Source: an uncultured Alphaproteobacteria bacterium
Lineage (GTDB): Bacteria; Pseudomonadota; Alphaproteobacteria; RF32; CAG-239
Length of the DNA stretch: 48,444 nucleotides
Assembly: GCA_944391505.1 (NCBI GenBank)
Contig: CALXTV010000014.1
Span: 1 to 48,444 of the forward strand
Direction of reading: 5' to 3'
Below the pieces are notes generated by a model. It saw nothing but the letters and a program-made list of their open reading frames with translations. It did no database searches and was not told where the DNA came from. The position numbers and the translations under genes are program-made. Each line of letters begins with the position of its first letter. The stretch's first letter is position 1. This document shows positions 1-48,444 of the stretch, piece after piece.

Positions 1-36
1 CTACTTTTTGTTCCCACTATCAAATTGACAGTTTAT

Positions 37-300
37 TTAAGAATACCTTGCCGCATATTTATTAACTCCTTGTATAACCTAACAATTTTCTAGCTTTTGT
101 TATATCACTAACGGTTTTATTAACATCTCCAGGTTGCATTGGTAATCTATTTATTTGAGCTTTCTTACCTAAAACTTTTTCTATTGTTTCTATCATGCCG
201 GATAATGTTACCGGAGAACCCCCACCTAGATTTATAATTTCATAAGGGGTTTTATCATATTCAATTGCTTTTGATAACCCTTGCATATAAAAATCTCATA
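37..300 (-). pseudogene. Decayed 3' remnant of a UDP-glucuronate 4-epimerase-type NAD-dependent epimerase
   Basis: The minus strand encodes the C-terminal third of a nucleotide-sugar epimerase of the extended SDR family. The segment PYEIINLGGGSPVTLSGMIE and the motif LPMQPGDVNKT, followed by ITKARKLLGY, match the end of UDP-glucuronate 4-epimerases, which make UDP-galacturonate for surface polysaccharide. A TGA sits directly before the conserved DF of the family's RDF..DD segment at about 298, and the following YIDD segment is deleted. After LLGY the frame hits TAA at 62, but the next frame continues GVNKYAARYS to a stop at 37, which looks like the family's true C-terminus. Deletion, stop and frameshift together indicate a broken gene. 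No intact upstream part is present. It is probably a relic of a polysaccharide locus displaced or cut by island insertion. Confidence 0.7.
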
Positions 301-609
301 TTATTAACTCCATAAAGTAATATTATAGTCTTAGTATATGCGTTACTTTACAAAAGTCAACATAAATATTACCTTAATGTTACTATTTTTAATGTTTTTT
401 GATGGGGACAATAAGGTATGCTTTAATATTACCTATATGTTAAATCACAATAAAATTGTAGACGAATTAAATAATATTGCATTTTTAAGATAAGATATAG
501 ATTTTTACTAAAATATTTATTTTTTACCCCCATATAAAAATCTTAAAAAAGTGTTAATTTTTATTGATAAAGAAAATTATATGCTGTAAAACGATAACAG
601 AGGTTAAAA
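301..609. other. AT-rich intergenic region upstream of the ATPase cassette
   Basis: No coding potential is seen. The stretch is extremely AT-rich. It holds two similar motifs in direct orientation, ATTACCTTAATGTTA near 368 and ATTACCTATATGTTA near 428, which could be operator half-sites. It also holds the left copy of the flanking repeat described separately. A plausible but weak promoter lies about 40-60 bases before the ATPase start, with AT-rich -35 and -10 candidates around 551-585. The ATPase has a clear AGAGG ribosome-binding site at 599-603. Confidence 0.4.
414..433 (+). repeat. Left copy of a direct repeat flanking the ATPase/nuclease cassette
   Basis: The sequence AAGGTATGCTTTAATATTACC here closely matches the right copy AAGG(AAG)ATGCCTTAATATTACC at about 2750-2771. 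Sixteen consecutive positions (ATGCYTTAATATTACC) differ at one base only. The two copies lie in the same orientation and enclose both cassette genes, as expected for attachment-site duplications, although AT-rich sequence makes chance similarity possible. Confidence 0.45.
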
Positions 610-2025
610 ATGGATATTAAATTAAGAAATTTCGGGAAGATAAAAGAAGCAGATATTCAATTATCTGGTCTTACACTTATTGCAGGTCCAAACGATTCTG
701 GAAAATCTACGGTAGGAAAGGCACTTTTTGCTATAATTAAGTCAATAGCTAATTATCCTGATTATTTTAACCAAGTTAATAGCGAAAAGCTATATAGAGA
801 ATATTTAAAACCATTACGACTTGAATTACGAGAGATAGATAGATTGATTATGTTATCTTCTCGAAAAAAAAGTAATGTAGCTACGCTTTTTGATGAGCCA
901 GATATAGATAAAAATAAATTACAGGGATTATTGGAAAATATTAGAAGAATTTTTTCTCGTTCAATGATGAGGATAACTGATGAGCAAAAAGTCAAATTGC
1001 TGACTAATATTTATAATAATGTTGATTTTTTTAGAAATAAAGAAACAGTTGAAGAGTTAATTAAAAATGCAATTGCATTTCTGAATAAGGGCAATGATGC
1101 AAAAGGTAAAATTCAATTAATAGCAAGTCGTATTTTTCAAGATGTTTTTGAAGGAAGTCTTAACAATTCTGTCCATAAAAAAGATGTATCTCTTATCAAT
1201 TTTGAAAGTGATGGAAGTACTATACTGTCTCTGAGTTCAAAAGATGACACATTAAATTGTAATGAATTTAATGAAGTCTTGCATACATTCTCTGATGCGA
1301 CTTTAATTGATAATCCGTTTTTGTTAGAAAATGATTATAATAATTATAATGATTATAAGGAATTTTATACATTAGAATTTGACACCATTGCTGGAATCAA
1401 AAGGCTGGACACAACAACTGATTTAGTCGAAAAAGAACGGCTAGCTGCAAAAAAACTTAATAAAGATAGTTATTATGAAGACTTATTAGGCGAATTTAAA
1501 AAAGTATTTAGTAAGGCACAATTTAAATATAGTACAAGTGATAATCGTTTGAAATACAAGGTAAATAAAACCTCAAAAGAATTGGAAATATCCAATATAG
1601 CGAGTGGTTGTAAGTCATTTGGTTTACTATATATATTACTGAAAACAGGTGTAATTACAAAAGATAGTTTAATTGTTTTTGATGAACCTGAAAATCACTT
1701 GCATCCTGAATGGCAAATTAAGTATGCTGAAATTATATGTAAAATGGTTAAAAATGGTTTTTATGTTCTATTAACATCTCACAGTCCATATATGATACAA
1801 GCCTTAAAAACTTATTCGGAAAAGGAAGGTATTTTTGAGAATAAGGTTAATTTTTATTTTGCAGCACCTGATACAAAAACAGAAAATTATAGCATTATAG
1901 AAAATGTGCGCGATTCTAACGGCAACTTTGATGATAGTAAAATATTTAAAAGTTTGTATGCTCCGATAGAAGAGTTGAACAGTATATATGCTGAAATCTA
2001 TAAAAAGAGTACGGGTGGTCTTTGA
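610..2025 (+). CDS. ABC/OLD-like AAA ATPase, putative defence or toxin-system ATPase
   Basis: This 471-residue cytoplasmic P-loop ATPase is of the AAA_15/AAA_21 (ABC-ATPase-like, OLD/Septu/PARIS-like) type. Visible motifs are Walker A GPNDSGKST at 26-34, an ABC-signature-like ASGCKSF at 331-337, Walker B IVFDEPE at 355-361 followed by NHLHPEW, and a switch histidine in LTSHSP (H391). Residues about 80-310 are a lineage-specific insertion rich in Lys, Asp and Asn, where SMC/ABC-like relatives carry coiled coil or a lid. I recognise no fused TOPRIM or nuclease domain. The start is supported by AGAGG six bases upstream. The stop is one base before the next ATG, so the two genes are almost certainly co-translated. 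Base composition is far more AT-rich than the core genes, a sign of transfer. A role in phage defence is inferred from family and context, not shown. Confidence 0.8.
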   Translation: MDIKLRNFGKIKEADIQLSGLTLIAGPNDSGKSTVGKALFAIIKSIANYPDYFNQVNSEKLYREYLKPLRLELREIDRLIMLSSRKKSNVATLFDEPDIDKNKLQGLLENIRRIFSRSMMRITDEQKVKLLTNIYNNVDFFRNKETVEELIKNAIAFLNKGNDAKGKIQLIASRIFQDVFEGSLNNSVHKKDVSLINFESDGSTILSLSSKDDTLNCNEFNEVLHTFSDATLIDNPFLLENDYNNYNDYKEFYTLEFDTIAGIKRLDTTTDLVEKERLAAKKLNKDSYYEDLLGEFKKVFSKAQFKYSTSDNRLKYKVNKTSKELEISNIASGCKSFGLLYILLKTGVITKDSLIVFDEPENHLHPEWQIKYAEIICKMVKNGFYVLLTSHSPYMIQALKTYSEKEGIFENKVNFYFAAPDTKTENYSIIENVRDSNGNFDDSKIFKSLYAPIEELNSIYAEIYKKSTGGL

Positions 2026-2026
2026 T

Positions 2027-2566
2027 ATGGCTAGTCAAAAATGTAAAGAATGCGGTCAAATTAACAAGAAGTTGTGTGAGTGTTGCGAGAACAAATGTAT
2101 TATTCCATTAGAAACAAGTTTATTGTATTGTAATTTTGATAAGAAAGTTAAAAAAGTAAGAAAAGCAACAGGAAACGGTACAATTAAATCAGTTGATTGT
2201 ATTAGAGTATCCGAAGATGGAACTACTATTTTATTAGAGATAAAAAATCAACCCCCGAAGAATATTGAGATTTCAGAGGTAGCAGGAAAAATAAAGGATA
2301 CAATGCTGTATCTATTCAATAATAATTATGAATTGTTACAAAATAGCAAAATAAAATTTTTTTTAGCAATTCCAGAAAAAAAATATAAAGAAGAAACTCC
2401 GTTGAGTAAAATTAGTCCATATATGCAAGCTTTCGCAAACAATTTAATAGAGTGGTCGTTACAAGTCTTTAACGACCCTCAATATCAAGTAAAAATTGAA
2501 AATTTTATATATTATTTAAATTCAAGAGTAATTCAATGTGAACAGACAGATATTCTATGTGCCTAG
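2027..2566 (+). CDS. Small Cys-rich protein with PD-(D/E)XK-like signature, partner of the AAA ATPase
   Basis: The 179-residue product starts at the ATG one base after the ATPase stop; a longer in-frame start at 1988 would overlap the ATPase. The N-terminus carries a possible zinc knuckle, with cysteines at 6, 9, 17, 19, 20 and 24 (CKECG, then CECCENKC). It then shows SVD (D57), thirteen intervening residues, and LEIKNQ (E71, K73). That is the spacing of the D...ExK catalytic triad of PD-(D/E)XK nucleases such as restriction endonucleases, with a charged helix (EVAGKIKD) after it. The fold assignment is inference. Alternatives are a zinc-binding regulator or a toxin with an unrelated fold. 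Translational coupling implies equal dosage with the ATPase, as in two-component nuclease/ATPase defence modules (for example Septu, which uses an HNH partner). I do not recognise this exact family. Confidence 0.65.
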   Translation: MASQKCKECGQINKKLCECCENKCIIPLETSLLYCNFDKKVKKVRKATGNGTIKSVDCIRVSEDGTTILLEIKNQPPKNIEISEVAGKIKDTMLYLFNNNYELLQNSKIKFFLAIPEKKYKEETPLSKISPYMQAFANNLIEWSLQVFNDPQYQVKIENFIYYLNSRVIQCEQTDILCA

Positions 2567-2941
2567 TTAAAGGAATGGAATTTAAAATAATATCTTATTT
2601 TGCATTCACAAAATTGTCACATAAGAAATTTTAATGAGACAACCGATTGAGAAATCGATATAAAAATTATCTACAATTTAATTAGCTCGAAAAAAATATC
2701 TTTTAATTATTTATACAATTTAATTTTAAAATTTTTTTAATACCGATTAAGGAAGATGCCTTAATATTACCGAAATATATTCATAAAGTGCAATTGAGAT
2801 TAATTACACATCAAATTTTGAGACTTGACATCTTTATAAAAATAACAAAAAATTAAATGGTAAGTGATACAGAAGGATGATACAGCAAATTTTATCTGTA
2901 AAAATTAACTCATTGATTCAATGGATTATTTTATTTTTTAC
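2567..2941. other. AT-rich intergenic tail of the island
   Basis: No gene is seen. The sequence stays very AT-rich until about 2940 and contains the right copy of the flanking repeat at 2750-2771. I see no convincing intrinsic terminator for the cassette. TTGATT near 2933 followed by a T-rich stretch could be a weak promoter reading toward the structured element at 2942. Confidence 0.4.
2750..2771 (+). repeat. Right copy of the direct repeat flanking the cassette
   Basis: AAGG(AAG)ATGCCTTAATATTACC matches the left copy at 414-433 with one substitution in the last 16 bases and a two-base difference after AAGG. It lies about 190 bases after the stop of the putative nuclease gene. Together the copies bracket about 2.3 kb containing just the two-gene cassette. 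Confidence 0.45.
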
Positions 2942-3089
2942 ACGGATGTTCAGAAACCGTATATTACCAGACGGCTCGGCCTATTTGGCTCGAAGCCTTA
3001 TTCAGCCGACATCCGTCCAATATAGACATAAGAAGTCGGCATAAAATTTTAAGTCGTTATGCAAACGACTGGTAATAAAAGGGTTTCTG
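2942..3089. ncRNA. Highly structured element, possible ncRNA or island-boundary element with pseudoknot potential
   Basis: Two perfect arms close the element: CAGAAACC (2951-2958) pairs with GGTTTCTG (3082-3089), and TATTACCAG (2962-2970) pairs with CTGGTAATA (3069-3077). Inside, CGGCT (2972-2976) pairs with AGCCG (3004-3008) and contains the hairpin GGCT/AGCC (2987-2997). AGTCGTT (3052-3058) pairs with AACGACT (3064-3070), and GCCGAC (3005-3010) with GTCGGC (3035-3040). ACGGATGT (2942-2949), just outside the closing stem, is fully complementary to ACATCCGT (3009-3016) inside it, giving a pseudoknot or an alternative fold. Transcribed strand and family are unknown. It does not match the conserved cores of 6S, tmRNA, RNase P or SRP RNA that I know. 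It sits where AT-rich island gives way to core composition. Confidence 0.5.
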
Positions 3090-3150
3090 ACGCCCTGGAC
3101 GCGTTATCTATGCATCTGAAGTCAGCTTAGCTTTTGAATGTGGAAATGTA

Positions 3151-3190
3151 AAGAAGAAAATACCGAACGCCTTTTATAAAAACGTTCGGT
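3151..3190 (-). terminator. Intrinsic terminator downstream of the small membrane protein
   Basis: ACCGAACG (3162-3169) pairs with CGTTCGGT (3183-3190). On the minus strand the hairpin is followed by ATTTTCTTCTT, a moderate U-tract. It closes the unit that ends at 3218. Confidence 0.6.
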
Positions 3191-3217
3191 GTCATACATA
3201 AAACAAATTTAGGTTGT

Positions 3218-3559
3218 CTATTTTGTAAAAATAACCTTAACAAGATTCAGCAGATAAACGACCGTGACAAAAGCCAAAGCGCGGACGGCTATGGTATACA
3301 GCCCTGCCCCGTGACCGATGACGGCAAACTGGATTATCAGCGCCGCCGCCACACCGCAGCCGGCGATAATCAGCCAATAGTTTTTGGTATTGATGAACAA
3401 AAAGGCGCAGACGGCAGCCGAAACCAGAATGTATGGGCTTTGCAGCATGCCGTAAAGATTGTGAAAAAGATGTTTGAGCGCCGGAATGTGGAATACAAAG
3501 GCAGCCAGCAGCAGGCAGATGATGGCGGCCAGAATATAAAGTGCGGTATTTTTCTTCAT
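3218..3559 (-). CDS. Small multi-pass inner-membrane protein of unknown function
   Basis: The 113-residue protein starts MKKNTALYILAAIICLL and has about four hydrophobic segments spread over its length, ending LLNLVKVIFTK. It is therefore an inner-membrane protein with almost no soluble part. The start is placed at 3559 because GGAG lies eight bases upstream on the minus strand; the frame is open further upstream but lacks a ribosome-binding site there. It follows the HD phosphohydrolase by 60 bases on the same strand and is followed by a terminator, so it is probably the last gene of that unit. I do not recognise a family. An overlapping open frame at 3237-3638 encodes an Arg/His-rich sequence without membrane segments and is a shadow. 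Confidence 0.7.
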   Translation of the reverse strand: MKKNTALYILAAIICLLLAAFVFHIPALKHLFHNLYGMLQSPYILVSAAVCAFLFINTKNYWLIIAGCGVAAALIIQFAVIGHGAGLYTIAVRALAFVTVVYLLNLVKVIFTK

Positions 3560-3619
3560 GCTTTTTCTCCGAAAATATCTTTCTTCGGTGATAGCAGAAA
3601 AGGCAGAAGGCGGCAATGT

Positions 3620-4498
3620 TTATTCGCGATTTGCACAAGGGTGGTTATTGGTTTCGTTTTTGAGCCGGCAATATATGTCTTTGACGGTTTCGCAGCCGTA
3701 GCCGCCGAGGTATTTTTTCTCGGCATAAGCTAAAAATTCCGGCAAAAGCGGCTGCGGCGCACGTCGGTGCCGGTCATAACAGGCCGCCAGCAGAACGGCG
3801 TCCAGACGGTCAAGGTCTTTGACAAATCGGCTTTCCGGGGTTGCGCATTTTTCGTATTCCGTAAACAGTTCAAGCATTTCCGGCTTGTTCAGGTCTCCGG
3901 CAATCTTCCGGATGGCGTTTTGTTCTAAGTGCCCCTTCTCTTCCGGAGAGATGTTGTCGTCCGGTGTGAAGTCGCCGGTGCGGATTTCCTGTATGTCGTG
4001 CAGCAGAGCCATGGTAACGGTTTTGCCGCGATTCATGTTTTGCGGCGTAAGCAGCAAGGCGGACAAGGCCAGCGAACAACTGTGTTCGGCGACGGATTCC
4101 GGGTGTGAAACCCGGTGGGTCAGCCAACCGCTGCGCTTGAGGTTGTGAATGTCTTTGAGAATGCCGAAGATCTCATTGCTGTGCCGGTCGATGTAAAGCG
4201 AAGCTTCGGGATAAGCTCGGGCGTCTTTTTCCTGTCTGATGAAGCGGACGAAGTTTGTTTCCGGAGTGTCGATATTGCAAATATCCGTGTTTTGCGGGGA
4301 GTCTGCGATTATGGAAAGTTTTTTGATGTCTTTTTCAAATACGGAAAACAAGCATAAATGCAGTATTTGGTCGCGGTTGAGATTTTCGGGCGCGCACAGC
4401 CAGGCTAAAAATGCGACGTCGAATCCTGAAGCGGCGGCAGAAGGGTTCCCTTCCCTCAAGCCACCCATAATTTCAATAAAACCGTGCAGGTCTTTCAT
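3620..4498 (-). CDS. HD-domain phosphohydrolase (YfbR/HD_3-like) with a degenerate N-terminal HD copy
   Basis: The 292-residue protein carries an HD-superfamily domain in its C-terminal two thirds. Visible are LTHRVSHPESVAEHS (H128, H139), the metal pair LLHDIQEI (H167-D168), RTGDFTP and a late Asp in FVKDLDRLDAVL. The closest types are 5'-deoxynucleotidase YfbR-like and related HD hydrolases (COG1896), which remove phosphate from dNMPs; the exact substrate is unknown. The start at 4498 is supported by AGGAG nine bases upstream. Residues 6-58 resemble residues 112-172: GFIEIMGGLREG with GILKDIHNLKRSG, and APENLNR with TPQNMNR. The metal-binding HD is missing in the first copy. This looks like an internal duplication whose first half has become structural. 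Confidence 0.75.
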   Translation of the reverse strand: MKDLHGFIEIMGGLREGNPSAAASGFDVAFLAWLCAPENLNRDQILHLCLFSVFEKDIKKLSIIADSPQNTDICNIDTPETNFVRFIRQEKDARAYPEASLYIDRHSNEIFGILKDIHNLKRSGWLTHRVSHPESVAEHSCSLALSALLLTPQNMNRGKTVTMALLHDIQEIRTGDFTPDDNISPEEKGHLEQNAIRKIAGDLNKPEMLELFTEYEKCATPESRFVKDLDRLDAVLLAACYDRHRRAPQPLLPEFLAYAEKKYLGGYGCETVKDIYCRLKNETNNHPCANRE

Positions 4499-4545
4499 AA
4501 CGTTTGCTCCTGCGCTCAGGCTATCTTTTCCGCGGTAAACAGTCA

Positions 4546-4579
4546 ACAAAAATCCGCCCCGGAGGTTTACCGAGGCGGT
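4546..4579 (-). terminator. Intrinsic terminator after the outer-membrane protein gene
   Basis: CCGCC (4554-4558) plus CGG (4560-4562) pairs with CCG (4570-4572) plus GGCGG (4574-4578). On the minus strand the hairpin is followed by ATTTTTG. It separates the beta-barrel gene from the HD phosphohydrolase gene. Confidence 0.7.
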
Positions 4580-4599
4580 CGATTGAGAGCAATGCCCGA

Positions 4600-5163
4600 T
4601 TAGAAAGAATATCTGAGACCGGCAACAACTTCGTTGAGGTTTTTGACTTCCTTCATGCCCAACTGCGTATATCTGTACATTAAACGGGCGGAGATGTTGT
4701 CGTTGAAATCATACTGGGCACCGATACCGGCACGGTAGCCGATTCTTTGTTTGTCGTCACTGCCCTGATGACCGCGGTATTTCAGTTTGAAGTTGTAATT
4801 GGCGAGACCCAGAGAGCCGACGAGATTGAAGCCGTCGCAACCGATGGGCATATAGCCGTATAAGTCTAAACCATAGGCATAAAATTCAGATTTGGTCTGA
4901 TCCAGGGTGCCTTTCATTGATTTTCTTTCGCCGGACTGCTGGAAAAAGGCTTCCAATCCTACATAGTCGCCAAATCTGATACCGGCGTTGATTGCTCCTG
5001 AATTGTAGTCGGTTTTAATACGGGTGGCTTTTTTGATGTTGGCATCCGTATATACGTAATCCAGACCGACATAGGGTCTGAGCTCGCTCAGGCTGTAATC
5101 TGCAGCATCAGCGCCAAAAGAGAAAAGACATGCAACGCCTGCTAAAAGTAATGTTTTCTTCAT
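4600..5163 (-). CDS. Outer-membrane beta-barrel protein (OmpA/Opa-like small porin family)
   Basis: The 187-residue precursor has a signal peptide, MKKTLLLAGVACLFSFGADA, with probable cleavage after ADA. The mature part consists of alternating polar and hydrophobic strands typical of an eight-stranded barrel: PYVGLDYVYTDAN near the N-terminus, NAGIRFGDYVGLEAFFQQ, then GYRAGIGAQYDFNDNISARL and a final strand VVAGLRYSF. The terminal Phe is the BAM-recognition signature. This matches the outer-membrane beta-barrel domain family (OMP_b-brl) by pattern. It lies in the outer membrane, and its role (adhesion, stability or a small pore) is not determinable. GGAG precedes the start by eight bases. It is flanked by its own terminator and appears monocistronic. 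Confidence 0.8.
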   Translation of the reverse strand: MKKTLLLAGVACLFSFGADAADYSLSELRPYVGLDYVYTDANIKKATRIKTDYNSGAINAGIRFGDYVGLEAFFQQSGERKSMKGTLDQTKSEFYAYGLDLYGYMPIGCDGFNLVGSLGLANYNFKLKYRGHQGSDDKQRIGYRAGIGAQYDFNDNISARLMYRYTQLGMKEVKNLNEVVAGLRYSF

Positions 5164-5368
5164 ATTGTAAACTCCATTTATAAATTAAGTTTGAATATAT
5201 TCTGCAATTCTAAACCGCTTTGGCGCTCTAAAACTGCAGTCGGAAATATTATAAAAACAGGCTATAATATTTTCTGTTTGTGGATATAGTCGTGAAAAAA
5301 GGCATTTAAAGAGTGCATCGGGCAAAGAATCTGTTAGATTATATAAAAAAGTTTAGAGGAGATGCTTT

Positions 5369-6013
5369 ATGGCTTTTGTCTGTCCGCCGAGAAACTGCGC
5401 GCAATGTCCGCGTCTGGTTGCGTTTCGCAAAGAAAACATCATTAAATTTCCGACCTATTACAACGGTCCGGTTCCGCCGTTCGGTTCTATTGACGCCGAA
5501 GTTTTGATTGTCGGTCTGGCGCCCGGTCTTAACGGTGCCAATCAAACGGCCCGGCCCTTTACCAATGATTATGCCGGTGACGTGTTGTATCCGATTTTGA
5601 AAAAATACGGCTTTGCCACCGGAAATTACGGCAAAAGGAAAGACGACGGATTTGAACTGATAAACGTCCGGGTTACTAACTCGGTGCGCTGTGTGCCGCC
5701 GCAAAATAAGGTTACCGGTGATGAGGTGCATACTTGTGGAAAGTTTCTGATTGAGGAAATCGGCGATATGAAAAATTTGAAAATCATATTAACGCTTGGC
5801 AGTGTGGCACATAATGCCGTTTTGGGTGTCTTGGGTTACAAAAAGGCAGCTTTTAAGTTTGCACACGGCGCCGTACATCGTCTGGAGAGGCATAATCTGC
5901 TGATGGTTAATTCTTATCATACTTCCCGTTACAATATTAATACCGGTGTGCTGACCTATGAAATGTTTGAAGAAATTATCCGAAAAATTTCCGATATACT
6001 TAAAAAATCTTGA
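5369..6013 (+). CDS. Uracil-DNA glycosylase, family 5 (UdgB-like), 4Fe-4S type
   Basis: The 214-residue enzyme removes uracil (and in family 5 also other deaminated bases) from DNA, starting base-excision repair. Motif A is GLAPGLNGANQTARPFTND (49-67), which lacks the catalytic Asp/Asn of other families, as is usual for UDGb. Motif C is NSYHTSRYNINTGVLT (H184). Four cysteines (C10, C13, C108, C123) fit the iron-sulfur cluster ligands of families 4 and 5. GAGGAG lies seven bases before the ATG. The next gene follows after 65 bases with no terminator between, so they may be co-transcribed. A TATAAT at 5263-5268 is a candidate -10 box with only a weak -35. Confidence 0.88.
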   Translation: MAFVCPPRNCAQCPRLVAFRKENIIKFPTYYNGPVPPFGSIDAEVLIVGLAPGLNGANQTARPFTNDYAGDVLYPILKKYGFATGNYGKRKDDGFELINVRVTNSVRCVPPQNKVTGDEVHTCGKFLIEEIGDMKNLKIILTLGSVAHNAVLGVLGYKKAAFKFAHGAVHRLERHNLLMVNSYHTSRYNINTGVLTYEMFEEIIRKISDILKKS

Positions 6014-6078
6014 TTTTTTCGTCAAAAAGTGGTTGAAATGTGTTCAGATAACTTATTATTCATTTAAAATTTAAGCAT

Positions 6079-6879
6079 ATGGCACAAAGTATTATTACGG
6101 TTCCGTTGTATTCGATAGACGAAAAAGACGGATTGAACAAGTCTTTGCTGCAAAGAAGCTTTAGCGAGGCGGTTAAGCAGATGCGGCAGCGCTTGGGAAT
6201 GTATGTTTTGTATGACCGGGTGCTGTGTTACAACAGCCGCGGCTGCGTACAAAAAAAGCTGGAAGAGCCGGTTTTTTATGTTTTCGGAAATTTATACAAC
6301 ATTGCGCAGGGCAGACAATTTTCCGTCGTGCCGCAGAGCTGGCTGGATCAACTTGAGGAACAGGGCTTTTCGCATTTTGTGTATAATCAAAGACTTGGAC
6401 AGATTATGGCTGTTTATGAGAACAAAAGCATTGTTTTGGACGATGCTGTCAGCGAGTTTTTGGTACGGGGGAAATCTCAGCCGTTTAAAAGGCAGAAAGT
6501 GTGGCTGTTGTCCGAACCGGTATTTAAGCCGCTTTGTCCGAATTCGGAGACATACGAATATTCGGTTTTGGCTAAAATATTGACGGATATTAAATTTAAT
6601 CCGGCGCAGTTTCAGGGAATTGAGACTTATTTGCGGGTCTATTACGCCAACGGTATGTCAGAAATTATAAAATCCGGTACGACGTATGTTTTTGACGACT
6701 GCATTGTCGGCAAAGGTTTTTTGCGCAAAATGTTTTCCGGTAACAAAAACATGCTGCGACAAATCAACGCCGATAAGGAAGACGTAATGATTTTGGACAG
6801 TGACAAGCGGGTGTATTCCCTGCCCCGGGACTATCAGCTGATAAAGCGTTCGTATATCAGACAATGGCTTAAGTCATGA
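6079..6879 (+). CDS. Hypothetical cytoplasmic protein, 266 aa
   Basis: I do not recognise this protein. It is soluble, without signal peptide or membrane segment, and rich in Tyr, Phe and Lys/Arg. Visible patches are YVLYDRVLCYNSRGC, PVFYVFGNLYNIAQG and FDDCIVGKGFLRKMF; none is a motif I know. The region from about residue 180 reads as repeated beta-hairpins (ETYLRVYYANGMSEII, VYSLPRDYQLI). The start lacks a clear Shine-Dalgarno sequence, but no later ATG has a better one. It ends just before a strong bidirectional terminator. Composition and codon use resemble the neighbouring core genes, so it is a resident gene rather than an import. Confidence 0.65.
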   Translation: MAQSIITVPLYSIDEKDGLNKSLLQRSFSEAVKQMRQRLGMYVLYDRVLCYNSRGCVQKKLEEPVFYVFGNLYNIAQGRQFSVVPQSWLDQLEEQGFSHFVYNQRLGQIMAVYENKSIVLDDAVSEFLVRGKSQPFKRQKVWLLSEPVFKPLCPNSETYEYSVLAKILTDIKFNPAQFQGIETYLRVYYANGMSEIIKSGTTYVFDDCIVGKGFLRKMFSGNKNMLRQINADKEDVMILDSDKRVYSLPRDYQLIKRSYIRQWLKS

Positions 6880-6884
6880 TTGGG

Positions 6885-6919
6885 AAAAGGGTTTTGCTTT
6901 AAAAGGCAAAACCCTTTTT
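6885..6919. terminator. Bidirectional intrinsic terminator
   Basis: A 13-bp perfect stem, AAAAGGGTTTTGC (6885-6897) with GCAAAACCCTTTT (6906-6918), has U-tracts on both strands. It ends both the plus-strand gene at 6879 and the minus-strand Rnf operon at 6925. Confidence 0.9.
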
Positions 6920-6924
6920 CGCGC

Positions 6925-7500
6925 TTAACCGCCGATGCCGGCAAAACCCATGAACGCCATGGACAACAGACCTGCGGTTATCAGAGCTATCGGCGCGCCT
7001 TTGACCGCTGCCGGAAGTTTGGTGCGTGACATTCTTTCACGCAAGCCGGCAAACAAAACAATGGCCAGCGTGAAGCCCATGGCGTTTGCCAGGCCATAGC
7101 AGACAGAAGAAAGCAGGCCGAATTTTTTCTGAATGGACAGAATGGCAATGCCCAATACGGCACAGTTGGTGGTAATCAGCGGCAGAAAGATTCCCAGAGC
7201 CTGATATAACGGCGGCGAAACTTTTTTGAGGATAATTTCGACCATTTGGACCAATGCGGCGATAACCAGAATGAAAACGACGGTTATCATAAAGGTCAGT
7301 TCATAGGGCACCAGCAGTTTATAATAAATGAGAAAGGTCACAATGGCAGAAAGCGTCATGACAAACATGACCGCAAAGCCCATGCCGAGCGCGGTGGAGA
7401 TTTTCTTTGACACGCCGAGAAACGGACAAATGCCCAGAAACTGCGACAAAACAATGTTGTTTACGAAAATGGCGGCGATAAAAATCATCAGGTAGCTCAT
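6925..7500 (-). CDS. rnfA: Ion-translocating electron transport complex subunit RnfA
   Basis: RnfA is an integral membrane subunit of the Rnf complex, which couples ferredoxin:NAD+ oxidoreduction to Na+ or H+ transport. The 191-residue protein has six hydrophobic segments and the family opening YLMIFIAAIFVNNIVLSQFLGICPFLGVSKK. The Cys in FLGICPF and a later one in ITTNCAVLG are the residues that hold an iron-sulfur cluster between RnfA and RnfE in known structures. Its ATG overlaps the rnfE stop by four bases, so it is translationally coupled. It is the last gene of the operon and ends at a strong terminator. Confidence 0.95.
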   Translation of the reverse strand: MSYLMIFIAAIFVNNIVLSQFLGICPFLGVSKKISTALGMGFAVMFVMTLSAIVTFLIYYKLLVPYELTFMITVVFILVIAALVQMVEIILKKVSPPLYQALGIFLPLITTNCAVLGIAILSIQKKFGLLSSVCYGLANAMGFTLAIVLFAGLRERMSRTKLPAAVKGAPIALITAGLLSMAFMGFAGIGG

Positions 7501-8096
7501 TTATTTTCTCCCCGCAGTTTATTGAAAACGATAATCAGGCCGGCCAGGGCAATAAAAGCGCCGGGCGGCATGATGAACAGCAGCAGCGGATAAGCCCCCT
7601 CGCCGGCAAAACTCCAGCCGAAGACGGAGTATGAACCCAAAATTTCGCGGACAATTCCCAATGATGTGAGGCCGAGCGTAAAACCGAGCCCCATGCCGAC
7701 GGCATCAAGAATTGACTGAAACAGATTGTTTTTGGCCGCAAAGGCTTCGGCTCTTCCGAGAATGATACAGTTGACGACAATCAAAGGAATGAAAATGCCC
7801 AGCTGCGCATGGAGTTCCGGCAGGTAGGCGGCCATCAGCAGGTCTACCACGGTTACGAAGGAGGCGATGATGACGATGTAGCACGGAATACGCACCATGG
7901 CCGGAATGAGGCTTTTTACCAGCGAGATGGCCGAATTGGAAAGAATCAGCACAAACAGCGTGGCCAGCCCCATGCCGAGACCGTTGCCGGCCGAGGTTGT
8001 GACGCCCAGCGTCGGGCACATGCCGAGAAGCATTACAAAGGTCGGGTTTTCGCGGATAATGCCCCGGGTCAGGTTTTGAACGGATTGCGAACTCAT
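7497..8096 (-). CDS. rnfE: Electron transport complex subunit RnfE
   Basis: RnfE is the second paralogous membrane subunit of the Rnf complex and partners RnfA in an inverted-topology pair. The 199-residue protein has about six membrane segments. It shows NPTFVMLLGMCPTLGVTTSAGNG near the N-terminus and IVVNCIILGRAEAFA in the middle, with cysteines at the same positions as in RnfA. It starts two bases after the rnfG stop and its own stop overlaps the rnfA start by four bases. The length is normal for the family. Confidence 0.95.
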   Translation of the reverse strand: MSSQSVQNLTRGIIRENPTFVMLLGMCPTLGVTTSAGNGLGMGLATLFVLILSNSAISLVKSLIPAMVRIPCYIVIIASFVTVVDLLMAAYLPELHAQLGIFIPLIVVNCIILGRAEAFAAKNNLFQSILDAVGMGLGFTLGLTSLGIVREILGSYSVFGWSFAGEGAYPLLLFIMPPGAFIALAGLIIVFNKLRGENK

Positions 8097-8098
8097 GG

Positions 8099-8689
8099 CT
8101 AAATTCCTGCTGAAAAAGTTGTATAAGCATCGTAGGCGCGTCTGATGGCGTCAATGACTGCGCGGGAGCTGATGGTGGCTGCGGTTACCGCGTCAATGTC
8201 GCCGCCGTCTTTTTTGACGCGCAGGTCGGTTCTGTCGGGATTAATTCCCCTGAATTGTCCGGCAAAAGCCTCGTCGGCCACTTTGGTACCCAAGCCCGGC
8301 GTTTCTTTGTGATCAATGAGCTTGTAACCGCTGATGCGGCCGTCCAGCATAATGCCGACCATTATTTCCATTCGGCCGCCAAAACCCTTGTCGGTGTACG
8401 ATTTGATGACCAAAGCGGTGATTTTTCCGTCACGGCGAACCGGATACATTGTCAGTCGTTTGTGGTCGGAAGTGGTTATATAAGTTTTTTCCGCAAAAGG
8501 ATTGTTGTCGAACCCCTCCGGAATAATTTCGGTAATGGCGCGAAGCTCCAGATTGTCTTTGACGGCTTTTATCGGCGCTTCGGTTTTTTTATGGACATAA
8601 GCCAAGGTCAGAGCCGATAAGGCGCAGACGATAACCAAAACGGCCGCCATGTTGAAAAGATTTGACTTCAGAGGTTGTCTTTCTGCCAT
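8099..8689 (-). CDS. rnfG: Electron transport complex subunit RnfG, covalent-FMN protein
   Basis: RnfG is a membrane-anchored periplasmic subunit carrying covalent FMN on a threonine. The start at 8689 has GGGAG at good spacing and lies one base after the rnfD stop; an upstream in-frame start inside rnfD is less likely. Residues 12-31 form the single membrane anchor and the rest is an FMN-binding domain (GYKLIDHKETPGLGTKV). The flavinylation motif reads DAVTAATISS at 166-175 with acceptor T172; the usual Gly of S/T-G-A-T is Ala here. apbE, the flavin transferase that would modify it, heads the same operon. Length is 196 residues, normal for the family. Confidence 0.92.
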   Translation of the reverse strand: MAERQPLKSNLFNMAAVLVIVCALSALTLAYVHKKTEAPIKAVKDNLELRAITEIIPEGFDNNPFAEKTYITTSDHKRLTMYPVRRDGKITALVIKSYTDKGFGGRMEIMVGIMLDGRISGYKLIDHKETPGLGTKVADEAFAGQFRGINPDRTDLRVKKDGGDIDAVTAATISSRAVIDAIRRAYDAYTTFSAGI

Positions 8690-8690
8690 A

Positions 8691-9689
8691 TTATTTTCTC
8701 CCAGTGCCAAAAACGCGCGGAACGGTAAAGTAGTCGATAATCGGAACAAAAGCGTTCATAATCAGAATTGCAAAAGACACGCCCTCGGGATATACGCTCC
8801 AACGGCGGATTATCACGGTCAGAATGCCGCAGCCGACGGCAAAAACAATCTGGCCTTTGCGGGTCATCGGAGTTGTGACGTAGTCGGTTGCCATGAAAAT
8901 TGCACCGAGCAGCAAGCCGCCGGAAAGCAGTTGAGTTACCGGTTCGACCTGAATGTTTCCGGAATGCAGCCACATAACGCTTGTGAAAATAAATACCGTC
9001 GCAAGGTAATAAAAAGGAATATGCCAGCCGATAATCCGCCTCCAAAGCAGCCAGGCAAAGCCGAGAAGCAGAGCCAGTGCCGAAACCTCACCGATGCAGC
9101 CGCCGGTATAGCCGATAAACATTTGTCCGTAATCGGGAAGATCGCTTAAGCCGCCGGCCAGTTTGGTGGCTGAGCTTTCGGCATCAATATGTTTGAGAAT
9201 GCCGAGCGTTGTGGCTCCCGTTTCGACATCGGCGTTCAAAAAGTTTAAGAAATCCGGTTTGGGCCAACTGGTCATCTGTACCGGAAAAGAAATAAACAGA
9301 AAAACGCGGCCGACCAATGCCGGATTGAAAACGTTTTTGCCCAGGCCGCCAAAAGCCGTTTTGGCAATGACGACGGCAACGAAGCAGCCGACGAGAACCA
9401 TCCAAACCGGCATATTCGACGGCAGGTTATAAGCCAGCAGCAGGCCGGTTACAACGGCGGAAAGATCGCCGGTGGTCGGCGGAATTTTCAGAATATAACG
9501 GCAGACCAGATACTCAAAAGCGACACAGCCGGCAACAGCCGTAAGCACGACCACCAGGGCGCTCAGTCCAAAGAAAAGCAGGGCGGCGGCCAGTGCCGGC
9601 ATAAGGGCAATGATGACATCGCGCATGATGCTGCGTGTATCCTGCGGAGAATTTATATGCGGAGCGGTAGATATTTTGAGCATAGTCAT
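8691..9689 (-). CDS. rnfD: Electron transport complex subunit RnfD, covalent-FMN membrane protein
   Basis: RnfD is the NqrB-like membrane core of the Rnf complex and is thought to form the ion path. The 332-residue protein has about eight to ten membrane helices. GGLGKNVFNPALVGRVFLF is strongly conserved in the family. The flavin-attachment site is ETGATTLG, with T160 as the probable acceptor. It begins five bases after the rnfC stop, and rnfG follows after one base. ATG codons at residues 1 and 3 are both possible starts. Confidence 0.95.
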   Translation of the reverse strand: MTMLKISTAPHINSPQDTRSIMRDVIIALMPALAAALLFFGLSALVVVLTAVAGCVAFEYLVCRYILKIPPTTGDLSAVVTGLLLAYNLPSNMPVWMVLVGCFVAVVIAKTAFGGLGKNVFNPALVGRVFLFISFPVQMTSWPKPDFLNFLNADVETGATTLGILKHIDAESSATKLAGGLSDLPDYGQMFIGYTGGCIGEVSALALLLGFAWLLWRRIIGWHIPFYYLATVFIFTSVMWLHSGNIQVEPVTQLLSGGLLLGAIFMATDYVTTPMTRKGQIVFAVGCGILTVIIRRWSVYPEGVSFAILIMNAFVPIIDYFTVPRVFGTGRK

Positions 9690-9694
9690 AAGCC

Positions 9695-11017
9695 TTATTT
9701 TGATTTTTTCAGTTCATATTTGCCGAGTTTGCAATAATCGAGCAGCGGAATGCGCGCCGGGCAGATATAAGCGCAGGAACCGCATTCGATGCAGTCAAGA
9801 ACATGGAGCTTTTTCATTTCGTGATAATCGCCGTCGCGAACCTGTGCGGCAATGGCAAAGGGCATGAGACCGACCGGACAGGCCTCGACGCATTTTCCGC
9901 AGCGAATGCAGACGGTTTCTTCCGGTTTGAATGAAATGTCGTCCTTAAAAAGCAGAATTCCGGAGCTTAATTTGGTTATCGGGGCATTTATGTTGACGGC
10001 GGAAGTGCCCATCATGGGGCCGCCGAAGATGATTTTGCCGATTTTGTCCGGGCTGCCGTGTACCTTGTTGATGAGAAAAGAGGCCGGCGTGCCGATGCGT
10101 ACCAGAAAATTGGACGGCGTTTCGGCAGCATCGCCGCTGACGGTTACAACGCGTTCAAACAACGGTTTGTTTTTTTGAACAGCCTCGTAAACGGCGTTGA
10201 CGGTGCCGACGTTTTGAACGATGCAGCCGACATCGGCCGGCAGTTTTCCGGACGGCACCTCCCTGCCCGTAACGGCTTCTATCAACTGTTTTTCGGCTCC
10301 CTGCGGATATTTTGTTTTCATAACCTGAACGTTGACGCCGACATAAGAGCGGGTGATGTTGCGCAAAGCTTCTATTGCGGCGGGTTTGTTCTCGTCAACG
10401 GCAATAACCGCGTTCTGAATACCAAGTGCCTTGTTGAGAATTTTGGCGCCAATGATAATTTGTTCGGCTTTTTCGACCATAAGGCGATCGTCGGCAGTCA
10501 GGTATGGTTCACATTCAATGCCGTTGACAATCAGACAATCGACCTTTTTGCCGGCGGGAATTGTCGTCTTTACGGGGGTCGGATACCCTGCTCCGCCCAT
10601 GCCGACGATGCCGGCTTCGCGGATTTTGGCAATGATTTCTTCCGGGGAAGCGTTGATTTCCCGGATAATGTCCGGCGAGCGGTCAATGGAGGCTTCCCAT
10701 TCGTCACCTTCGACTTTAATTGTTATCATCTGTTCCAGATAGCCGAATTCGCCTTCTATTTCTTCCACTTTCAGAACCTCGCCGGAAACGGAGGAATGGA
10801 CGTCGGCGGAGACGATACCGTCGGCGTCGGCCAGCAACGTGCCGACCCTAACCTTGTCTCCTTTGGCCACAAGAATCTTTGCCGGACTGCCGATATGTTG
10901 CTTGACCGGAATGTAGACAATTTCGGGCAGACCGGCGTCTTCAATCGGTTTTTCGGCGGTGATTTTGTGTTTGTCGGGGTGGATGCCGCCCATGGTAAAA
11001 GTTTTTTTATTGCTCAT
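9695..11017 (-). CDS. rnfC: Electron transport complex subunit RnfC (NADH/FMN-binding, two 4Fe-4S)
   Basis: RnfC is the peripheral cytoplasmic subunit where NAD(H) reacts. The 440-residue protein starts TFTMGGIHPDKHK with a barrel-sandwich segment. It then has the nucleotide/flavin loop GMGGAGYPTPVK and the Nqo1-like core IVNGIECEPYLTADDRLM. It ends with two ferredoxin motifs: CIRCGKCVEACP and CIECGSCAYICP. The start is fixed by GAGG five bases upstream, and the first 11 bases overlap the end of rnfB, indicating coupling. Length is that of the short, Bacteroidota/Clostridia-type RnfC, without the long Ala/Lys repeats seen at the C-terminus in E. coli. Confidence 0.95.
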   Translation of the reverse strand: MSNKKTFTMGGIHPDKHKITAEKPIEDAGLPEIVYIPVKQHIGSPAKILVAKGDKVRVGTLLADADGIVSADVHSSVSGEVLKVEEIEGEFGYLEQMITIKVEGDEWEASIDRSPDIIREINASPEEIIAKIREAGIVGMGGAGYPTPVKTTIPAGKKVDCLIVNGIECEPYLTADDRLMVEKAEQIIIGAKILNKALGIQNAVIAVDENKPAAIEALRNITRSYVGVNVQVMKTKYPQGAEKQLIEAVTGREVPSGKLPADVGCIVQNVGTVNAVYEAVQKNKPLFERVVTVSGDAAETPSNFLVRIGTPASFLINKVHGSPDKIGKIIFGGPMMGTSAVNINAPITKLSSGILLFKDDISFKPEETVCIRCGKCVEACPVGLMPFAIAAQVRDGDYHEMKKLHVLDCIECGSCAYICPARIPLLDYCKLGKYELKKSK

Positions 11018-11858
11018 TTTTTACCTCGGTTGATGTTTTTTCTCCGGTGTATGCGATGGCTCCGGTCGGACAGGCTTCGGCCAGTCGTTTTCCGAATTCT
11101 TCTGCCGAAACCGTCGGCGGAATGTAGGAAAGATTGTTTTCAACCCGAATTTCGGGACAAATTTTTGTACATTTCAGACAGGCAATGCAGGCGGCCTTGC
11201 AGTTTTTGCGTGCCAGGGCTCCTTTTTGCGTATTGCTGCAGGCGACGTAGACACGGACACCGTTTTTGCCTTTGGGACGTATCTCATACAGGCCGCGGGG
11301 ACAAGTGCGGACACAGGCGCCGCATGAAGTACATTTATTTTCGTCGACGACCGGGATGCCGGTTGTTTCGTCCAGACTGATGGCGCCAAACGGACAGGCG
11401 CGAACGCAGTCGCCGAAACGCAGGCAGCCGTTCGGGCAACCGCTGCGTCCGACGGATATGCGCGCCGCCATGCGACAGCTTTTCATGCCGGTATAAATAA
11501 CTTTGTCCGGTGCGTTTTGGCAGGTGCCGTTGCATTTGAGCACGGCAACGGTCGGTTCTCTGGCGGCGGCAACATAACCGAGCCGGGCTGCGACTTTATT
11601 CATGACTTCCTGTCCGCCGGCCGTGCAAAAAAGGTTTTTGAATTCTTCGGCGCTGCTTTTTGCGCAGGCTTCGGCAAAAGCATGACAGCCGGCCTTGCCG
11701 CAGGCTCCACAGTTGACACCGGGCAATAAGGCTTCGATTTCGGCAATCTTCGGGTTTTCTTCCACTTTGAATTTTTGCGAAACAACGTACAGAACAACAG
11801 CGGCAATCAGAGCGATACCGGCCAGAATCAAAACATTGGAAATGATTAAAGCGGACAT
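11007..11858 (-). CDS. rnfB: Electron transport complex subunit RnfB (multi-cluster ferredoxin)
   Basis: RnfB accepts electrons from soluble ferredoxin. From the ATG at 11858 it is 283 residues. Residues 4-26 form one membrane anchor. A 4Fe-4S domain follows with LPGVNCGACGKAGC (C50, C53, C58) and a fourth Cys further on. The cluster-binding segment CVRACPFGAISL and CTSCGACVRTCPRG, then CIACLKCTKICP near the end, add further clusters. An upstream in-frame ATG at 11924 would prepend 22 non-membrane residues and is disfavoured. The Shine-Dalgarno sequence (AGAGAAAG) is weak. It is the first Rnf gene in this operon and follows rseC by 96 bases. Confidence 0.93.
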   Translation of the reverse strand: MSALIISNVLILAGIALIAAVVLYVVSQKFKVEENPKIAEIEALLPGVNCGACGKAGCHAFAEACAKSSAEEFKNLFCTAGGQEVMNKVAARLGYVAAAREPTVAVLKCNGTCQNAPDKVIYTGMKSCRMAARISVGRSGCPNGCLRFGDCVRACPFGAISLDETTGIPVVDENKCTSCGACVRTCPRGLYEIRPKGKNGVRVYVACSNTQKGALARKNCKAACIACLKCTKICPEIRVENNLSYIPPTVSAEEFGKRLAEACPTGAIAYTGEKTSTEVKNEQ

Positions 11859-11954
11859 GGGCAAGCTTTCTCTGTTGGGATCATAATGGATAAAAATAGC
11901 ACATATTTTGCGTAAACAAAGCAAAATATGCCGATTACACCCAGATAAAGCTTT

Positions 11955-12365
11955 TTATTCCCTGATTTTAAAGCTGAAACGGCGGTCGAAATTTTTGCGG
12001 AACAATATCAGAACCAGATAATACGGAACGAGAATCGCCAGTCCGCAAACGGCGGCCGCGGTTTCGCTGCCGGTAAAAATCCAGACGGCGGTCAGCGCGG
12101 TCAAAACCAGCAGCAACGGCAGGATATAGGCAAAGAAAACGGCAAGCCAACCACTGCGTTCTTCAATATAAACCGTAACTTTTTGTCCGGGGCGGCAGCG
12201 GCCGGAGGACGGCGCGTAAATCTGCAAAGTTTTGTTTTTGCTTTCGGACAGGTTGCAGCCGTCTTTCAGATGACATGCTTCGCAGGCCCGTCGGGAAGTA
12301 ATTTCGACCGTGACGGTTTTGCCGCTGACGGCGGTAACGGTTGCCTGATGTTCGATAACTGACAA
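11955..12365 (-). CDS. rseC: RseC/MucC-family membrane protein associated with Rnf
   Basis: The 136-residue protein has an N-terminal soluble domain with a cysteine cluster (C28, C31 and C37 in ACEACHLKDGC). It also has the basic motif KVTVYIEERSGWLA and two membrane helices separated by a short loop. This is the RseC/SoxR-reducing-system pattern. In E. coli RseC modulates sigma-E and contributes to SoxR reduction together with the Rsx (Rnf) complex. Its place between apbE and rnfB suggests a role in assembly or redox sensing of Rnf. It starts three bases after the apbE stop. Confidence 0.88.
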   Translation of the reverse strand: MSVIEHQATVTAVSGKTVTVEITSRRACEACHLKDGCNLSESKNKTLQIYAPSSGRCRPGQKVTVYIEERSGWLAVFFAYILPLLLVLTALTAVWIFTGSETAAAVCGLAILVPYYLVLILFRKNFDRRFSFKIRE

Positions 12366-12368
12366 GAT

Positions 12369-13382
12369 TTATTCTCCCGTTATTTTTTTTGCCTGTTCGG
12401 AAAGAAGCGTTTCAAAGCTGTCGTCGCCGCGACGGACGAACAGAATGAAAGCCAGATTGTTGTCGTTGGCGAATTTCAGCGCCTTTTTTTCTCCCATGAC
12501 CATAGCCGCGGTTGCCAGGGCGTCGGCTTCCATGCTGCTGTCGCCGAAGACGGTAACCGAAGCCAGATTGTGTTTAACCGGATATCCGCTGCGCGGTGAA
12601 ATGGTGTGCGAATATTTTTGGCCGTCTTTGTAATAATAATTCCGATAATCGCCGGAGGTGGCAACGGCCTTGTCGCGAAGACTGACGACAAAAGCGTTTT
12701 CTCGTGTTTGAGCCGGTTTGGCGACACCGATTTTCCATCCGTTTTCTTTGGGGGAGCGATTGCCCCGGGCAATGACCTCACCGCCGATTTCGATCACAAA
12801 GTCCGTATATCCCTCTTCTTTCAGAAGTTCGGACAGCCTGTCGACGCCGTAGCCCTTGGCAATGGCGGAAAGATTGATGTAAATGTTGTCTTTTTTCTTT
12901 TTTATCCGCGTGCAGTCGTCATCAAATTCCAGTTTGTCAAAGCCGGTTTCTTTCAGAGCTTCGGAAATTTCGGTGGCCGAAGGCATTTTTTGCAGCGTTT
13001 CGGCACCGAAACCCCATAAACCGACAAGTTTACCGACAGTCGGGTCAAAAGCGCCGCCGCTCAACTTCCAGATTCTGGCTGCGTCTTTCATGACCGCCGA
13101 CATTTCCGGCGAAAGTCTTATCCATTCGCCGGCCTTGGCCCGGTTTATGCGGCTGATTTCCGATTCCGGATCGAAAACGGACATTTTCCTGTTAAAAGCT
13201 TCGAGGTATTCGCTTATTTTTTGCGGCAGATTTTTATCTTCTTTTGAGGTGCGAATTTTGACGCTGTACCAGGTTCCCATCGTTTGACCGCCGAAGCTTT
13301 GATAATTTGTGCCGGATGCGGCCAAATACCATGCTATGCAGCCTAAAATGAAAATTGTTGAAAAGCAGCGAAAAAATCTCAT
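12369..13382 (-). CDS. apbE: FAD:protein FMN transferase (ApbE)
   Basis: ApbE transfers FMN from FAD onto threonines of RnfD and RnfG in the periplasm, using Mg2+. The 337-residue protein has an N-terminal hydrophobic export signal (residues about 5-22, FSTIFILGCIAWYLAASG). Family motifs follow: FGGQTMGTWYSVKI, GGAFDPTVGKLVGLWGFG, INLSAIAKGYGVD, IGGEVIARG, and the metal/flavin segment SHTISPRSGYPV followed by ADALATAAMVMG. It heads the operon, three bases before rseC, so flavin maturase and substrates are made together. A 98-bp divergent gap separates it from the phosphatidyltransferase gene. Confidence 0.95.
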   Translation of the reverse strand: MRFFRCFSTIFILGCIAWYLAASGTNYQSFGGQTMGTWYSVKIRTSKEDKNLPQKISEYLEAFNRKMSVFDPESEISRINRAKAGEWIRLSPEMSAVMKDAARIWKLSGGAFDPTVGKLVGLWGFGAETLQKMPSATEISEALKETGFDKLEFDDDCTRIKKKKDNIYINLSAIAKGYGVDRLSELLKEEGYTDFVIEIGGEVIARGNRSPKENGWKIGVAKPAQTRENAFVVSLRDKAVATSGDYRNYYYKDGQKYSHTISPRSGYPVKHNLASVTVFGDSSMEADALATAAMVMGEKKALKFANDNNLAFILFVRRGDDSFETLLSEQAKKITGE

Positions 13383-13480
13383 ATTATGTTTTACACCCCG
13401 TTGCCGAAGCCGTTTTACTTTAAATAAATTTTGTGTTTATACTTAGGCGTATCCGTCAATTTTTCGAAAGGTATTATAAT

Positions 13481-14215
13481 ATGCTGGATAAAATTAAATC
13501 AATAAAAAACAATCTCCGTATCGGGGATAAGCTTGAAGAGCTTAAAATTAAAGAAATGTCGGCTCAAATTGCCGGTTTCTTTAAGAAAATTTACGGTTTT
13601 GTTTATGGTTTCTTTGATGTTATGGGCAAAAAGTTCGGCAAAAGCGGCGTTTCGGCAAATTTTGTTTCGCTTTCGGGATTTGTCATCGGTCTCTTTGCCA
13701 TTAATTTTCTGGCCATGGGAATGTATGGTTATGCTTTGTTTTGTATCTTGGTCAACAGAGCCTTCGACGCGCTTGACGGTGCAATAGCCCGCCATTCGGA
13801 AATTACGGATTTCGGCATTTTCCTTGACGCCGCCCTGGATTATATTTTTTATGCCGGCGTTATTTTCGGTTTTGCTCTTGCAAATCCGTATGACAATGCC
13901 GTGGCGGCAGGTTTTCTGCTGTTTGCGTTTGCGTCTTCTTCCTGCGCGTTGCTTGCTTATGCCGTGGTCGCATACAAAAACAATGCTTCCGAAAAGCTGA
14001 ACCTGCGGCAGTCTCCGTTTTATCTGGGTGGTTTTGCCCAAGGTTTTGAGACGTTCATCGCTTTGATTATTCTTTGTATCATACCGGGCTGGTTTATGCC
14101 GATTGCCATTATTCTCGGTGTGTTGAGCCTTGTTAAAGCGCTGAGCGTCATTGCCGCCGCATACTATAACTTTGTTATTGCCGTGAAAGCAAAAAAGAAA
14201 AGCAACAATGGCTAA
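13481..14215 (+). CDS. CDP-alcohol phosphatidyltransferase family membrane protein
   Basis: This integral membrane enzyme moves a phosphatidyl group from a CDP-linked lipid to an alcohol. The diagnostic motif D-x2-D-G-x2-A-R-x7-G-x3-D-x3-D is complete: FDALDGAIAR starts at D96, D99 follows, and FGIFLDAALD gives D116 and D120. About six helices surround it, after a charged N-terminal stretch (1-40). The start at 13481 has AAGG nine bases upstream. The in-frame ATG 48 bases earlier lacks a ribosome-binding site. The acceptor alcohol (glycerol phosphate, inositol, serine or other) cannot be read from sequence, so no symbol is given. Its 3' end overlaps the disulfide-reductase gene by eight bases. 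Confidence 0.88.
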   Translation: MLDKIKSIKNNLRIGDKLEELKIKEMSAQIAGFFKKIYGFVYGFFDVMGKKFGKSGVSANFVSLSGFVIGLFAINFLAMGMYGYALFCILVNRAFDALDGAIARHSEITDFGIFLDAALDYIFYAGVIFGFALANPYDNAVAAGFLLFAFASSSCALLAYAVVAYKNNASEKLNLRQSPFYLGGFAQGFETFIALIILCIIPGWFMPIAIILGVLSLVKALSVIAAAYYNFVIAVKAKKKSNNG

Positions 14216-16121
14216 AATATTAAGTCCGGTATTGTTTCTGTTTTTGTTCCTGTTTTCTCCGGAAGGCTTTGCCATTACGGCGGAGGGCGGAACAGACAAG
14301 GTTGCCGTTTCGCTTATAACCGACAGCGAAACGGTTAATCCGGAACAGGATACGGAGGTACTTGTCCGCCTGAAAATGCGCAACGGCTGGCATACTTTCT
14401 GGAGCAATCCGGGCGATGCCGGACTTGCCAATCGGATTAAATGGCGGCTTCCGGAAGGATACGCCGCCGATGAACCGGTATTGAGCCGTCCACGGAAGTT
14501 TGTCGTCGACGGGCTGGCGCAGTATGGTTATGATGACGTTGCTTATTTGCGTACGAAAATTAAACCGCAGCCGGAAAAAACATCTGTTGCGGCCGGTTCA
14601 GTGAAATTTTCGGCAGATGTTTCCTGGCTGGCCTGCAAGGATGTTTGCGTACCGGAGACAATCAGGCTTGATTTTTCTCTTCCGGTTGCCGACACTCCGG
14701 CGGAAACATCGGTAAAGTGGAAGAAAGAGCTTGCTTCAGCCATGCCCTGTTTTTCCAAGAAAACGGACTGGAAAGCTTTTTATGAGACGATTGACGGAAA
14801 CCGGCTGCTGATAAATATTGACGGCAGCGGATTTGATTTTTCCGAAGATATAAAGAAAATCCTTTTTATTCCGCTGCAAAAAGACATTATTGCGAATACA
14901 GCTCCTCAGAAAGCCGGTTATGACGGAAAAGGACGGCTTTCTCTGGAAATTCCTTTGGAAAGTGATGTTTTTGACGTATTATCGGGTGTTCTGCTGTTGG
15001 AGATTCCCGACGGCGATACCGGTTATGAACTGACTCTGAGTCCGGGAAAAAATCTGAGTGTTTTTGAACCTGTCGGCAGTGAGCGCCGGGGACTTTGGCT
15101 GATTATACTGATGGCTTTTGCCGGCGGGCTGATACTGAACCTGATGCCCTGTATTTTTCCGATTCTGACGCTTAAGGTCATTTCTCTGGCTCAAAGCCCG
15201 TATAACAAGCATAAGGCCCGGGTTGAATCCCTGCTCTATTTTCTGGGGGTTGTTTTTTCCTTTTTTCTGATTGCAACGGTGCTTATTGCTCTGCGGTCGG
15301 CCGGCGAACAGGTCGGTTGGGGATTCCAGCTTCAGTCCCCGATATTCGTCGGTATTATGATTGTTGTTTTTTCGCTTATTTTTCTGATGCTTCTGGATAT
15401 TGTTAAGTTGCATAATCCCTTTGCCGGGCGTGCGGGACGAATTTCTTTTCGGCAACAGAAGATAAATGCCTTTATGACAGGTTTTTTCGCCGTATTGATT
15501 GCCAGTCCGTGTACCGGGCCGTTTATGGGAATCGCCATTGGTTATACTCTGGCCAAACCGGTTTATGTTTATTATCCGGTTTTTCTGGCCTTAAGCGTCG
15601 GTTATGCCCTGCCCTTTACACTGGCCGGTTTGTTTCCGAGATTTATTCATCGTTTTCTGCCCAGACCCGGAAGATGGATGGATATTTTGAAAAAAATCTT
15701 TGCCGTTCCGGTTTTTTTGACTGCTGTATGGCTGTTTTGGGTGCTTTTCAGCCAGGTTAATGCCGTGCGTAACAATAAGGCCGAAGTTTTATGGGAAGCT
15801 TATGATAAGGCCGCCGTTAATCAGGCAGTTGCTTCCGGAGAAAAGGTTCTTATCGATTTTACGGCCAAATGGTGCATTACCTGTCTGGCTAACGAGAAAA
15901 TTGCACTGCAGTCAAAAAAATTTGAACAGCTTGTCCGGGCACAAAACATTCGCCTGTTTAAAGCGGACTGGACCGGGCGCAGTTCCGATATTACGCAGGC
16001 GCTGGCCGGATACGGGCGAAACTCCATACCGCTGTATGTATATTATGACGGAACGGGCAAAAGTTATGTTATTCTGCCTCAGCTTTTAACACCGGGTGTT
16101 TTGGAGGATTATTTAAAATGA
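14208..16121 (+). CDS. ScsB/DsbD-type thiol:disulfide interchange protein
   Basis: The 637-residue protein passes electrons from cytoplasmic thioredoxin to periplasmic partners. It has a signal peptide (1-22). The N-terminal periplasmic domain carries WHTFWSNPGDAG and the pair CKDVC (C143, C147). The membrane domain has about eight helices with active cysteines C315 in NLMPCIFPILTLK and C435 in SPCTGPFMG. The C-terminal thioredoxin domain has WCITC (C556, C559). The CxxxC N-terminal domain is characteristic of ScsB rather than classical DsbD. The ATG overlaps the phosphatidyltransferase gene, so the two are coupled. It ends at a hairpin terminator that begins at its stop codon. Confidence 0.9.
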   Translation: MAKILSPVLFLFLFLFSPEGFAITAEGGTDKVAVSLITDSETVNPEQDTEVLVRLKMRNGWHTFWSNPGDAGLANRIKWRLPEGYAADEPVLSRPRKFVVDGLAQYGYDDVAYLRTKIKPQPEKTSVAAGSVKFSADVSWLACKDVCVPETIRLDFSLPVADTPAETSVKWKKELASAMPCFSKKTDWKAFYETIDGNRLLINIDGSGFDFSEDIKKILFIPLQKDIIANTAPQKAGYDGKGRLSLEIPLESDVFDVLSGVLLLEIPDGDTGYELTLSPGKNLSVFEPVGSERRGLWLIILMAFAGGLILNLMPCIFPILTLKVISLAQSPYNKHKARVESLLYFLGVVFSFFLIATVLIALRSAGEQVGWGFQLQSPIFVGIMIVVFSLIFLMLLDIVKLHNPFAGRAGRISFRQQKINAFMTGFFAVLIASPCTGPFMGIAIGYTLAKPVYVYYPVFLALSVGYALPFTLAGLFPRFIHRFLPRPGRWMDILKKIFAVPVFLTAVWLFWVLFSQVNAVRNNKAEVLWEAYDKAAVNQAVASGEKVLIDFTAKWCITCLANEKIALQSKKFEQLVRAQNIRLFKADWTGRSSDITQALAGYGRNSIPLYVYYDGTGKSYVILPQLLTPGVLEDYLK

Positions 16122-16149
16122 AAAAAGAGCTGTTTCCAGCTCTTTTTTT
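16121..16149. terminator. Bidirectional intrinsic terminator
   Basis: AAAAAAGAGCTG (16121-16132) pairs with CAGCTCTTTTTT (16137-16148) around a four-base loop. U-tracts exist on both strands. It ends the reductase gene and the convergent AsmA-like gene. Confidence 0.9.
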
Positions 16150-16158
16150 GATTGTCGG

Positions 16159-16935
16159 CTATTTGCCGAAGATGCCGATGGATTTAACCCGGTCTTTGAC
16201 GCCTCCGGCAATGTCTTCAAGATTTTTTTCGGCAACGCTTTTCAGATCCGAAATCTTACTGCTGACAACGGTTTTGGAGGCCGTGTCGAGAATTTTGCCG
16301 ATGATTTTGGATATGGTGGCGGAAATCGGCTCGCCTTTTTTATCAGCACCGATATCTGTCATGGTAATTGTCGGAAGTTTGACCGAAACGCTGCTGTCTT
16401 TGACGGCAACGGCATTGATTTCGCCGTCTTTGACCGTCAGCTTTTTGATAATGACCTTTTTACCGGCACCGTCAGCGGCGGCAGAATCAGATTCTTTTGC
16501 TTTTGTCGTCTCGGCTTCTTCCTGCTGTGTCGTTTTTGCCGTATTTTTCTTAATATTGTCCAGAACGTCGGATATATTGTTTCTGGTTAAGGAGAGCATT
16601 TCATAGCTGATGACGGGTTTGCTGACCTCAACGTTTTCAATGACGATTGTATCCGAGGTCAGGCTCTTGATGTCTACTTTTACGTAAATTTCGCCCAGCT
16701 CAAAAAGATTTTTCGTTGTGTAATCTTTGGGGTTGCCTACGATAATTTTGCTGATGCGTCCCTCGCCGGTCGTCAGGCCAAGTTCAAATCCCTGAAGATT
16801 TACGTCGGTTCCGGTAATTTCGCTGCCGTATTTGTGAACAATTTTCTGAACAATGGTTTCAAGAGACGGCGCAAAGAAATAGACGCCGGCGATAATCAAA
16901 ACCAAGACAGAAAGAAAAATATATCTTTTCTTCAT
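16159..16935 (-). CDS. AsmA/DUF748-like single-pass periplasmic protein
   Basis: The 258-residue protein has an N-terminal membrane anchor (residues 4-23, YIFLSVLVLIIAGVYFFAPS). An AsmA-like beta repeat follows, with TGTDVNLQGFELGLTTGEG, IVGNPKDYTTKNLF and VIENVEVSKPVISYE. A disordered Lys/Glu/Ala linker runs from about 145 to 165, and a second beta segment and an amphipathic tail complete it. AsmA-like proteins act in envelope lipid homeostasis; this short version lacks the large barrel-like groove of bridge proteins such as YhdP. The start at 16935 is supported by AAGGAC on the minus strand, whereas the longer frame to 16989 lacks one. It appears monocistronic. Confidence 0.75.
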   Translation of the reverse strand: MKKRYIFLSVLVLIIAGVYFFAPSLETIVQKIVHKYGSEITGTDVNLQGFELGLTTGEGRISKIIVGNPKDYTTKNLFELGEIYVKVDIKSLTSDTIVIENVEVSKPVISYEMLSLTRNNISDVLDNIKKNTAKTTQQEEAETTKAKESDSAAADGAGKKVIIKKLTVKDGEINAVAVKDSSVSVKLPTITMTDIGADKKGEPISATISKIIGKILDTASKTVVSSKISDLKSVAEKNLEDIAGGVKDRVKSIGIFGK

Positions 16936-17022
16936 CGTATTTGTCCTTTTGTTTGTTGCGGATATATATAGGTTTATAACAAAATACAATTTTGTAAAGG
17001 ATTAAGTGTACAATTTAAGAAT

Positions 17023-17072
17023 ACAAAAAAGGCGCCGATAAATTCTGTTTTTATAAACAGAAAACGGACGCC
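17023..17072 (-). terminator. Strong intrinsic terminator of the putative small RNA
   Basis: GGCG (17031-17034) pairs with CGCC (17069-17072) and CCG (17035-17037) with CGG (17065-17067). After an internal loop, TTCTGTTT (17043-17050) pairs with AAACAGAA (17055-17062). On the minus strand it is followed by TTTTTTGT. It reads only in the minus direction. Confidence 0.8.
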
Positions 17073-17160
17073 TTCTTCGTATTGGTCGGGAAGCTTCCAT
17101 ACCGGGCTTTGCGTAAACATCTGCGTTTACAGTTTCCGACAGGCCTCTTCCCGATATTTT
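17023..17160 (-). ncRNA. Probable small RNA of unknown family, ended by an intrinsic terminator
   Basis: On the minus strand a long imperfect hairpin is closed by TCGGGAAG (minus strand) against CTTCCCGA, plus-strand positions 17147-17154 and 17086-17093. It has small internal helices (CC/GG, CGG/CCG) and an apical GTAAAC/GTTTAC stem (17113-17118 with 17125-17130). This body leads straight into the terminator at 17023-17072. The layout of one structured domain plus terminator, about 135 nt with no open reading frame, is that of a small RNA or a leader. The next downstream gene starts at 16935, beyond the terminator. It does not match the SRP, 6S or RNase P cores I know. The 5' end is approximate, and the opposite strand folds similarly. 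Confidence 0.5.
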
Positions 17161-17177
17161 GATTTAATAACATTCGA

Positions 17178-17213
17178 GCAAAAGAAGCTGTCTTCACAGA
17201 TGGCTTCTTTTTT
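17178..17213 (+). terminator. Intrinsic terminator, plus strand (partly bidirectional)
   Basis: AAAGAAGC (17181-17188) pairs with GCTTCTTT (17203-17210), with TGT/ACA stacked inside, then TTTTTT. No protein gene lies immediately upstream on the plus strand, so it implies an unannotated plus-strand transcript or read-through protection. Confidence 0.65.
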
Positions 17214-17281
17214 CACTAACAATAACTTAAATTCAATCGTAATCATCTTCACAGACGATAAATTGAAAATGGCAGTGTCTT

Positions 17282-17376
17282 ATCTATTATTAAATCAGAT
17301 TGCAATCACTTGTAACTACATCAGAATGTAGATAAATAAACGGAATAAAGCAGTGATTGCGATGATAATAATAGAT
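17282..17376. repeat. 95-nt long imperfect hairpin
   Basis: Three nested perfect stems share one axis: ATCTATTATTA (17282-17292) with TAATAATAGAT (17366-17376), GCAATCACT (17302-17310) with AGTGATTGC (17352-17360), and CTACAT (17316-17321) with ATGTAG (17326-17331). No U-tract or open reading frame is associated. It lies about 150 bases upstream of tRNA-Lys in otherwise featureless AT-rich sequence. It may be a structured RNA or a palindromic intergenic element. Confidence 0.55.
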
Positions 17377-17477
17377 GGACATAATTTATATTTAAGCGTT
17401 ATTGAACGTAATCTTTCGGTAAGTTTTTGTCAATAGATTGTATCTGAAAAAAATAAACGGCTATCGTAAAAAAGTTG

Positions 17478-17506
17478 TTGCAAATAAATTTTTTGCGGTT
17501 TATATT
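17478..17506 (+). promoter_or_regulatory. Sigma-70-type promoter for tRNA-Lys
   Basis: TTGCAA (17478-17483), a 17-base spacer and TATATT (17501-17506) lie 20 bases before the first base of the tRNA, as expected for a stable-RNA promoter. Confidence 0.65.
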
Positions 17507-17526
17507 CCGTTTTGTCTGATGATTAT

Positions 17527-17602
17527 GGGTGCGTAGCTCAGTTGGTAGAGCAACTGACTCTTAATCAGTGGGTCTGGGGTTCGAACCCCCACGCGCCTAC
17601 CA
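17527..17602 (+). tRNA. tRNA-Lys, anticodon CTT
   Basis: A complete 76-nt cloverleaf with encoded CCA. The acceptor GGGTGCG pairs with CGCGCCT (G1-T72 and T4-G69 wobbles), the D-arm is GCTC/GAGC, the anticodon stem is ACTGA/TCAGT with loop CTCTTAA (anticodon CTT), the variable loop is GGGTC, and the T-arm is TGGGG/CCCCA with TTCGAAC. Discriminator A and CCA are at 17599-17602. The G1-T72 pair is slightly unusual. It has its own promoter and terminator. Confidence 0.95.
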
Positions 17603-17607
17603 TATTC

Positions 17608-17645
17608 AAAACGGTTTTCCGGGTAACGGAGAGCCGTTTTTTTTG
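17608..17645 (+). terminator. Intrinsic terminator of tRNA-Lys
   Basis: ACGGTTTTCCG (17611-17621) pairs over 11 bp, including two wobbles, with CGGAGAGCCGT (17627-17637) and is followed by eight T residues. Confidence 0.9.
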
Positions 17646-17660
17646 TGGGGGTTCGAACCC
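17645..17660 (-). repeat. Inverted copy of the tRNA-Lys T-arm
   Basis: The 16 bases GTGGGGGTTCGAACCC are the exact reverse complement of tRNA positions 17577-17592 (T-loop and 3' T-stem into the acceptor). The two copies flank the tRNA terminator. It may be a remnant of integration at this tRNA or of local duplication. Confidence 0.6.
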
Positions 17661-17761
17661 GAGGGTTCGCTCTTGCTGCGTAGGTTTCGCATTCGCTCAA
17701 CAACTCTAATATCCGACATTTTAAGCAACAGCTTTTAAACGTCGTTAACCTTTTCTTAAGT

Positions 17762-17790
17762 TTGCCTAATATACGATGACATTATATATT
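17762..17790 (+). promoter_or_regulatory. Sigma-70-type promoter for the LprI-like gene
   Basis: TTGCCT (17762-17767), a 17-base spacer and TATATT (17785-17790) lie about 20 bases before the start codon region, leaving a very short 5' UTR that contains AAGGAA. Confidence 0.55.
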
Positions 17791-17810
17791 TTTAGAAAAG
17801 GAATATCCCG

Positions 17811-18260
17811 ATGATGAGAAAAGCTGCTGTTTTGTTGGTTGGTTTAGGCTTTTTTTGCAAAGCGGCGACGGCTAATGCTACGCCCTATGATGATTGTATT
17901 AGAAATTTGGCAAGGACTAAAGTTGACAATATACTGACTGATGATGAACATGCCATATGTTTAAAACAAGAAGCGGCTCGCTTATTGTCTGAAATTCAAA
18001 AGATTTATGTGAAAATAGCTAATGATAAAATATATAGCTCGTGGAATGCCGGCAACGGTATGTTTAAAGGACGTGTGCGGGATACGTATAATGCCTGGCT
18101 GGTTTATCGCAATAATTATTGTGACATGTTTGCAGTGGCGGCGAAAGATAGCGGCGGCAGCGAAGAATATAACCGGGAACAGTGTCGGAAGAAGCTGACG
18201 GAAGAACAGCTTGAGGCGATTAATCAAGTTATTCATGCTCAGTTAGATAATCCCGAATAA
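17811..18260 (+). CDS. Secreted LprI-like (DUF1311) protein
   Basis: The 149-residue precursor has a signal peptide of about 23 residues (MMRKAAVLLVGLGFFCKAATANA). The mature part carries the DUF1311/LprI pattern: YDDC near the start, TDDEHAICLKQEAARLL, a helical stretch ending AWLVYRNNYCDMFA, then CRKKLTEEQLEAINQVI. Four cysteines are spaced for two disulfides. LprI family members bind and inhibit lysozyme in some bacteria; whether this one does is unknown. ATG codons at 17811 and 17814 are both usable. It has its own promoter and terminator and stands alone. Confidence 0.75.
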   Translation: MMRKAAVLLVGLGFFCKAATANATPYDDCIRNLARTKVDNILTDDEHAICLKQEAARLLSEIQKIYVKIANDKIYSSWNAGNGMFKGRVRDTYNAWLVYRNNYCDMFAVAAKDSGGSEEYNREQCRKKLTEEQLEAINQVIHAQLDNPE

Positions 18261-18261
18261 A

Positions 18262-18286
18262 GAAAAGTCCCGGTCAGGGCTTTTTA
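18262..18286 (+). terminator. Intrinsic terminator after the LprI-like gene
   Basis: AAAAG and CCC (18263-18271) pair with GGGC and TTTT (18277-18285) with one bulged T, then a T-run. It overlaps the stop of the convergent histidine kinase. Confidence 0.7.
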
Positions 18287-19696
18287 AGTGCCTTTTTCCA
18301 AGGGTAAAAGAAATCCGAAACTGCTTCCCCGGCCAGGAATGCTTTTAACCGTGATGTCAAGTTCCAGAAGATCGGAAATACGCCGAACGATGGACAATCC
18401 GAGCCCTGCTCCGCTGCGCTGATTGTTATTGATATGCCTGCTTTGATAGAATTCATCAAATATTCGTTCTTTTTCTGCCGGCGTTATTCCTTCGCCGTTA
18501 TCCATAACCATTATTTTGATGAAATCGTGTTCGCGTTTGCAGCCCAGCAAAATTTTGGTGCGTGTGTATTTAAAGGCGTTGCTCAGTAAGTTGCGAATGA
18601 CCCGCTCGACCAGAAGCGGATCGCTGCGAACGGTATAGTGGCAAAGCGAGGTATGAAAAACAATTCCTCGTGAGCGGGCGATTTCCTGAAATTCAAAAAA
18701 AATGTTCTTTAGCACATCAGAAATGTCAAAATTGCGAATATCGGCTCGAAAGCCTTCGGAATTAAGTTTCGAAATGTCTAACAGATTATCCAAAAGACTG
18801 TTTAAGTTATCCGCAGATGCGGAAATTTTGTTCAAAATATCTTTTTGGCGGCGGTTAAGCGTTTCTTCTTCCAATGTTGAAATGAATATCCGGAGTGTCT
18901 GCATCGGTTGACGGAGGTCATGACTGGCCTGTGCCAAAAAATATGATTTTGAGCGGTCGGAAGCTTCGGCAGCGCGGCGAGCTTTATCCAGATCCTGTTG
19001 CATTTCAATCAGTTGAGTTACATCCTGAAAAATTCCGGCGATTTTGCTGTGTCCGCCGTCGTTAAGGACGGCGGCTTTAAATTGGCAGTGTATGATGCTG
19101 TCGTCGCTTCGGCGCAAACGAAAAATGCCGTCGACGGGTTCTCCCGTATGTACAAGCTCATGCAGTTTTTGACGATATAACGGATAATCTTCCGGCAGAA
19201 TGTGTTCTCGAATGATGTTTTTCTTGTGAGATATGCTGCGGGCGTTAAGGCCGAACAAGCGATACATTTCGGCCGACCAGTAAAGCCGTCTGGCTTTGAT
19301 GTCCAGTTCCCAGTAACCCAAACGGGTCGTCTTTTCAGCAAACTCAAGACGTTCAGATGTTCTGTGGAGCGCGTCGGAAAGCTGCCGCCTTTCGGTAATG
19401 TCTTCCCAACATTGGACGGCTTTGCCGTTATGGCTGTAGATATAGACGTTAAATGTCCGGTTTTGATGGCGGAGCATAAAATATCCGGGGATTTTTGTTG
19501 CCAAAACATCGTTAATATGGCGTTTCAGTTCATGCCAATTTTCATGACTTAGAAAAGATGACAGCTTAATGTCTGATTTTTCTGGAAAACCAAACAGCAG
19601 GACGGCTTTCGGGCTGGCATAGCCGATTTTGCCTTCACTATCCGAGGCGATAAACAAATTGGTTGATATTTTGAGCAGAAATCTTTCCTGTTCCAT
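18284..19696 (-). CDS. PAS-domain sensor histidine kinase (soluble)
   Basis: The 470-residue protein has no membrane segment. A PAS-like domain lies at about 5-100 (LFIASDSEGKIGYASPKAVL). A second PAS with PAC motif lies at 112-235 (TTRLGYWELDIKARRLYW, then IAGIFQDVTQLIE). A HisKA domain has the phospho-acceptor H259 in ASHDLRQPMQ. The HATPase shows the N box NLLSNAFKYT, G1 VMDNGEGITP and G2 GAGLGLSIV. The HDLRQP variant is typical of kinases related to the NahK/ErcS group. No response regulator lies beside it. It starts 11 bases after the DUF4340 stop, so it appears to be the last gene of the Gld-type ABC operon, an unusual companion. The signal is unknown. Confidence 0.85.
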   Translation of the reverse strand: MEQERFLLKISTNLFIASDSEGKIGYASPKAVLLFGFPEKSDIKLSSFLSHENWHELKRHINDVLATKIPGYFMLRHQNRTFNVYIYSHNGKAVQCWEDITERRQLSDALHRTSERLEFAEKTTRLGYWELDIKARRLYWSAEMYRLFGLNARSISHKKNIIREHILPEDYPLYRQKLHELVHTGEPVDGIFRLRRSDDSIIHCQFKAAVLNDGGHSKIAGIFQDVTQLIEMQQDLDKARRAAEASDRSKSYFLAQASHDLRQPMQTLRIFISTLEEETLNRRQKDILNKISASADNLNSLLDNLLDISKLNSEGFRADIRNFDISDVLKNIFFEFQEIARSRGIVFHTSLCHYTVRSDPLLVERVIRNLLSNAFKYTRTKILLGCKREHDFIKIMVMDNGEGITPAEKERIFDEFYQSRHINNNQRSGAGLGLSIVRRISDLLELDITVKSIPGRGSSFGFLLPLEKGT

Positions 19697-19707
19697 TTAA
19701 TCCGTCA

Positions 19708-20667
19708 TTATATAAAAGCATTAAACAAAATCCTTCCGATATCGGGGTCAAGTTTGAAATACCAGTCCTCATACAGGAAGGCGCTGCTTTTGATATAATC
19801 ACTGACGGCGGTTGTTGGTAGGGTTGTCGTTGAAATTTTGAGCGAAGTCCAATATTCTTTGTTTTCCCGGTTATAAATTTCAAGGGTTGCGACCAGACCG
19901 TCAAAGGTTGATACTGTTATCAATTTGGGTTCGGCATATTGCGACGGGTCAAAGTCTGCACTGCGGCGAACGTCATAAGCGGCGACAAAACCGAAAGCGG
20001 TCAGAAAACGTCCGACATCCGTATTTTTTCCGCTCTCTTTGATTTTGAAAGGAACGATAAGGTTGGAGCGGATGGCCGTTTGTTCCCCTATTTTCAGGCT
20101 GCGAATATCTGTCGGCGGTATGGAAAGCAACGGTTGTTGAAGCCAGGAGGCAATCGTCTGCGGAAAATTGAAGACTCCGGTGACGAGGAATATGTCATTT
20201 TCTCCGTCCGTTTGGGCAAAATGATATAAATTTTCTGCAGCGGCTTTCCCGATACGGACAGAATCCAAAATCCGACCGATAGAATCACGGGTGATGATGC
20301 GGACGGCCTCTTGTTTATCCAGGCCGTATTTTTGCTTATCTTCCGGTGTTTCTTTTCCGATACGACGGAAGATGCGCGATGTTTCAAGGTCATTAAAAAG
20401 ATTGTTTATTTGGCGGTAGCCGGCATAATAATTTCCGGCTTCCAGAACACGCCAGAGACTGTCTTCCTGCCGAAAATTAACGACATTGCCGTCTGTCTCG
20501 ATCGTTATCTGTCCGAGATTGCCGATATTTGCCGCGGTATTTGCAAAAAGACGTTCGCCGCCGCGGTTGTGATTTTTTTCCGGAACGGCAAACCATAAGG
20601 CGGTTCCGGCGAAAATCAGAGAGCCTAAAAACAGGACAAAGGCTTGTTTAAGATATTTTGTATTCAT
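19708..20667 (-). CDS. DUF4340 domain protein, partner of Gld-type ABC system
   Basis: The 319-residue protein has one N-terminal membrane helix (residues about 7-26, LKQAFVLFLGSLIFAGTALW) and a large periplasmic part. It carries repeated beta-rich DUF4340 units: QITIETDGNVVNFRQEDSLW, then IGKAAAENLYHFAQTDGEND and FDGLVATLEIYNRENKEYW. DUF4340 proteins accompany GldG-like ABC auxiliary subunits; their biochemical role is not established. The start at 20667 is fixed by GGAGG six bases upstream and overlaps the end of the GldG-like gene by 20 bases, indicating coupling. Confidence 0.8.
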   Translation of the reverse strand: MNTKYLKQAFVLFLGSLIFAGTALWFAVPEKNHNRGGERLFANTAANIGNLGQITIETDGNVVNFRQEDSLWRVLEAGNYYAGYRQINNLFNDLETSRIFRRIGKETPEDKQKYGLDKQEAVRIITRDSIGRILDSVRIGKAAAENLYHFAQTDGENDIFLVTGVFNFPQTIASWLQQPLLSIPPTDIRSLKIGEQTAIRSNLIVPFKIKESGKNTDVGRFLTAFGFVAAYDVRRSADFDPSQYAEPKLITVSTFDGLVATLEIYNRENKEYWTSLKISTTTLPTTAVSDYIKSSAFLYEDWYFKLDPDIGRILFNAFI

Positions 20668-22555
20668 TAATAACCTCCCGGACTTTGCGGCTGCGGCGTT
20701 TTGTGCGAATGAAACAGAAAATCCAAACCGCAAACAGGATAAGCGCCGGAATGCCGGCCATGTTTATCCAGATGACGGCATCGATTTCGGCTGTTGTTTC
20801 TTTGCGAACCCGATATTCGATTTGCTTTTGTTTTTCTTTGATTTTTTCTATATCACGACGTGTCTGTTCCAGCTTTTTGACGACGGACATATTTAATTTG
20901 GCTTCATTATTTTGGATGACTTCGTTCCATGTTTTTACAAACTTTTCTTTTTCTTCCAAGAGTTTTTTGACGCTTTCGTATTCCGGCAGATACGGTTTTA
21001 ATCTTCGCTGGTATATTTCACGGGAAATGCTGTTCAGTTCCGGAGAAAGCTGTTTGCTGCCAAGGCCGGCGATGTTCCCTGCCCCGGTCATATAGTCAAC
21101 CGCACGGAGAATAAGTTCGCCGTTTTGGGTGTAGGGAATCTGCTCATAAACGCCGCCGTCGCCGCTGATTTGTTCATTTATCCAGAGAGAATCCGCCAGA
21201 ATATCTGAATCGGCGATTATGAGTAATTTTCCTTCTTTAATCGAAGTCGGCAAAAACGGCAGCATTTCCTCTTCAAAACCCGTTCCGTCCAACGGATTAT
21301 GCAGATAAGAGGAGTCCGCCGTTCCTTCAATCAGTGCTGCGATAATATATTGACGATGTTCATCGGCAAAGTTTTGGTCGCCAAACAATTTCAGTGTTTC
21401 GGTATCAATGCTGTTGCCGTTTTGGGTGGTAGAAAACAGAGGAGTGCTTTTTATATGTTCTTTTGTCTGCAACTCTATGCTTCCCGGACTTTTTAAGCGA
21501 ACGGAGGCTATGTTTTTGCTGAAAACAAGGTCCTGATTGATGTGTTGCTTGTTCAGATTCAGCCAGGTCGGCCGGTTTTGCAGCCGTTGTCCTTTGTCTG
21601 TGGTCGCAACAATGTTTTCGCTTATGTCCGGGTCGCCGATTACTTTGTTAAAATCAACGGAAGCACCCCAATTTTTCAGGGTTTTGTTGATGTTGCCGCT
21701 GTTGACCGATGCCGTTCCGTAAATTTCGGCTTCAATTTCCGAATAAGGATCGGCAAACAAGATGACTCTGCCGCCGCGCAGCAAATATTGGTCAAGAGCA
21801 TAGGCAAACAGAGGAGGAATATTGGCGGGGCTTATCAAAAGCAAGGTCTCGACATCGTAAGGAATTTCGACCATTCTTGACGATATGGGAACAACATCGT
21901 ATTCGTTTTGCAGCAGTTTTAAGAAAGCCCATTCGTTTCCTTTGTTTTGTCCGTAAGTTTTTTCGGAAATCGGCAGGTTTCCGTTCAGAATGCCTATTTT
22001 TGTTCGCAGCGGGTTGTTGAGGCCGGCGATTGTCCGGCTGATGTCATTTTCCAGATAGCCGGCCCGGCCCGGAGAAAACTGCTCAATAATCCGGCTGTCG
22101 CCGTTGTCGTTGCCAAATACGGCACCGAAATAAAGTTCAAACTGTCCGTCGGTACTCAAGAAGCTTTTCAGCCCCTGTGCCTTAGCTTCTTCGGCGATTT
22201 TTCCGTAAGGTTCCGGATCTTTGACTTCAATTTGTATCATTTCCGGATTTTGGTTTCGGTAGGTCTCAAGCCGGCGGAGAACCGTCTGCGAATATTGGTA
22301 AAGCGCCGGATATTCACGGCTGACGGCGGAAGAAAGGTAAAGCCGGATATATACGGGGGTGTTTATCTCGGAGACAATCTGTCGGCTGGCTTCAGAAAGC
22401 GTGTAGCGGGCGTCGCCGGTAAAATCGGCCTTTTTTCGGCCGAACAACAGACCGCTGCCGATGTTGACAAAGACAAAAGACAAAAAGAGAAGTATGGCAA
22501 AAACTGCCAGAATATAATTTTTTTTCAGTCTGATGCTGCGTGCAATATTTGCCAT
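20648..22555 (-). CDS. GldG-like ABC transporter auxiliary protein
   Basis: The 635-residue protein has an N-terminal membrane helix, a long periplasmic region and a C-terminal helix (VIWINMAGIPALILFAVWIFCF), ending in a basic cytoplasmic tail. The periplasmic part matches GldG/ABC_transp_aux: RYTLSEASRQIVSEINTPV, then DPEPYGKIAEEAKAQGL and FADPYSEIEAEIYG. A coiled coil of about 60 residues (EKFVKTWNEVIQNNEAK onwards) precedes the last helix. In Bacteroidota GldA/F/G serve gliding motility; homologues in other phyla form ABC exporters of unknown substrate. The start at 22555 has AAGGAAC upstream, ten bases after the permease gene. Confidence 0.85.
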   Translation of the reverse strand: MANIARSIRLKKNYILAVFAILLFLSFVFVNIGSGLLFGRKKADFTGDARYTLSEASRQIVSEINTPVYIRLYLSSAVSREYPALYQYSQTVLRRLETYRNQNPEMIQIEVKDPEPYGKIAEEAKAQGLKSFLSTDGQFELYFGAVFGNDNGDSRIIEQFSPGRAGYLENDISRTIAGLNNPLRTKIGILNGNLPISEKTYGQNKGNEWAFLKLLQNEYDVVPISSRMVEIPYDVETLLLISPANIPPLFAYALDQYLLRGGRVILFADPYSEIEAEIYGTASVNSGNINKTLKNWGASVDFNKVIGDPDISENIVATTDKGQRLQNRPTWLNLNKQHINQDLVFSKNIASVRLKSPGSIELQTKEHIKSTPLFSTTQNGNSIDTETLKLFGDQNFADEHRQYIIAALIEGTADSSYLHNPLDGTGFEEEMLPFLPTSIKEGKLLIIADSDILADSLWINEQISGDGGVYEQIPYTQNGELILRAVDYMTGAGNIAGLGSKQLSPELNSISREIYQRRLKPYLPEYESVKKLLEEKEKFVKTWNEVIQNNEAKLNMSVVKKLEQTRRDIEKIKEKQKQIEYRVRKETTAEIDAVIWINMAGIPALILFAVWIFCFIRTKRRSRKVREVINEYKIS

Positions 22556-22565
22556 AATCTGTTCC

Positions 22566-23300
22566 TTACTTCTTTTTAAATTCGAGGGCGATGACATTCA
22601 ACCACAGGGCCGGAATCATGACCGAGAAGAAATAGATGACATTATCCAGGCCTATTTGTCCGCTGACAAAGTCCTGATAATGTTTGTTGAAATTGAGCGA
22701 ACGAATAACCCGGACGAAAACGTCGTCCGAAATGTTTTCCGCCGGTGTTATCAAAAAGTCCAGATTCAGGTTGCAGAGGCACCACAAAACGAAGATGCTT
22801 ATGATATAGGCAATAACGGTATTGCTGTTGAAAGCTGAAACGGTGCAGCCAAGAGCCGAAAAAGTGCCGATTATCAATATGCAGACCAAATAGGAAGAAA
22901 GAATGTTGAGGTTGTCGAGCGGCGTCAGAAAAGATGTTAAGAGCCAAAACGGCAGACTGACGGACAACATTAACAGGCCGAACAGCCAAGCGGCGCCGAA
23001 CTTTGCCAAAACGGCCGAAACATAGCTTATCGGCTGGGTCAGCAGGTATTCGAGAGTTCCCTGCCGGCGTTCGTCCGTCCAGGAGCGCATGGTGATTGCC
23101 GGAAGCAGAACGATCAGAATTTCCGGCTGGTAGAGAAAGAACGAGGTCAGCGATGTGTTATCCAAAGAAAAGTAACCGCCGGCATAAAAAGTTGCGGCAA
23201 AAGACAAAAGCGCATAAATGCCTAAAACGATATAAGCGTTGCCGCTGCGAAAAAAGCCGGCAAATTCTTTGTTGAAAACGGTTTTAAATGCTATCGGCAT
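22566..23300 (-). CDS. ABC-2-type permease, GldF-like
   Basis: The 244-residue integral membrane protein has six helices. It starts FKTVFNKEFAGFFRSGNAY and contains the family segment LPAITMRSWTDERRQGTLEYL followed by LLTQPISYVSAVLAKF, the hallmark of GldF/NosY-like ABC-2 permeases. It pairs with the ATPase upstream (15-base gap) and the GldG-like subunit downstream. The exported substrate is unknown. Confidence 0.88.
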   Translation of the reverse strand: MPIAFKTVFNKEFAGFFRSGNAYIVLGIYALLSFAATFYAGGYFSLDNTSLTSFFLYQPEILIVLLPAITMRSWTDERRQGTLEYLLTQPISYVSAVLAKFGAAWLFGLLMLSVSLPFWLLTSFLTPLDNLNILSSYLVCILIIGTFSALGCTVSAFNSNTVIAYIISIFVLWCLCNLNLDFLITPAENISDDVFVRVIRSLNFNKHYQDFVSGQIGLDNVIYFFSVMIPALWLNVIALEFKKK

Positions 23301-23314
23301 CGGGGTTTCTCCGG

Positions 23315-24028
23315 TTAATCGGCCGTCATAAAGCGAAAAACTTCGGCCATGTCTTTTCGCGGGTACAAATTCATCAAAGACAGCGGCGTTGTGTCGCTGA
23401 TCAGTTTGCCTTTGTTCATTAAAAGAATGCGTGAAGCAATGTTTTCGACTTCTTCCATAATATGGGTCGAAACGATGACAATGTTTTTTTCACCGTAACG
23501 GCGTATGAAGGCACGCATTTCGAATTTCTGATTGGGATCGAGACCTTCCGTTGGTTCGTCAAGAATCAGAATCCGGGGTTTGTGGATTAGAGCGCCGGCA
23601 ACGGCCGTACGGTGGCGGAAGCCTTTGGACAGGGTTTCTATCCGCTGATTGAGAACTTCGGCAAGTTTCATCTGCGAGGCAGCCTCGGCCAGATTAATCA
23701 GGAGATCATCTTTGGTCAGGCCGCGAAGCGCGGCTGCAAAATGCAGGTATTCAAAAACCGTCATTTCCGGATAAAGCGGTGCGTTTTCCGGAACATAAGC
23801 GATTTTTTTAAGGGCGTCGACTCTTTGTTGGGCGATGTCGATGCCATAAACGGAAATTTCGCCGCCGTCCGGGACAAGGTACCCGGTCAGCAGACGCATA
23901 AGCGTGGTCTTGCCGGCACCGTTCGGGCCAAGCAACGCAACCACCTCGCCTTTTTTGATGCAAAAGCTGACATCATTAACGGCCTTGATTTCATTGAAGC
24001 TTTTAGACAGGTTTTTGATGACAATCAT
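23315..24028 (-). CDS. ABC transporter ATP-binding protein, GldA-like
   Basis: The 237-residue ATPase has Walker A GPNGAGKTT (34-42), the Q-loop region IAYVPENAPLYPEMTV, a variant signature LSKGFRHRTAVAGAL (the usual LSGGQ is LSKGF, as in many GldA/CcmA-type exporters), Walker B ILILDEPTEGLDP and the switch histidine in IVSTHIMEEV. It energises the permease encoded next. It is the first gene of the operon; a 154-bp divergent region separates it from the MlaD genes and should hold promoters for both. Confidence 0.92.
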   Translation of the reverse strand: MIVIKNLSKSFNEIKAVNDVSFCIKKGEVVALLGPNGAGKTTLMRLLTGYLVPDGGEISVYGIDIAQQRVDALKKIAYVPENAPLYPEMTVFEYLHFAAALRGLTKDDLLINLAEAASQMKLAEVLNQRIETLSKGFRHRTAVAGALIHKPRILILDEPTEGLDPNQKFEMRAFIRRYGEKNIVIVSTHIMEEVENIASRILLMNKGKLISDTTPLSLMNLYPRKDMAEVFRFMTAD

Positions 24029-24182
24029 GTTTTCCGTAAATTCCTTAAAATCTTGCTTCCTTATACTAGCAAATTAATTTTTAAATTTTAACAACTATTT
24101 TTATTTTTCAAATTGATTGATGACAAAATGTTTATTTTACTTTATTTATATATGCAGATATAAATATTTCAAAGTGGAGTTT

Positions 24183-24716
24183 ATGCCCGTGCAGGAAAAA
24201 TATACCAAGGAAGAGGCAAAATCGCTGAGCGTCGGTTTGTATGTCGCTCTGGCCTTGATTGCCGGCACAATTTTCTTTACCTCGCAGCGAAAAGAAATCG
24301 AACATGCGGAAAGTGGCGATTATTATGCCCTGAAAGCTCGTTTCGGCAGAACCGACGGTTTAATGGTCGGCGACAAGGTTCGTTTGGCCGGGATTACGGT
24401 CGGCCGGGTGGTCGATGCCAAGCTTGACGACCATTTCAATGCTATTATGACCATGGAGCTGAAAGAAGGCATACATGTTCCCGACGACAGCAGCGCATCG
24501 ATTGTCAGCTCCGGTATTATGGGGGCTAAATATATAGAAATCGAACCCGGCGGATCCGAGGAATATTTACAGCCGGGCGGTGAGTTTTCTTATACGCAGG
24601 ATGCCATGGTCATTGAAGAGCTGGTCGACCGTATTATCAGCATTGGCAAGGCTAACCGCAGCAAAGCGGGAAATGAAAAAATCGACGAGATGGAAAAAGA
24701 ACTGGATTTGAATTAG
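24183..24716 (+). CDS. MlaD/MCE-domain lipid-transport protein (first of two)
   Basis: The 177-residue protein has a single membrane anchor (residues about 18-34) and one MCE domain. The domain pattern is FGRTDGLMVGDKVRLAGITV followed by GRVVDAKLDD, and IPVDSSA-type sequence is seen as HVPDDSSASIVSSGIMG, then KYIEIEPGG. MlaD proteins bind phospholipid in the periplasm between inner and outer membrane. No MlaE permease or MlaF ATPase gene lies in the window. GTGGAG sits only three bases before the ATG. The second MlaD gene follows after 18 bases. Confidence 0.88.
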   Translation: MPVQEKYTKEEAKSLSVGLYVALALIAGTIFFTSQRKEIEHAESGDYYALKARFGRTDGLMVGDKVRLAGITVGRVVDAKLDDHFNAIMTMELKEGIHVPDDSSASIVSSGIMGAKYIEIEPGGSEEYLQPGGEFSYTQDAMVIEELVDRIISIGKANRSKAGNEKIDEMEKELDLN

Positions 24717-24734
24717 TATTTTGAGGAGAGTCTG

Positions 24735-25193
24735 ATGAATAAAAAACCGGTAGAAACCATTATGGGTATTGTTGTTGTCTTTGTGGCCGCTTTTTTTCTG
24801 TATTTCGGATACAGGGTTTCTGATTTGCAGGTTGTCAAAGGATATGAATTGACGGCAAAATTTCTTAAAGTCGGCGGTTTGAATGTCGGTTCCGACGTTC
24901 GTATCAACGGCATCAAAGTCGGTACGGTTATTTCGCAGAAGCTTGACAATGAAGATTATATTGCCGAAGTTAAAATGAGTATCGCTCCTGACATCAAGCT
25001 TCCGGTCGACAGCGTGGCGGCCATTGTCAGTGACGGTTTGGTCGGCGATAAATTCATAAAGATTCTTCCCGGCAAGGAAACGACTCTGCTTGCTGACGGC
25101 GATGTCATGGCCAATACGAAGGATTTTAAGACTTTGGAAGATATGGTCGGTGAAATTATCTTTATGGTGACAGACAATGGTGACAAAAAATAA
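24735..25193 (+). CDS. mlaD: MlaD/MCE-domain lipid-transport protein (second of two)
   Basis: The 152-residue protein has a membrane anchor (residues 8-26) and an MCE domain: FLKVGGLNVGSDVRINGIKV, then VGTVISQKLD, LPVDSVAAIVSDGLVGDKF and IKILPG. This compact form, followed directly by a DUF2155 gene, is the alphaproteobacterial MlaD arrangement. GAGGAG precedes the ATG by seven bases. Its 3' end overlaps the DUF2155 gene by 17 bases. Compared with the first copy, it keeps the shorter conserved form, so it is more likely the housekeeping orthologue. Confidence 0.88.
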   Translation: MNKKPVETIMGIVVVFVAAFFLYFGYRVSDLQVVKGYELTAKFLKVGGLNVGSDVRINGIKVGTVISQKLDNEDYIAEVKMSIAPDIKLPVDSVAAIVSDGLVGDKFIKILPGKETTLLADGDVMANTKDFKTLEDMVGEIIFMVTDNGDKK

Positions 25194-26253
25194 ACTTTTG
25201 ACGGCTGTTGCAATCGGTTCTTTGTGTTTGTCCGGACAAGTCCGGGCTGCCGAAATTGAGCGAAACACGGCTCAAATGCAGGCTATGGACAAGATTACCG
25301 GAAGAGTCAGCGTTATTGAGGTGCCGGTCAACAGCGAAGTGGCTTTTGGAAGTTTTTCGATCGTTGTGCGTGCCTGTAAGTCCACACCGCCCGAAGAAAC
25401 ACCCGAAAACTATGCTTTTGTTGATGTTGCCGACAGTTCGTTCGGTAAAATGCAGTTTAATATTTTCAAGGGCTGGATGATGTCTTCTTCTCCGGCTCTG
25501 AATGCCGTAGAGCATCCGATTTATGATGTTTGGCTGCTTAAGTGTATTGATACCGAAGTCGACAAAAGCAAGCTTTTGTCCGAAGAGCAGTTGAAAGAGC
25601 GAGATGCCCTGCCCAAGCTGGCAGACATAAAGCAAAAAAACAATGATGAAAAAGCCGCAGAAACACAGGATCAACCTGTTGTAACCTCGGAAGAAACGCA
25701 AAAACCGGAGACGCCTGCCGAGGGAACTGAAGGCGAGAAGGTTTTGAAAGACTTTACGGAACCGGCGGCCTTGGAAGAACAGGTTTCTGAAGATACAACG
25801 CAGCCGCTTTCCGAAGTTTCAACCGAAGACGCCGAAAAAGATGCTGCCGAGACAACCGCCGAGGAGAAACAGGACGGTCCGCAGTCGCTTTTGAATATAG
25901 GTCAACCGGCAGATACAGATACCGTAACTCCGCCGACAACAGAACCGGCCGCGGCTCCGGCATCGGAGTGGGTTGAACTGCCGCCGTCCGGCGAAGCGCA
26001 GAAACAGTTGCCGGAAAATGCTGCGCCGCTGATTGTACCGGATGTTGCCGCTTCGGAAACGTCCGAAGCAGAGGTTGATGTTCAACAGGCTCCGGAAAAA
26101 GAAGCCGCTTCGTTGCAGGCTGCAGAAGAGGAAGGAAATATTCCACCCTCCCTGCCCGAAGATGAAGAAGATCAGTTTATTGATCTCAGTGGTGAAGCCG
26201 ATGCAACCGCCGCTTTGGAAGCGGAATTAAGCGCCGAAGCCCTAAAAGAATAG
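25177..26253 (+). CDS. DUF2155 periplasmic protein with long acidic tail
   Basis: The 358-residue precursor has a signal peptide (MVTKNKLLTAVAIGSLCLSG, cleavage near RAA). A DUF2155 domain at about 30-125 shows QMQAMDKITGRVSVIEVPV, FGSFSIVVRACKSTPPEETP and a segment ending SSPALNAVEHPIYDVWLLKC, with two conserved Cys. Residues about 145-358 are low-complexity, rich in Glu, Pro, Ala and Thr and strongly acidic, presumably disordered. Most family members I know stop soon after the domain, so the tail of about 200 residues is unusual. The start overlaps the second mlaD gene. DUF2155 function is unknown; its position suggests an envelope role with MlaD. Confidence 0.85.
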   Translation: MVTKNKLLTAVAIGSLCLSGQVRAAEIERNTAQMQAMDKITGRVSVIEVPVNSEVAFGSFSIVVRACKSTPPEETPENYAFVDVADSSFGKMQFNIFKGWMMSSSPALNAVEHPIYDVWLLKCIDTEVDKSKLLSEEQLKERDALPKLADIKQKNNDEKAAETQDQPVVTSEETQKPETPAEGTEGEKVLKDFTEPAALEEQVSEDTTQPLSEVSTEDAEKDAAETTAEEKQDGPQSLLNIGQPADTDTVTPPTTEPAAAPASEWVELPPSGEAQKQLPENAAPLIVPDVAASETSEAEVDVQQAPEKEAASLQAAEEEGNIPPSLPEDEEDQFIDLSGEADATAALEAELSAEALKE

Positions 26254-26275
26254 TTTTGACGCAGTAGATAATTAG

Positions 26276-26307
26276 AACAGCACTCTTTCCGGGGTGCTGT
26301 TTTTTTC
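26276..26307 (+). terminator. Intrinsic terminator after the DUF2155 gene
   Basis: AACAGCAC (26276-26283) pairs with GTGCTGTT (26294-26301) and is followed by TTTTTT. It separates the MlaD unit from the next genes. Confidence 0.85.
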
Positions 26308-26350
26308 TGTGTCGAAATTATATATTGACACAGAAAAGGAGGTCAGGCTT

Positions 26351-26899
26351 ATGAGGCACGATTTTTACAGGGACGGCAAAAAAGAATTTCCGTTGTCGCA
26401 TTTTGTCGTGTTTGTTGATGACAAGATGCAGCATGACTATTCATATCATCTGGTTGAGCCTGCCGGAGAAAATTTTGCGCTGGACTTTAAGCCGGAGCTT
26501 ACGCCCATAGAAATGCTGAATATGGGCGTTTTTGAAGGAAAATATCTTAACGACTGTCGTAACGAGTTTCCCGAATTCTGGTTTGAAAATGCTCATCTTT
26601 CCCCGGGCCGTGCGGATATAAATCAAAATTTTTTTCATGTCAAATCGCGTCTGCCGTTGAGTGAATGGCGCCGCCGGGGGTGGATTCTGGAACCAGATCC
26701 GCGTGGCTGGTTTCAATGGTATTGCCGTTATTATTACGGCCGCCGGATTCCGAGAATTGATGAAATTCAGATAAATCGCTGGAAAAACTTCAGACGTCAT
26801 AAGGCTCAAATCGAAAAAAACTGTTATATCGGCGATTTGAACTGCCGTGCCCGACAGCGTCAGGCTCTGTTGCAATGGGCATATGATCCTTTCTTTTAA
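26351..26899 (+). CDS. Conserved hypothetical protein, 182 aa, Trp/Tyr/Arg-rich
   Basis: I do not recognise a named family. The cytoplasmic protein contains LTPIEMLNMGVFEGKYLND, then EFPEFWF, LPLSEWRRRGWILEPDP and GWFQWYCRYYYGRR, dense in aromatic and basic residues with an ordered spacing that suggests a compact conserved fold. The C-terminus has RHKAQIEKNC and ARQRQALLQWAYDPFF. No catalytic motif is evident; a nucleic-acid-binding role would fit the basic-aromatic composition but is speculation. The start at 26351 is fixed by a perfect AGGAGG eight bases upstream. The Nudix gene follows within 20 bases, so the two are probably in one operon. Confidence 0.75.
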   Translation: MRHDFYRDGKKEFPLSHFVVFVDDKMQHDYSYHLVEPAGENFALDFKPELTPIEMLNMGVFEGKYLNDCRNEFPEFWFENAHLSPGRADINQNFFHVKSRLPLSEWRRRGWILEPDPRGWFQWYCRYYYGRRIPRIDEIQINRWKNFRRHKAQIEKNCYIGDLNCRARQRQALLQWAYDPFF

Positions 26900-26917
26900 A
26901 AAATTATGGAGAAGCAA

Positions 26918-27508
26918 ATGATTGACAAAGAAGATGAAGGCGGCCTTTTTGTATCCGGAATTGCGAAAAACAAGGAAAATTATCTTTTTCTGCTTAAAAA
27001 TCCGGAAGTATGGAAACCGGACGAAAGCGGCCGTTTGAAACTGCCTTTTGGTATTATTGAGAGACGTGTTCGCCGGGGAGAAACGGCCGAAAACGCCTTA
27101 ATGCGCGAATTTCGCAAAGAGATTGGTACGGAAATTAAAATCCTTAATTCGGAAACATCACATTTTATTTATAACGGACACGTTGACGAGATGACGATGA
27201 AAGCCAAGAGCAATAAGCCCCTCTTCGTCTATAAAGAAGAAAAGACGGAAGACCGGCGCTGTTTCAAATATATTTATTCTTTTATGACCGATGTCGGAAA
27301 ATTTGATGACATCAGACCCTTGAACCGCAATGCCGTGGTGCTGATGAATCGTGACTTGTTGAAAAAGTCGGCCAGAGGAAAACTTTCGGTCGGAGAGCTG
27401 AAACTTCACGGCGGACGGATTATTTCCGAAACAGAGTTTCCGGACGAGGCTCTGCTTTATCCGACTCCTGCTTCAAAAGGCCTGTATCTCTGCGGCAGAT
27501 GTCATTGA
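26918..27508 (+). CDS. Nudix hydrolase domain protein with a non-canonical Nudix box
   Basis: The 196-residue protein carries a Nudix fold with the helix ETAENALMREFRKEIGTEI (roughly residues 49-67). Against the consensus G-x5-E-x7-R-E-U-x-E-E-x-G-U, the first E, the RE pair and the last E and G are present. The leading Gly is displaced (GIIERRVRRGE), and the first E of the EE pair is Lys. Activity on nucleoside-diphosphate-linked substrates is therefore plausible but uncertain. Start choice: an ATG at 26906 itself contains GGAG, which serves the ATG at 26918. The C-terminal third (LHGGRIISETEFPDEALLYP) is not a known domain. Confidence 0.75.
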   Translation: MIDKEDEGGLFVSGIAKNKENYLFLLKNPEVWKPDESGRLKLPFGIIERRVRRGETAENALMREFRKEIGTEIKILNSETSHFIYNGHVDEMTMKAKSNKPLFVYKEEKTEDRRCFKYIYSFMTDVGKFDDIRPLNRNAVVLMNRDLLKKSARGKLSVGELKLHGGRIISETEFPDEALLYPTPASKGLYLCGRCH

Positions 27509-27590
27509 CAAACTCTAAAAAGATGGTTGTTTTTATGTCTTTTAAAGTCTATGCTTCAAACATCGGAATGTTTTGAAACAGAGGCTTAAA

Positions 27591-28523
27591 ATGGAAAATG
27601 AAATTGACGTCAGTTTTGTAATGACGGTTTATAACAAAGAGTATTATCTGCCTTCCGTGCTGAAAGCGCTGCTTAATCAGACGGGACTTAAAAACCCGGA
27701 ATTTATCTTTGTTGACGATGTTTCAACCGACAAGTCGGTGGAAATTATACGCGAAATGACCAAAGGCATAAAAAACGTCAAAATTTTTGCCAATACAGAA
27801 AATCGTGGTATCAGCGTCCGCATCAATCAGGGAATTGCGGCAGCGGAAGGCAAATATACGCGTATGCTTGATTCCGATGACATTTTTCCGCTTGATTCAA
27901 CACAAAAAATGCTTCAGTTAGCCGAAGAGCTTTCTGCCGACATGGTTTACGGAACTTTTATCAAAACGGGTAAAGAACCGACCGAACTGGAACATGAATT
28001 TATGTCTGCCAATTTTACTTACGATTTTGAAAAAGACGCGTTGCGGACGGTTCTGTCCGGGCGTTTTACCCGGATGGGGCAGTTGATAAAGACAGAAGTT
28101 CTGCAAAAAGCGGGCGGTGCGGACGAACGCGTTTTTATTCAGGACGAATCGATACCGCTGCGGGCGGCGCTTTATGCCAAAGGAATTGTCAAAATCCATG
28201 ACAATGTTGTTCTGGTTCCGAAAGAGCTCGGTAATTTTTCGGGCAACAAACTGCAGCTTGATAATGACCGTTTCATGGCTTACTGTTATATGATTTTGGA
28301 TAACCCGAATTTGCAGGACGATATTCTGAGAAAACTTTATGCCCGAGCGCTGTCAGCTTATTGGAAGTTTGTCAAAAAGACCGCCCTGCTCCCTTATCTG
28401 AAACCTGTATTTTTCAGATATTTGGCGTCAAAGATGAATTCTCCGTTGCCGGATATCGAATATCTGAAAAAAATGCAACAGGATTTTCTGAAACTTCCGA
28501 ATGTCCGACGAATCAAAAATTAA
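27591..28523 (+). CDS. Family 2 glycosyltransferase
   Basis: The 310-residue GT-A enzyme begins VSFVMTVYNKEYYLPSVLKA. It shows the nucleotide-binding Asp pair FIFVDDVSTDKS and the metal-binding DxD-like motif RMLDSDDIFPLD. An acceptor region follows with RMGQLIKTEVLQKAGGADER and DESIPLRAAL. It transfers sugar from a nucleotide-sugar donor, probably for surface glycans; donor and acceptor are unknown. There is no membrane segment. The start at 27591 has AGAGG six bases upstream; an in-frame ATG 18 bases earlier lacks one. The 3' end overlaps the convergent DUF2156 gene by four bases. Confidence 0.88.
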   Translation: MENEIDVSFVMTVYNKEYYLPSVLKALLNQTGLKNPEFIFVDDVSTDKSVEIIREMTKGIKNVKIFANTENRGISVRINQGIAAAEGKYTRMLDSDDIFPLDSTQKMLQLAEELSADMVYGTFIKTGKEPTELEHEFMSANFTYDFEKDALRTVLSGRFTRMGQLIKTEVLQKAGGADERVFIQDESIPLRAALYAKGIVKIHDNVVLVPKELGNFSGNKLQLDNDRFMAYCYMILDNPNLQDDILRKLYARALSAYWKFVKKTALLPYLKPVFFRYLASKMNSPLPDIEYLKKMQQDFLKLPNVRRIKN

Positions 28524-29416
28524 AAGATTCCGGTAATATTATATTTTTTGACAAAGCGTACCGGATTGTATTCTAATTTTACTTTGCGCAGGCCTGCAAG
28601 TCCGAGGTCTTGCTCGCGGTTGACAAAGTGATAGTTGCAGCCGGCATTTTCCAGCGTAATTCGGTTGATGGCGGCATAAGCGCCGCGATATTGCAAAGAT
28701 GCTTTCTCAAAATGGACGGCGATTGTTTCTTCATCAAGTTTTTCACACAGGGCATAGGCCATGACCCGGTTGTCAATAATCAAAACACCGCCGAAAATTT
28801 GTCCGGAAAGTTTCTGCCAGTTGTTCAACATTCGCATAATTGCCTCATTTTCGGACAGAAGCATATTCAAGTCCTTGTCTTCTCTGACCTCGGGACTGTT
28901 TATCCAGCAATTTTGAAATTCTTTTATATCCGGAATCAGCTCTTCGGATACGTCTTTGTAAATGTAGTTATAATATTGTTTGAATTGATTGGAGAGTTTT
29001 CGTTTGTTGCGAAAGCGATAGCCGTTTAGGGAAATCAGTTCCGGAATACTGTAAACATACTCAAAATGTTCTCTTTCTTCGTTCAAAGTGATTTTGTTTT
29101 CGAAACAATTTTCCAAAATATGAGCAAGAGTTTCCGGAACTCTTGTGAAAGAAAAGCCCTGCGGAAAGTGTTGCCACAAAAGCTCCCGCCAATCCGGGCG
29201 TTGCCAGCGGCCAATCGGCGGATTGTATACGGGACGGCCGTTTTCATAATGACGCAGCCAGCATAAGTCGTCGGCAAAAGCCGCTTCGTAATGGTATTTG
29301 TCCTGCCAGCACCAGAGGTTGGCAAAGCCGTAGTCGGCAGCTTTTTCTTCGCAAACCGCATAAAGCGGAATGTAACGTTTTTCATCGGCAAGGGTTATCG
29401 GGCTGAATTTTAACAT
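28520..29416 (-). CDS. DUF2156 / phosphatidylglycerol-lysyltransferase-C-like GNAT-fold protein
   Basis: The 298-residue cytoplasmic protein matches COG4866 (DUF2156). Visible are FSPITLADEKRYIPLY, YGFANLWCWQDKYHYEAAF, YSIPELISLNGYRFRNKRK and NQFKQYYNYIY; later come GGVLIIDNRVMAYALCEKL, IAVHFEKASLQYRGAYAAI and the terminal REQDLGLAGLRKVKLEYNP. The family has two GNAT-like domains, and relatives transfer aminoacyl groups from tRNA to lipid. No membrane part is present here, so lipid aminoacylation is uncertain. It starts one base after the lipoprotein stop, so the two form an operon. Confidence 0.85.
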   Translation of the reverse strand: MLKFSPITLADEKRYIPLYAVCEEKAADYGFANLWCWQDKYHYEAAFADDLCWLRHYENGRPVYNPPIGRWQRPDWRELLWQHFPQGFSFTRVPETLAHILENCFENKITLNEEREHFEYVYSIPELISLNGYRFRNKRKLSNQFKQYYNYIYKDVSEELIPDIKEFQNCWINSPEVREDKDLNMLLSENEAIMRMLNNWQKLSGQIFGGVLIIDNRVMAYALCEKLDEETIAVHFEKASLQYRGAYAAINRITLENAGCNYHFVNREQDLGLAGLRKVKLEYNPVRFVKKYNITGIF

Positions 29417-29417
29417 T

Positions 29418-29786
29418 TTAGTCTTCTGTTATGCAATCGTCTCCATTAAATGAATAGCTGATTACTTCATAATTTTCAATAATAAAACTCGTTTGACAAT
29501 AATAAGTTTCAGATTGCGGCGGGAGGCCGTAATTGTCCGTCGATATGGCGGAATAGGCAATTTCGTCGGCGTAAGGTTCCGTATTGCCGTCTATGGGCGA
29601 GTCGTAATATTTGATATATGTAACGACTGTGCTATCAGGGGTCGGATGGATAATGTTGTTTGGCTCGCCCCAACTGTCATAGAGAGCCTCCTGACTCATG
29701 CCTACCCAGCTTTGCAGCTGCTGTTGATAGCTGTTTTGCTCTGTTGTGCAGGCGCTAAGCAGTATCAACCCCAACAATATTAACAT
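29418..29786 (-). CDS. Small lipoprotein with SmpA/BamE-like core
   Basis: The 122-residue precursor has a signal peptide ending in a lipobox, MLILLGLILLSAC, with the acylated Cys followed by TTEQ; the Thr at +2 favours outer-membrane sorting. The segment LQSWVGMSQEALYDSWGEPN resembles the motif of BamE/OmlA-like small lipoproteins (helix pair, then beta sheet). The C-terminal Cys pair (SETYYCQTSF and NGDDCITED) may form a disulfide. The start at 29786 has GGAGG upstream; a Met 15 bases earlier would spoil the signal peptide. It is coupled to the DUF2156 gene by a one-base gap. Confidence 0.75.
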   Translation of the reverse strand: MLILLGLILLSACTTEQNSYQQQLQSWVGMSQEALYDSWGEPNNIIHPTPDSTVVTYIKYYDSPIDGNTEPYADEIAYSAISTDNYGLPPQSETYYCQTSFIIENYEVISYSFNGDDCITED

Positions 29787-29848
29787 TTCTGTTTCCTCCA
29801 AGAGAAAGATTGCGGGGTTTATCTAATTATTTTGGCTGGTAATGCAAG

Positions 29849-31159
29849 CTAATATAAAGTTTTAACCGGAATTTTATTTTTTAAACGCGAGAGTGCCGCT
29901 GTGTCGGCTTTCAGGCACATTACTATCTGTTCATTTTGCGTCGAGGCGGAGATGACATCGGTATTTTTATATATCCAGGAAATCAGTTTGCCGTCGGCAG
30001 CATTGATTTTCACTTCAACCGTATCAAAACCGGCGGAAAGCTTTTCTTCGGCAAGTTTAAGAAAACGGTCGGTTCCCTCTCCGGTTACGGAGGAAAGCGG
30101 AACAATATTCGAGCGGCGCGCGGCGGTTTCGTCAAGATATTGCCGGCCGGCATCGTCGAGAAGATCGATTTTATTTAAGACCTCAATATAGTTGTTTTCG
30201 TTTTCAATATTCTTAAGCCCCAGGCTTTTGAGCACGTTGAGAACGTCTTTTTTCTGCGCCAAGGTGTTTTCGTTGGCAATGTCGCGAACATGTACGATGA
30301 TGTCCGCTTCAAGAACCTCTTCAAGTGTTGCGCGAAAAGACATAATCAGTTCGTGCGGCAGATCGGAAATAAAGCCAACCGTGTCGGACAAAATGACTTC
30401 GCGCCCGCCGGGCAATCTGATGCGCCGCATGGTCGGATCCAATGTGGCAAACAGCAAATTTTCGGCAAACACGCCGGCTGAACACAAATAATTGAACAAT
30501 GTTGATTTGCCGGCATTGGTGTAACCGACCAGAGCGATAACCGGGTATGGTATGCGTTTTCGCGCCGAACGCTGCAGTTCTCTGGTCTTTTTTACTTTTT
30601 CAAGTTCTTTTTTGATGCGGACGATTTTGTCGTCAATGATACGCCGGTCAAGCTCGATTTGTGTTTCGCCGGGGCCGCCGAGAAAACCGGCGCCGCCGCG
30701 TTGACGTTCCAAATGTGTCCAACTGCGAACCAAACGGCTGCGTTGATAGGTTAAATGTGCCAGCTCGACTTGGAGTTTACCTTCTTTGGTCTTGGCTCGT
30801 TCGCCGAAAATTTCCAAAATCAATGCCGTACGGTCAATGACTTTGATTTTAAGCGCTTTTTCCAAATTACGTTGCTGAATTGGGGTCAATGCGGCATCAA
30901 CAATCATCAGCCCTATATTTTCCGCTTCAAACAACGGTTTGACGCGGTCAATGAAGCCGCGGCTAAAGTAAGCGGAAGGTTTTATTTCGCGGAGTTTGAC
31001 AATTTCTTTGTAAACGATGTCAAGACTGATGGCTCTGGCCAGGCCAACGGCCTCTTCCAGTCTTGTTTCGGGCGTTACGGAAACAGAATCACTCAAAACA
31101 TTCGGAAAGACAACTGCTGCCCGAACCTGATTGTTTCGGTCAATTTCAATGTAAGCCAT
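29849..31159 (-). CDS. hflX: Ribosome-associated GTPase HflX
   Basis: HflX splits stalled 70S ribosomes after stress. The 436-residue protein has the N-terminal HflX domain (ARAISLDIVYKEI, PSAYFSRGFIDRVKP) and a coiled-coil linker with GGPGETQIELDRR. Its G domain shows G1 GYTNAGKST, G3 DTVGFISDLP and G4 NKID, followed by the C-terminal HflX tail. The stop lies 45 bases after the start of the neighbouring lipoprotein region and the start is immediately adjacent to the hfq stop (no gap), as in many proteobacteria where hfq and hflX are co-transcribed. Confidence 0.95.
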   Translation of the reverse strand: MAYIEIDRNNQVRAAVVFPNVLSDSVSVTPETRLEEAVGLARAISLDIVYKEIVKLREIKPSAYFSRGFIDRVKPLFEAENIGLMIVDAALTPIQQRNLEKALKIKVIDRTALILEIFGERAKTKEGKLQVELAHLTYQRSRLVRSWTHLERQRGGAGFLGGPGETQIELDRRIIDDKIVRIKKELEKVKKTRELQRSARKRIPYPVIALVGYTNAGKSTLFNYLCSAGVFAENLLFATLDPTMRRIRLPGGREVILSDTVGFISDLPHELIMSFRATLEEVLEADIIVHVRDIANENTLAQKKDVLNVLKSLGLKNIENENNYIEVLNKIDLLDDAGRQYLDETAARRSNIVPLSSVTGEGTDRFLKLAEEKLSAGFDTVEVKINAADGKLISWIYKNTDVISASTQNEQIVMCLKADTAALSRLKNKIPVKTLY

Positions 31160-31384
31160 CTACTCTTCGGGAATGGCGATGTCGACTGCCGTGCTCGGCA
31201 TGATTGTCGAAACGGCATGTTTGTAAATAAGCTGGGTATGTCCGTCTCTTCTTAAAAGCAGCGAATTTTCATCAAACCAGGTAATAATTCCCTGAAGTTT
31301 TACGCCGTTAATCAGAAACACGGTTACGGAAACCTTGTTTTTTTTGAGATCATTTAAGAAGTCTTCCTGAACATTTTGAGACAT
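31160..31384 (-). CDS. hfq: RNA chaperone Hfq
   Basis: Hfq is a hexameric Sm-like protein that pairs small RNAs with mRNAs. The 74-residue protein has the N-terminal helix [20 protein letters not shown], the Sm1 strand [20 protein letters not shown], and the Sm2 motif [11 protein letters not shown] with the diagnostic YKHA. The acidic tail is short, as in other alphaproteobacteria. AAGGA precedes the ATG. A promoter lies upstream in the 90-bp gap from trkA, so hfq-hflX can be expressed apart from dusB-trkA. Confidence 0.97.
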
Positions 31385-31434
31385 TGTCGTATCCTTTTTT
31401 ATTTGTTTTTAGGATTTTATTTTAATCCTTTTTT

Positions 31435-31463
31435 ATTTTATTAGTAAAGCCTTGATTGCACAA
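31435..31463 (-). promoter_or_regulatory. Sigma-70-type promoter upstream of hfq
   Basis: On the minus strand, TTGTGC (31458-31463), a 17-base spacer and TAAAAT (31435-31440) lie about 50 bases before the hfq start. Confidence 0.5.
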
Positions 31464-31474
31464 AGGGGATAATT

Positions 31475-32833
31475 CTATGTCAACAGGCGTTCGACTTTGC
31501 GGATATCCTGTGTGCTGACAAACACAATCAAAAGGTCTCCGGCTTCTATTTTCTCGGAAGATGATGGAAATATGACCGTTTCATCGCGGCAGACGGCTCC
31601 TATCAGGCTGGTTTTTGGCAGTCCGATTTCGGCAACCGTGCGGTCGGCAATAAGACTGTCGGCATCGACGCGGATTTCCCATAATTCGCCAAAACCGCGA
31701 CCCAAAGAATAGGCATCGGTCAGTCTGGCGCGCCGAAGCTCCTGCAAAATGCTTGAAATCGTTACCGAAGAGCGATCTATCAGAATATTGTCAGAAACAT
31801 TATCGATAAGGTTGTCATAGGCCCGTGAGTTGACCAGCGAAATGGCGGAAGATACGCCTCTCTTCTTGGCAAGCAGCGAGGCCAATAGATTATCTTTGTC
31901 GTGAGACGTGACGGCTATGGCGGCATCGGCCGACGGAAGCCCCGCTTCGTTGAGAATGACATCGCTCATCATCTCGCCGTGAATGACAACGGTATCTTCA
32001 AGCGTATCTGCCAGATAACGCGCACTTTCTTCGTCTTCGTCAATGATCTTAACGCTTTGGATATTATCGTCCTGTTCCAGTCTAGAAGCAATATATTCGG
32101 AAATGAGGCTGCCGCCGAAGATGATGATTTTTTCGTTCGGCGTGCGTTCCATGCCAAAATTGCGAATGGTATCGGCGATTTTGTCCGCAGCGACAAGAAA
32201 GTAGATTTCGTCACCCGGATTAATGATGTCCCGGCCACGGGGAATAAAGCTGCGTCCGTTGCGGACAATACTGACAATGTTTATGTCGAGTTCGGGAGCC
32301 AGATGCTCCAAATGCACCAGAGGCGTTTGAATCAGCGGGCAGTTGTTTTGGCAGCGAAAGGCCAGCAGATAAACTTTTTTGCCGGCAAGAGTCAGGACTT
32401 CGGAGGTGCCGGGGATTTTCAAAACTTCCAAAATGGCCTTACCGATTTCAATTTCCGGCGAAATGACCAAATCGACCGGAATGTTTTCTTCGTTATACAG
32501 CATATTCCATTGCGGAGCCAGAAAAGACGAGGAATCAATACGGGCGATTTTTTTGGGAATGTTAAACAGCGAATGAGCGACCTGACAGGTTACGAGGTTG
32601 ACCTCGTCGCAATTGGTGGCGGCAATAATCATATCGGCGCTGCGGGCTCCGGCTTTTTCCAATATGTCGGGGTGCGAGGAAGAGCCTTTTATGGGTTGAA
32701 TATCCCATTCTTTGGATATTTCATCCAGTTTATGGAAATCCGTGTCGATAACGATAATATCATTGCTGCCGCGGCTGAGATAAGCGACAATGCTTCGGCC
32801 GACCGAGCCGGCGCCGCAGACAATAATCTTCAT
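31475..32833 (-). CDS. trkA: Trk potassium uptake regulator TrkA
   Basis: TrkA is the peripheral NAD-binding subunit gating TrkH/G K+ channels. From the ATG at 32833 it is 452 residues with two RCK modules. The first starts MKIIVCGAGSVGRSIVAYL (Rossmann GxGxxG) and has the acidic residue after strand two (IVIDTD). The second starts KIIIFGGSLISEYIASRLEQ and lacks the canonical Gly pattern. Each is followed by a TrkA_C domain (EVLTLAGKKVYLLAF; IRVDADSLIADRTVAEIGL). The start overlaps the dusB stop by four bases and has GGAG upstream; the TrkH channel is not in the window. Confidence 0.95.
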   Translation of the reverse strand: MKIIVCGAGSVGRSIVAYLSRGSNDIIVIDTDFHKLDEISKEWDIQPIKGSSSHPDILEKAGARSADMIIAATNCDEVNLVTCQVAHSLFNIPKKIARIDSSSFLAPQWNMLYNEENIPVDLVISPEIEIGKAILEVLKIPGTSEVLTLAGKKVYLLAFRCQNNCPLIQTPLVHLEHLAPELDINIVSIVRNGRSFIPRGRDIINPGDEIYFLVAADKIADTIRNFGMERTPNEKIIIFGGSLISEYIASRLEQDDNIQSVKIIDEDEESARYLADTLEDTVVIHGEMMSDVILNEAGLPSADAAIAVTSHDKDNLLASLLAKKRGVSSAISLVNSRAYDNLIDNVSDNILIDRSSVTISSILQELRRARLTDAYSLGRGFGELWEIRVDADSLIADRTVAEIGLPKTSLIGAVCRDETVIFPSSSEKIEAGDLLIVFVSTQDIRKVERLLT

Positions 32834-33819
32834 TTTCCTTCTCCCTGCTCTCTTTGCTCGCAACTATCAAAATAGCGATTGATTTCGGAAATTGCATCGG
32901 CAAAGTTATTTATTTTCATATAAGTTTCGCGAAAAAGTTTGGCATCGTACAGATTTTTGCTGTACCAGCAAACATGTTTCCGAGATAAAGGCAGAGCCAT
33001 TTTCTCGCCATAGTAGTCCGTCAACTCTTTAATATGGGTTAACAAGGCATTTTTTATTTCGGAAATGCTTATTTTTCGCGGTTTTTTGCCTTCATTGACA
33101 TATTCGTGAATCTGAGAAACAAGCCAGGGATTGCCGAGTGCGGCGCGGCCAACCATAATGCCATCTACCCCAGCATGCCGCAACATTTTCGCTGCGTTTT
33201 CAGGGTCGGTAATGTCGCCGTTGCCGATGACCGGGATTTTAACGGCCTGTTTAACGGCGGCAATAATGTCCCAATCGGCGATTCCGGAATAGAAATCGCT
33301 GCGGGTGCGTCCGTGGACGGTTATATAAGCGGCGCCGCTGTCTTCGCACATTTTGGCAAAATCGACGGCATTAACCGAACTGTTGTCCCAGCCTTTGCGA
33401 AACTTGACGCTGACTTTCAACGGCGTGGCCTTGACAGCACTTTCGATTATTTTGGAGGCTTGGAGTATGTCTTTCATCAGCCATGAGCCGGAATGGTTGT
33501 TGACGATTTTCTTGACCGGGCAGCCCATGTTGATGTCCACGGAGTAAGCGCCGAGTTCTTCCGCCAGACGAACGGAATCGGCAAAAAGCTTTTCATCTCC
33601 GCCGACCAATTGTACCACAACTTTGTACGGTTCGTCACGGACGTCGGCAATGCGATAACTTTTGGGGTTTTTGCGGGAGATTGCATTGATGGCAACCATT
33701 TCGGAGACCATGGTTCCCGGCCCCATGGAAGAAACCAGCCGGCGCATCGGTTTATCGGTGATGCCGGCCATGGGTGCTAAAAAGACGTTACTGTCAAAAC
33801 CGTTGAAAAATCTGCTCAT
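32830..33819 (-). CDS. dusB: tRNA-dihydrouridine synthase DusB
   Basis: DusB is an FMN enzyme reducing uridines in the tRNA D-loop. The 329-residue TIM barrel has the opening FLAPMAGITDKPMRRLV, the catalytic cysteine C100 in DINMGCPVKK, VKFRKGW, YITVHGRTRSDFY, and the FMN phosphate loop VIGNGDITDPENA, then GIMVGRAALGNPWL. It is the gene called nifR3 in alphaproteobacteria. It overlaps both neighbours by four bases: the small hypothetical gene upstream and trkA downstream. Confidence 0.95.
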   Translation of the reverse strand: MSRFFNGFDSNVFLAPMAGITDKPMRRLVSSMGPGTMVSEMVAINAISRKNPKSYRIADVRDEPYKVVVQLVGGDEKLFADSVRLAEELGAYSVDINMGCPVKKIVNNHSGSWLMKDILQASKIIESAVKATPLKVSVKFRKGWDNSSVNAVDFAKMCEDSGAAYITVHGRTRSDFYSGIADWDIIAAVKQAVKIPVIGNGDITDPENAAKMLRHAGVDGIMVGRAALGNPWLVSQIHEYVNEGKKPRKISISEIKNALLTHIKELTDYYGEKMALPLSRKHVCWYSKNLYDAKLFRETYMKINNFADAISEINRYFDSCEQREQGEGK

Positions 33820-34379
33820 ATCGTATAATCAAAACTGCGGTTAAATTCGTGCATTAAATCTATCAGAACCTGCGGCCGGGAATTGATATTGGCAACATAG
33901 TCATAGGCACCGGCGGCATAAGTTCCGGAAACGGTTTCCAGACCCGAGATCATAAACAGAGCGTCATTTACCGTTGCAACTTTTGGTTCATAAACTGACA
34001 TGCCGTAGCGAAACGCGGAAAAATCGGCTGCTTCGACCAGTTCTTCCCAAAAACTAACCGGGTTTTCTGCCTTTTCAATGTCCGGGGGCGTTTTTTCGTC
34101 CTCGTTCAAAACGTTTTTCTGCTGCGGCTGACGGTTCAGTTTTTCACCTTGCCCGGCTTCGGAAGCCAAGTGCTGTACAGTAAACGACGTTTGCGGTTCC
34201 AGATAGGAAACGGCATAGCTGTTGAGCGGAAAATCGTTAAAACTGTTGTTTTGTACCGCTTCCGGCGTGTTAAAATGCAGTTCTGCCGCTTTAGCTTTCA
34301 GGTGGCTGACTGATTTGGATATTTCGGCGGTCAGGCCGGAGAAATCGGGGGTCAGGCTGTTTGCTGCCGCTGAAATCAT
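33816..34379 (-). CDS. Hypothetical protein between the coiled-coil protein gene and dusB
   Basis: I do not recognise this 187-residue protein. It has no signal or membrane segment. The first 110 residues are polar and probably disordered (QHLASEAGQGEKLNRQPQQ). The C-terminal part appears folded: VSFWEELVEAADFSAFRYGM, then DALFMISGLETVSGTYAAGA and DLMHEFNRSFDYTI. It starts nine bases after the giant coiled-coil gene and overlaps dusB by four bases, so it is translated in the same operon and may act with the coiled-coil protein. A flagellar/secretion accessory resemblance is too weak to claim. Confidence 0.65.
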   Translation of the reverse strand: MISAAANSLTPDFSGLTAEISKSVSHLKAKAAELHFNTPEAVQNNSFNDFPLNSYAVSYLEPQTSFTVQHLASEAGQGEKLNRQPQQKNVLNEDEKTPPDIEKAENPVSFWEELVEAADFSAFRYGMSVYEPKVATVNDALFMISGLETVSGTYAAGAYDYVANINSRPQVLIDLMHEFNRSFDYTI

Positions 34380-34388
34380 CTATATACC

Positions 34389-37300
34389 TCAGTTCAGTTT
34401 ATCCAATGAACGTGCCAGAATGTAATAGAGCTTGCCGATGTCCGCTCCGGAGATGACCGAAAGCAGAATTCCGGAACGTTCGTTTTCTCGAGCCTTGCTG
34501 ACCAGTGTTTCGAATTCGGACAGATATTTGGTAACGATATTGCGGAATTCGAGATTCTTTTCAAACTCGGAACGAATAGAAAGAATCTGGCTCTTGCTCA
34601 TGGTTCTGGAGAGATGACGTACAAAAGCTGCCGTATCGCCGTTGTAATATTTTTTCCACAAATCCTCCTCGGCATCGGGATTAAAAATGCGGTTAATATC
34701 TACGGCCGCGGTTTCGAGCTTTTCAATAATGAAGGAAGCGTCCTTGAGGAACGTGTCAACCTTAATGCCTTCGTAGCGTTTTTGCAGATTAGCCAGTTTG
34801 GTGTCGGCTTTGTCGGAAGTTTCGATAAGAATTTTGAGCTGTTTGTTGAACAGTTCGTTAAAACTGCCGGACTTGCTGACCAACTCGTTGCCGCGGCGGG
34901 AAAATTCTTCCGTTGAGGTGTTCAAAACATCCATGACGTTGTTGATTTTTTGAAGCGTGTCGTCCGTAGCTGCAACCAATACCCCGGATTGTTTGAGGAA
35001 CACCTCGCCCGAGCTGCGAATCTCGTTGGATATACGTTCGGCATTGGCAGCCGCTTCGCTGATGGACGCACGCAATTTGTCACCGGAGTTTTCAAAGTGT
35101 TTGGCGCTCATGTTAGCGGCTTCTTCAACCTGCAGACTCAGCGTTTTGAGATTTTCGCCCAGTCCCTTGACTTTGTCATAAGCCTGATTGGCACGGTTGG
35201 AAAGCTGTTTTGAGGTGTCCATCAACACAATATTGAAACAGTCAACCAACTCTTTGGTGTCCTCAGATATCTTAATCATTTTGTCCGACTGGTCGGCAAT
35301 CATATTGCTGATTTCAGCAACACCGCTGCTGGCTTCAGCCGTAACCGTATTGAAAGATGCAATGTATTTTTCGTAGTCGGCAACCGAAGCTCCGAGTTTC
35401 TTTCCGGAATTGTCAACTGTCAGCGACAAATCTTCGGCACATTGATTCAGGCTCATATTTACCTGCTCAATGTTTTTAATCGAATTTTTGGAAGCTTTGG
35501 CTATGTCTTCACTGACTTTCAGAAGGCGGTCGCCCAGAACGTCAAACTCGTAAGCAGCTTTGGAAGATGCTTCGACAACGTTATCGGTGTTTTCCTTGAA
35601 CTTGGCATTGATTTCGCTCATTTTTTGGGCGACATCGGAAGCCGTATCAGACAAATATTTGTACTGCTGCGCCATAGAAGCTTCGCCCAGCCGTGCCTGG
35701 GTGGAAACAACGTTGACAATATCCGTCAGGCTTTCTTTTTGATGGTCGAAGGTTTCGCGCAAGGTATCTGCCTGTGCCTGCGTTTTGACAATAGTCTGGT
35801 CAATTTCTTTAACCTGTCCGTCAATCTGAGCCGAAATGTTGCGGGTTTCGTCCGCCAGGCCGGTGTTGGCCTGTTTAAGTTTTTCACAGTTGTTCAATAA
35901 TGTAAGCGTTGCGGTGTTAGACTCTTCGCGGACATCTTTGACAATGTTGGAGAAAGTGTCCAGATTAGTACGGAAGTCTGTGGAAACATCGTTGAGTTTT
36001 TGTGCAATATCTTGCATAAATTTATTAATTTCGGCGTTTTGTTCGGCGACGGTCTTATCAATTTCGGCCAAACGGTCAATCGATTTTGTTGAATTGGCAA
36101 CGACATTTTCGGCGCGTTTGCTGACGTCTTCTTCAAGCAATGCCATGCGTGCAAAGACACGGTCAGCGCTTTGCTCAATGACTGAAACCTGATTTTTCAG
36201 CGAGCTGCCGATATTGTTGGTATTTTCGGAAATACGGTCACAAATGTCGAAAAATTCATTTTCCTGATGTTTAAACAGCAGATTGATGGCCTCGGCCTTT
36301 TCATCAAGGGCACGAACCACGTCGGAGACATAGCCGACAGTGTTTTCGGCCACAGAATTAAGCATGGTTGACTGAGATTCGAACGAATTGAGAATTTCAT
36401 TAAAGGTTTTGGTAGAATTTTCGGTCGATTTGTCAATGACCTTGGCTTGTTCAATTAGGACATTGGCAACGGTTGACGCCCGATCGGTAATGCGGCCGGA
36501 AATGTTTTCCAGTTTTTCATGCTGTTCGGAAACAATATTGCCAAACTGATTGATTTTGGCAAGCGTATTTGAGGTCGAATCATCAAAAATTTCCAACTGT
36601 TCCTGTAGATTGTTGCCGATGTCTTTGGTTCTGATGACAACTTCTTCAGAAGCCTTGAGCGCCTGATCCATTTGGGTTTTAAGGCGACCGATGGCAGAGC
36701 CAGCCTCGCTGTCAATGATAGCGGCGGCTCGGGTAAGTTCTTCAATTTGGCGTTTGAGCTCTGCCTTGGTTTCTTCAATTTTGTTAACGGAACCGTTGAT
36801 ATGACGCTGCTGCTGAGCCAGCGACGTTTCGCTGATTTTGCTTTGCGTAACAACAATGTTGGAGGCTTCAATCAAATTATCGCGATGTTTGGTCATAACC
36901 TCGGCCACTTTGTCTAACTGCTCGATTGAAACTTTAGTTTGAATGCTGATGCCATCAGCATTATCGCTCAGTTGTTGGTTGAGTTTTTGAAGTCCGGCGG
37001 TTATTTCGTCGGCCAAGGCGCGCAAGTTGTTGCGTTTTTCTTCAATGTCCGAAGCAACGGCCGAAGTTTTTTCAACGGCCGTATTGGTCATTGAACCGAG
37101 TTTTTCCGCTTCGTCTTCCAAAGCAGCAACAACTTCGTTAATACGGCTGACGGCAGCTTCGGATTTGAGCTCAAGAGCGGAAGTCTTTTCGTCAATGCCG
37201 CCGCTGATACTGTTCAGGCTGTCCAGAATACGATCAGAAACACCTTCCAGCTCGCGAACCTGATTGGAAACGCTTTCTTCAATGACATTGGCGCGGGCCA

Positions 37301-38375
37301 TAACCTTGTCGACCTCAGCGGCAAGAAATTCACCCTGACGGCTGAAACTTTTGCTGAGCGCATCGTTTTGCTTACCGAGAGATTCAATGTGATCAAGAAT
37401 AAATTTACTTTGTCCGCGCAAGGTCGTATCTATGCGGCTGATACCGTCGTCAAGGTGGGCAAATACGTTTTCGCAGCTTTTTACCGCTTTAGAGGATACC
37501 TGTTCCAACCGGTCGCCTTGTCCGGCAAGGACATCGGAAATATGAGCAATGGTTTCGCCGGTTTTATTGCCGTACTCCAGCAACATCTCATTGGCTCTTG
37601 CCAGTCTGGCGTTGTTGTTTTCGGAAATGGCTCCGAGAGCTTCGGATGATTCCCTGATTTCCTTAATGCGGGGCGAAATTTCGTTGAGAAGATCGGAAAC
37701 TTCTTTTTTGATGAGAACGGCCGAATTGGTAAAGTCCCGAATTTGTTCCTTGAATGTTCCGGTCGAATTTTCGGCACGTTCGGCAACATAGTCAAAGCTT
37801 TTGACCAGCGTTTTGACGCCGTCGGTCAATTCAGTCATGGTTTTTGAGGAATAGTTATCCAAAACGCCGACGAGCTTGGCAAAGTCGTCTACGCGGCCAC
37901 CGAGTTCCTGCTTGATTTTTTCGGTTTGGGCAGTTGCCAGTTTGGTTACTTCCTGAAGTTCGATAACCTGAGAGCGGATAGCATCGGCCATGGCTTTGGC
38001 AGTCGTAGCACTGCCTTCTTCGGGGTAAACGAGCTGATTCATGTATGCACGGAGAAATTTGGCCTCGCGTTTGAAGCTTGAACCTCTGTCAATATAAGCC
38101 ATGACCACCCAGATAATGGCCAATGGCAGCGTTACGCCGGCCAGAAAACCGCCAAACTCATCCGGCATCATCAAAAACAGGTTGGACCAGCCGAAAAACT
38201 GCGTAATATAGATGAGCACAACCGCAAACCAGATGACGCTGACCCAAATCATTAATCTGTGCAGATTGTTGTTGAGCCAGGAGTTTTCCGTTTCGGCATC
38301 TTCGGTGTAGACGATTTTGTTTTTTTCGGACATGAAATCAGGCAGACTGGAACTTTCCGGATTTTGATTTGACAT
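34389..38375 (-). CDS. Giant two-TM coiled-coil protein, possible polarity/scaffold factor (TipN-like architecture)
   Basis: The 1328-residue protein has a short cytoplasmic N-terminus, two membrane helices (about 41-61 and 75-95, LMIWVSVIWFAVVLIYITQF and a later ALPLAIIWVVMAYI-like segment), and over 1200 residues of nearly continuous heptad-rich coiled coil. This arrangement resembles the Caulobacter pole-marker TipN, although homology is not established. A module is repeated: NIVVTQSKISETSLAQQ near residue 500 and NVVSTQARLGEASMAQQ near 880. The C-terminal 140 residues are globular (EDLWKKYYNGDTAAFVRHLS). The start at 38375 has AGGGG upstream; the longer frame begins with TTG. It heads the operon leading to dusB and trkA. 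Confidence 0.8.
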   Translation of the reverse strand: MSNQNPESSSLPDFMSEKNKIVYTEDAETENSWLNNNLHRLMIWVSVIWFAVVLIYITQFFGWSNLFLMMPDEFGGFLAGVTLPLAIIWVVMAYIDRGSSFKREAKFLRAYMNQLVYPEEGSATTAKAMADAIRSQVIELQEVTKLATAQTEKIKQELGGRVDDFAKLVGVLDNYSSKTMTELTDGVKTLVKSFDYVAERAENSTGTFKEQIRDFTNSAVLIKKEVSDLLNEISPRIKEIRESSEALGAISENNNARLARANEMLLEYGNKTGETIAHISDVLAGQGDRLEQVSSKAVKSCENVFAHLDDGISRIDTTLRGQSKFILDHIESLGKQNDALSKSFSRQGEFLAAEVDKVMARANVIEESVSNQVRELEGVSDRILDSLNSISGGIDEKTSALELKSEAAVSRINEVVAALEDEAEKLGSMTNTAVEKTSAVASDIEEKRNNLRALADEITAGLQKLNQQLSDNADGISIQTKVSIEQLDKVAEVMTKHRDNLIEASNIVVTQSKISETSLAQQQRHINGSVNKIEETKAELKRQIEELTRAAAIIDSEAGSAIGRLKTQMDQALKASEEVVIRTKDIGNNLQEQLEIFDDSTSNTLAKINQFGNIVSEQHEKLENISGRITDRASTVANVLIEQAKVIDKSTENSTKTFNEILNSFESQSTMLNSVAENTVGYVSDVVRALDEKAEAINLLFKHQENEFFDICDRISENTNNIGSSLKNQVSVIEQSADRVFARMALLEEDVSKRAENVVANSTKSIDRLAEIDKTVAEQNAEINKFMQDIAQKLNDVSTDFRTNLDTFSNIVKDVREESNTATLTLLNNCEKLKQANTGLADETRNISAQIDGQVKEIDQTIVKTQAQADTLRETFDHQKESLTDIVNVVSTQARLGEASMAQQYKYLSDTASDVAQKMSEINAKFKENTDNVVEASSKAAYEFDVLGDRLLKVSEDIAKASKNSIKNIEQVNMSLNQCAEDLSLTVDNSGKKLGASVADYEKYIASFNTVTAEASSGVAEISNMIADQSDKMIKISEDTKELVDCFNIVLMDTSKQLSNRANQAYDKVKGLGENLKTLSLQVEEAANMSAKHFENSGDKLRASISEAAANAERISNEIRSSGEVFLKQSGVLVAATDDTLQKINNVMDVLNTSTEEFSRRGNELVSKSGSFNELFNKQLKILIETSDKADTKLANLQKRYEGIKVDTFLKDASFIIEKLETAAVDINRIFNPDAEEDLWKKYYNGDTAAFVRHLSRTMSKSQILSIRSEFEKNLEFRNIVTKYLSEFETLVSKARENERSGILLSVISGADIGKLYYILARSLDKLN

Positions 38376-38500
38376 AAATATACCCCTATATTTCCCCAAA
38401 TAAAATTATCGGGCATAGGATATAGCAAAATTTTATAAAATCAAAGCGATTAGAGCGAAAAGGCTTCAGTTATCCACAAGCTTGAAAAAGGGGCGGAAGA

Positions 38501-38680
38501 TTATTCCTCCTCCTGCTTTTTGAGGACATATTTGAGGCGGTTGAGCGCCTGAAACTTCATTTGATCCTGAGAGAGCGTGTCGGGAACGACGACGGAAGCC
38601 TCAATTTTGGTCTCAGGCTCGATGGCCGTTACCTTGACACTGTGCCCTACCCGGACAAATTCAAACAAAATTTCCGCCAT
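38501..38680 (-). CDS. Small DUF6898-like protein downstream of parC
   Basis: A 59-residue protein whose ATG shares one base with the parC stop (TAATG), so translation is coupled. It reads [20 protein letters not shown], then a segment ending VVVPDTLSQDQ, ALNRLKYVLKK and an acidic tail. This matches small alphaproteobacterial proteins after parC, often mislabelled as serine hydroxymethyltransferase and now placed in DUF6898. It folds presumably as a small beta hairpin plus helix. Function is unknown. It is too short for many gene callers. Confidence 0.8.
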   Translation of the reverse strand: MAEILFEFVRVGHSVKVTAIEPETKIEASVVVPDTLSQDQMKFQALNRLKYVLKKQEEE

Positions 38681-40902
38681 TATCCACCCATAAACTTGTT
38701 GTTTTTCGGAAAACCGAACGGAACCAGCTTGCCGACCTGAGCGCGATGTCCGAGCCAGGCCAGCAGATCGGTTTCAACCTTAACGCCGCCGCTGCGGGCA
38801 TAAGAGAAACCTTCCGCCGCATTAAAACTCTGAATATCGGCCAATCCGCCGTCCTTGTATTTCTGCAGCGTTACGCCGCGGCCGCGTGCCATGGTCGGTA
38901 CTTCTTCAACCGGGAAAATCAGCAGTTTGCGGTTGTCGCCGACAACGGCAAGGCTGTCTCCGGTTACCTTAACGCAGAAAGCGGCCGTTTCGCCGTCGCC
39001 GAGGTTCATAATCTTGCGGCCGTTGCGGGTCTGGGCAATGATATGATTTTCGTCGACCATGAAACCCTTCCCGGTATTGGAAGCGATGACATAAGACGCT
39101 TTGGGTTCAAAAACAAAGGCATGGCAGATGCGATCGTTGTTGCCGAGGTCAATCATCAGCCGCAGCGGCTGACCAAATCCGCGGCCGCTGGGAATTTCGG
39201 ACGCCTGAACCGTAAAGAACTTTCCGGAAGTGTCGAAAAAGATAATCCGGTCGGTCGTCTGTGCGTGCAGGGCAATCTGCAATGCGTCGTCGTCCTTAAA
39301 CTTGAAGTCTTCATTAAGTGCCGCGTGACCTTTGATGCAGCGTATCCAGCCTTTTTGCGACAAAATGACCGTAATCGGTTCTTTTTCGACAAAGACTTCC
39401 AACGGCACTTCAATTTCTTCCGAAACTTCGGCAAATTCGGTACGGCGTTTGCCCAGAGCCGTCTTTTTGCCGAATTTTTCGCGAATGGCCTTGATTTCCT
39501 CGGCCAGAGCCTGCCAACGTTTGCTTTCGTCGCCAAGCAAGGCCTCAAGTTCGCCCTTTTCGGCCGAAAGATCGTCAAATTCACGGCGGATTTCGGTTTC
39601 TTCCAATTTGCGCAGAGAACGCAGCTTCATGTTCAAAATTGCTTCGGCCTGATTTTCGGTCAGCGAAAATTCTTTCATCATTACCGCTTTGGCATCATCC
39701 TCTTCACGGATAATACGGATAATTTCGTCCAGATTAAGATAGGCAATCAGGTATCCGGACAAGATTTCGAGACGGTTGTTTATCTTGTCCAGACGATATT
39801 GGGAGCGACGTTTCAGAACATTGTGGCGGTGATTCAAAAATTCGACCAATACGTCTTTAATGCACATAACCCGCGGAACCCCGTCGGAATCAAGAACGTT
39901 CATGTTCATCGGGAAGCGGCTCTCCAGGTCGGTATTCTTAAACAGATGTTCCATCAGCAGATTTGCATCAACCGTGCGGTTCTTCGGTTCAAGAACAATG
40001 CGGACGTCGTGGGCCGATTCATCACGAATGTCGCTTAGCATGGGCAATTTCTTGTCCATCAGCAACTGGGCGATTTTTTCAATCAGTTTGGATTTGATGA
40101 CCTGATACGGAATTTCGGTAACAATAATCTGATACTGGCCGTGACCGAGGTCTTCCTTCTCCCATTTGGCACGGATGCGGAAAGTTCCCCGTCCCTGCTT
40201 ATAGGTGTTGAGTATGCTGTCAAAACTGTCAATGATAATGCCACCGGTCGGAAAATCGGGACCTTTTATGCGGCGAACCAGCGGTTCTATTTCGCAGTCG
40301 GGTTTTTCAATCAGATAAAGCAACGCGTCACAAACTTCGCTCAGGTTGTGCGGCGGAATATTGGTGGCCATGCCGACGGCTATGCCGGCCGATCCGTTGC
40401 AGAGCAGATTGGGCACCATGGACGGCATAACAACGGGTTCTTCTTCTTCGCCGTCATAGGTTTCGCGAAAATCAACGGCATTGTCATTAAGGCCCTCCAT
40501 CAGAGCCATGGCAAATTCGGTCAACCGGGCTTCCGTATAACGCATGGCGGCGGCGCCGTCACCGTCAATATTGCCAAAGTTGCCCTGGCCGTCAACCAGC
40601 GGATAGCGCACGGAAAAATCCTGTGCCAGACGCACCATGGCGCCGTAAACGGCACTGTCGCCGTGCGGGTGATATTTACCAATGACATCGCCGACGACGC
40701 GGGCACATTTCTTAAAGCCGGATTTCGGATCCAGATGCAGCTGGCGCATGGCAAAAAGCAGGCGGCGGTGAACCGGCTTCAGTCCGTCACGGACATCGGG
40801 AAGCGCACGGTCGACAATGGTCGACATGGCATAAGACAAATATCTTTTGCTCAGTTCCTCCGAGAGATGAACATCTTTGATTTTCTCTTCTACTTCCTGC
40901 AT
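38680..40902 (-). CDS. parC: DNA topoisomerase IV subunit A
   Basis: ParC is the breaking-rejoining subunit that unlinks replicated chromosomes together with ParE. The 740-residue protein has the winged-helix core with [34 protein letters not shown] and the catalytic tyrosine Y122 in [10 protein letters not shown]. The coiled-coil gate and a C-terminal beta-pinwheel follow. Length and the absence of a GyrA box support ParC rather than GyrA. In the quinolone-resistance region S83 is kept but the position equal to E. coli Glu84 is Gly87. The start has only a weak ribosome-binding site. It lies 22 bases after recO and shares its last base with the DUF6898-like start. Confidence 0.95.
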
Positions 40903-40924
40903 GTCATAAATACTCTAAAAACGT

Positions 40925-41641
40925 TTATAGGCCTAAGTTATGCAGCAAATTAGCACGGTTTTTCGGGAATTTCAAGTTGTGAGTCTGAAAAAAGTTTTTG
41001 TTGAGGAAAAACTCGGTCATGCGCAGCAGGTCGGCCACTTCCGAGGGCTCCGGATTGTAATTTTTATCGACAATATAATGCGGAAATCTGAACAGTCGGC
41101 TTTTATAGGGTTCTCCGGCTTCGGCACAAACGGCGCGACCGGTTTTCGGCGAGACGTAAGCCAGATTTTCGGTTGTGCCGGTGGCTGAACATTCGCTGAG
41201 GTCAAGCCCTATACCGAGAAAATCAAGGAGATAAAATTCAAAGTAAGAATAATGAACTATCCAGTTTTTTTCATCTATAAAATTAAAAAAGCTGTCTATC
41301 ATATAATAAAAACGCTCTAATTCTGCTTTTTCTGGCATGCAGGCATCGGCCAGTTCACAAAAGGCTGAAAGGGCGGACAGTTTGTCCATGCTGCCGAGAA
41401 AGCGAACCGCTGTCGGTTTGAGCAGTTCGGTACGGAAAGAAAGCATGTTTTCTTCAATCCGGGCATAAGCGTCTATCGAAATCAGATTGCCGGGCTGAAA
41501 AACGCCGAGGTTCTTTTTGCTGTATCCGCCTCTCACATAGCCGACAAGCTTGCCGTGCGTACGGGTTATTACCGTTAAAATCAGAGAGGTTTCACCATGT
41601 TTTCTGACTTTGATAATGTATCCTTCGTCCGTGAATTGCAA
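40925..41641 (-). CDS. recO: DNA repair protein RecO (TTG start)
   Basis: RecO helps load RecA on SSB-coated single-stranded DNA. The 238-residue protein has the N-terminal OB fold (FTDEGYIIKVRKHGETSLIL, then TRTHGKLVGYVRGGYSKKN) and a helical C-terminal domain with LDFLGIGLDLSECSATG and YVSPKTGRAVC. The start codon is TTG, supported by GAGGG seven bases upstream and by the fit of MQFTDEGYII to the family N-terminus; no ATG exists nearby. It starts two bases after the stop of a 42-aa membrane peptide gene. Confidence 0.9.
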   Translation of the reverse strand: MQFTDEGYIIKVRKHGETSLILTVITRTHGKLVGYVRGGYSKKNLGVFQPGNLISIDAYARIEENMLSFRTELLKPTAVRFLGSMDKLSALSAFCELADACMPEKAELERFYYMIDSFFNFIDEKNWIVHYSYFEFYLLDFLGIGLDLSECSATGTTENLAYVSPKTGRAVCAEAGEPYKSRLFRFPHYIVDKNYNPEPSEVADLLRMTEFFLNKNFFQTHNLKFPKNRANLLHNLGL

Positions 41642-41643
41642 AA

Positions 41644-41772
41644 TTATTCCCTCGACATCACTTCATAGACCCAGGATGGCGGATTGGCGTCAAACTGCCA
41701 GGCGGAGAGAACGGCCAGCAAAGCACAGGCCAGGAGCAGCCAGAATCCCCGTTGTTTGAAAAAATCTTTCAT
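41644..41772 (-). CDS. 42-aa single-pass membrane peptide between kdsA and recO
   Basis: The frame MKDFFKQRGFWLLLACALL continues with a hydrophobic helix to AVLSAW and then a short polar tail ending VMSRE. It encodes a basic N-terminus and one membrane helix, so an inner-membrane micropeptide with its tail outside. GAGAAAA precedes the ATG, the stop is two bases before the recO TTG start, and the gene lies between a terminator and recO, so it is probably the first gene of the recO-parC unit. Function is unknown, and a conserved-family search has not been done. Confidence 0.6.
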   Translation of the reverse strand: MKDFFKQRGFWLLLACALLAVLSAWQFDANPPSWVYEVMSRE

Positions 41773-41783
41773 CTTGTTTTTCT

Positions 41784-41817
41784 CAAAAAGTTCTCCCCGA
41801 AACGTGTCCGGGGAGAA
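41784..41817 (-). terminator. Intrinsic terminator after kdsA
   Basis: TTCTCCCCG (41791-41799) pairs with CGGGGAGAA (41809-41817). On the minus strand it is followed by CTTTTTG. It ends the kdsA transcript just after its stop. Confidence 0.85.
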
Positions 41818-41826
41818 GATGTTTAA

Positions 41827-42672
41827 TTAATAGTCGTGAATGATTGACTTGGTAACTTTATCGTAAGTCATCAACTCGTTTAAGACCCGCTTCATGTCCT
41901 TGAGCGGTATCATGTTCGGACCGTCGGACAGAGCCTTGTCCGGGTTGTCGTGGGTTTCGATGAACACCGCGGCCACACCAACGGCAACGGCCGCTCGGGC
42001 AAGTACCGGCGCAAATTCGCGCTGACCGCCCGAAGTGCCGCCCTGCCCGCTGGGCTGCTGAACCGAGTGAGTCGCGTCAAAAATAACCGGGCAGCCTGTT
42101 TCTCTTGCCATAATCGGTAAACCGCGGAAGTCCGTTACCAGCGTATTATAGCCGAAACTGGCACCGCGTTCGGTCAGGCAAACGTTGACATTTCCCGAAT
42201 CTTCGGCCTTTTTGACAATGTGCTTCATATCCCAGGGAGCGCAAAACTGGCCTTTTTTGATGTTAACGACCTTGCCGGTTTTGGCAGCGGCGACAACCAA
42301 GTCGGTCTGACGGCACAAAAAAGCAGGAATTTGAAGCATATCGACATATTGAGAGACAATTTCGCATTGTTCCTTTTCGTGAACGTCGGTAACAATCGGA
42401 ATGTTATTATACAGTTTCTTTATTTCTTCAAAAGTACGCATTCCCTCTTCCAATCCGACACCGCGGGCGCCGTTGATGGAGGTGCGGTTGGCTTTGTCAA
42501 AGGAAGCTTTGAAAATGTAGTTTATGCCGAGTTCTTTGGTGATTTCAACCATGGCACCGGCCATGTCAATCGCGTGTTGACGGCTTTCAATCTGACAAGG
42601 TCCGGCAAGCAGTGCCAACGGCAGTTTGTTGCCGATTTTAAAGCTCCCGATTTCAATTGTTCTTTGTTCCAT
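41827..42672 (-). CDS. kdsA: 3-deoxy-8-phosphooctulonate synthase (KDO-8-P synthase)
   Basis: KdsA condenses phosphoenolpyruvate and arabinose 5-phosphate to KDO-8-phosphate, committing carbon to lipopolysaccharide inner core. The 281-residue TIM barrel shows LALLAGPCQIESRQHAID, YIFKASFDKANRTS, GVGLEEGMRTFEEIK, IVTDVHEKEQ, PAFLCRQTDLVVAAAKTGK and VIFDATHSVQQPSG. The Cys in AGPCQIES and the metal-site residues are those of the family. AAAGGA precedes the ATG. It follows pyrG by 164 bases on the same strand and is closed by a terminator. Confidence 0.96.
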   Translation of the reverse strand: MEQRTIEIGSFKIGNKLPLALLAGPCQIESRQHAIDMAGAMVEITKELGINYIFKASFDKANRTSINGARGVGLEEGMRTFEEIKKLYNNIPIVTDVHEKEQCEIVSQYVDMLQIPAFLCRQTDLVVAAAKTGKVVNIKKGQFCAPWDMKHIVKKAEDSGNVNVCLTERGASFGYNTLVTDFRGLPIMARETGCPVIFDATHSVQQPSGQGGTSGGQREFAPVLARAAVAVGVAAVFIETHDNPDKALSDGPNMIPLKDMKRVLNELMTYDKVTKSIIHDY

Positions 42673-42836
42673 AATGCTTTTCCTTTGCGGCTTGGTTAAG
42701 AATAATTTGTTTTAACAGGTTTGGCAGAATTTGGCAACTCCGCATTTCAGGTATTAAACAGAAACGCTTTTGCAGACCCCTTATTAATTCCGGATACTTG
42801 AGTTTTAAAACTGCCAAACGAGCAAGCGTTTTGAAG
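42673..42836 (-). other. pyrG-kdsA intergenic gap with an open frame of uncertain meaning
   Basis: The minus-strand frame stays open through this 164-base gap and reads LARLAVLKLKYPELIRGLQ followed by polar residues, then runs into kdsA in another frame and ends at 42653. The piece looks more protein-like than chance and faintly recalls a C-terminal segment of KAP-type P-loop NTPases. It has no start of its own apart from pyrG sequence, so it could be a decayed gene fragment or coincidence. The kdsA ribosome-binding site lies at its end. No terminator is seen. Confidence 0.25.
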
Positions 42837-44504
42837 TTACAGCAGCCGGCTCTTGTCAATTGCCGCTTTAACAAAAGACACAAACAGCGGGTGCGGCGCA
42901 AAAGGTCTGGATTTAAGCTCCGGGTGAAACTGAACGCCGATAAACCAGGGATGATCCAGACGTTCGCAGATTTCGGGAAGTTTGCCGTCGGGCGATTTTG
43001 CGGCAATAATCATACCGGCTTTGCGCAGCTGGTCCTCATATTTCATGTTGACCTCGTAGCGGTGACGATGACGTTCGGAAATTTTATCGGTACCGTAAAT
43101 TTTATAAACCAGAGAATCTTTGCTCAGAACCGCCTGATAGGCTCCCAGGCGCATGGTGCCGCCCAAATCGCCGTCTTTGTGACGAACCTGTTTGGCGCCG
43201 TCCTTATCCCATTCGGTCATCAGACCGACCACCGGTTCGCAGGCTTTGCCAAACTCTGTGGTACCGGCGGTTTTGATGCCGGCGACGTTGCGCATGGTTT
43301 CAATGACGGACAGCTGCATACCGAAGCAAATTCCCAAAAACGGCACTTTATGTTCGCGGGCATATTTAATAGCCAGCATTTTACCCTCGGTTCCGCGTTC
43401 GCCAAAGCCTCCGGGAACCAGAATACCATTGACTTCGGCCAGATATGTGGCCGGATTTTCCTGTTCCAGAAGCTCGGAATCAATCCATTTGATGCGGACT
43501 TTGAATTTGTTGGCAATTCCGCCGTGGGTCAGCGCTTCGTTCAGTGACTTATAGGCTTCCAGCAGCTGGGTATATTTGCCGACGACAGCGATTTTAACCT
43601 CGCCTTCCGGGCAGCGAATCGTGTTGACGATGTTTTCCCATTTGCTCAAATCGGGTTCTTTGCCGCAGTCCAGGCCGAAATGTTTGCAAACTTGTGTATC
43701 CATGCCCTCATGAGAATAAGCTACCGGCACCTGATAAATGGTATCGACGTCCAAAGCGGCAATGACGTTGTCTTCACGAATGTTGCAGAACAAGGCGATT
43801 TTGCGCTTTTCATTCTGCGGAATCGGCGTTTGCGAGCGGCAAAGCAGCATATCCGGCTGAATCCCGTATTCCTGAAGCTTTTTGACAGAGTGCTGGGTGG
43901 GCTTGGTTTTCAGCTCGCCGGCCGTCGGAATATAAGGCAGCAGCGTTACGTGAATAAACATAACCCGGTCGCGTCCCAGGTCGTAAGCAACCTGACGAAT
44001 TGCCTCCAGATAGGGCTGACCTTCAATGTCGCCGACGGTGCCGCCGATTTCGCAAAGCACGAAATCTTCATCGGAGACGTCAGAATAGATAAAATCTTTG
44101 ATTTCGTTGGTAACATGAGGAATGACCTGAATGGTGGCGCCAAGATAATCGCCGTGGCGTTCCTTGTCGATAACGCGTTGATAGATTTTTCCGGTTGTGA
44201 CACTGTCGGTGCTTTTGGCCGGGACACCCGAAAAACGTTCATAATGTCCAAGGTCGAGATCGGCTTCGGTTCCGTCGTCGGTAACAAAAACTTCACCGTG
44301 TTGATAAGGGCTCATGGTGCCGGGGTCGACGTTCAGGTACGGATCCAGTTTGCGCAGGCGGACTTTGAAGCCCCTCGCCTGCAGAATGGAAGCCAGCGAA
44401 GCCGACGCCAGCCCCTTGCCGAGCGAAGAAACGACCCCGCCGGTGATAAAAATGAATTTTGCTTTGGTTGACAATACTTTATTCAGATTTGCCAGTTCAG
44501 TCAT
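42837..44504 (-). CDS. pyrG: CTP synthase
   Basis: PyrG aminates UTP to CTP using glutamine and ATP. The synthetase domain starts [20 protein letters not shown], with [19 protein letters not shown], and ends near residue 270. The glutamine amidotransferase domain follows, with nucleophile Cys in [10 protein letters not shown] and the His/Glu dyad in [12 protein letters not shown]. From the second ATG (44504) it is 555 residues; an ATG at 44519 adds five residues and is also possible. GGGA lies nine bases before the chosen start. The neighbours secG and tpiA are upstream on the same strand, the usual alphaproteobacterial order. Confidence 0.96.
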
Positions 44505-44535
44505 CAGTACAATTCCCATCTAAAATAACGGTTGT

Positions 44536-44575
44536 TTAAAAGTGACAAAGGCACCGTCTCGAAAGAGGGTGCCTT
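44536..44575 (-). terminator. Hairpin terminator/attenuator between secG and pyrG
   Basis: AAGGCACC (44548-44555) pairs with GGTGCCTT (44568-44575), with an inner CTC-GAAA-GAG tetraloop hairpin. On the minus strand it is followed by TTTGTCACTTTT. It terminates tpiA-secG transcription or attenuates read-through into pyrG. Confidence 0.65.
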
Positions 44576-44596
44576 ATGTCTGAAATGTGCGGTCAT

Positions 44597-44914
44597 TTAT
44601 TTTCCGGCCACCGGTGCGCTCGGTGCGGCGGGTTCGGTCTGAGCCGCCGGAGCCTGTTCCAAAATGGAAGTCGGCTTGGGTTGAACGCCCTTATAATAAA
44701 TTGAAAGCGAAATGCTGGTCAGAAAGAATATCGTGGCCAGAATAGCCGTCATGCGGGTAAGCATGTTTCCGGTGCCGCGGGCGCTTAAAAACGAACTGGC
44801 GCCGCTGCCGCCGCCCAGGCCGTCAAGAGCACCGCCGCCGGAGCGCTGCATTAAAATCAGGCTTACCAGAAAAATTGCAACCAGCAGGTGGACGACCAAT
44901 AAAACTGTTTCCAT
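44597..44914 (-). CDS. secG: Preprotein translocase subunit SecG
   Basis: SecG is the small stimulatory subunit of the SecYEG channel. The 105-residue protein has two membrane helices (METVLLVVHLLVAIFLVSLI and LTRMTAILATIFFLTSISLS). They are separated by the conserved loop LMQRSGGGALDGLGGGSG, and an Ala/Pro-rich tail follows as in other alphaproteobacteria. AGGAAG precedes the ATG. It lies 26 bases after tpiA. Confidence 0.95.
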   Translation of the reverse strand: METVLLVVHLLVAIFLVSLILMQRSGGGALDGLGGGSGASSFLSARGTGNMLTRMTAILATIFFLTSISLSIYYKGVQPKPTSILEQAPAAQTEPAAPSAPVAGK

Positions 44915-44940
44915 ATTTTTACTTCCTTATTTTTTGAGTT

Positions 44941-45705
44941 CTATTTTCCACAAACGTTTTTGGCTATTGCCATAAAATCGGCAACTTTAAGGCTAGCACC
45001 GCCAATCAATGCGCCGTCGACATCGGGCAAAGAAAGAAATTCTTTGGCATTGGCCGGTTTGACGGAACCGCCGTAGAGAATTTTCATTTTATTGGCATTG
45101 CCTTTGCCGATTTTTCCGGCCAGAGCCTTGCGGACGGCCGCATGAACTTCTTCGACATCGGCAGCCGTCGGGGTCTTCCCTGTGCCGATGGCCCATACGG
45201 GTTCATAAGCGATAACCGTATCGGTTGCGGTTGAATCTTCCGGAACTGAGCCTAAAATCTGCTTGCGGCAGACATCAATGGTTTTTCCGGCATCACGCTC
45301 TGCCTCGGTTTCGCCGATGCAAATAACCGTTTTGAGGCCGGCAGCATGAGCGGCCGCGGCTTTTTTGCAGACAAGTTCGTCGGATTCAAAATGATCGGCG
45401 CGGCGCTCGGAATGGCCGACGATGACATAAGTACAGCCCAAATCTTTGAGCATCAGCGGGCTGATGTCGCCGGTATGCGCGCCTTTCTCGGCAAAATGCA
45501 CATCTTGGGCGCCGAGTGCCACCTTGGCTCCGCGCAAAGCTTTTTTCACCGATGAGAGCAGCGTGAACGGCGGACAGACCAGAAATTCACATTCAGATTT
45601 TCCGAAAGCCTTGACTTCCTGGGCGATTCCCTTTGCCAGAGCAACGCCGTCTTCCAAAAGGCCGTTCATTTTCCAGTTTCCAGCAATAAGTTTTTTTCTT
45701 GCCAT
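44941..45705 (-). CDS. tpiA: Triose-phosphate isomerase
   Basis: TpiA interconverts dihydroxyacetone phosphate and glyceraldehyde 3-phosphate. The 254-residue barrel has the substrate-binding AGNWKMNG (Asn and Lys), the catalytic His in YVIVGHSERR, the catalytic Glu in IAYEPVWAIGTGKTPT, and the phosphate loop YGGSVKPANA with GALIGGASL. The ATG at 45705 has AGGA upstream; the two extra upstream codons begin with TTG and are ignored. It is divergent from ppiD across a 174-bp promoter region. Confidence 0.96.
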   Translation of the reverse strand: MARKKLIAGNWKMNGLLEDGVALAKGIAQEVKAFGKSECEFLVCPPFTLLSSVKKALRGAKVALGAQDVHFAEKGAHTGDISPLMLKDLGCTYVIVGHSERRADHFESDELVCKKAAAAHAAGLKTVICIGETEAERDAGKTIDVCRKQILGSVPEDSTATDTVIAYEPVWAIGTGKTPTAADVEEVHAAVRKALAGKIGKGNANKMKILYGGSVKPANAKEFLSLPDVDGALIGGASLKVADFMAIAKNVCGK

Positions 45706-45807
45706 AATCAAAATCCTTTTAACCTGTAGTTTTCATTGTCGTCTTTGTAGCACAACAAAAATATATTTTCCAGTCAAAAAAACTTTTCAACACGAATATT
45801 TATAAGA

Positions 45808-45837
45808 TTGCATAAATTATTAAAATTACCTTATAAT
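45808..45837 (+). promoter_or_regulatory. Sigma-70-type promoter for ppiD
   Basis: TTGCAT (45808-45813), an 18-base spacer and a perfect TATAAT (45832-45837) lie 43 bases before the ppiD start. Confidence 0.7.
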
Positions 45838-45879
45838 AGCCGAAGCTTAAAATTAACAGTTTTATAGGATTTTTCAGCA

Positions 45880-47760
45880 ATGATGGATAAGTTAGCAAAA
45901 GCTCAGAAAAACTGGTTGTCAAAACTGATTTTGATTTTGACGGCGTTGAGCTTTATGTCTTTGTTTGGGGTTTCGGGGTATATTACCGGCGCGTCAAGAA
46001 ATAAGCCGGTTATTAAAGTGGACGACATCAAGATATCGCAGCAGCAGTTCGGTATGCTTTTCGAACAGGAGCAGCAGATGGCACGCAGTTTGTTCGGCGA
46101 CGCTCTGCAGATTAATGACGAAATCCGCAATGCCATGCTGCAGGGTTTGGTGCAGCGCGAACTGACCAATGCCATCATTGAACGAACTGCCGAAAAGCTG
46201 AACATCAGCATCAGCGACAATCTGGTGCGCAAAATCATTTATTCGCAGGCGGAGTTTCTGGACGCCAACGGCAATTTCAGCCTGGAGCGTCTGCGCCGGG
46301 TTCTGTCCGCATCCGGCTGGAGCGAGCAGCGTTATATTGACGCTCTGAAAAAAGACATCATCAAGCAGCAGTTGATTCAGAACCCCTCCTCGAACATGAA
46401 TGTTCCCGAAGTCCTGCTTGACAGGCTGGCCAAGGCCGAGAGCCAGAAAAAAACTTTTAAGTATATTGTCGTTGATCCGGCGAAAGTTAAGATTGATCGC
46501 AAAATTACGCCGGAAGAAACCGAACAATATTACGAAGACTTCAATACCAACTTTATTGAACCGGAAAAACGCGACGTTTCCTTCATTACGCTGTCCATAG
46601 ACGACATGGCCGAAAAAGTTGTGCCGGAAGAAGCCGATATTGAAGCCTATTACGAGGAAAATATCGGACAGTTTGAAACGCCCGAAACCCGTGAAATTCT
46701 GCAAATGGTTTTTGACAAGCAGGAAGATGCCGACAAAGCCATGGAAGAATTGAAAAAAGGCCGGGATTTTTATGATGTTGCCAAAGAAGTCGCCGGACAG
46801 GACAAAGAGACAACGGATTTGGGATATGTGGCCAAAGATTTGCTGATTGCCGAAATGGCCGATGAGGTTTTTGCCGCACAGAAAGGCGATGTTACCGGGC
46901 CGGCGAAGTCTGATTTGGGCTGGCATATCATGAAAATTGCCGATATTCGGGCAGGCTCCAAGGCTGATAAGGCTCAGGCTCGCAAAAGAATCATCGAAAC
47001 GCTGAAAAAAGAGCGCGCTTATGACGAGGCTTATACGATTGCTGCCGAAATAGAAGATAAAATCGGCGGCGGCGCAACGCTGGAAGACATTGCCAAGGAA
47101 ATGAACGTTAAAATTCAGAAAGTCAAAGGTTTGGGCGAAGACGGAAAATATGCCGAAGCTCCGGCCGGTTATGAGAATATTCTGAAATCAACCGAATTTG
47201 TTGATACCGCTTTTTCTTATAATATTGACGAAATAAGTCAGGTTACCGAAACCGATGACGGTTTTGTCATTGCCCGGGTTGACCGGATTGCCGACGCGCA
47301 CCCCATTCCGATGGAGGAAGTCAAAGGCGAAATCGAAAAAATGTGGGAAGTTAATGAACGTTCGGCCATTGCGCAGGAGATTGTCAACGATGTTGTGCAT
47401 GATCTTGAGAACGGCGATAAAATAGATGAAGTCGGACGGCGTTTTGATCTGGTCGTGAAAACGACCCAACCCCTGCTCCGCAGCGGCAGCTTTGAAGGAC
47501 TTTCGCAAACGGCCATGATTGAGCTGTTTCAGGAAGATCTCGGACGCCCGAAGCTTATCCCGCAAGGAGAAGAAAAAATTATTGCCGTGGCCGATAATAT
47601 TGTCGATAAAGGTGAAAATCCGTCAGATGCCGTTATTGACGGCGTTAAACGCAGAGCTCGGATTGACCTTAGTCAGGACGTTGCGTCGGCTCTGGTTAAC
47701 AGTTTTGGCGAAGACTATGACGTGCGGGTCAAGTATCGCCTTATCGGTCTTGCCGATTAG
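45880..47760 (+). CDS. ppiD: PpiD-type membrane-anchored periplasmic peptidyl-prolyl isomerase/chaperone
   Basis: PpiD sits at the SecYEG exit and assists folding of exported proteins. The 626-residue protein has a cytoplasmic start, one membrane helix (about 15-36, LSKLILILTALSFMSLFGVS), and a SurA-like chaperone domain with VIKVDDIKISQQQFGMLF and MLQGLVQRELTNAIIERTA. A parvulin (rotamase) domain at about 250-360 contains YYEENIGQFETPETREILQ, DLGYVAKDLL and KSDLGWHIMKI. A C-terminal chaperone region follows. The ATG at 45880 and the next codon ATG are equivalent starts. Opposite tpiA-secG, this is the conserved alphaproteobacterial location. Confidence 0.92.
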   Translation: MMDKLAKAQKNWLSKLILILTALSFMSLFGVSGYITGASRNKPVIKVDDIKISQQQFGMLFEQEQQMARSLFGDALQINDEIRNAMLQGLVQRELTNAIIERTAEKLNISISDNLVRKIIYSQAEFLDANGNFSLERLRRVLSASGWSEQRYIDALKKDIIKQQLIQNPSSNMNVPEVLLDRLAKAESQKKTFKYIVVDPAKVKIDRKITPEETEQYYEDFNTNFIEPEKRDVSFITLSIDDMAEKVVPEEADIEAYYEENIGQFETPETREILQMVFDKQEDADKAMEELKKGRDFYDVAKEVAGQDKETTDLGYVAKDLLIAEMADEVFAAQKGDVTGPAKSDLGWHIMKIADIRAGSKADKAQARKRIIETLKKERAYDEAYTIAAEIEDKIGGGATLEDIAKEMNVKIQKVKGLGEDGKYAEAPAGYENILKSTEFVDTAFSYNIDEISQVTETDDGFVIARVDRIADAHPIPMEEVKGEIEKMWEVNERSAIAQEIVNDVVHDLENGDKIDEVGRRFDLVVKTTQPLLRSGSFEGLSQTAMIELFQEDLGRPKLIPQGEEKIIAVADNIVDKGENPSDAVIDGVKRRARIDLSQDVASALVNSFGEDYDVRVKYRLIGLAD

Positions 47761-47776
47761 CCGCGGTTGAGAAAAC

Positions 47777-47808
47777 AAAGGCCTCGTTTTGTACGGGGTC
47801 TTTTTTTT
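47777..47808 (+). terminator. Intrinsic terminator after ppiD
   Basis: AAGGCCTCG (47779-47786 region) pairs with CGGGGTCTT (47794-47802 region) including wobbles, followed by eight T residues. Confidence 0.8.
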
Positions 47809-47977
47809 GATATTTTTTGTCTAGACAGTTTCGTCAAAATGTGGTATTTTGTTTTCTGATGAAAAATTAGTATGTTGATTATGATGCGGTTGATGTGAAA
47901 CTCTTAATTTGAGATTAAGACTTTCTCAATGCTGATTTTTCTTTCTCAGAAAATGTCAAACTAAAAATCATAAAAAA

Positions 47978-48337
47978 ATGAAAAAGATTGCAAAAAAAGC
48001 CGGACTGGTAATTATCGCGGCAGTCGTTGTTTTAGGAGTTTACGCCGGTTATTTGTTTCTGATGACCGGACAGTGGTATTCCATGGAAGCCTTTACAAAT
48101 TCCCTTTTTGAAGAAGATCTGAAAGCTTCCCCGTCTTTGACCATTACCGAAGTTTCCGGCGGCTATCTTTCCTGGAGCCGGACGGTTAAACTAAGCAACG
48201 GTAAGACAATATTTTTCCACCGGAACAATAATCCGAGTGCATGGAAACTTGAACCCGGCCAGAAAATTGCCATTTATGTTACGGCGAAAGACGCAGCCAA
48301 AGAAAAAAGTTTCTGCGGCGCTTATGAGAAAAGATAA
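47978..48337 (+). CDS. Small membrane-anchored hypothetical protein
   Basis: I do not recognise this 119-residue protein. It has a basic start (MKKIAKKAG), one membrane helix (residues 9-29, LVIIAAVVVLGVYAGYLFLM) and a periplasmic beta-rich domain: SLTITEVSGGYLSWSRTVKL, SNGKTIFFHRNNNPSAW and GQKIAIYVTAKD. A single Cys lies near the end. No strong Shine-Dalgarno sequence is present; A-rich sequence precedes the ATG. The 217-base gap before it holds a small hairpin, TCTTAAT (47902-47908) with ATTAAGA (47914-47920). A strong terminator follows the gene, supporting its reality. Confidence 0.65.
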   Translation: MKKIAKKAGLVIIAAVVVLGVYAGYLFLMTGQWYSMEAFTNSLFEEDLKASPSLTITEVSGGYLSWSRTVKLSNGKTIFFHRNNNPSAWKLEPGQKIAIYVTAKDAAKEKSFCGAYEKR

Positions 48338-48354
48338 AAAAATCGGAAACCCTT

Positions 48355-48382
48355 AAAGTCCTGCTTTGCAGGACTTTTTTTT
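48355..48382 (+). terminator. Intrinsic terminator at the window end
   Basis: AAAGTCCTGC (48355-48364) pairs with GCAGGACTTT (48368-48377) around a three-base loop and is followed by a T-run. Confidence 0.9.
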
Positions 48383-48444
48383 ATCGAAAAATAAAGGTTG
48401 CTTCATTGGGCGTTGACATTTTCAGGAAATTAAGATATATTAAG

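Follow-up and report, generated by a model that had tools for sequence, protein, structure and literature searches.

The element at positions 2942-3089 of the window, by which we mean the whole stretch of 48,444 nucleotides analyzed here from an uncultured Alphaproteobacteria bacterium, is real and is a leader RNA encoded on the minus strand. It belongs to a large family of 5' leader RNAs of about 150 nt. Over 100 copies are present in uncultured Alphaproteobacteria from the gut, with up to 31 in one genome. Judging from the sequences, it is very probably a riboswitch-like leader of an uncatalogued family, and the copy in the window would have been orphaned by the insertion of an island at AACATCCG. 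The original prediction, made from the letters alone, had already proposed a riboswitch-like reading, and the RNA does indeed have several helices, some of which exclude each other, and a true pseudoknot.

In the window the unit extends along the minus strand from about 3153, where promoter-like boxes are found, to 2943. A stretch of 165 nt folds with a z-score of about -6.3 on either strand, a value matched by none of 200 shuffled sequences. Read as RNA, the plus strand would be about equally stable, but the ORF, the terminator, the SD and the model scores all favor the minus strand, which for this reason was taken as the RNA strand; the original prediction had not chosen between the two. The core of the leader (helices P1 to P5 with PK1 and PK3) covers 153 nt (2943-3095, minus strand, as are all the parts that follow) and reached 148.7 bits with our covariance model R1. 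The two-part closing stem that had been predicted corresponds to P1, in which TCAGAAACC (3082-3090) pairs with GGTTTCTGA (2950-2958), and to P2 (3071-3077 with 2962-2968), and both of them covary. P3 is a hairpin (AGTCGT...ACGACT, 3052-3070) whose loop GCATA (3062-3058) pairs with TATGC (3043-3039) in the pseudoknot PK3. P4 (3005-3040) brings together GCCGAC (3040-3035) and GTCGGC (3010-3005), P5 (2971-3016) is made of ACGG/CCGT, TCGGC/GCCGA and GGC/GCC, and in PK1 the inner strand CGGATGT (3009-3015) pairs with ACATCCG at 2943-2949. Formation of P4 excludes P5 and part of PK1, and P5 in turn excludes P4. Because they have in common a strand around 3005-3016, P4, P5 and PK1 cannot all form together. 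The 3' switching strand AACATCCG (2943-2950), which is also the att core, has as its partner either the PK1 inner strand or, in homologues, the SD GGATGTT.

The unit is longer than the extent originally assigned to the element and includes a 5' hairpin, P0 (GATGC/GCGTC, 3098-3116), just 5' of the core and the promoter-like boxes (3124-3153), which we read from the sequence as a -35 TTTACA (3153-3148), a spacer of 18 nt and a -10 TAAGCT (3129-3124). A hairpin in the P0 position was found in 91 of 97 copies (score of at least 5), with a mean score of 7.2 against 4.1 for shuffled sequences, and its stem sequences differ nearly throughout among copies. In the homologues the top -10-like box mostly ends 28-29 nt ahead of GGG; the promoter score of 8.3 is barely higher than the 8.0 of shuffled sequences, and the boxes are weakly supported. 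There is no plausible protein gene over the element, as had been stated before.

The folded core is conserved and backed by covariation, including that of its mutually exclusive helices. We used a model alignment of 99 distinct copies, fitted to the nested helices, so that PK1, PK3 and P4 lie outside the model. Taking the nested helices together with PK3 (P1, P2, P3, P5 and PK3), 94.4% of the cells were paired and 36 of the 39 pairs had changed on both sides, a number that none of 500 shuffles equaled. As a control the partners were slid by 1-3 columns, and pairing fell to 35-43%. Compensatory changes affected 7 of the 9 pairs of P1 (96% of cells paired), all 7 of P2, all 6 of P3 (98% paired) and 11 of the 12 of P5 (93-99.6% paired), and they appeared as well in PK3, where 73-82% of the cells were paired. 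P4 was paired in 94% of the cells, with compensatory changes in 6 of 6 pairs. PK1 reached the same 94% and had 38 doubly changed cells, compared with a shuffled mean of 6.5. The covariation check in homologues that had been suggested for this element was passed decisively. The perfect complementarity noticed between ACGGATGT (2942-2949) and ACATCCGT (3009-3016) is thus accompanied by compensatory changes in homologues, and the helices said to exclude each other (P4, P5 and the pseudoknot) do use one strand and covary each on its own. The sequences AATAAG and AAATARG are conserved in internal loops.

A second copy, 79% identical, is present in the genome from which the window comes, and 57 relatives provided more than 40 matches, most of them with sharp ends at window positions 2943 and about 3096-3100. 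Scanning GTDB with a pattern recovered at least 94 stretches; among the matches listed, the titles were those of Alphaproteobacteria or, loosely, proteobacteria, and most were MAGs. Animal guts were the source of many, and 'Azospirillum sp. CAG:239' was one of the titles. With the R1 model, 87 of the 101 genomes from the window's family had copies, as did 17 of 289 sampled throughout the class; of 398 from the whole phylum 3 were positive, each of them from the Alphaproteobacteria. Another 12 families of this class also have homologues, with weak scores in three of these. One genome of 1.5 Mb (G095) gave 31 model hits (loci L172-L200). At two loci (L118, 1748-2135, and L160, 1501-1955) a 5'-truncated copy lies immediately ahead of a full one, and that of L118 starts right behind the stop codon of another gene. 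An origin in phages or plasmids was considered and rejected, since an exact pattern search of IMG/VR gave no hits and a plasmid search gave no copies. One scaffold labeled as UNVERIFIED 'Bacteriophage sp.' (MT836653.1, L277) carries a leader copy (578-722), an autotransporter gene and recombinase-like ORFs; it is possibly a bacterial mobile element and not a phage.

The homologues share a common layout: promoter-like boxes, P0, core, intrinsic terminator, AAGGATGTT and ATG. Of 91 copies, 87 have a terminator-like site behind them, compared with 33 when the same bases are shuffled. An ORF of at least 50 amino acids begins 20-150 nt downstream in 85 of the 91 copies; on the opposite side the number was 17. 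We analyzed 130 downstream ORFs, which fall into 48 clusters; crude rules assigned a signal-peptide-like start to 93 of them and a lipobox to 40. Pfam matches among them were to PEGA lipoprotein, autotransporter, OMP beta-barrel, glycosyltransferases, Stealth protein, EcoRI-type methylase and Mrr endonuclease, and pilin-like N-methyl motifs were seen below the cut-off. By these sequence features, the controlled genes would mostly code for lipoproteins, autotransporters, outer-membrane proteins, pilins and glycosyltransferases. The G095 copies that were read precede paralogous cysteine-rich secreted proteins, each with its own leader (there was one weak Lcl_C match). An antitoxin RNA, which had been suggested as another possibility and which in type III systems consists of tandem repeats ahead of a toxin endoribonuclease, does not fit with single units located before dozens of unrelated gene families and not in a repeat array beside a toxin. 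At locus L082 (2767-2918) a copy was found without the usual terminator and ORF; here the break is just inside the 5' arm of the terminator and not at AACATCCG.

Subfamilies differ in the 3' strand AACATCCG (AACACCC, AACTCCC, AACCTCC, AAAATCC), with which the inner partner changes to the last base (AACATCCT/AGGATG, AACATCCA/TGGATG, AACTCCCC/GGGGAG). The SD often follows the 3' strand too (GGGTGTT, GGAGTT, GGAGGT, GGATTT). When the copies were classified by their 3' strand (ACATCC, ACACCC, ACTCCC, AAATCC, ACCTCC), both the inner strand and the SD tracked the class, and in each case 0 of 300 permutations reached the observed complementarity. GGATGTT ahead of a start codon was absent from all 716 ORFs that have no element upstream and present in 29 ORFs behind one. 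In the MFE folds, 20 of 37 leaders had AACAYCC paired with the SD at a place outside the terminator hairpin. Many copies lack a full SD complement and some divergent ones have no recognizable terminator, indicating that either platform can be missing. An example is L278, a divergent copy from a closed genome, with no obvious terminator before its ORF and a GGAC near the start codon that complements its GTCC. We also considered an antiterminator pairing of 5' GGGC with the GCCC of the terminator arm, attractive in the main subfamily, but it is not conserved in the divergent ones.

The mechanism that we propose would work around the intrinsic terminator, with AACATCCG pairing either with CGGATGT inside the leader (PK1) or with the SD GGATGTT downstream, and with P4 and P5 vying for the strand that carries CGGATGT. 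In the ground (OFF) state P4, the terminator and the SD pairing would silence the gene. In the ON state a trigger would stabilize PK1, P5 and PK3, the SD would be released and the gene turned on. The alternative covarying helices and the order leader, terminator, SD and ORF are observed, while the direction of the switch is what we infer from them. As for the trigger, a small molecule is our preferred candidate, with roughly even chances; otherwise it could be a protein, a physical cue or another RNA. Copy numbers like these resemble a regulon more than feedback in a metabolic pathway, and the trigger may therefore be a signal generally important to the cells.

A tyrosine-integrase island has probably recombined at AACATCCG (attR, 2943-2950), parting the leader from its gene. 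That the element sits at an island boundary, with a change of composition from island to core, was part of the original prediction; the GC composition does shift at about 2942, the island side being AT-rich (27% GC), and what can now be added is the insertion of a tyrosine-integrase island at the 3' end of the leader. The right-hand part of this putative island covers positions 1-2942 and is interrupted by the contig edge at 1. Its integrase end is on a separate contig of the same genome (C27, locus L244; the window is on C14). The attL found there, adjoining a 601-amino acid DUF6538 and Phage_integrase protein, has a terminator and a lipoprotein gene behind a half element of 20 nt. Several features expected from a tyrosine-integrase island are found here, namely the integrase beside one att site, a direct repeat at both ends (AACATCCG, the 8-bp core common to attL and attR) and an empty site in relatives. 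The empty site is in G077, sister of a genome of another genus (G071) whose own copy meets the island edge; the corresponding copy of G077, 76% identical to that of the window, is uninterrupted and followed by terminator, SD and lipoprotein gene. Besides, joining the two flanks in silico produced an unbroken alignment to another genome (G002), with 89% identity over 833 columns. The window copy does not have the terminator, SD and ORF expected 3' of a leader; it would be an orphan leader, the terminator, the SD and the lipoprotein gene having been moved by the island behind attL. Any transcript of this leader after the insertion would run into the island and have no terminator of its own, and the lipoprotein gene would retain terminator and SD and lose the switch.

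Among the copies read, two stop exactly at AACATCCG, that of the window and another one. In G071, a leader copy is followed from the same base by 119 bp identical to the island edge of the window. This junction is located at a contig end, where the exact match is of 128 nt, i.e. k+1 for a contig named k127, a length that would fit an island occurring twice, in different genomic contexts, in the same assembly. In a search for the same integration by related integrases, only the C27 integrase was seen to adjoin a half element, and of 30 integrase loci one had a full leader copy beside it. A different, more distant integrase adjoins a full leader copy in G071 (L272, G071:C12 near 91397-93513). 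The island part in the window has on the plus strand a gene for a defence-like AAA_15/AAA_21 ATPase (610-2025) and one for a possible type II restriction endonuclease (2027-2566; weak RE_TdeIII match below the cutoff, E 0.0045). For this pair (610-2566) the best PADLOC models were HEC-02A, NsnB, PD-T4-4 and AriA, and the two genes, which lie at the island's right end, may together form a defence system. Past the integrase (L246, G000:C27, 3254-6099) there are an ORF of 235 amino acids, an OMP-barrel-like ORF and a resolvase-like ORF.

We have searched the window and 14 diverse loci against Rfam 15, as the original prediction had advised, and only tRNAs scored above the gathering threshold, with no family matching the element. 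The best hit at relaxed thresholds, sRNA-Xcc1, reached 19.3 against 53 bits, which is chance level. ARAGORN detected in the window only a tRNA-Lys and no tmRNA, and the tmRNA-like reading that had also been mentioned is not supported. We did not find a description of the motif in the open-access literature, most subscription papers lying outside that coverage. The leader is located in the 5' UTR of a same-strand gene (85 of 91 copies; the gene of the window copy is on C27) and has a platform with exclusive structures (PK1, SD pairing, P4, P5 and the terminator-like site of 87 of 91). With riboswitches that have terminator or SD platforms it shares the 5' leader position, a covarying pseudoknotted core, exclusive helices, a terminator and SD masking. 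It differs from them in having no Rfam 15 match, in its surface and accessory regulon with up to 31 copies per genome and in that one strand does both the pseudoknot and the SD masking. By its features it would work like a riboswitch or an attenuator leader; what defines a riboswitch is that a small ligand binds directly and alters expression.

Other explanations were also considered. EAR/put/LoaP-type antitermination leaders are structured RNAs ahead of a terminator and cell-surface genes, like those described here, but in our family the terminator region and the SD base-pair with the element itself. A trans-acting RNA-binding protein or antiterminator (LoaP, RfaH-like, put/EAR) might control the leader, with the helices being a protein site plus platform. 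The genes of the regulon are accessory or code for surface and secreted proteins, and they share no metabolic pathway that would name a ligand; copy numbers of up to 31 per genome would suit a global regulator. However, the fold is compact, with two pseudoknots and internal loops of conserved sequence, as is typical of ligand-binding aptamers, and we hold this explanation to be unlikely, if worth serious attention. The c-di-GMP (GEMM) riboswitches control adhesins, pilins and secreted proteins and are found in several copies per genome, and the leader family is like them in both respects. That it is a variant of these, as the regulon of adhesins, pilins and surface proteins might suggest, is very improbable: GGDEF proteins were present in 10 of 12 genomes searched, but one genome (G009) lacks a GGDEF domain despite its 7 copies, and there is no match to the c-di-GMP families of Rfam.

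The terminated leader might instead act in trans as an sRNA, with its free AACATCC end binding to GGATGTT at the translation starts of other members of the family. AACATCC does complement the SD of many copies, and orphan leaders like that of the window could still produce such an sRNA, but the SD of each copy matches the sequence class of its own leader, which indicates action in cis and leaves this explanation with a slight chance. Finally, integron attC sites are folded sequences of similar length used by a tyrosine recombinase, and the fold could act as single-stranded DNA, an attC-like site spread by the integrase, with the RNA features being incidental. A tyrosine-integrase island attaches at the element in two genera, and the copies are dispersed, mostly single and ahead of single genes. 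Yet the fixed orientation before ORFs, the U-tract terminator and the covariation of the SD with the 3' strand require RNA; related integrases are seldom near full copies, no cassette arrays appeared among the copies seen, and, in contrast to attC, the element is 5' of a gene with terminator and SD, and no more than an 8-bp core is shared. We consider this possibility highly improbable. The island also resembles those that use tRNA and tmRNA genes as att sites, where a tyrosine integrase likewise recombines with the 3' end of a sequence coding for RNA and a short direct repeat remains; the difference is that the target here is a multi-copy cis-regulatory leader and that integration parts it from its gene.

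The riboswitch-like leader is a widespread and strongly supported family of regulatory RNA without an Rfam entry. Three partners compete for one strand, which opens the way to direct tests with compensatory mutations, and the island provides a case in which the integration site is a regulatory leader RNA and not a tRNA gene. The family precedes outward-facing proteins in poorly known bacteria of the animal gut. We suggest, tentatively and at somewhat less than even chances, that it may be a new class of ligand-sensing RNA running a regulon of surface and secreted proteins (up to 31 leaders per genome), that it would sense a metabolite or signal without a known riboswitch, and that islands would exploit it as a multi-copy landing site where genes are cut from their switch.
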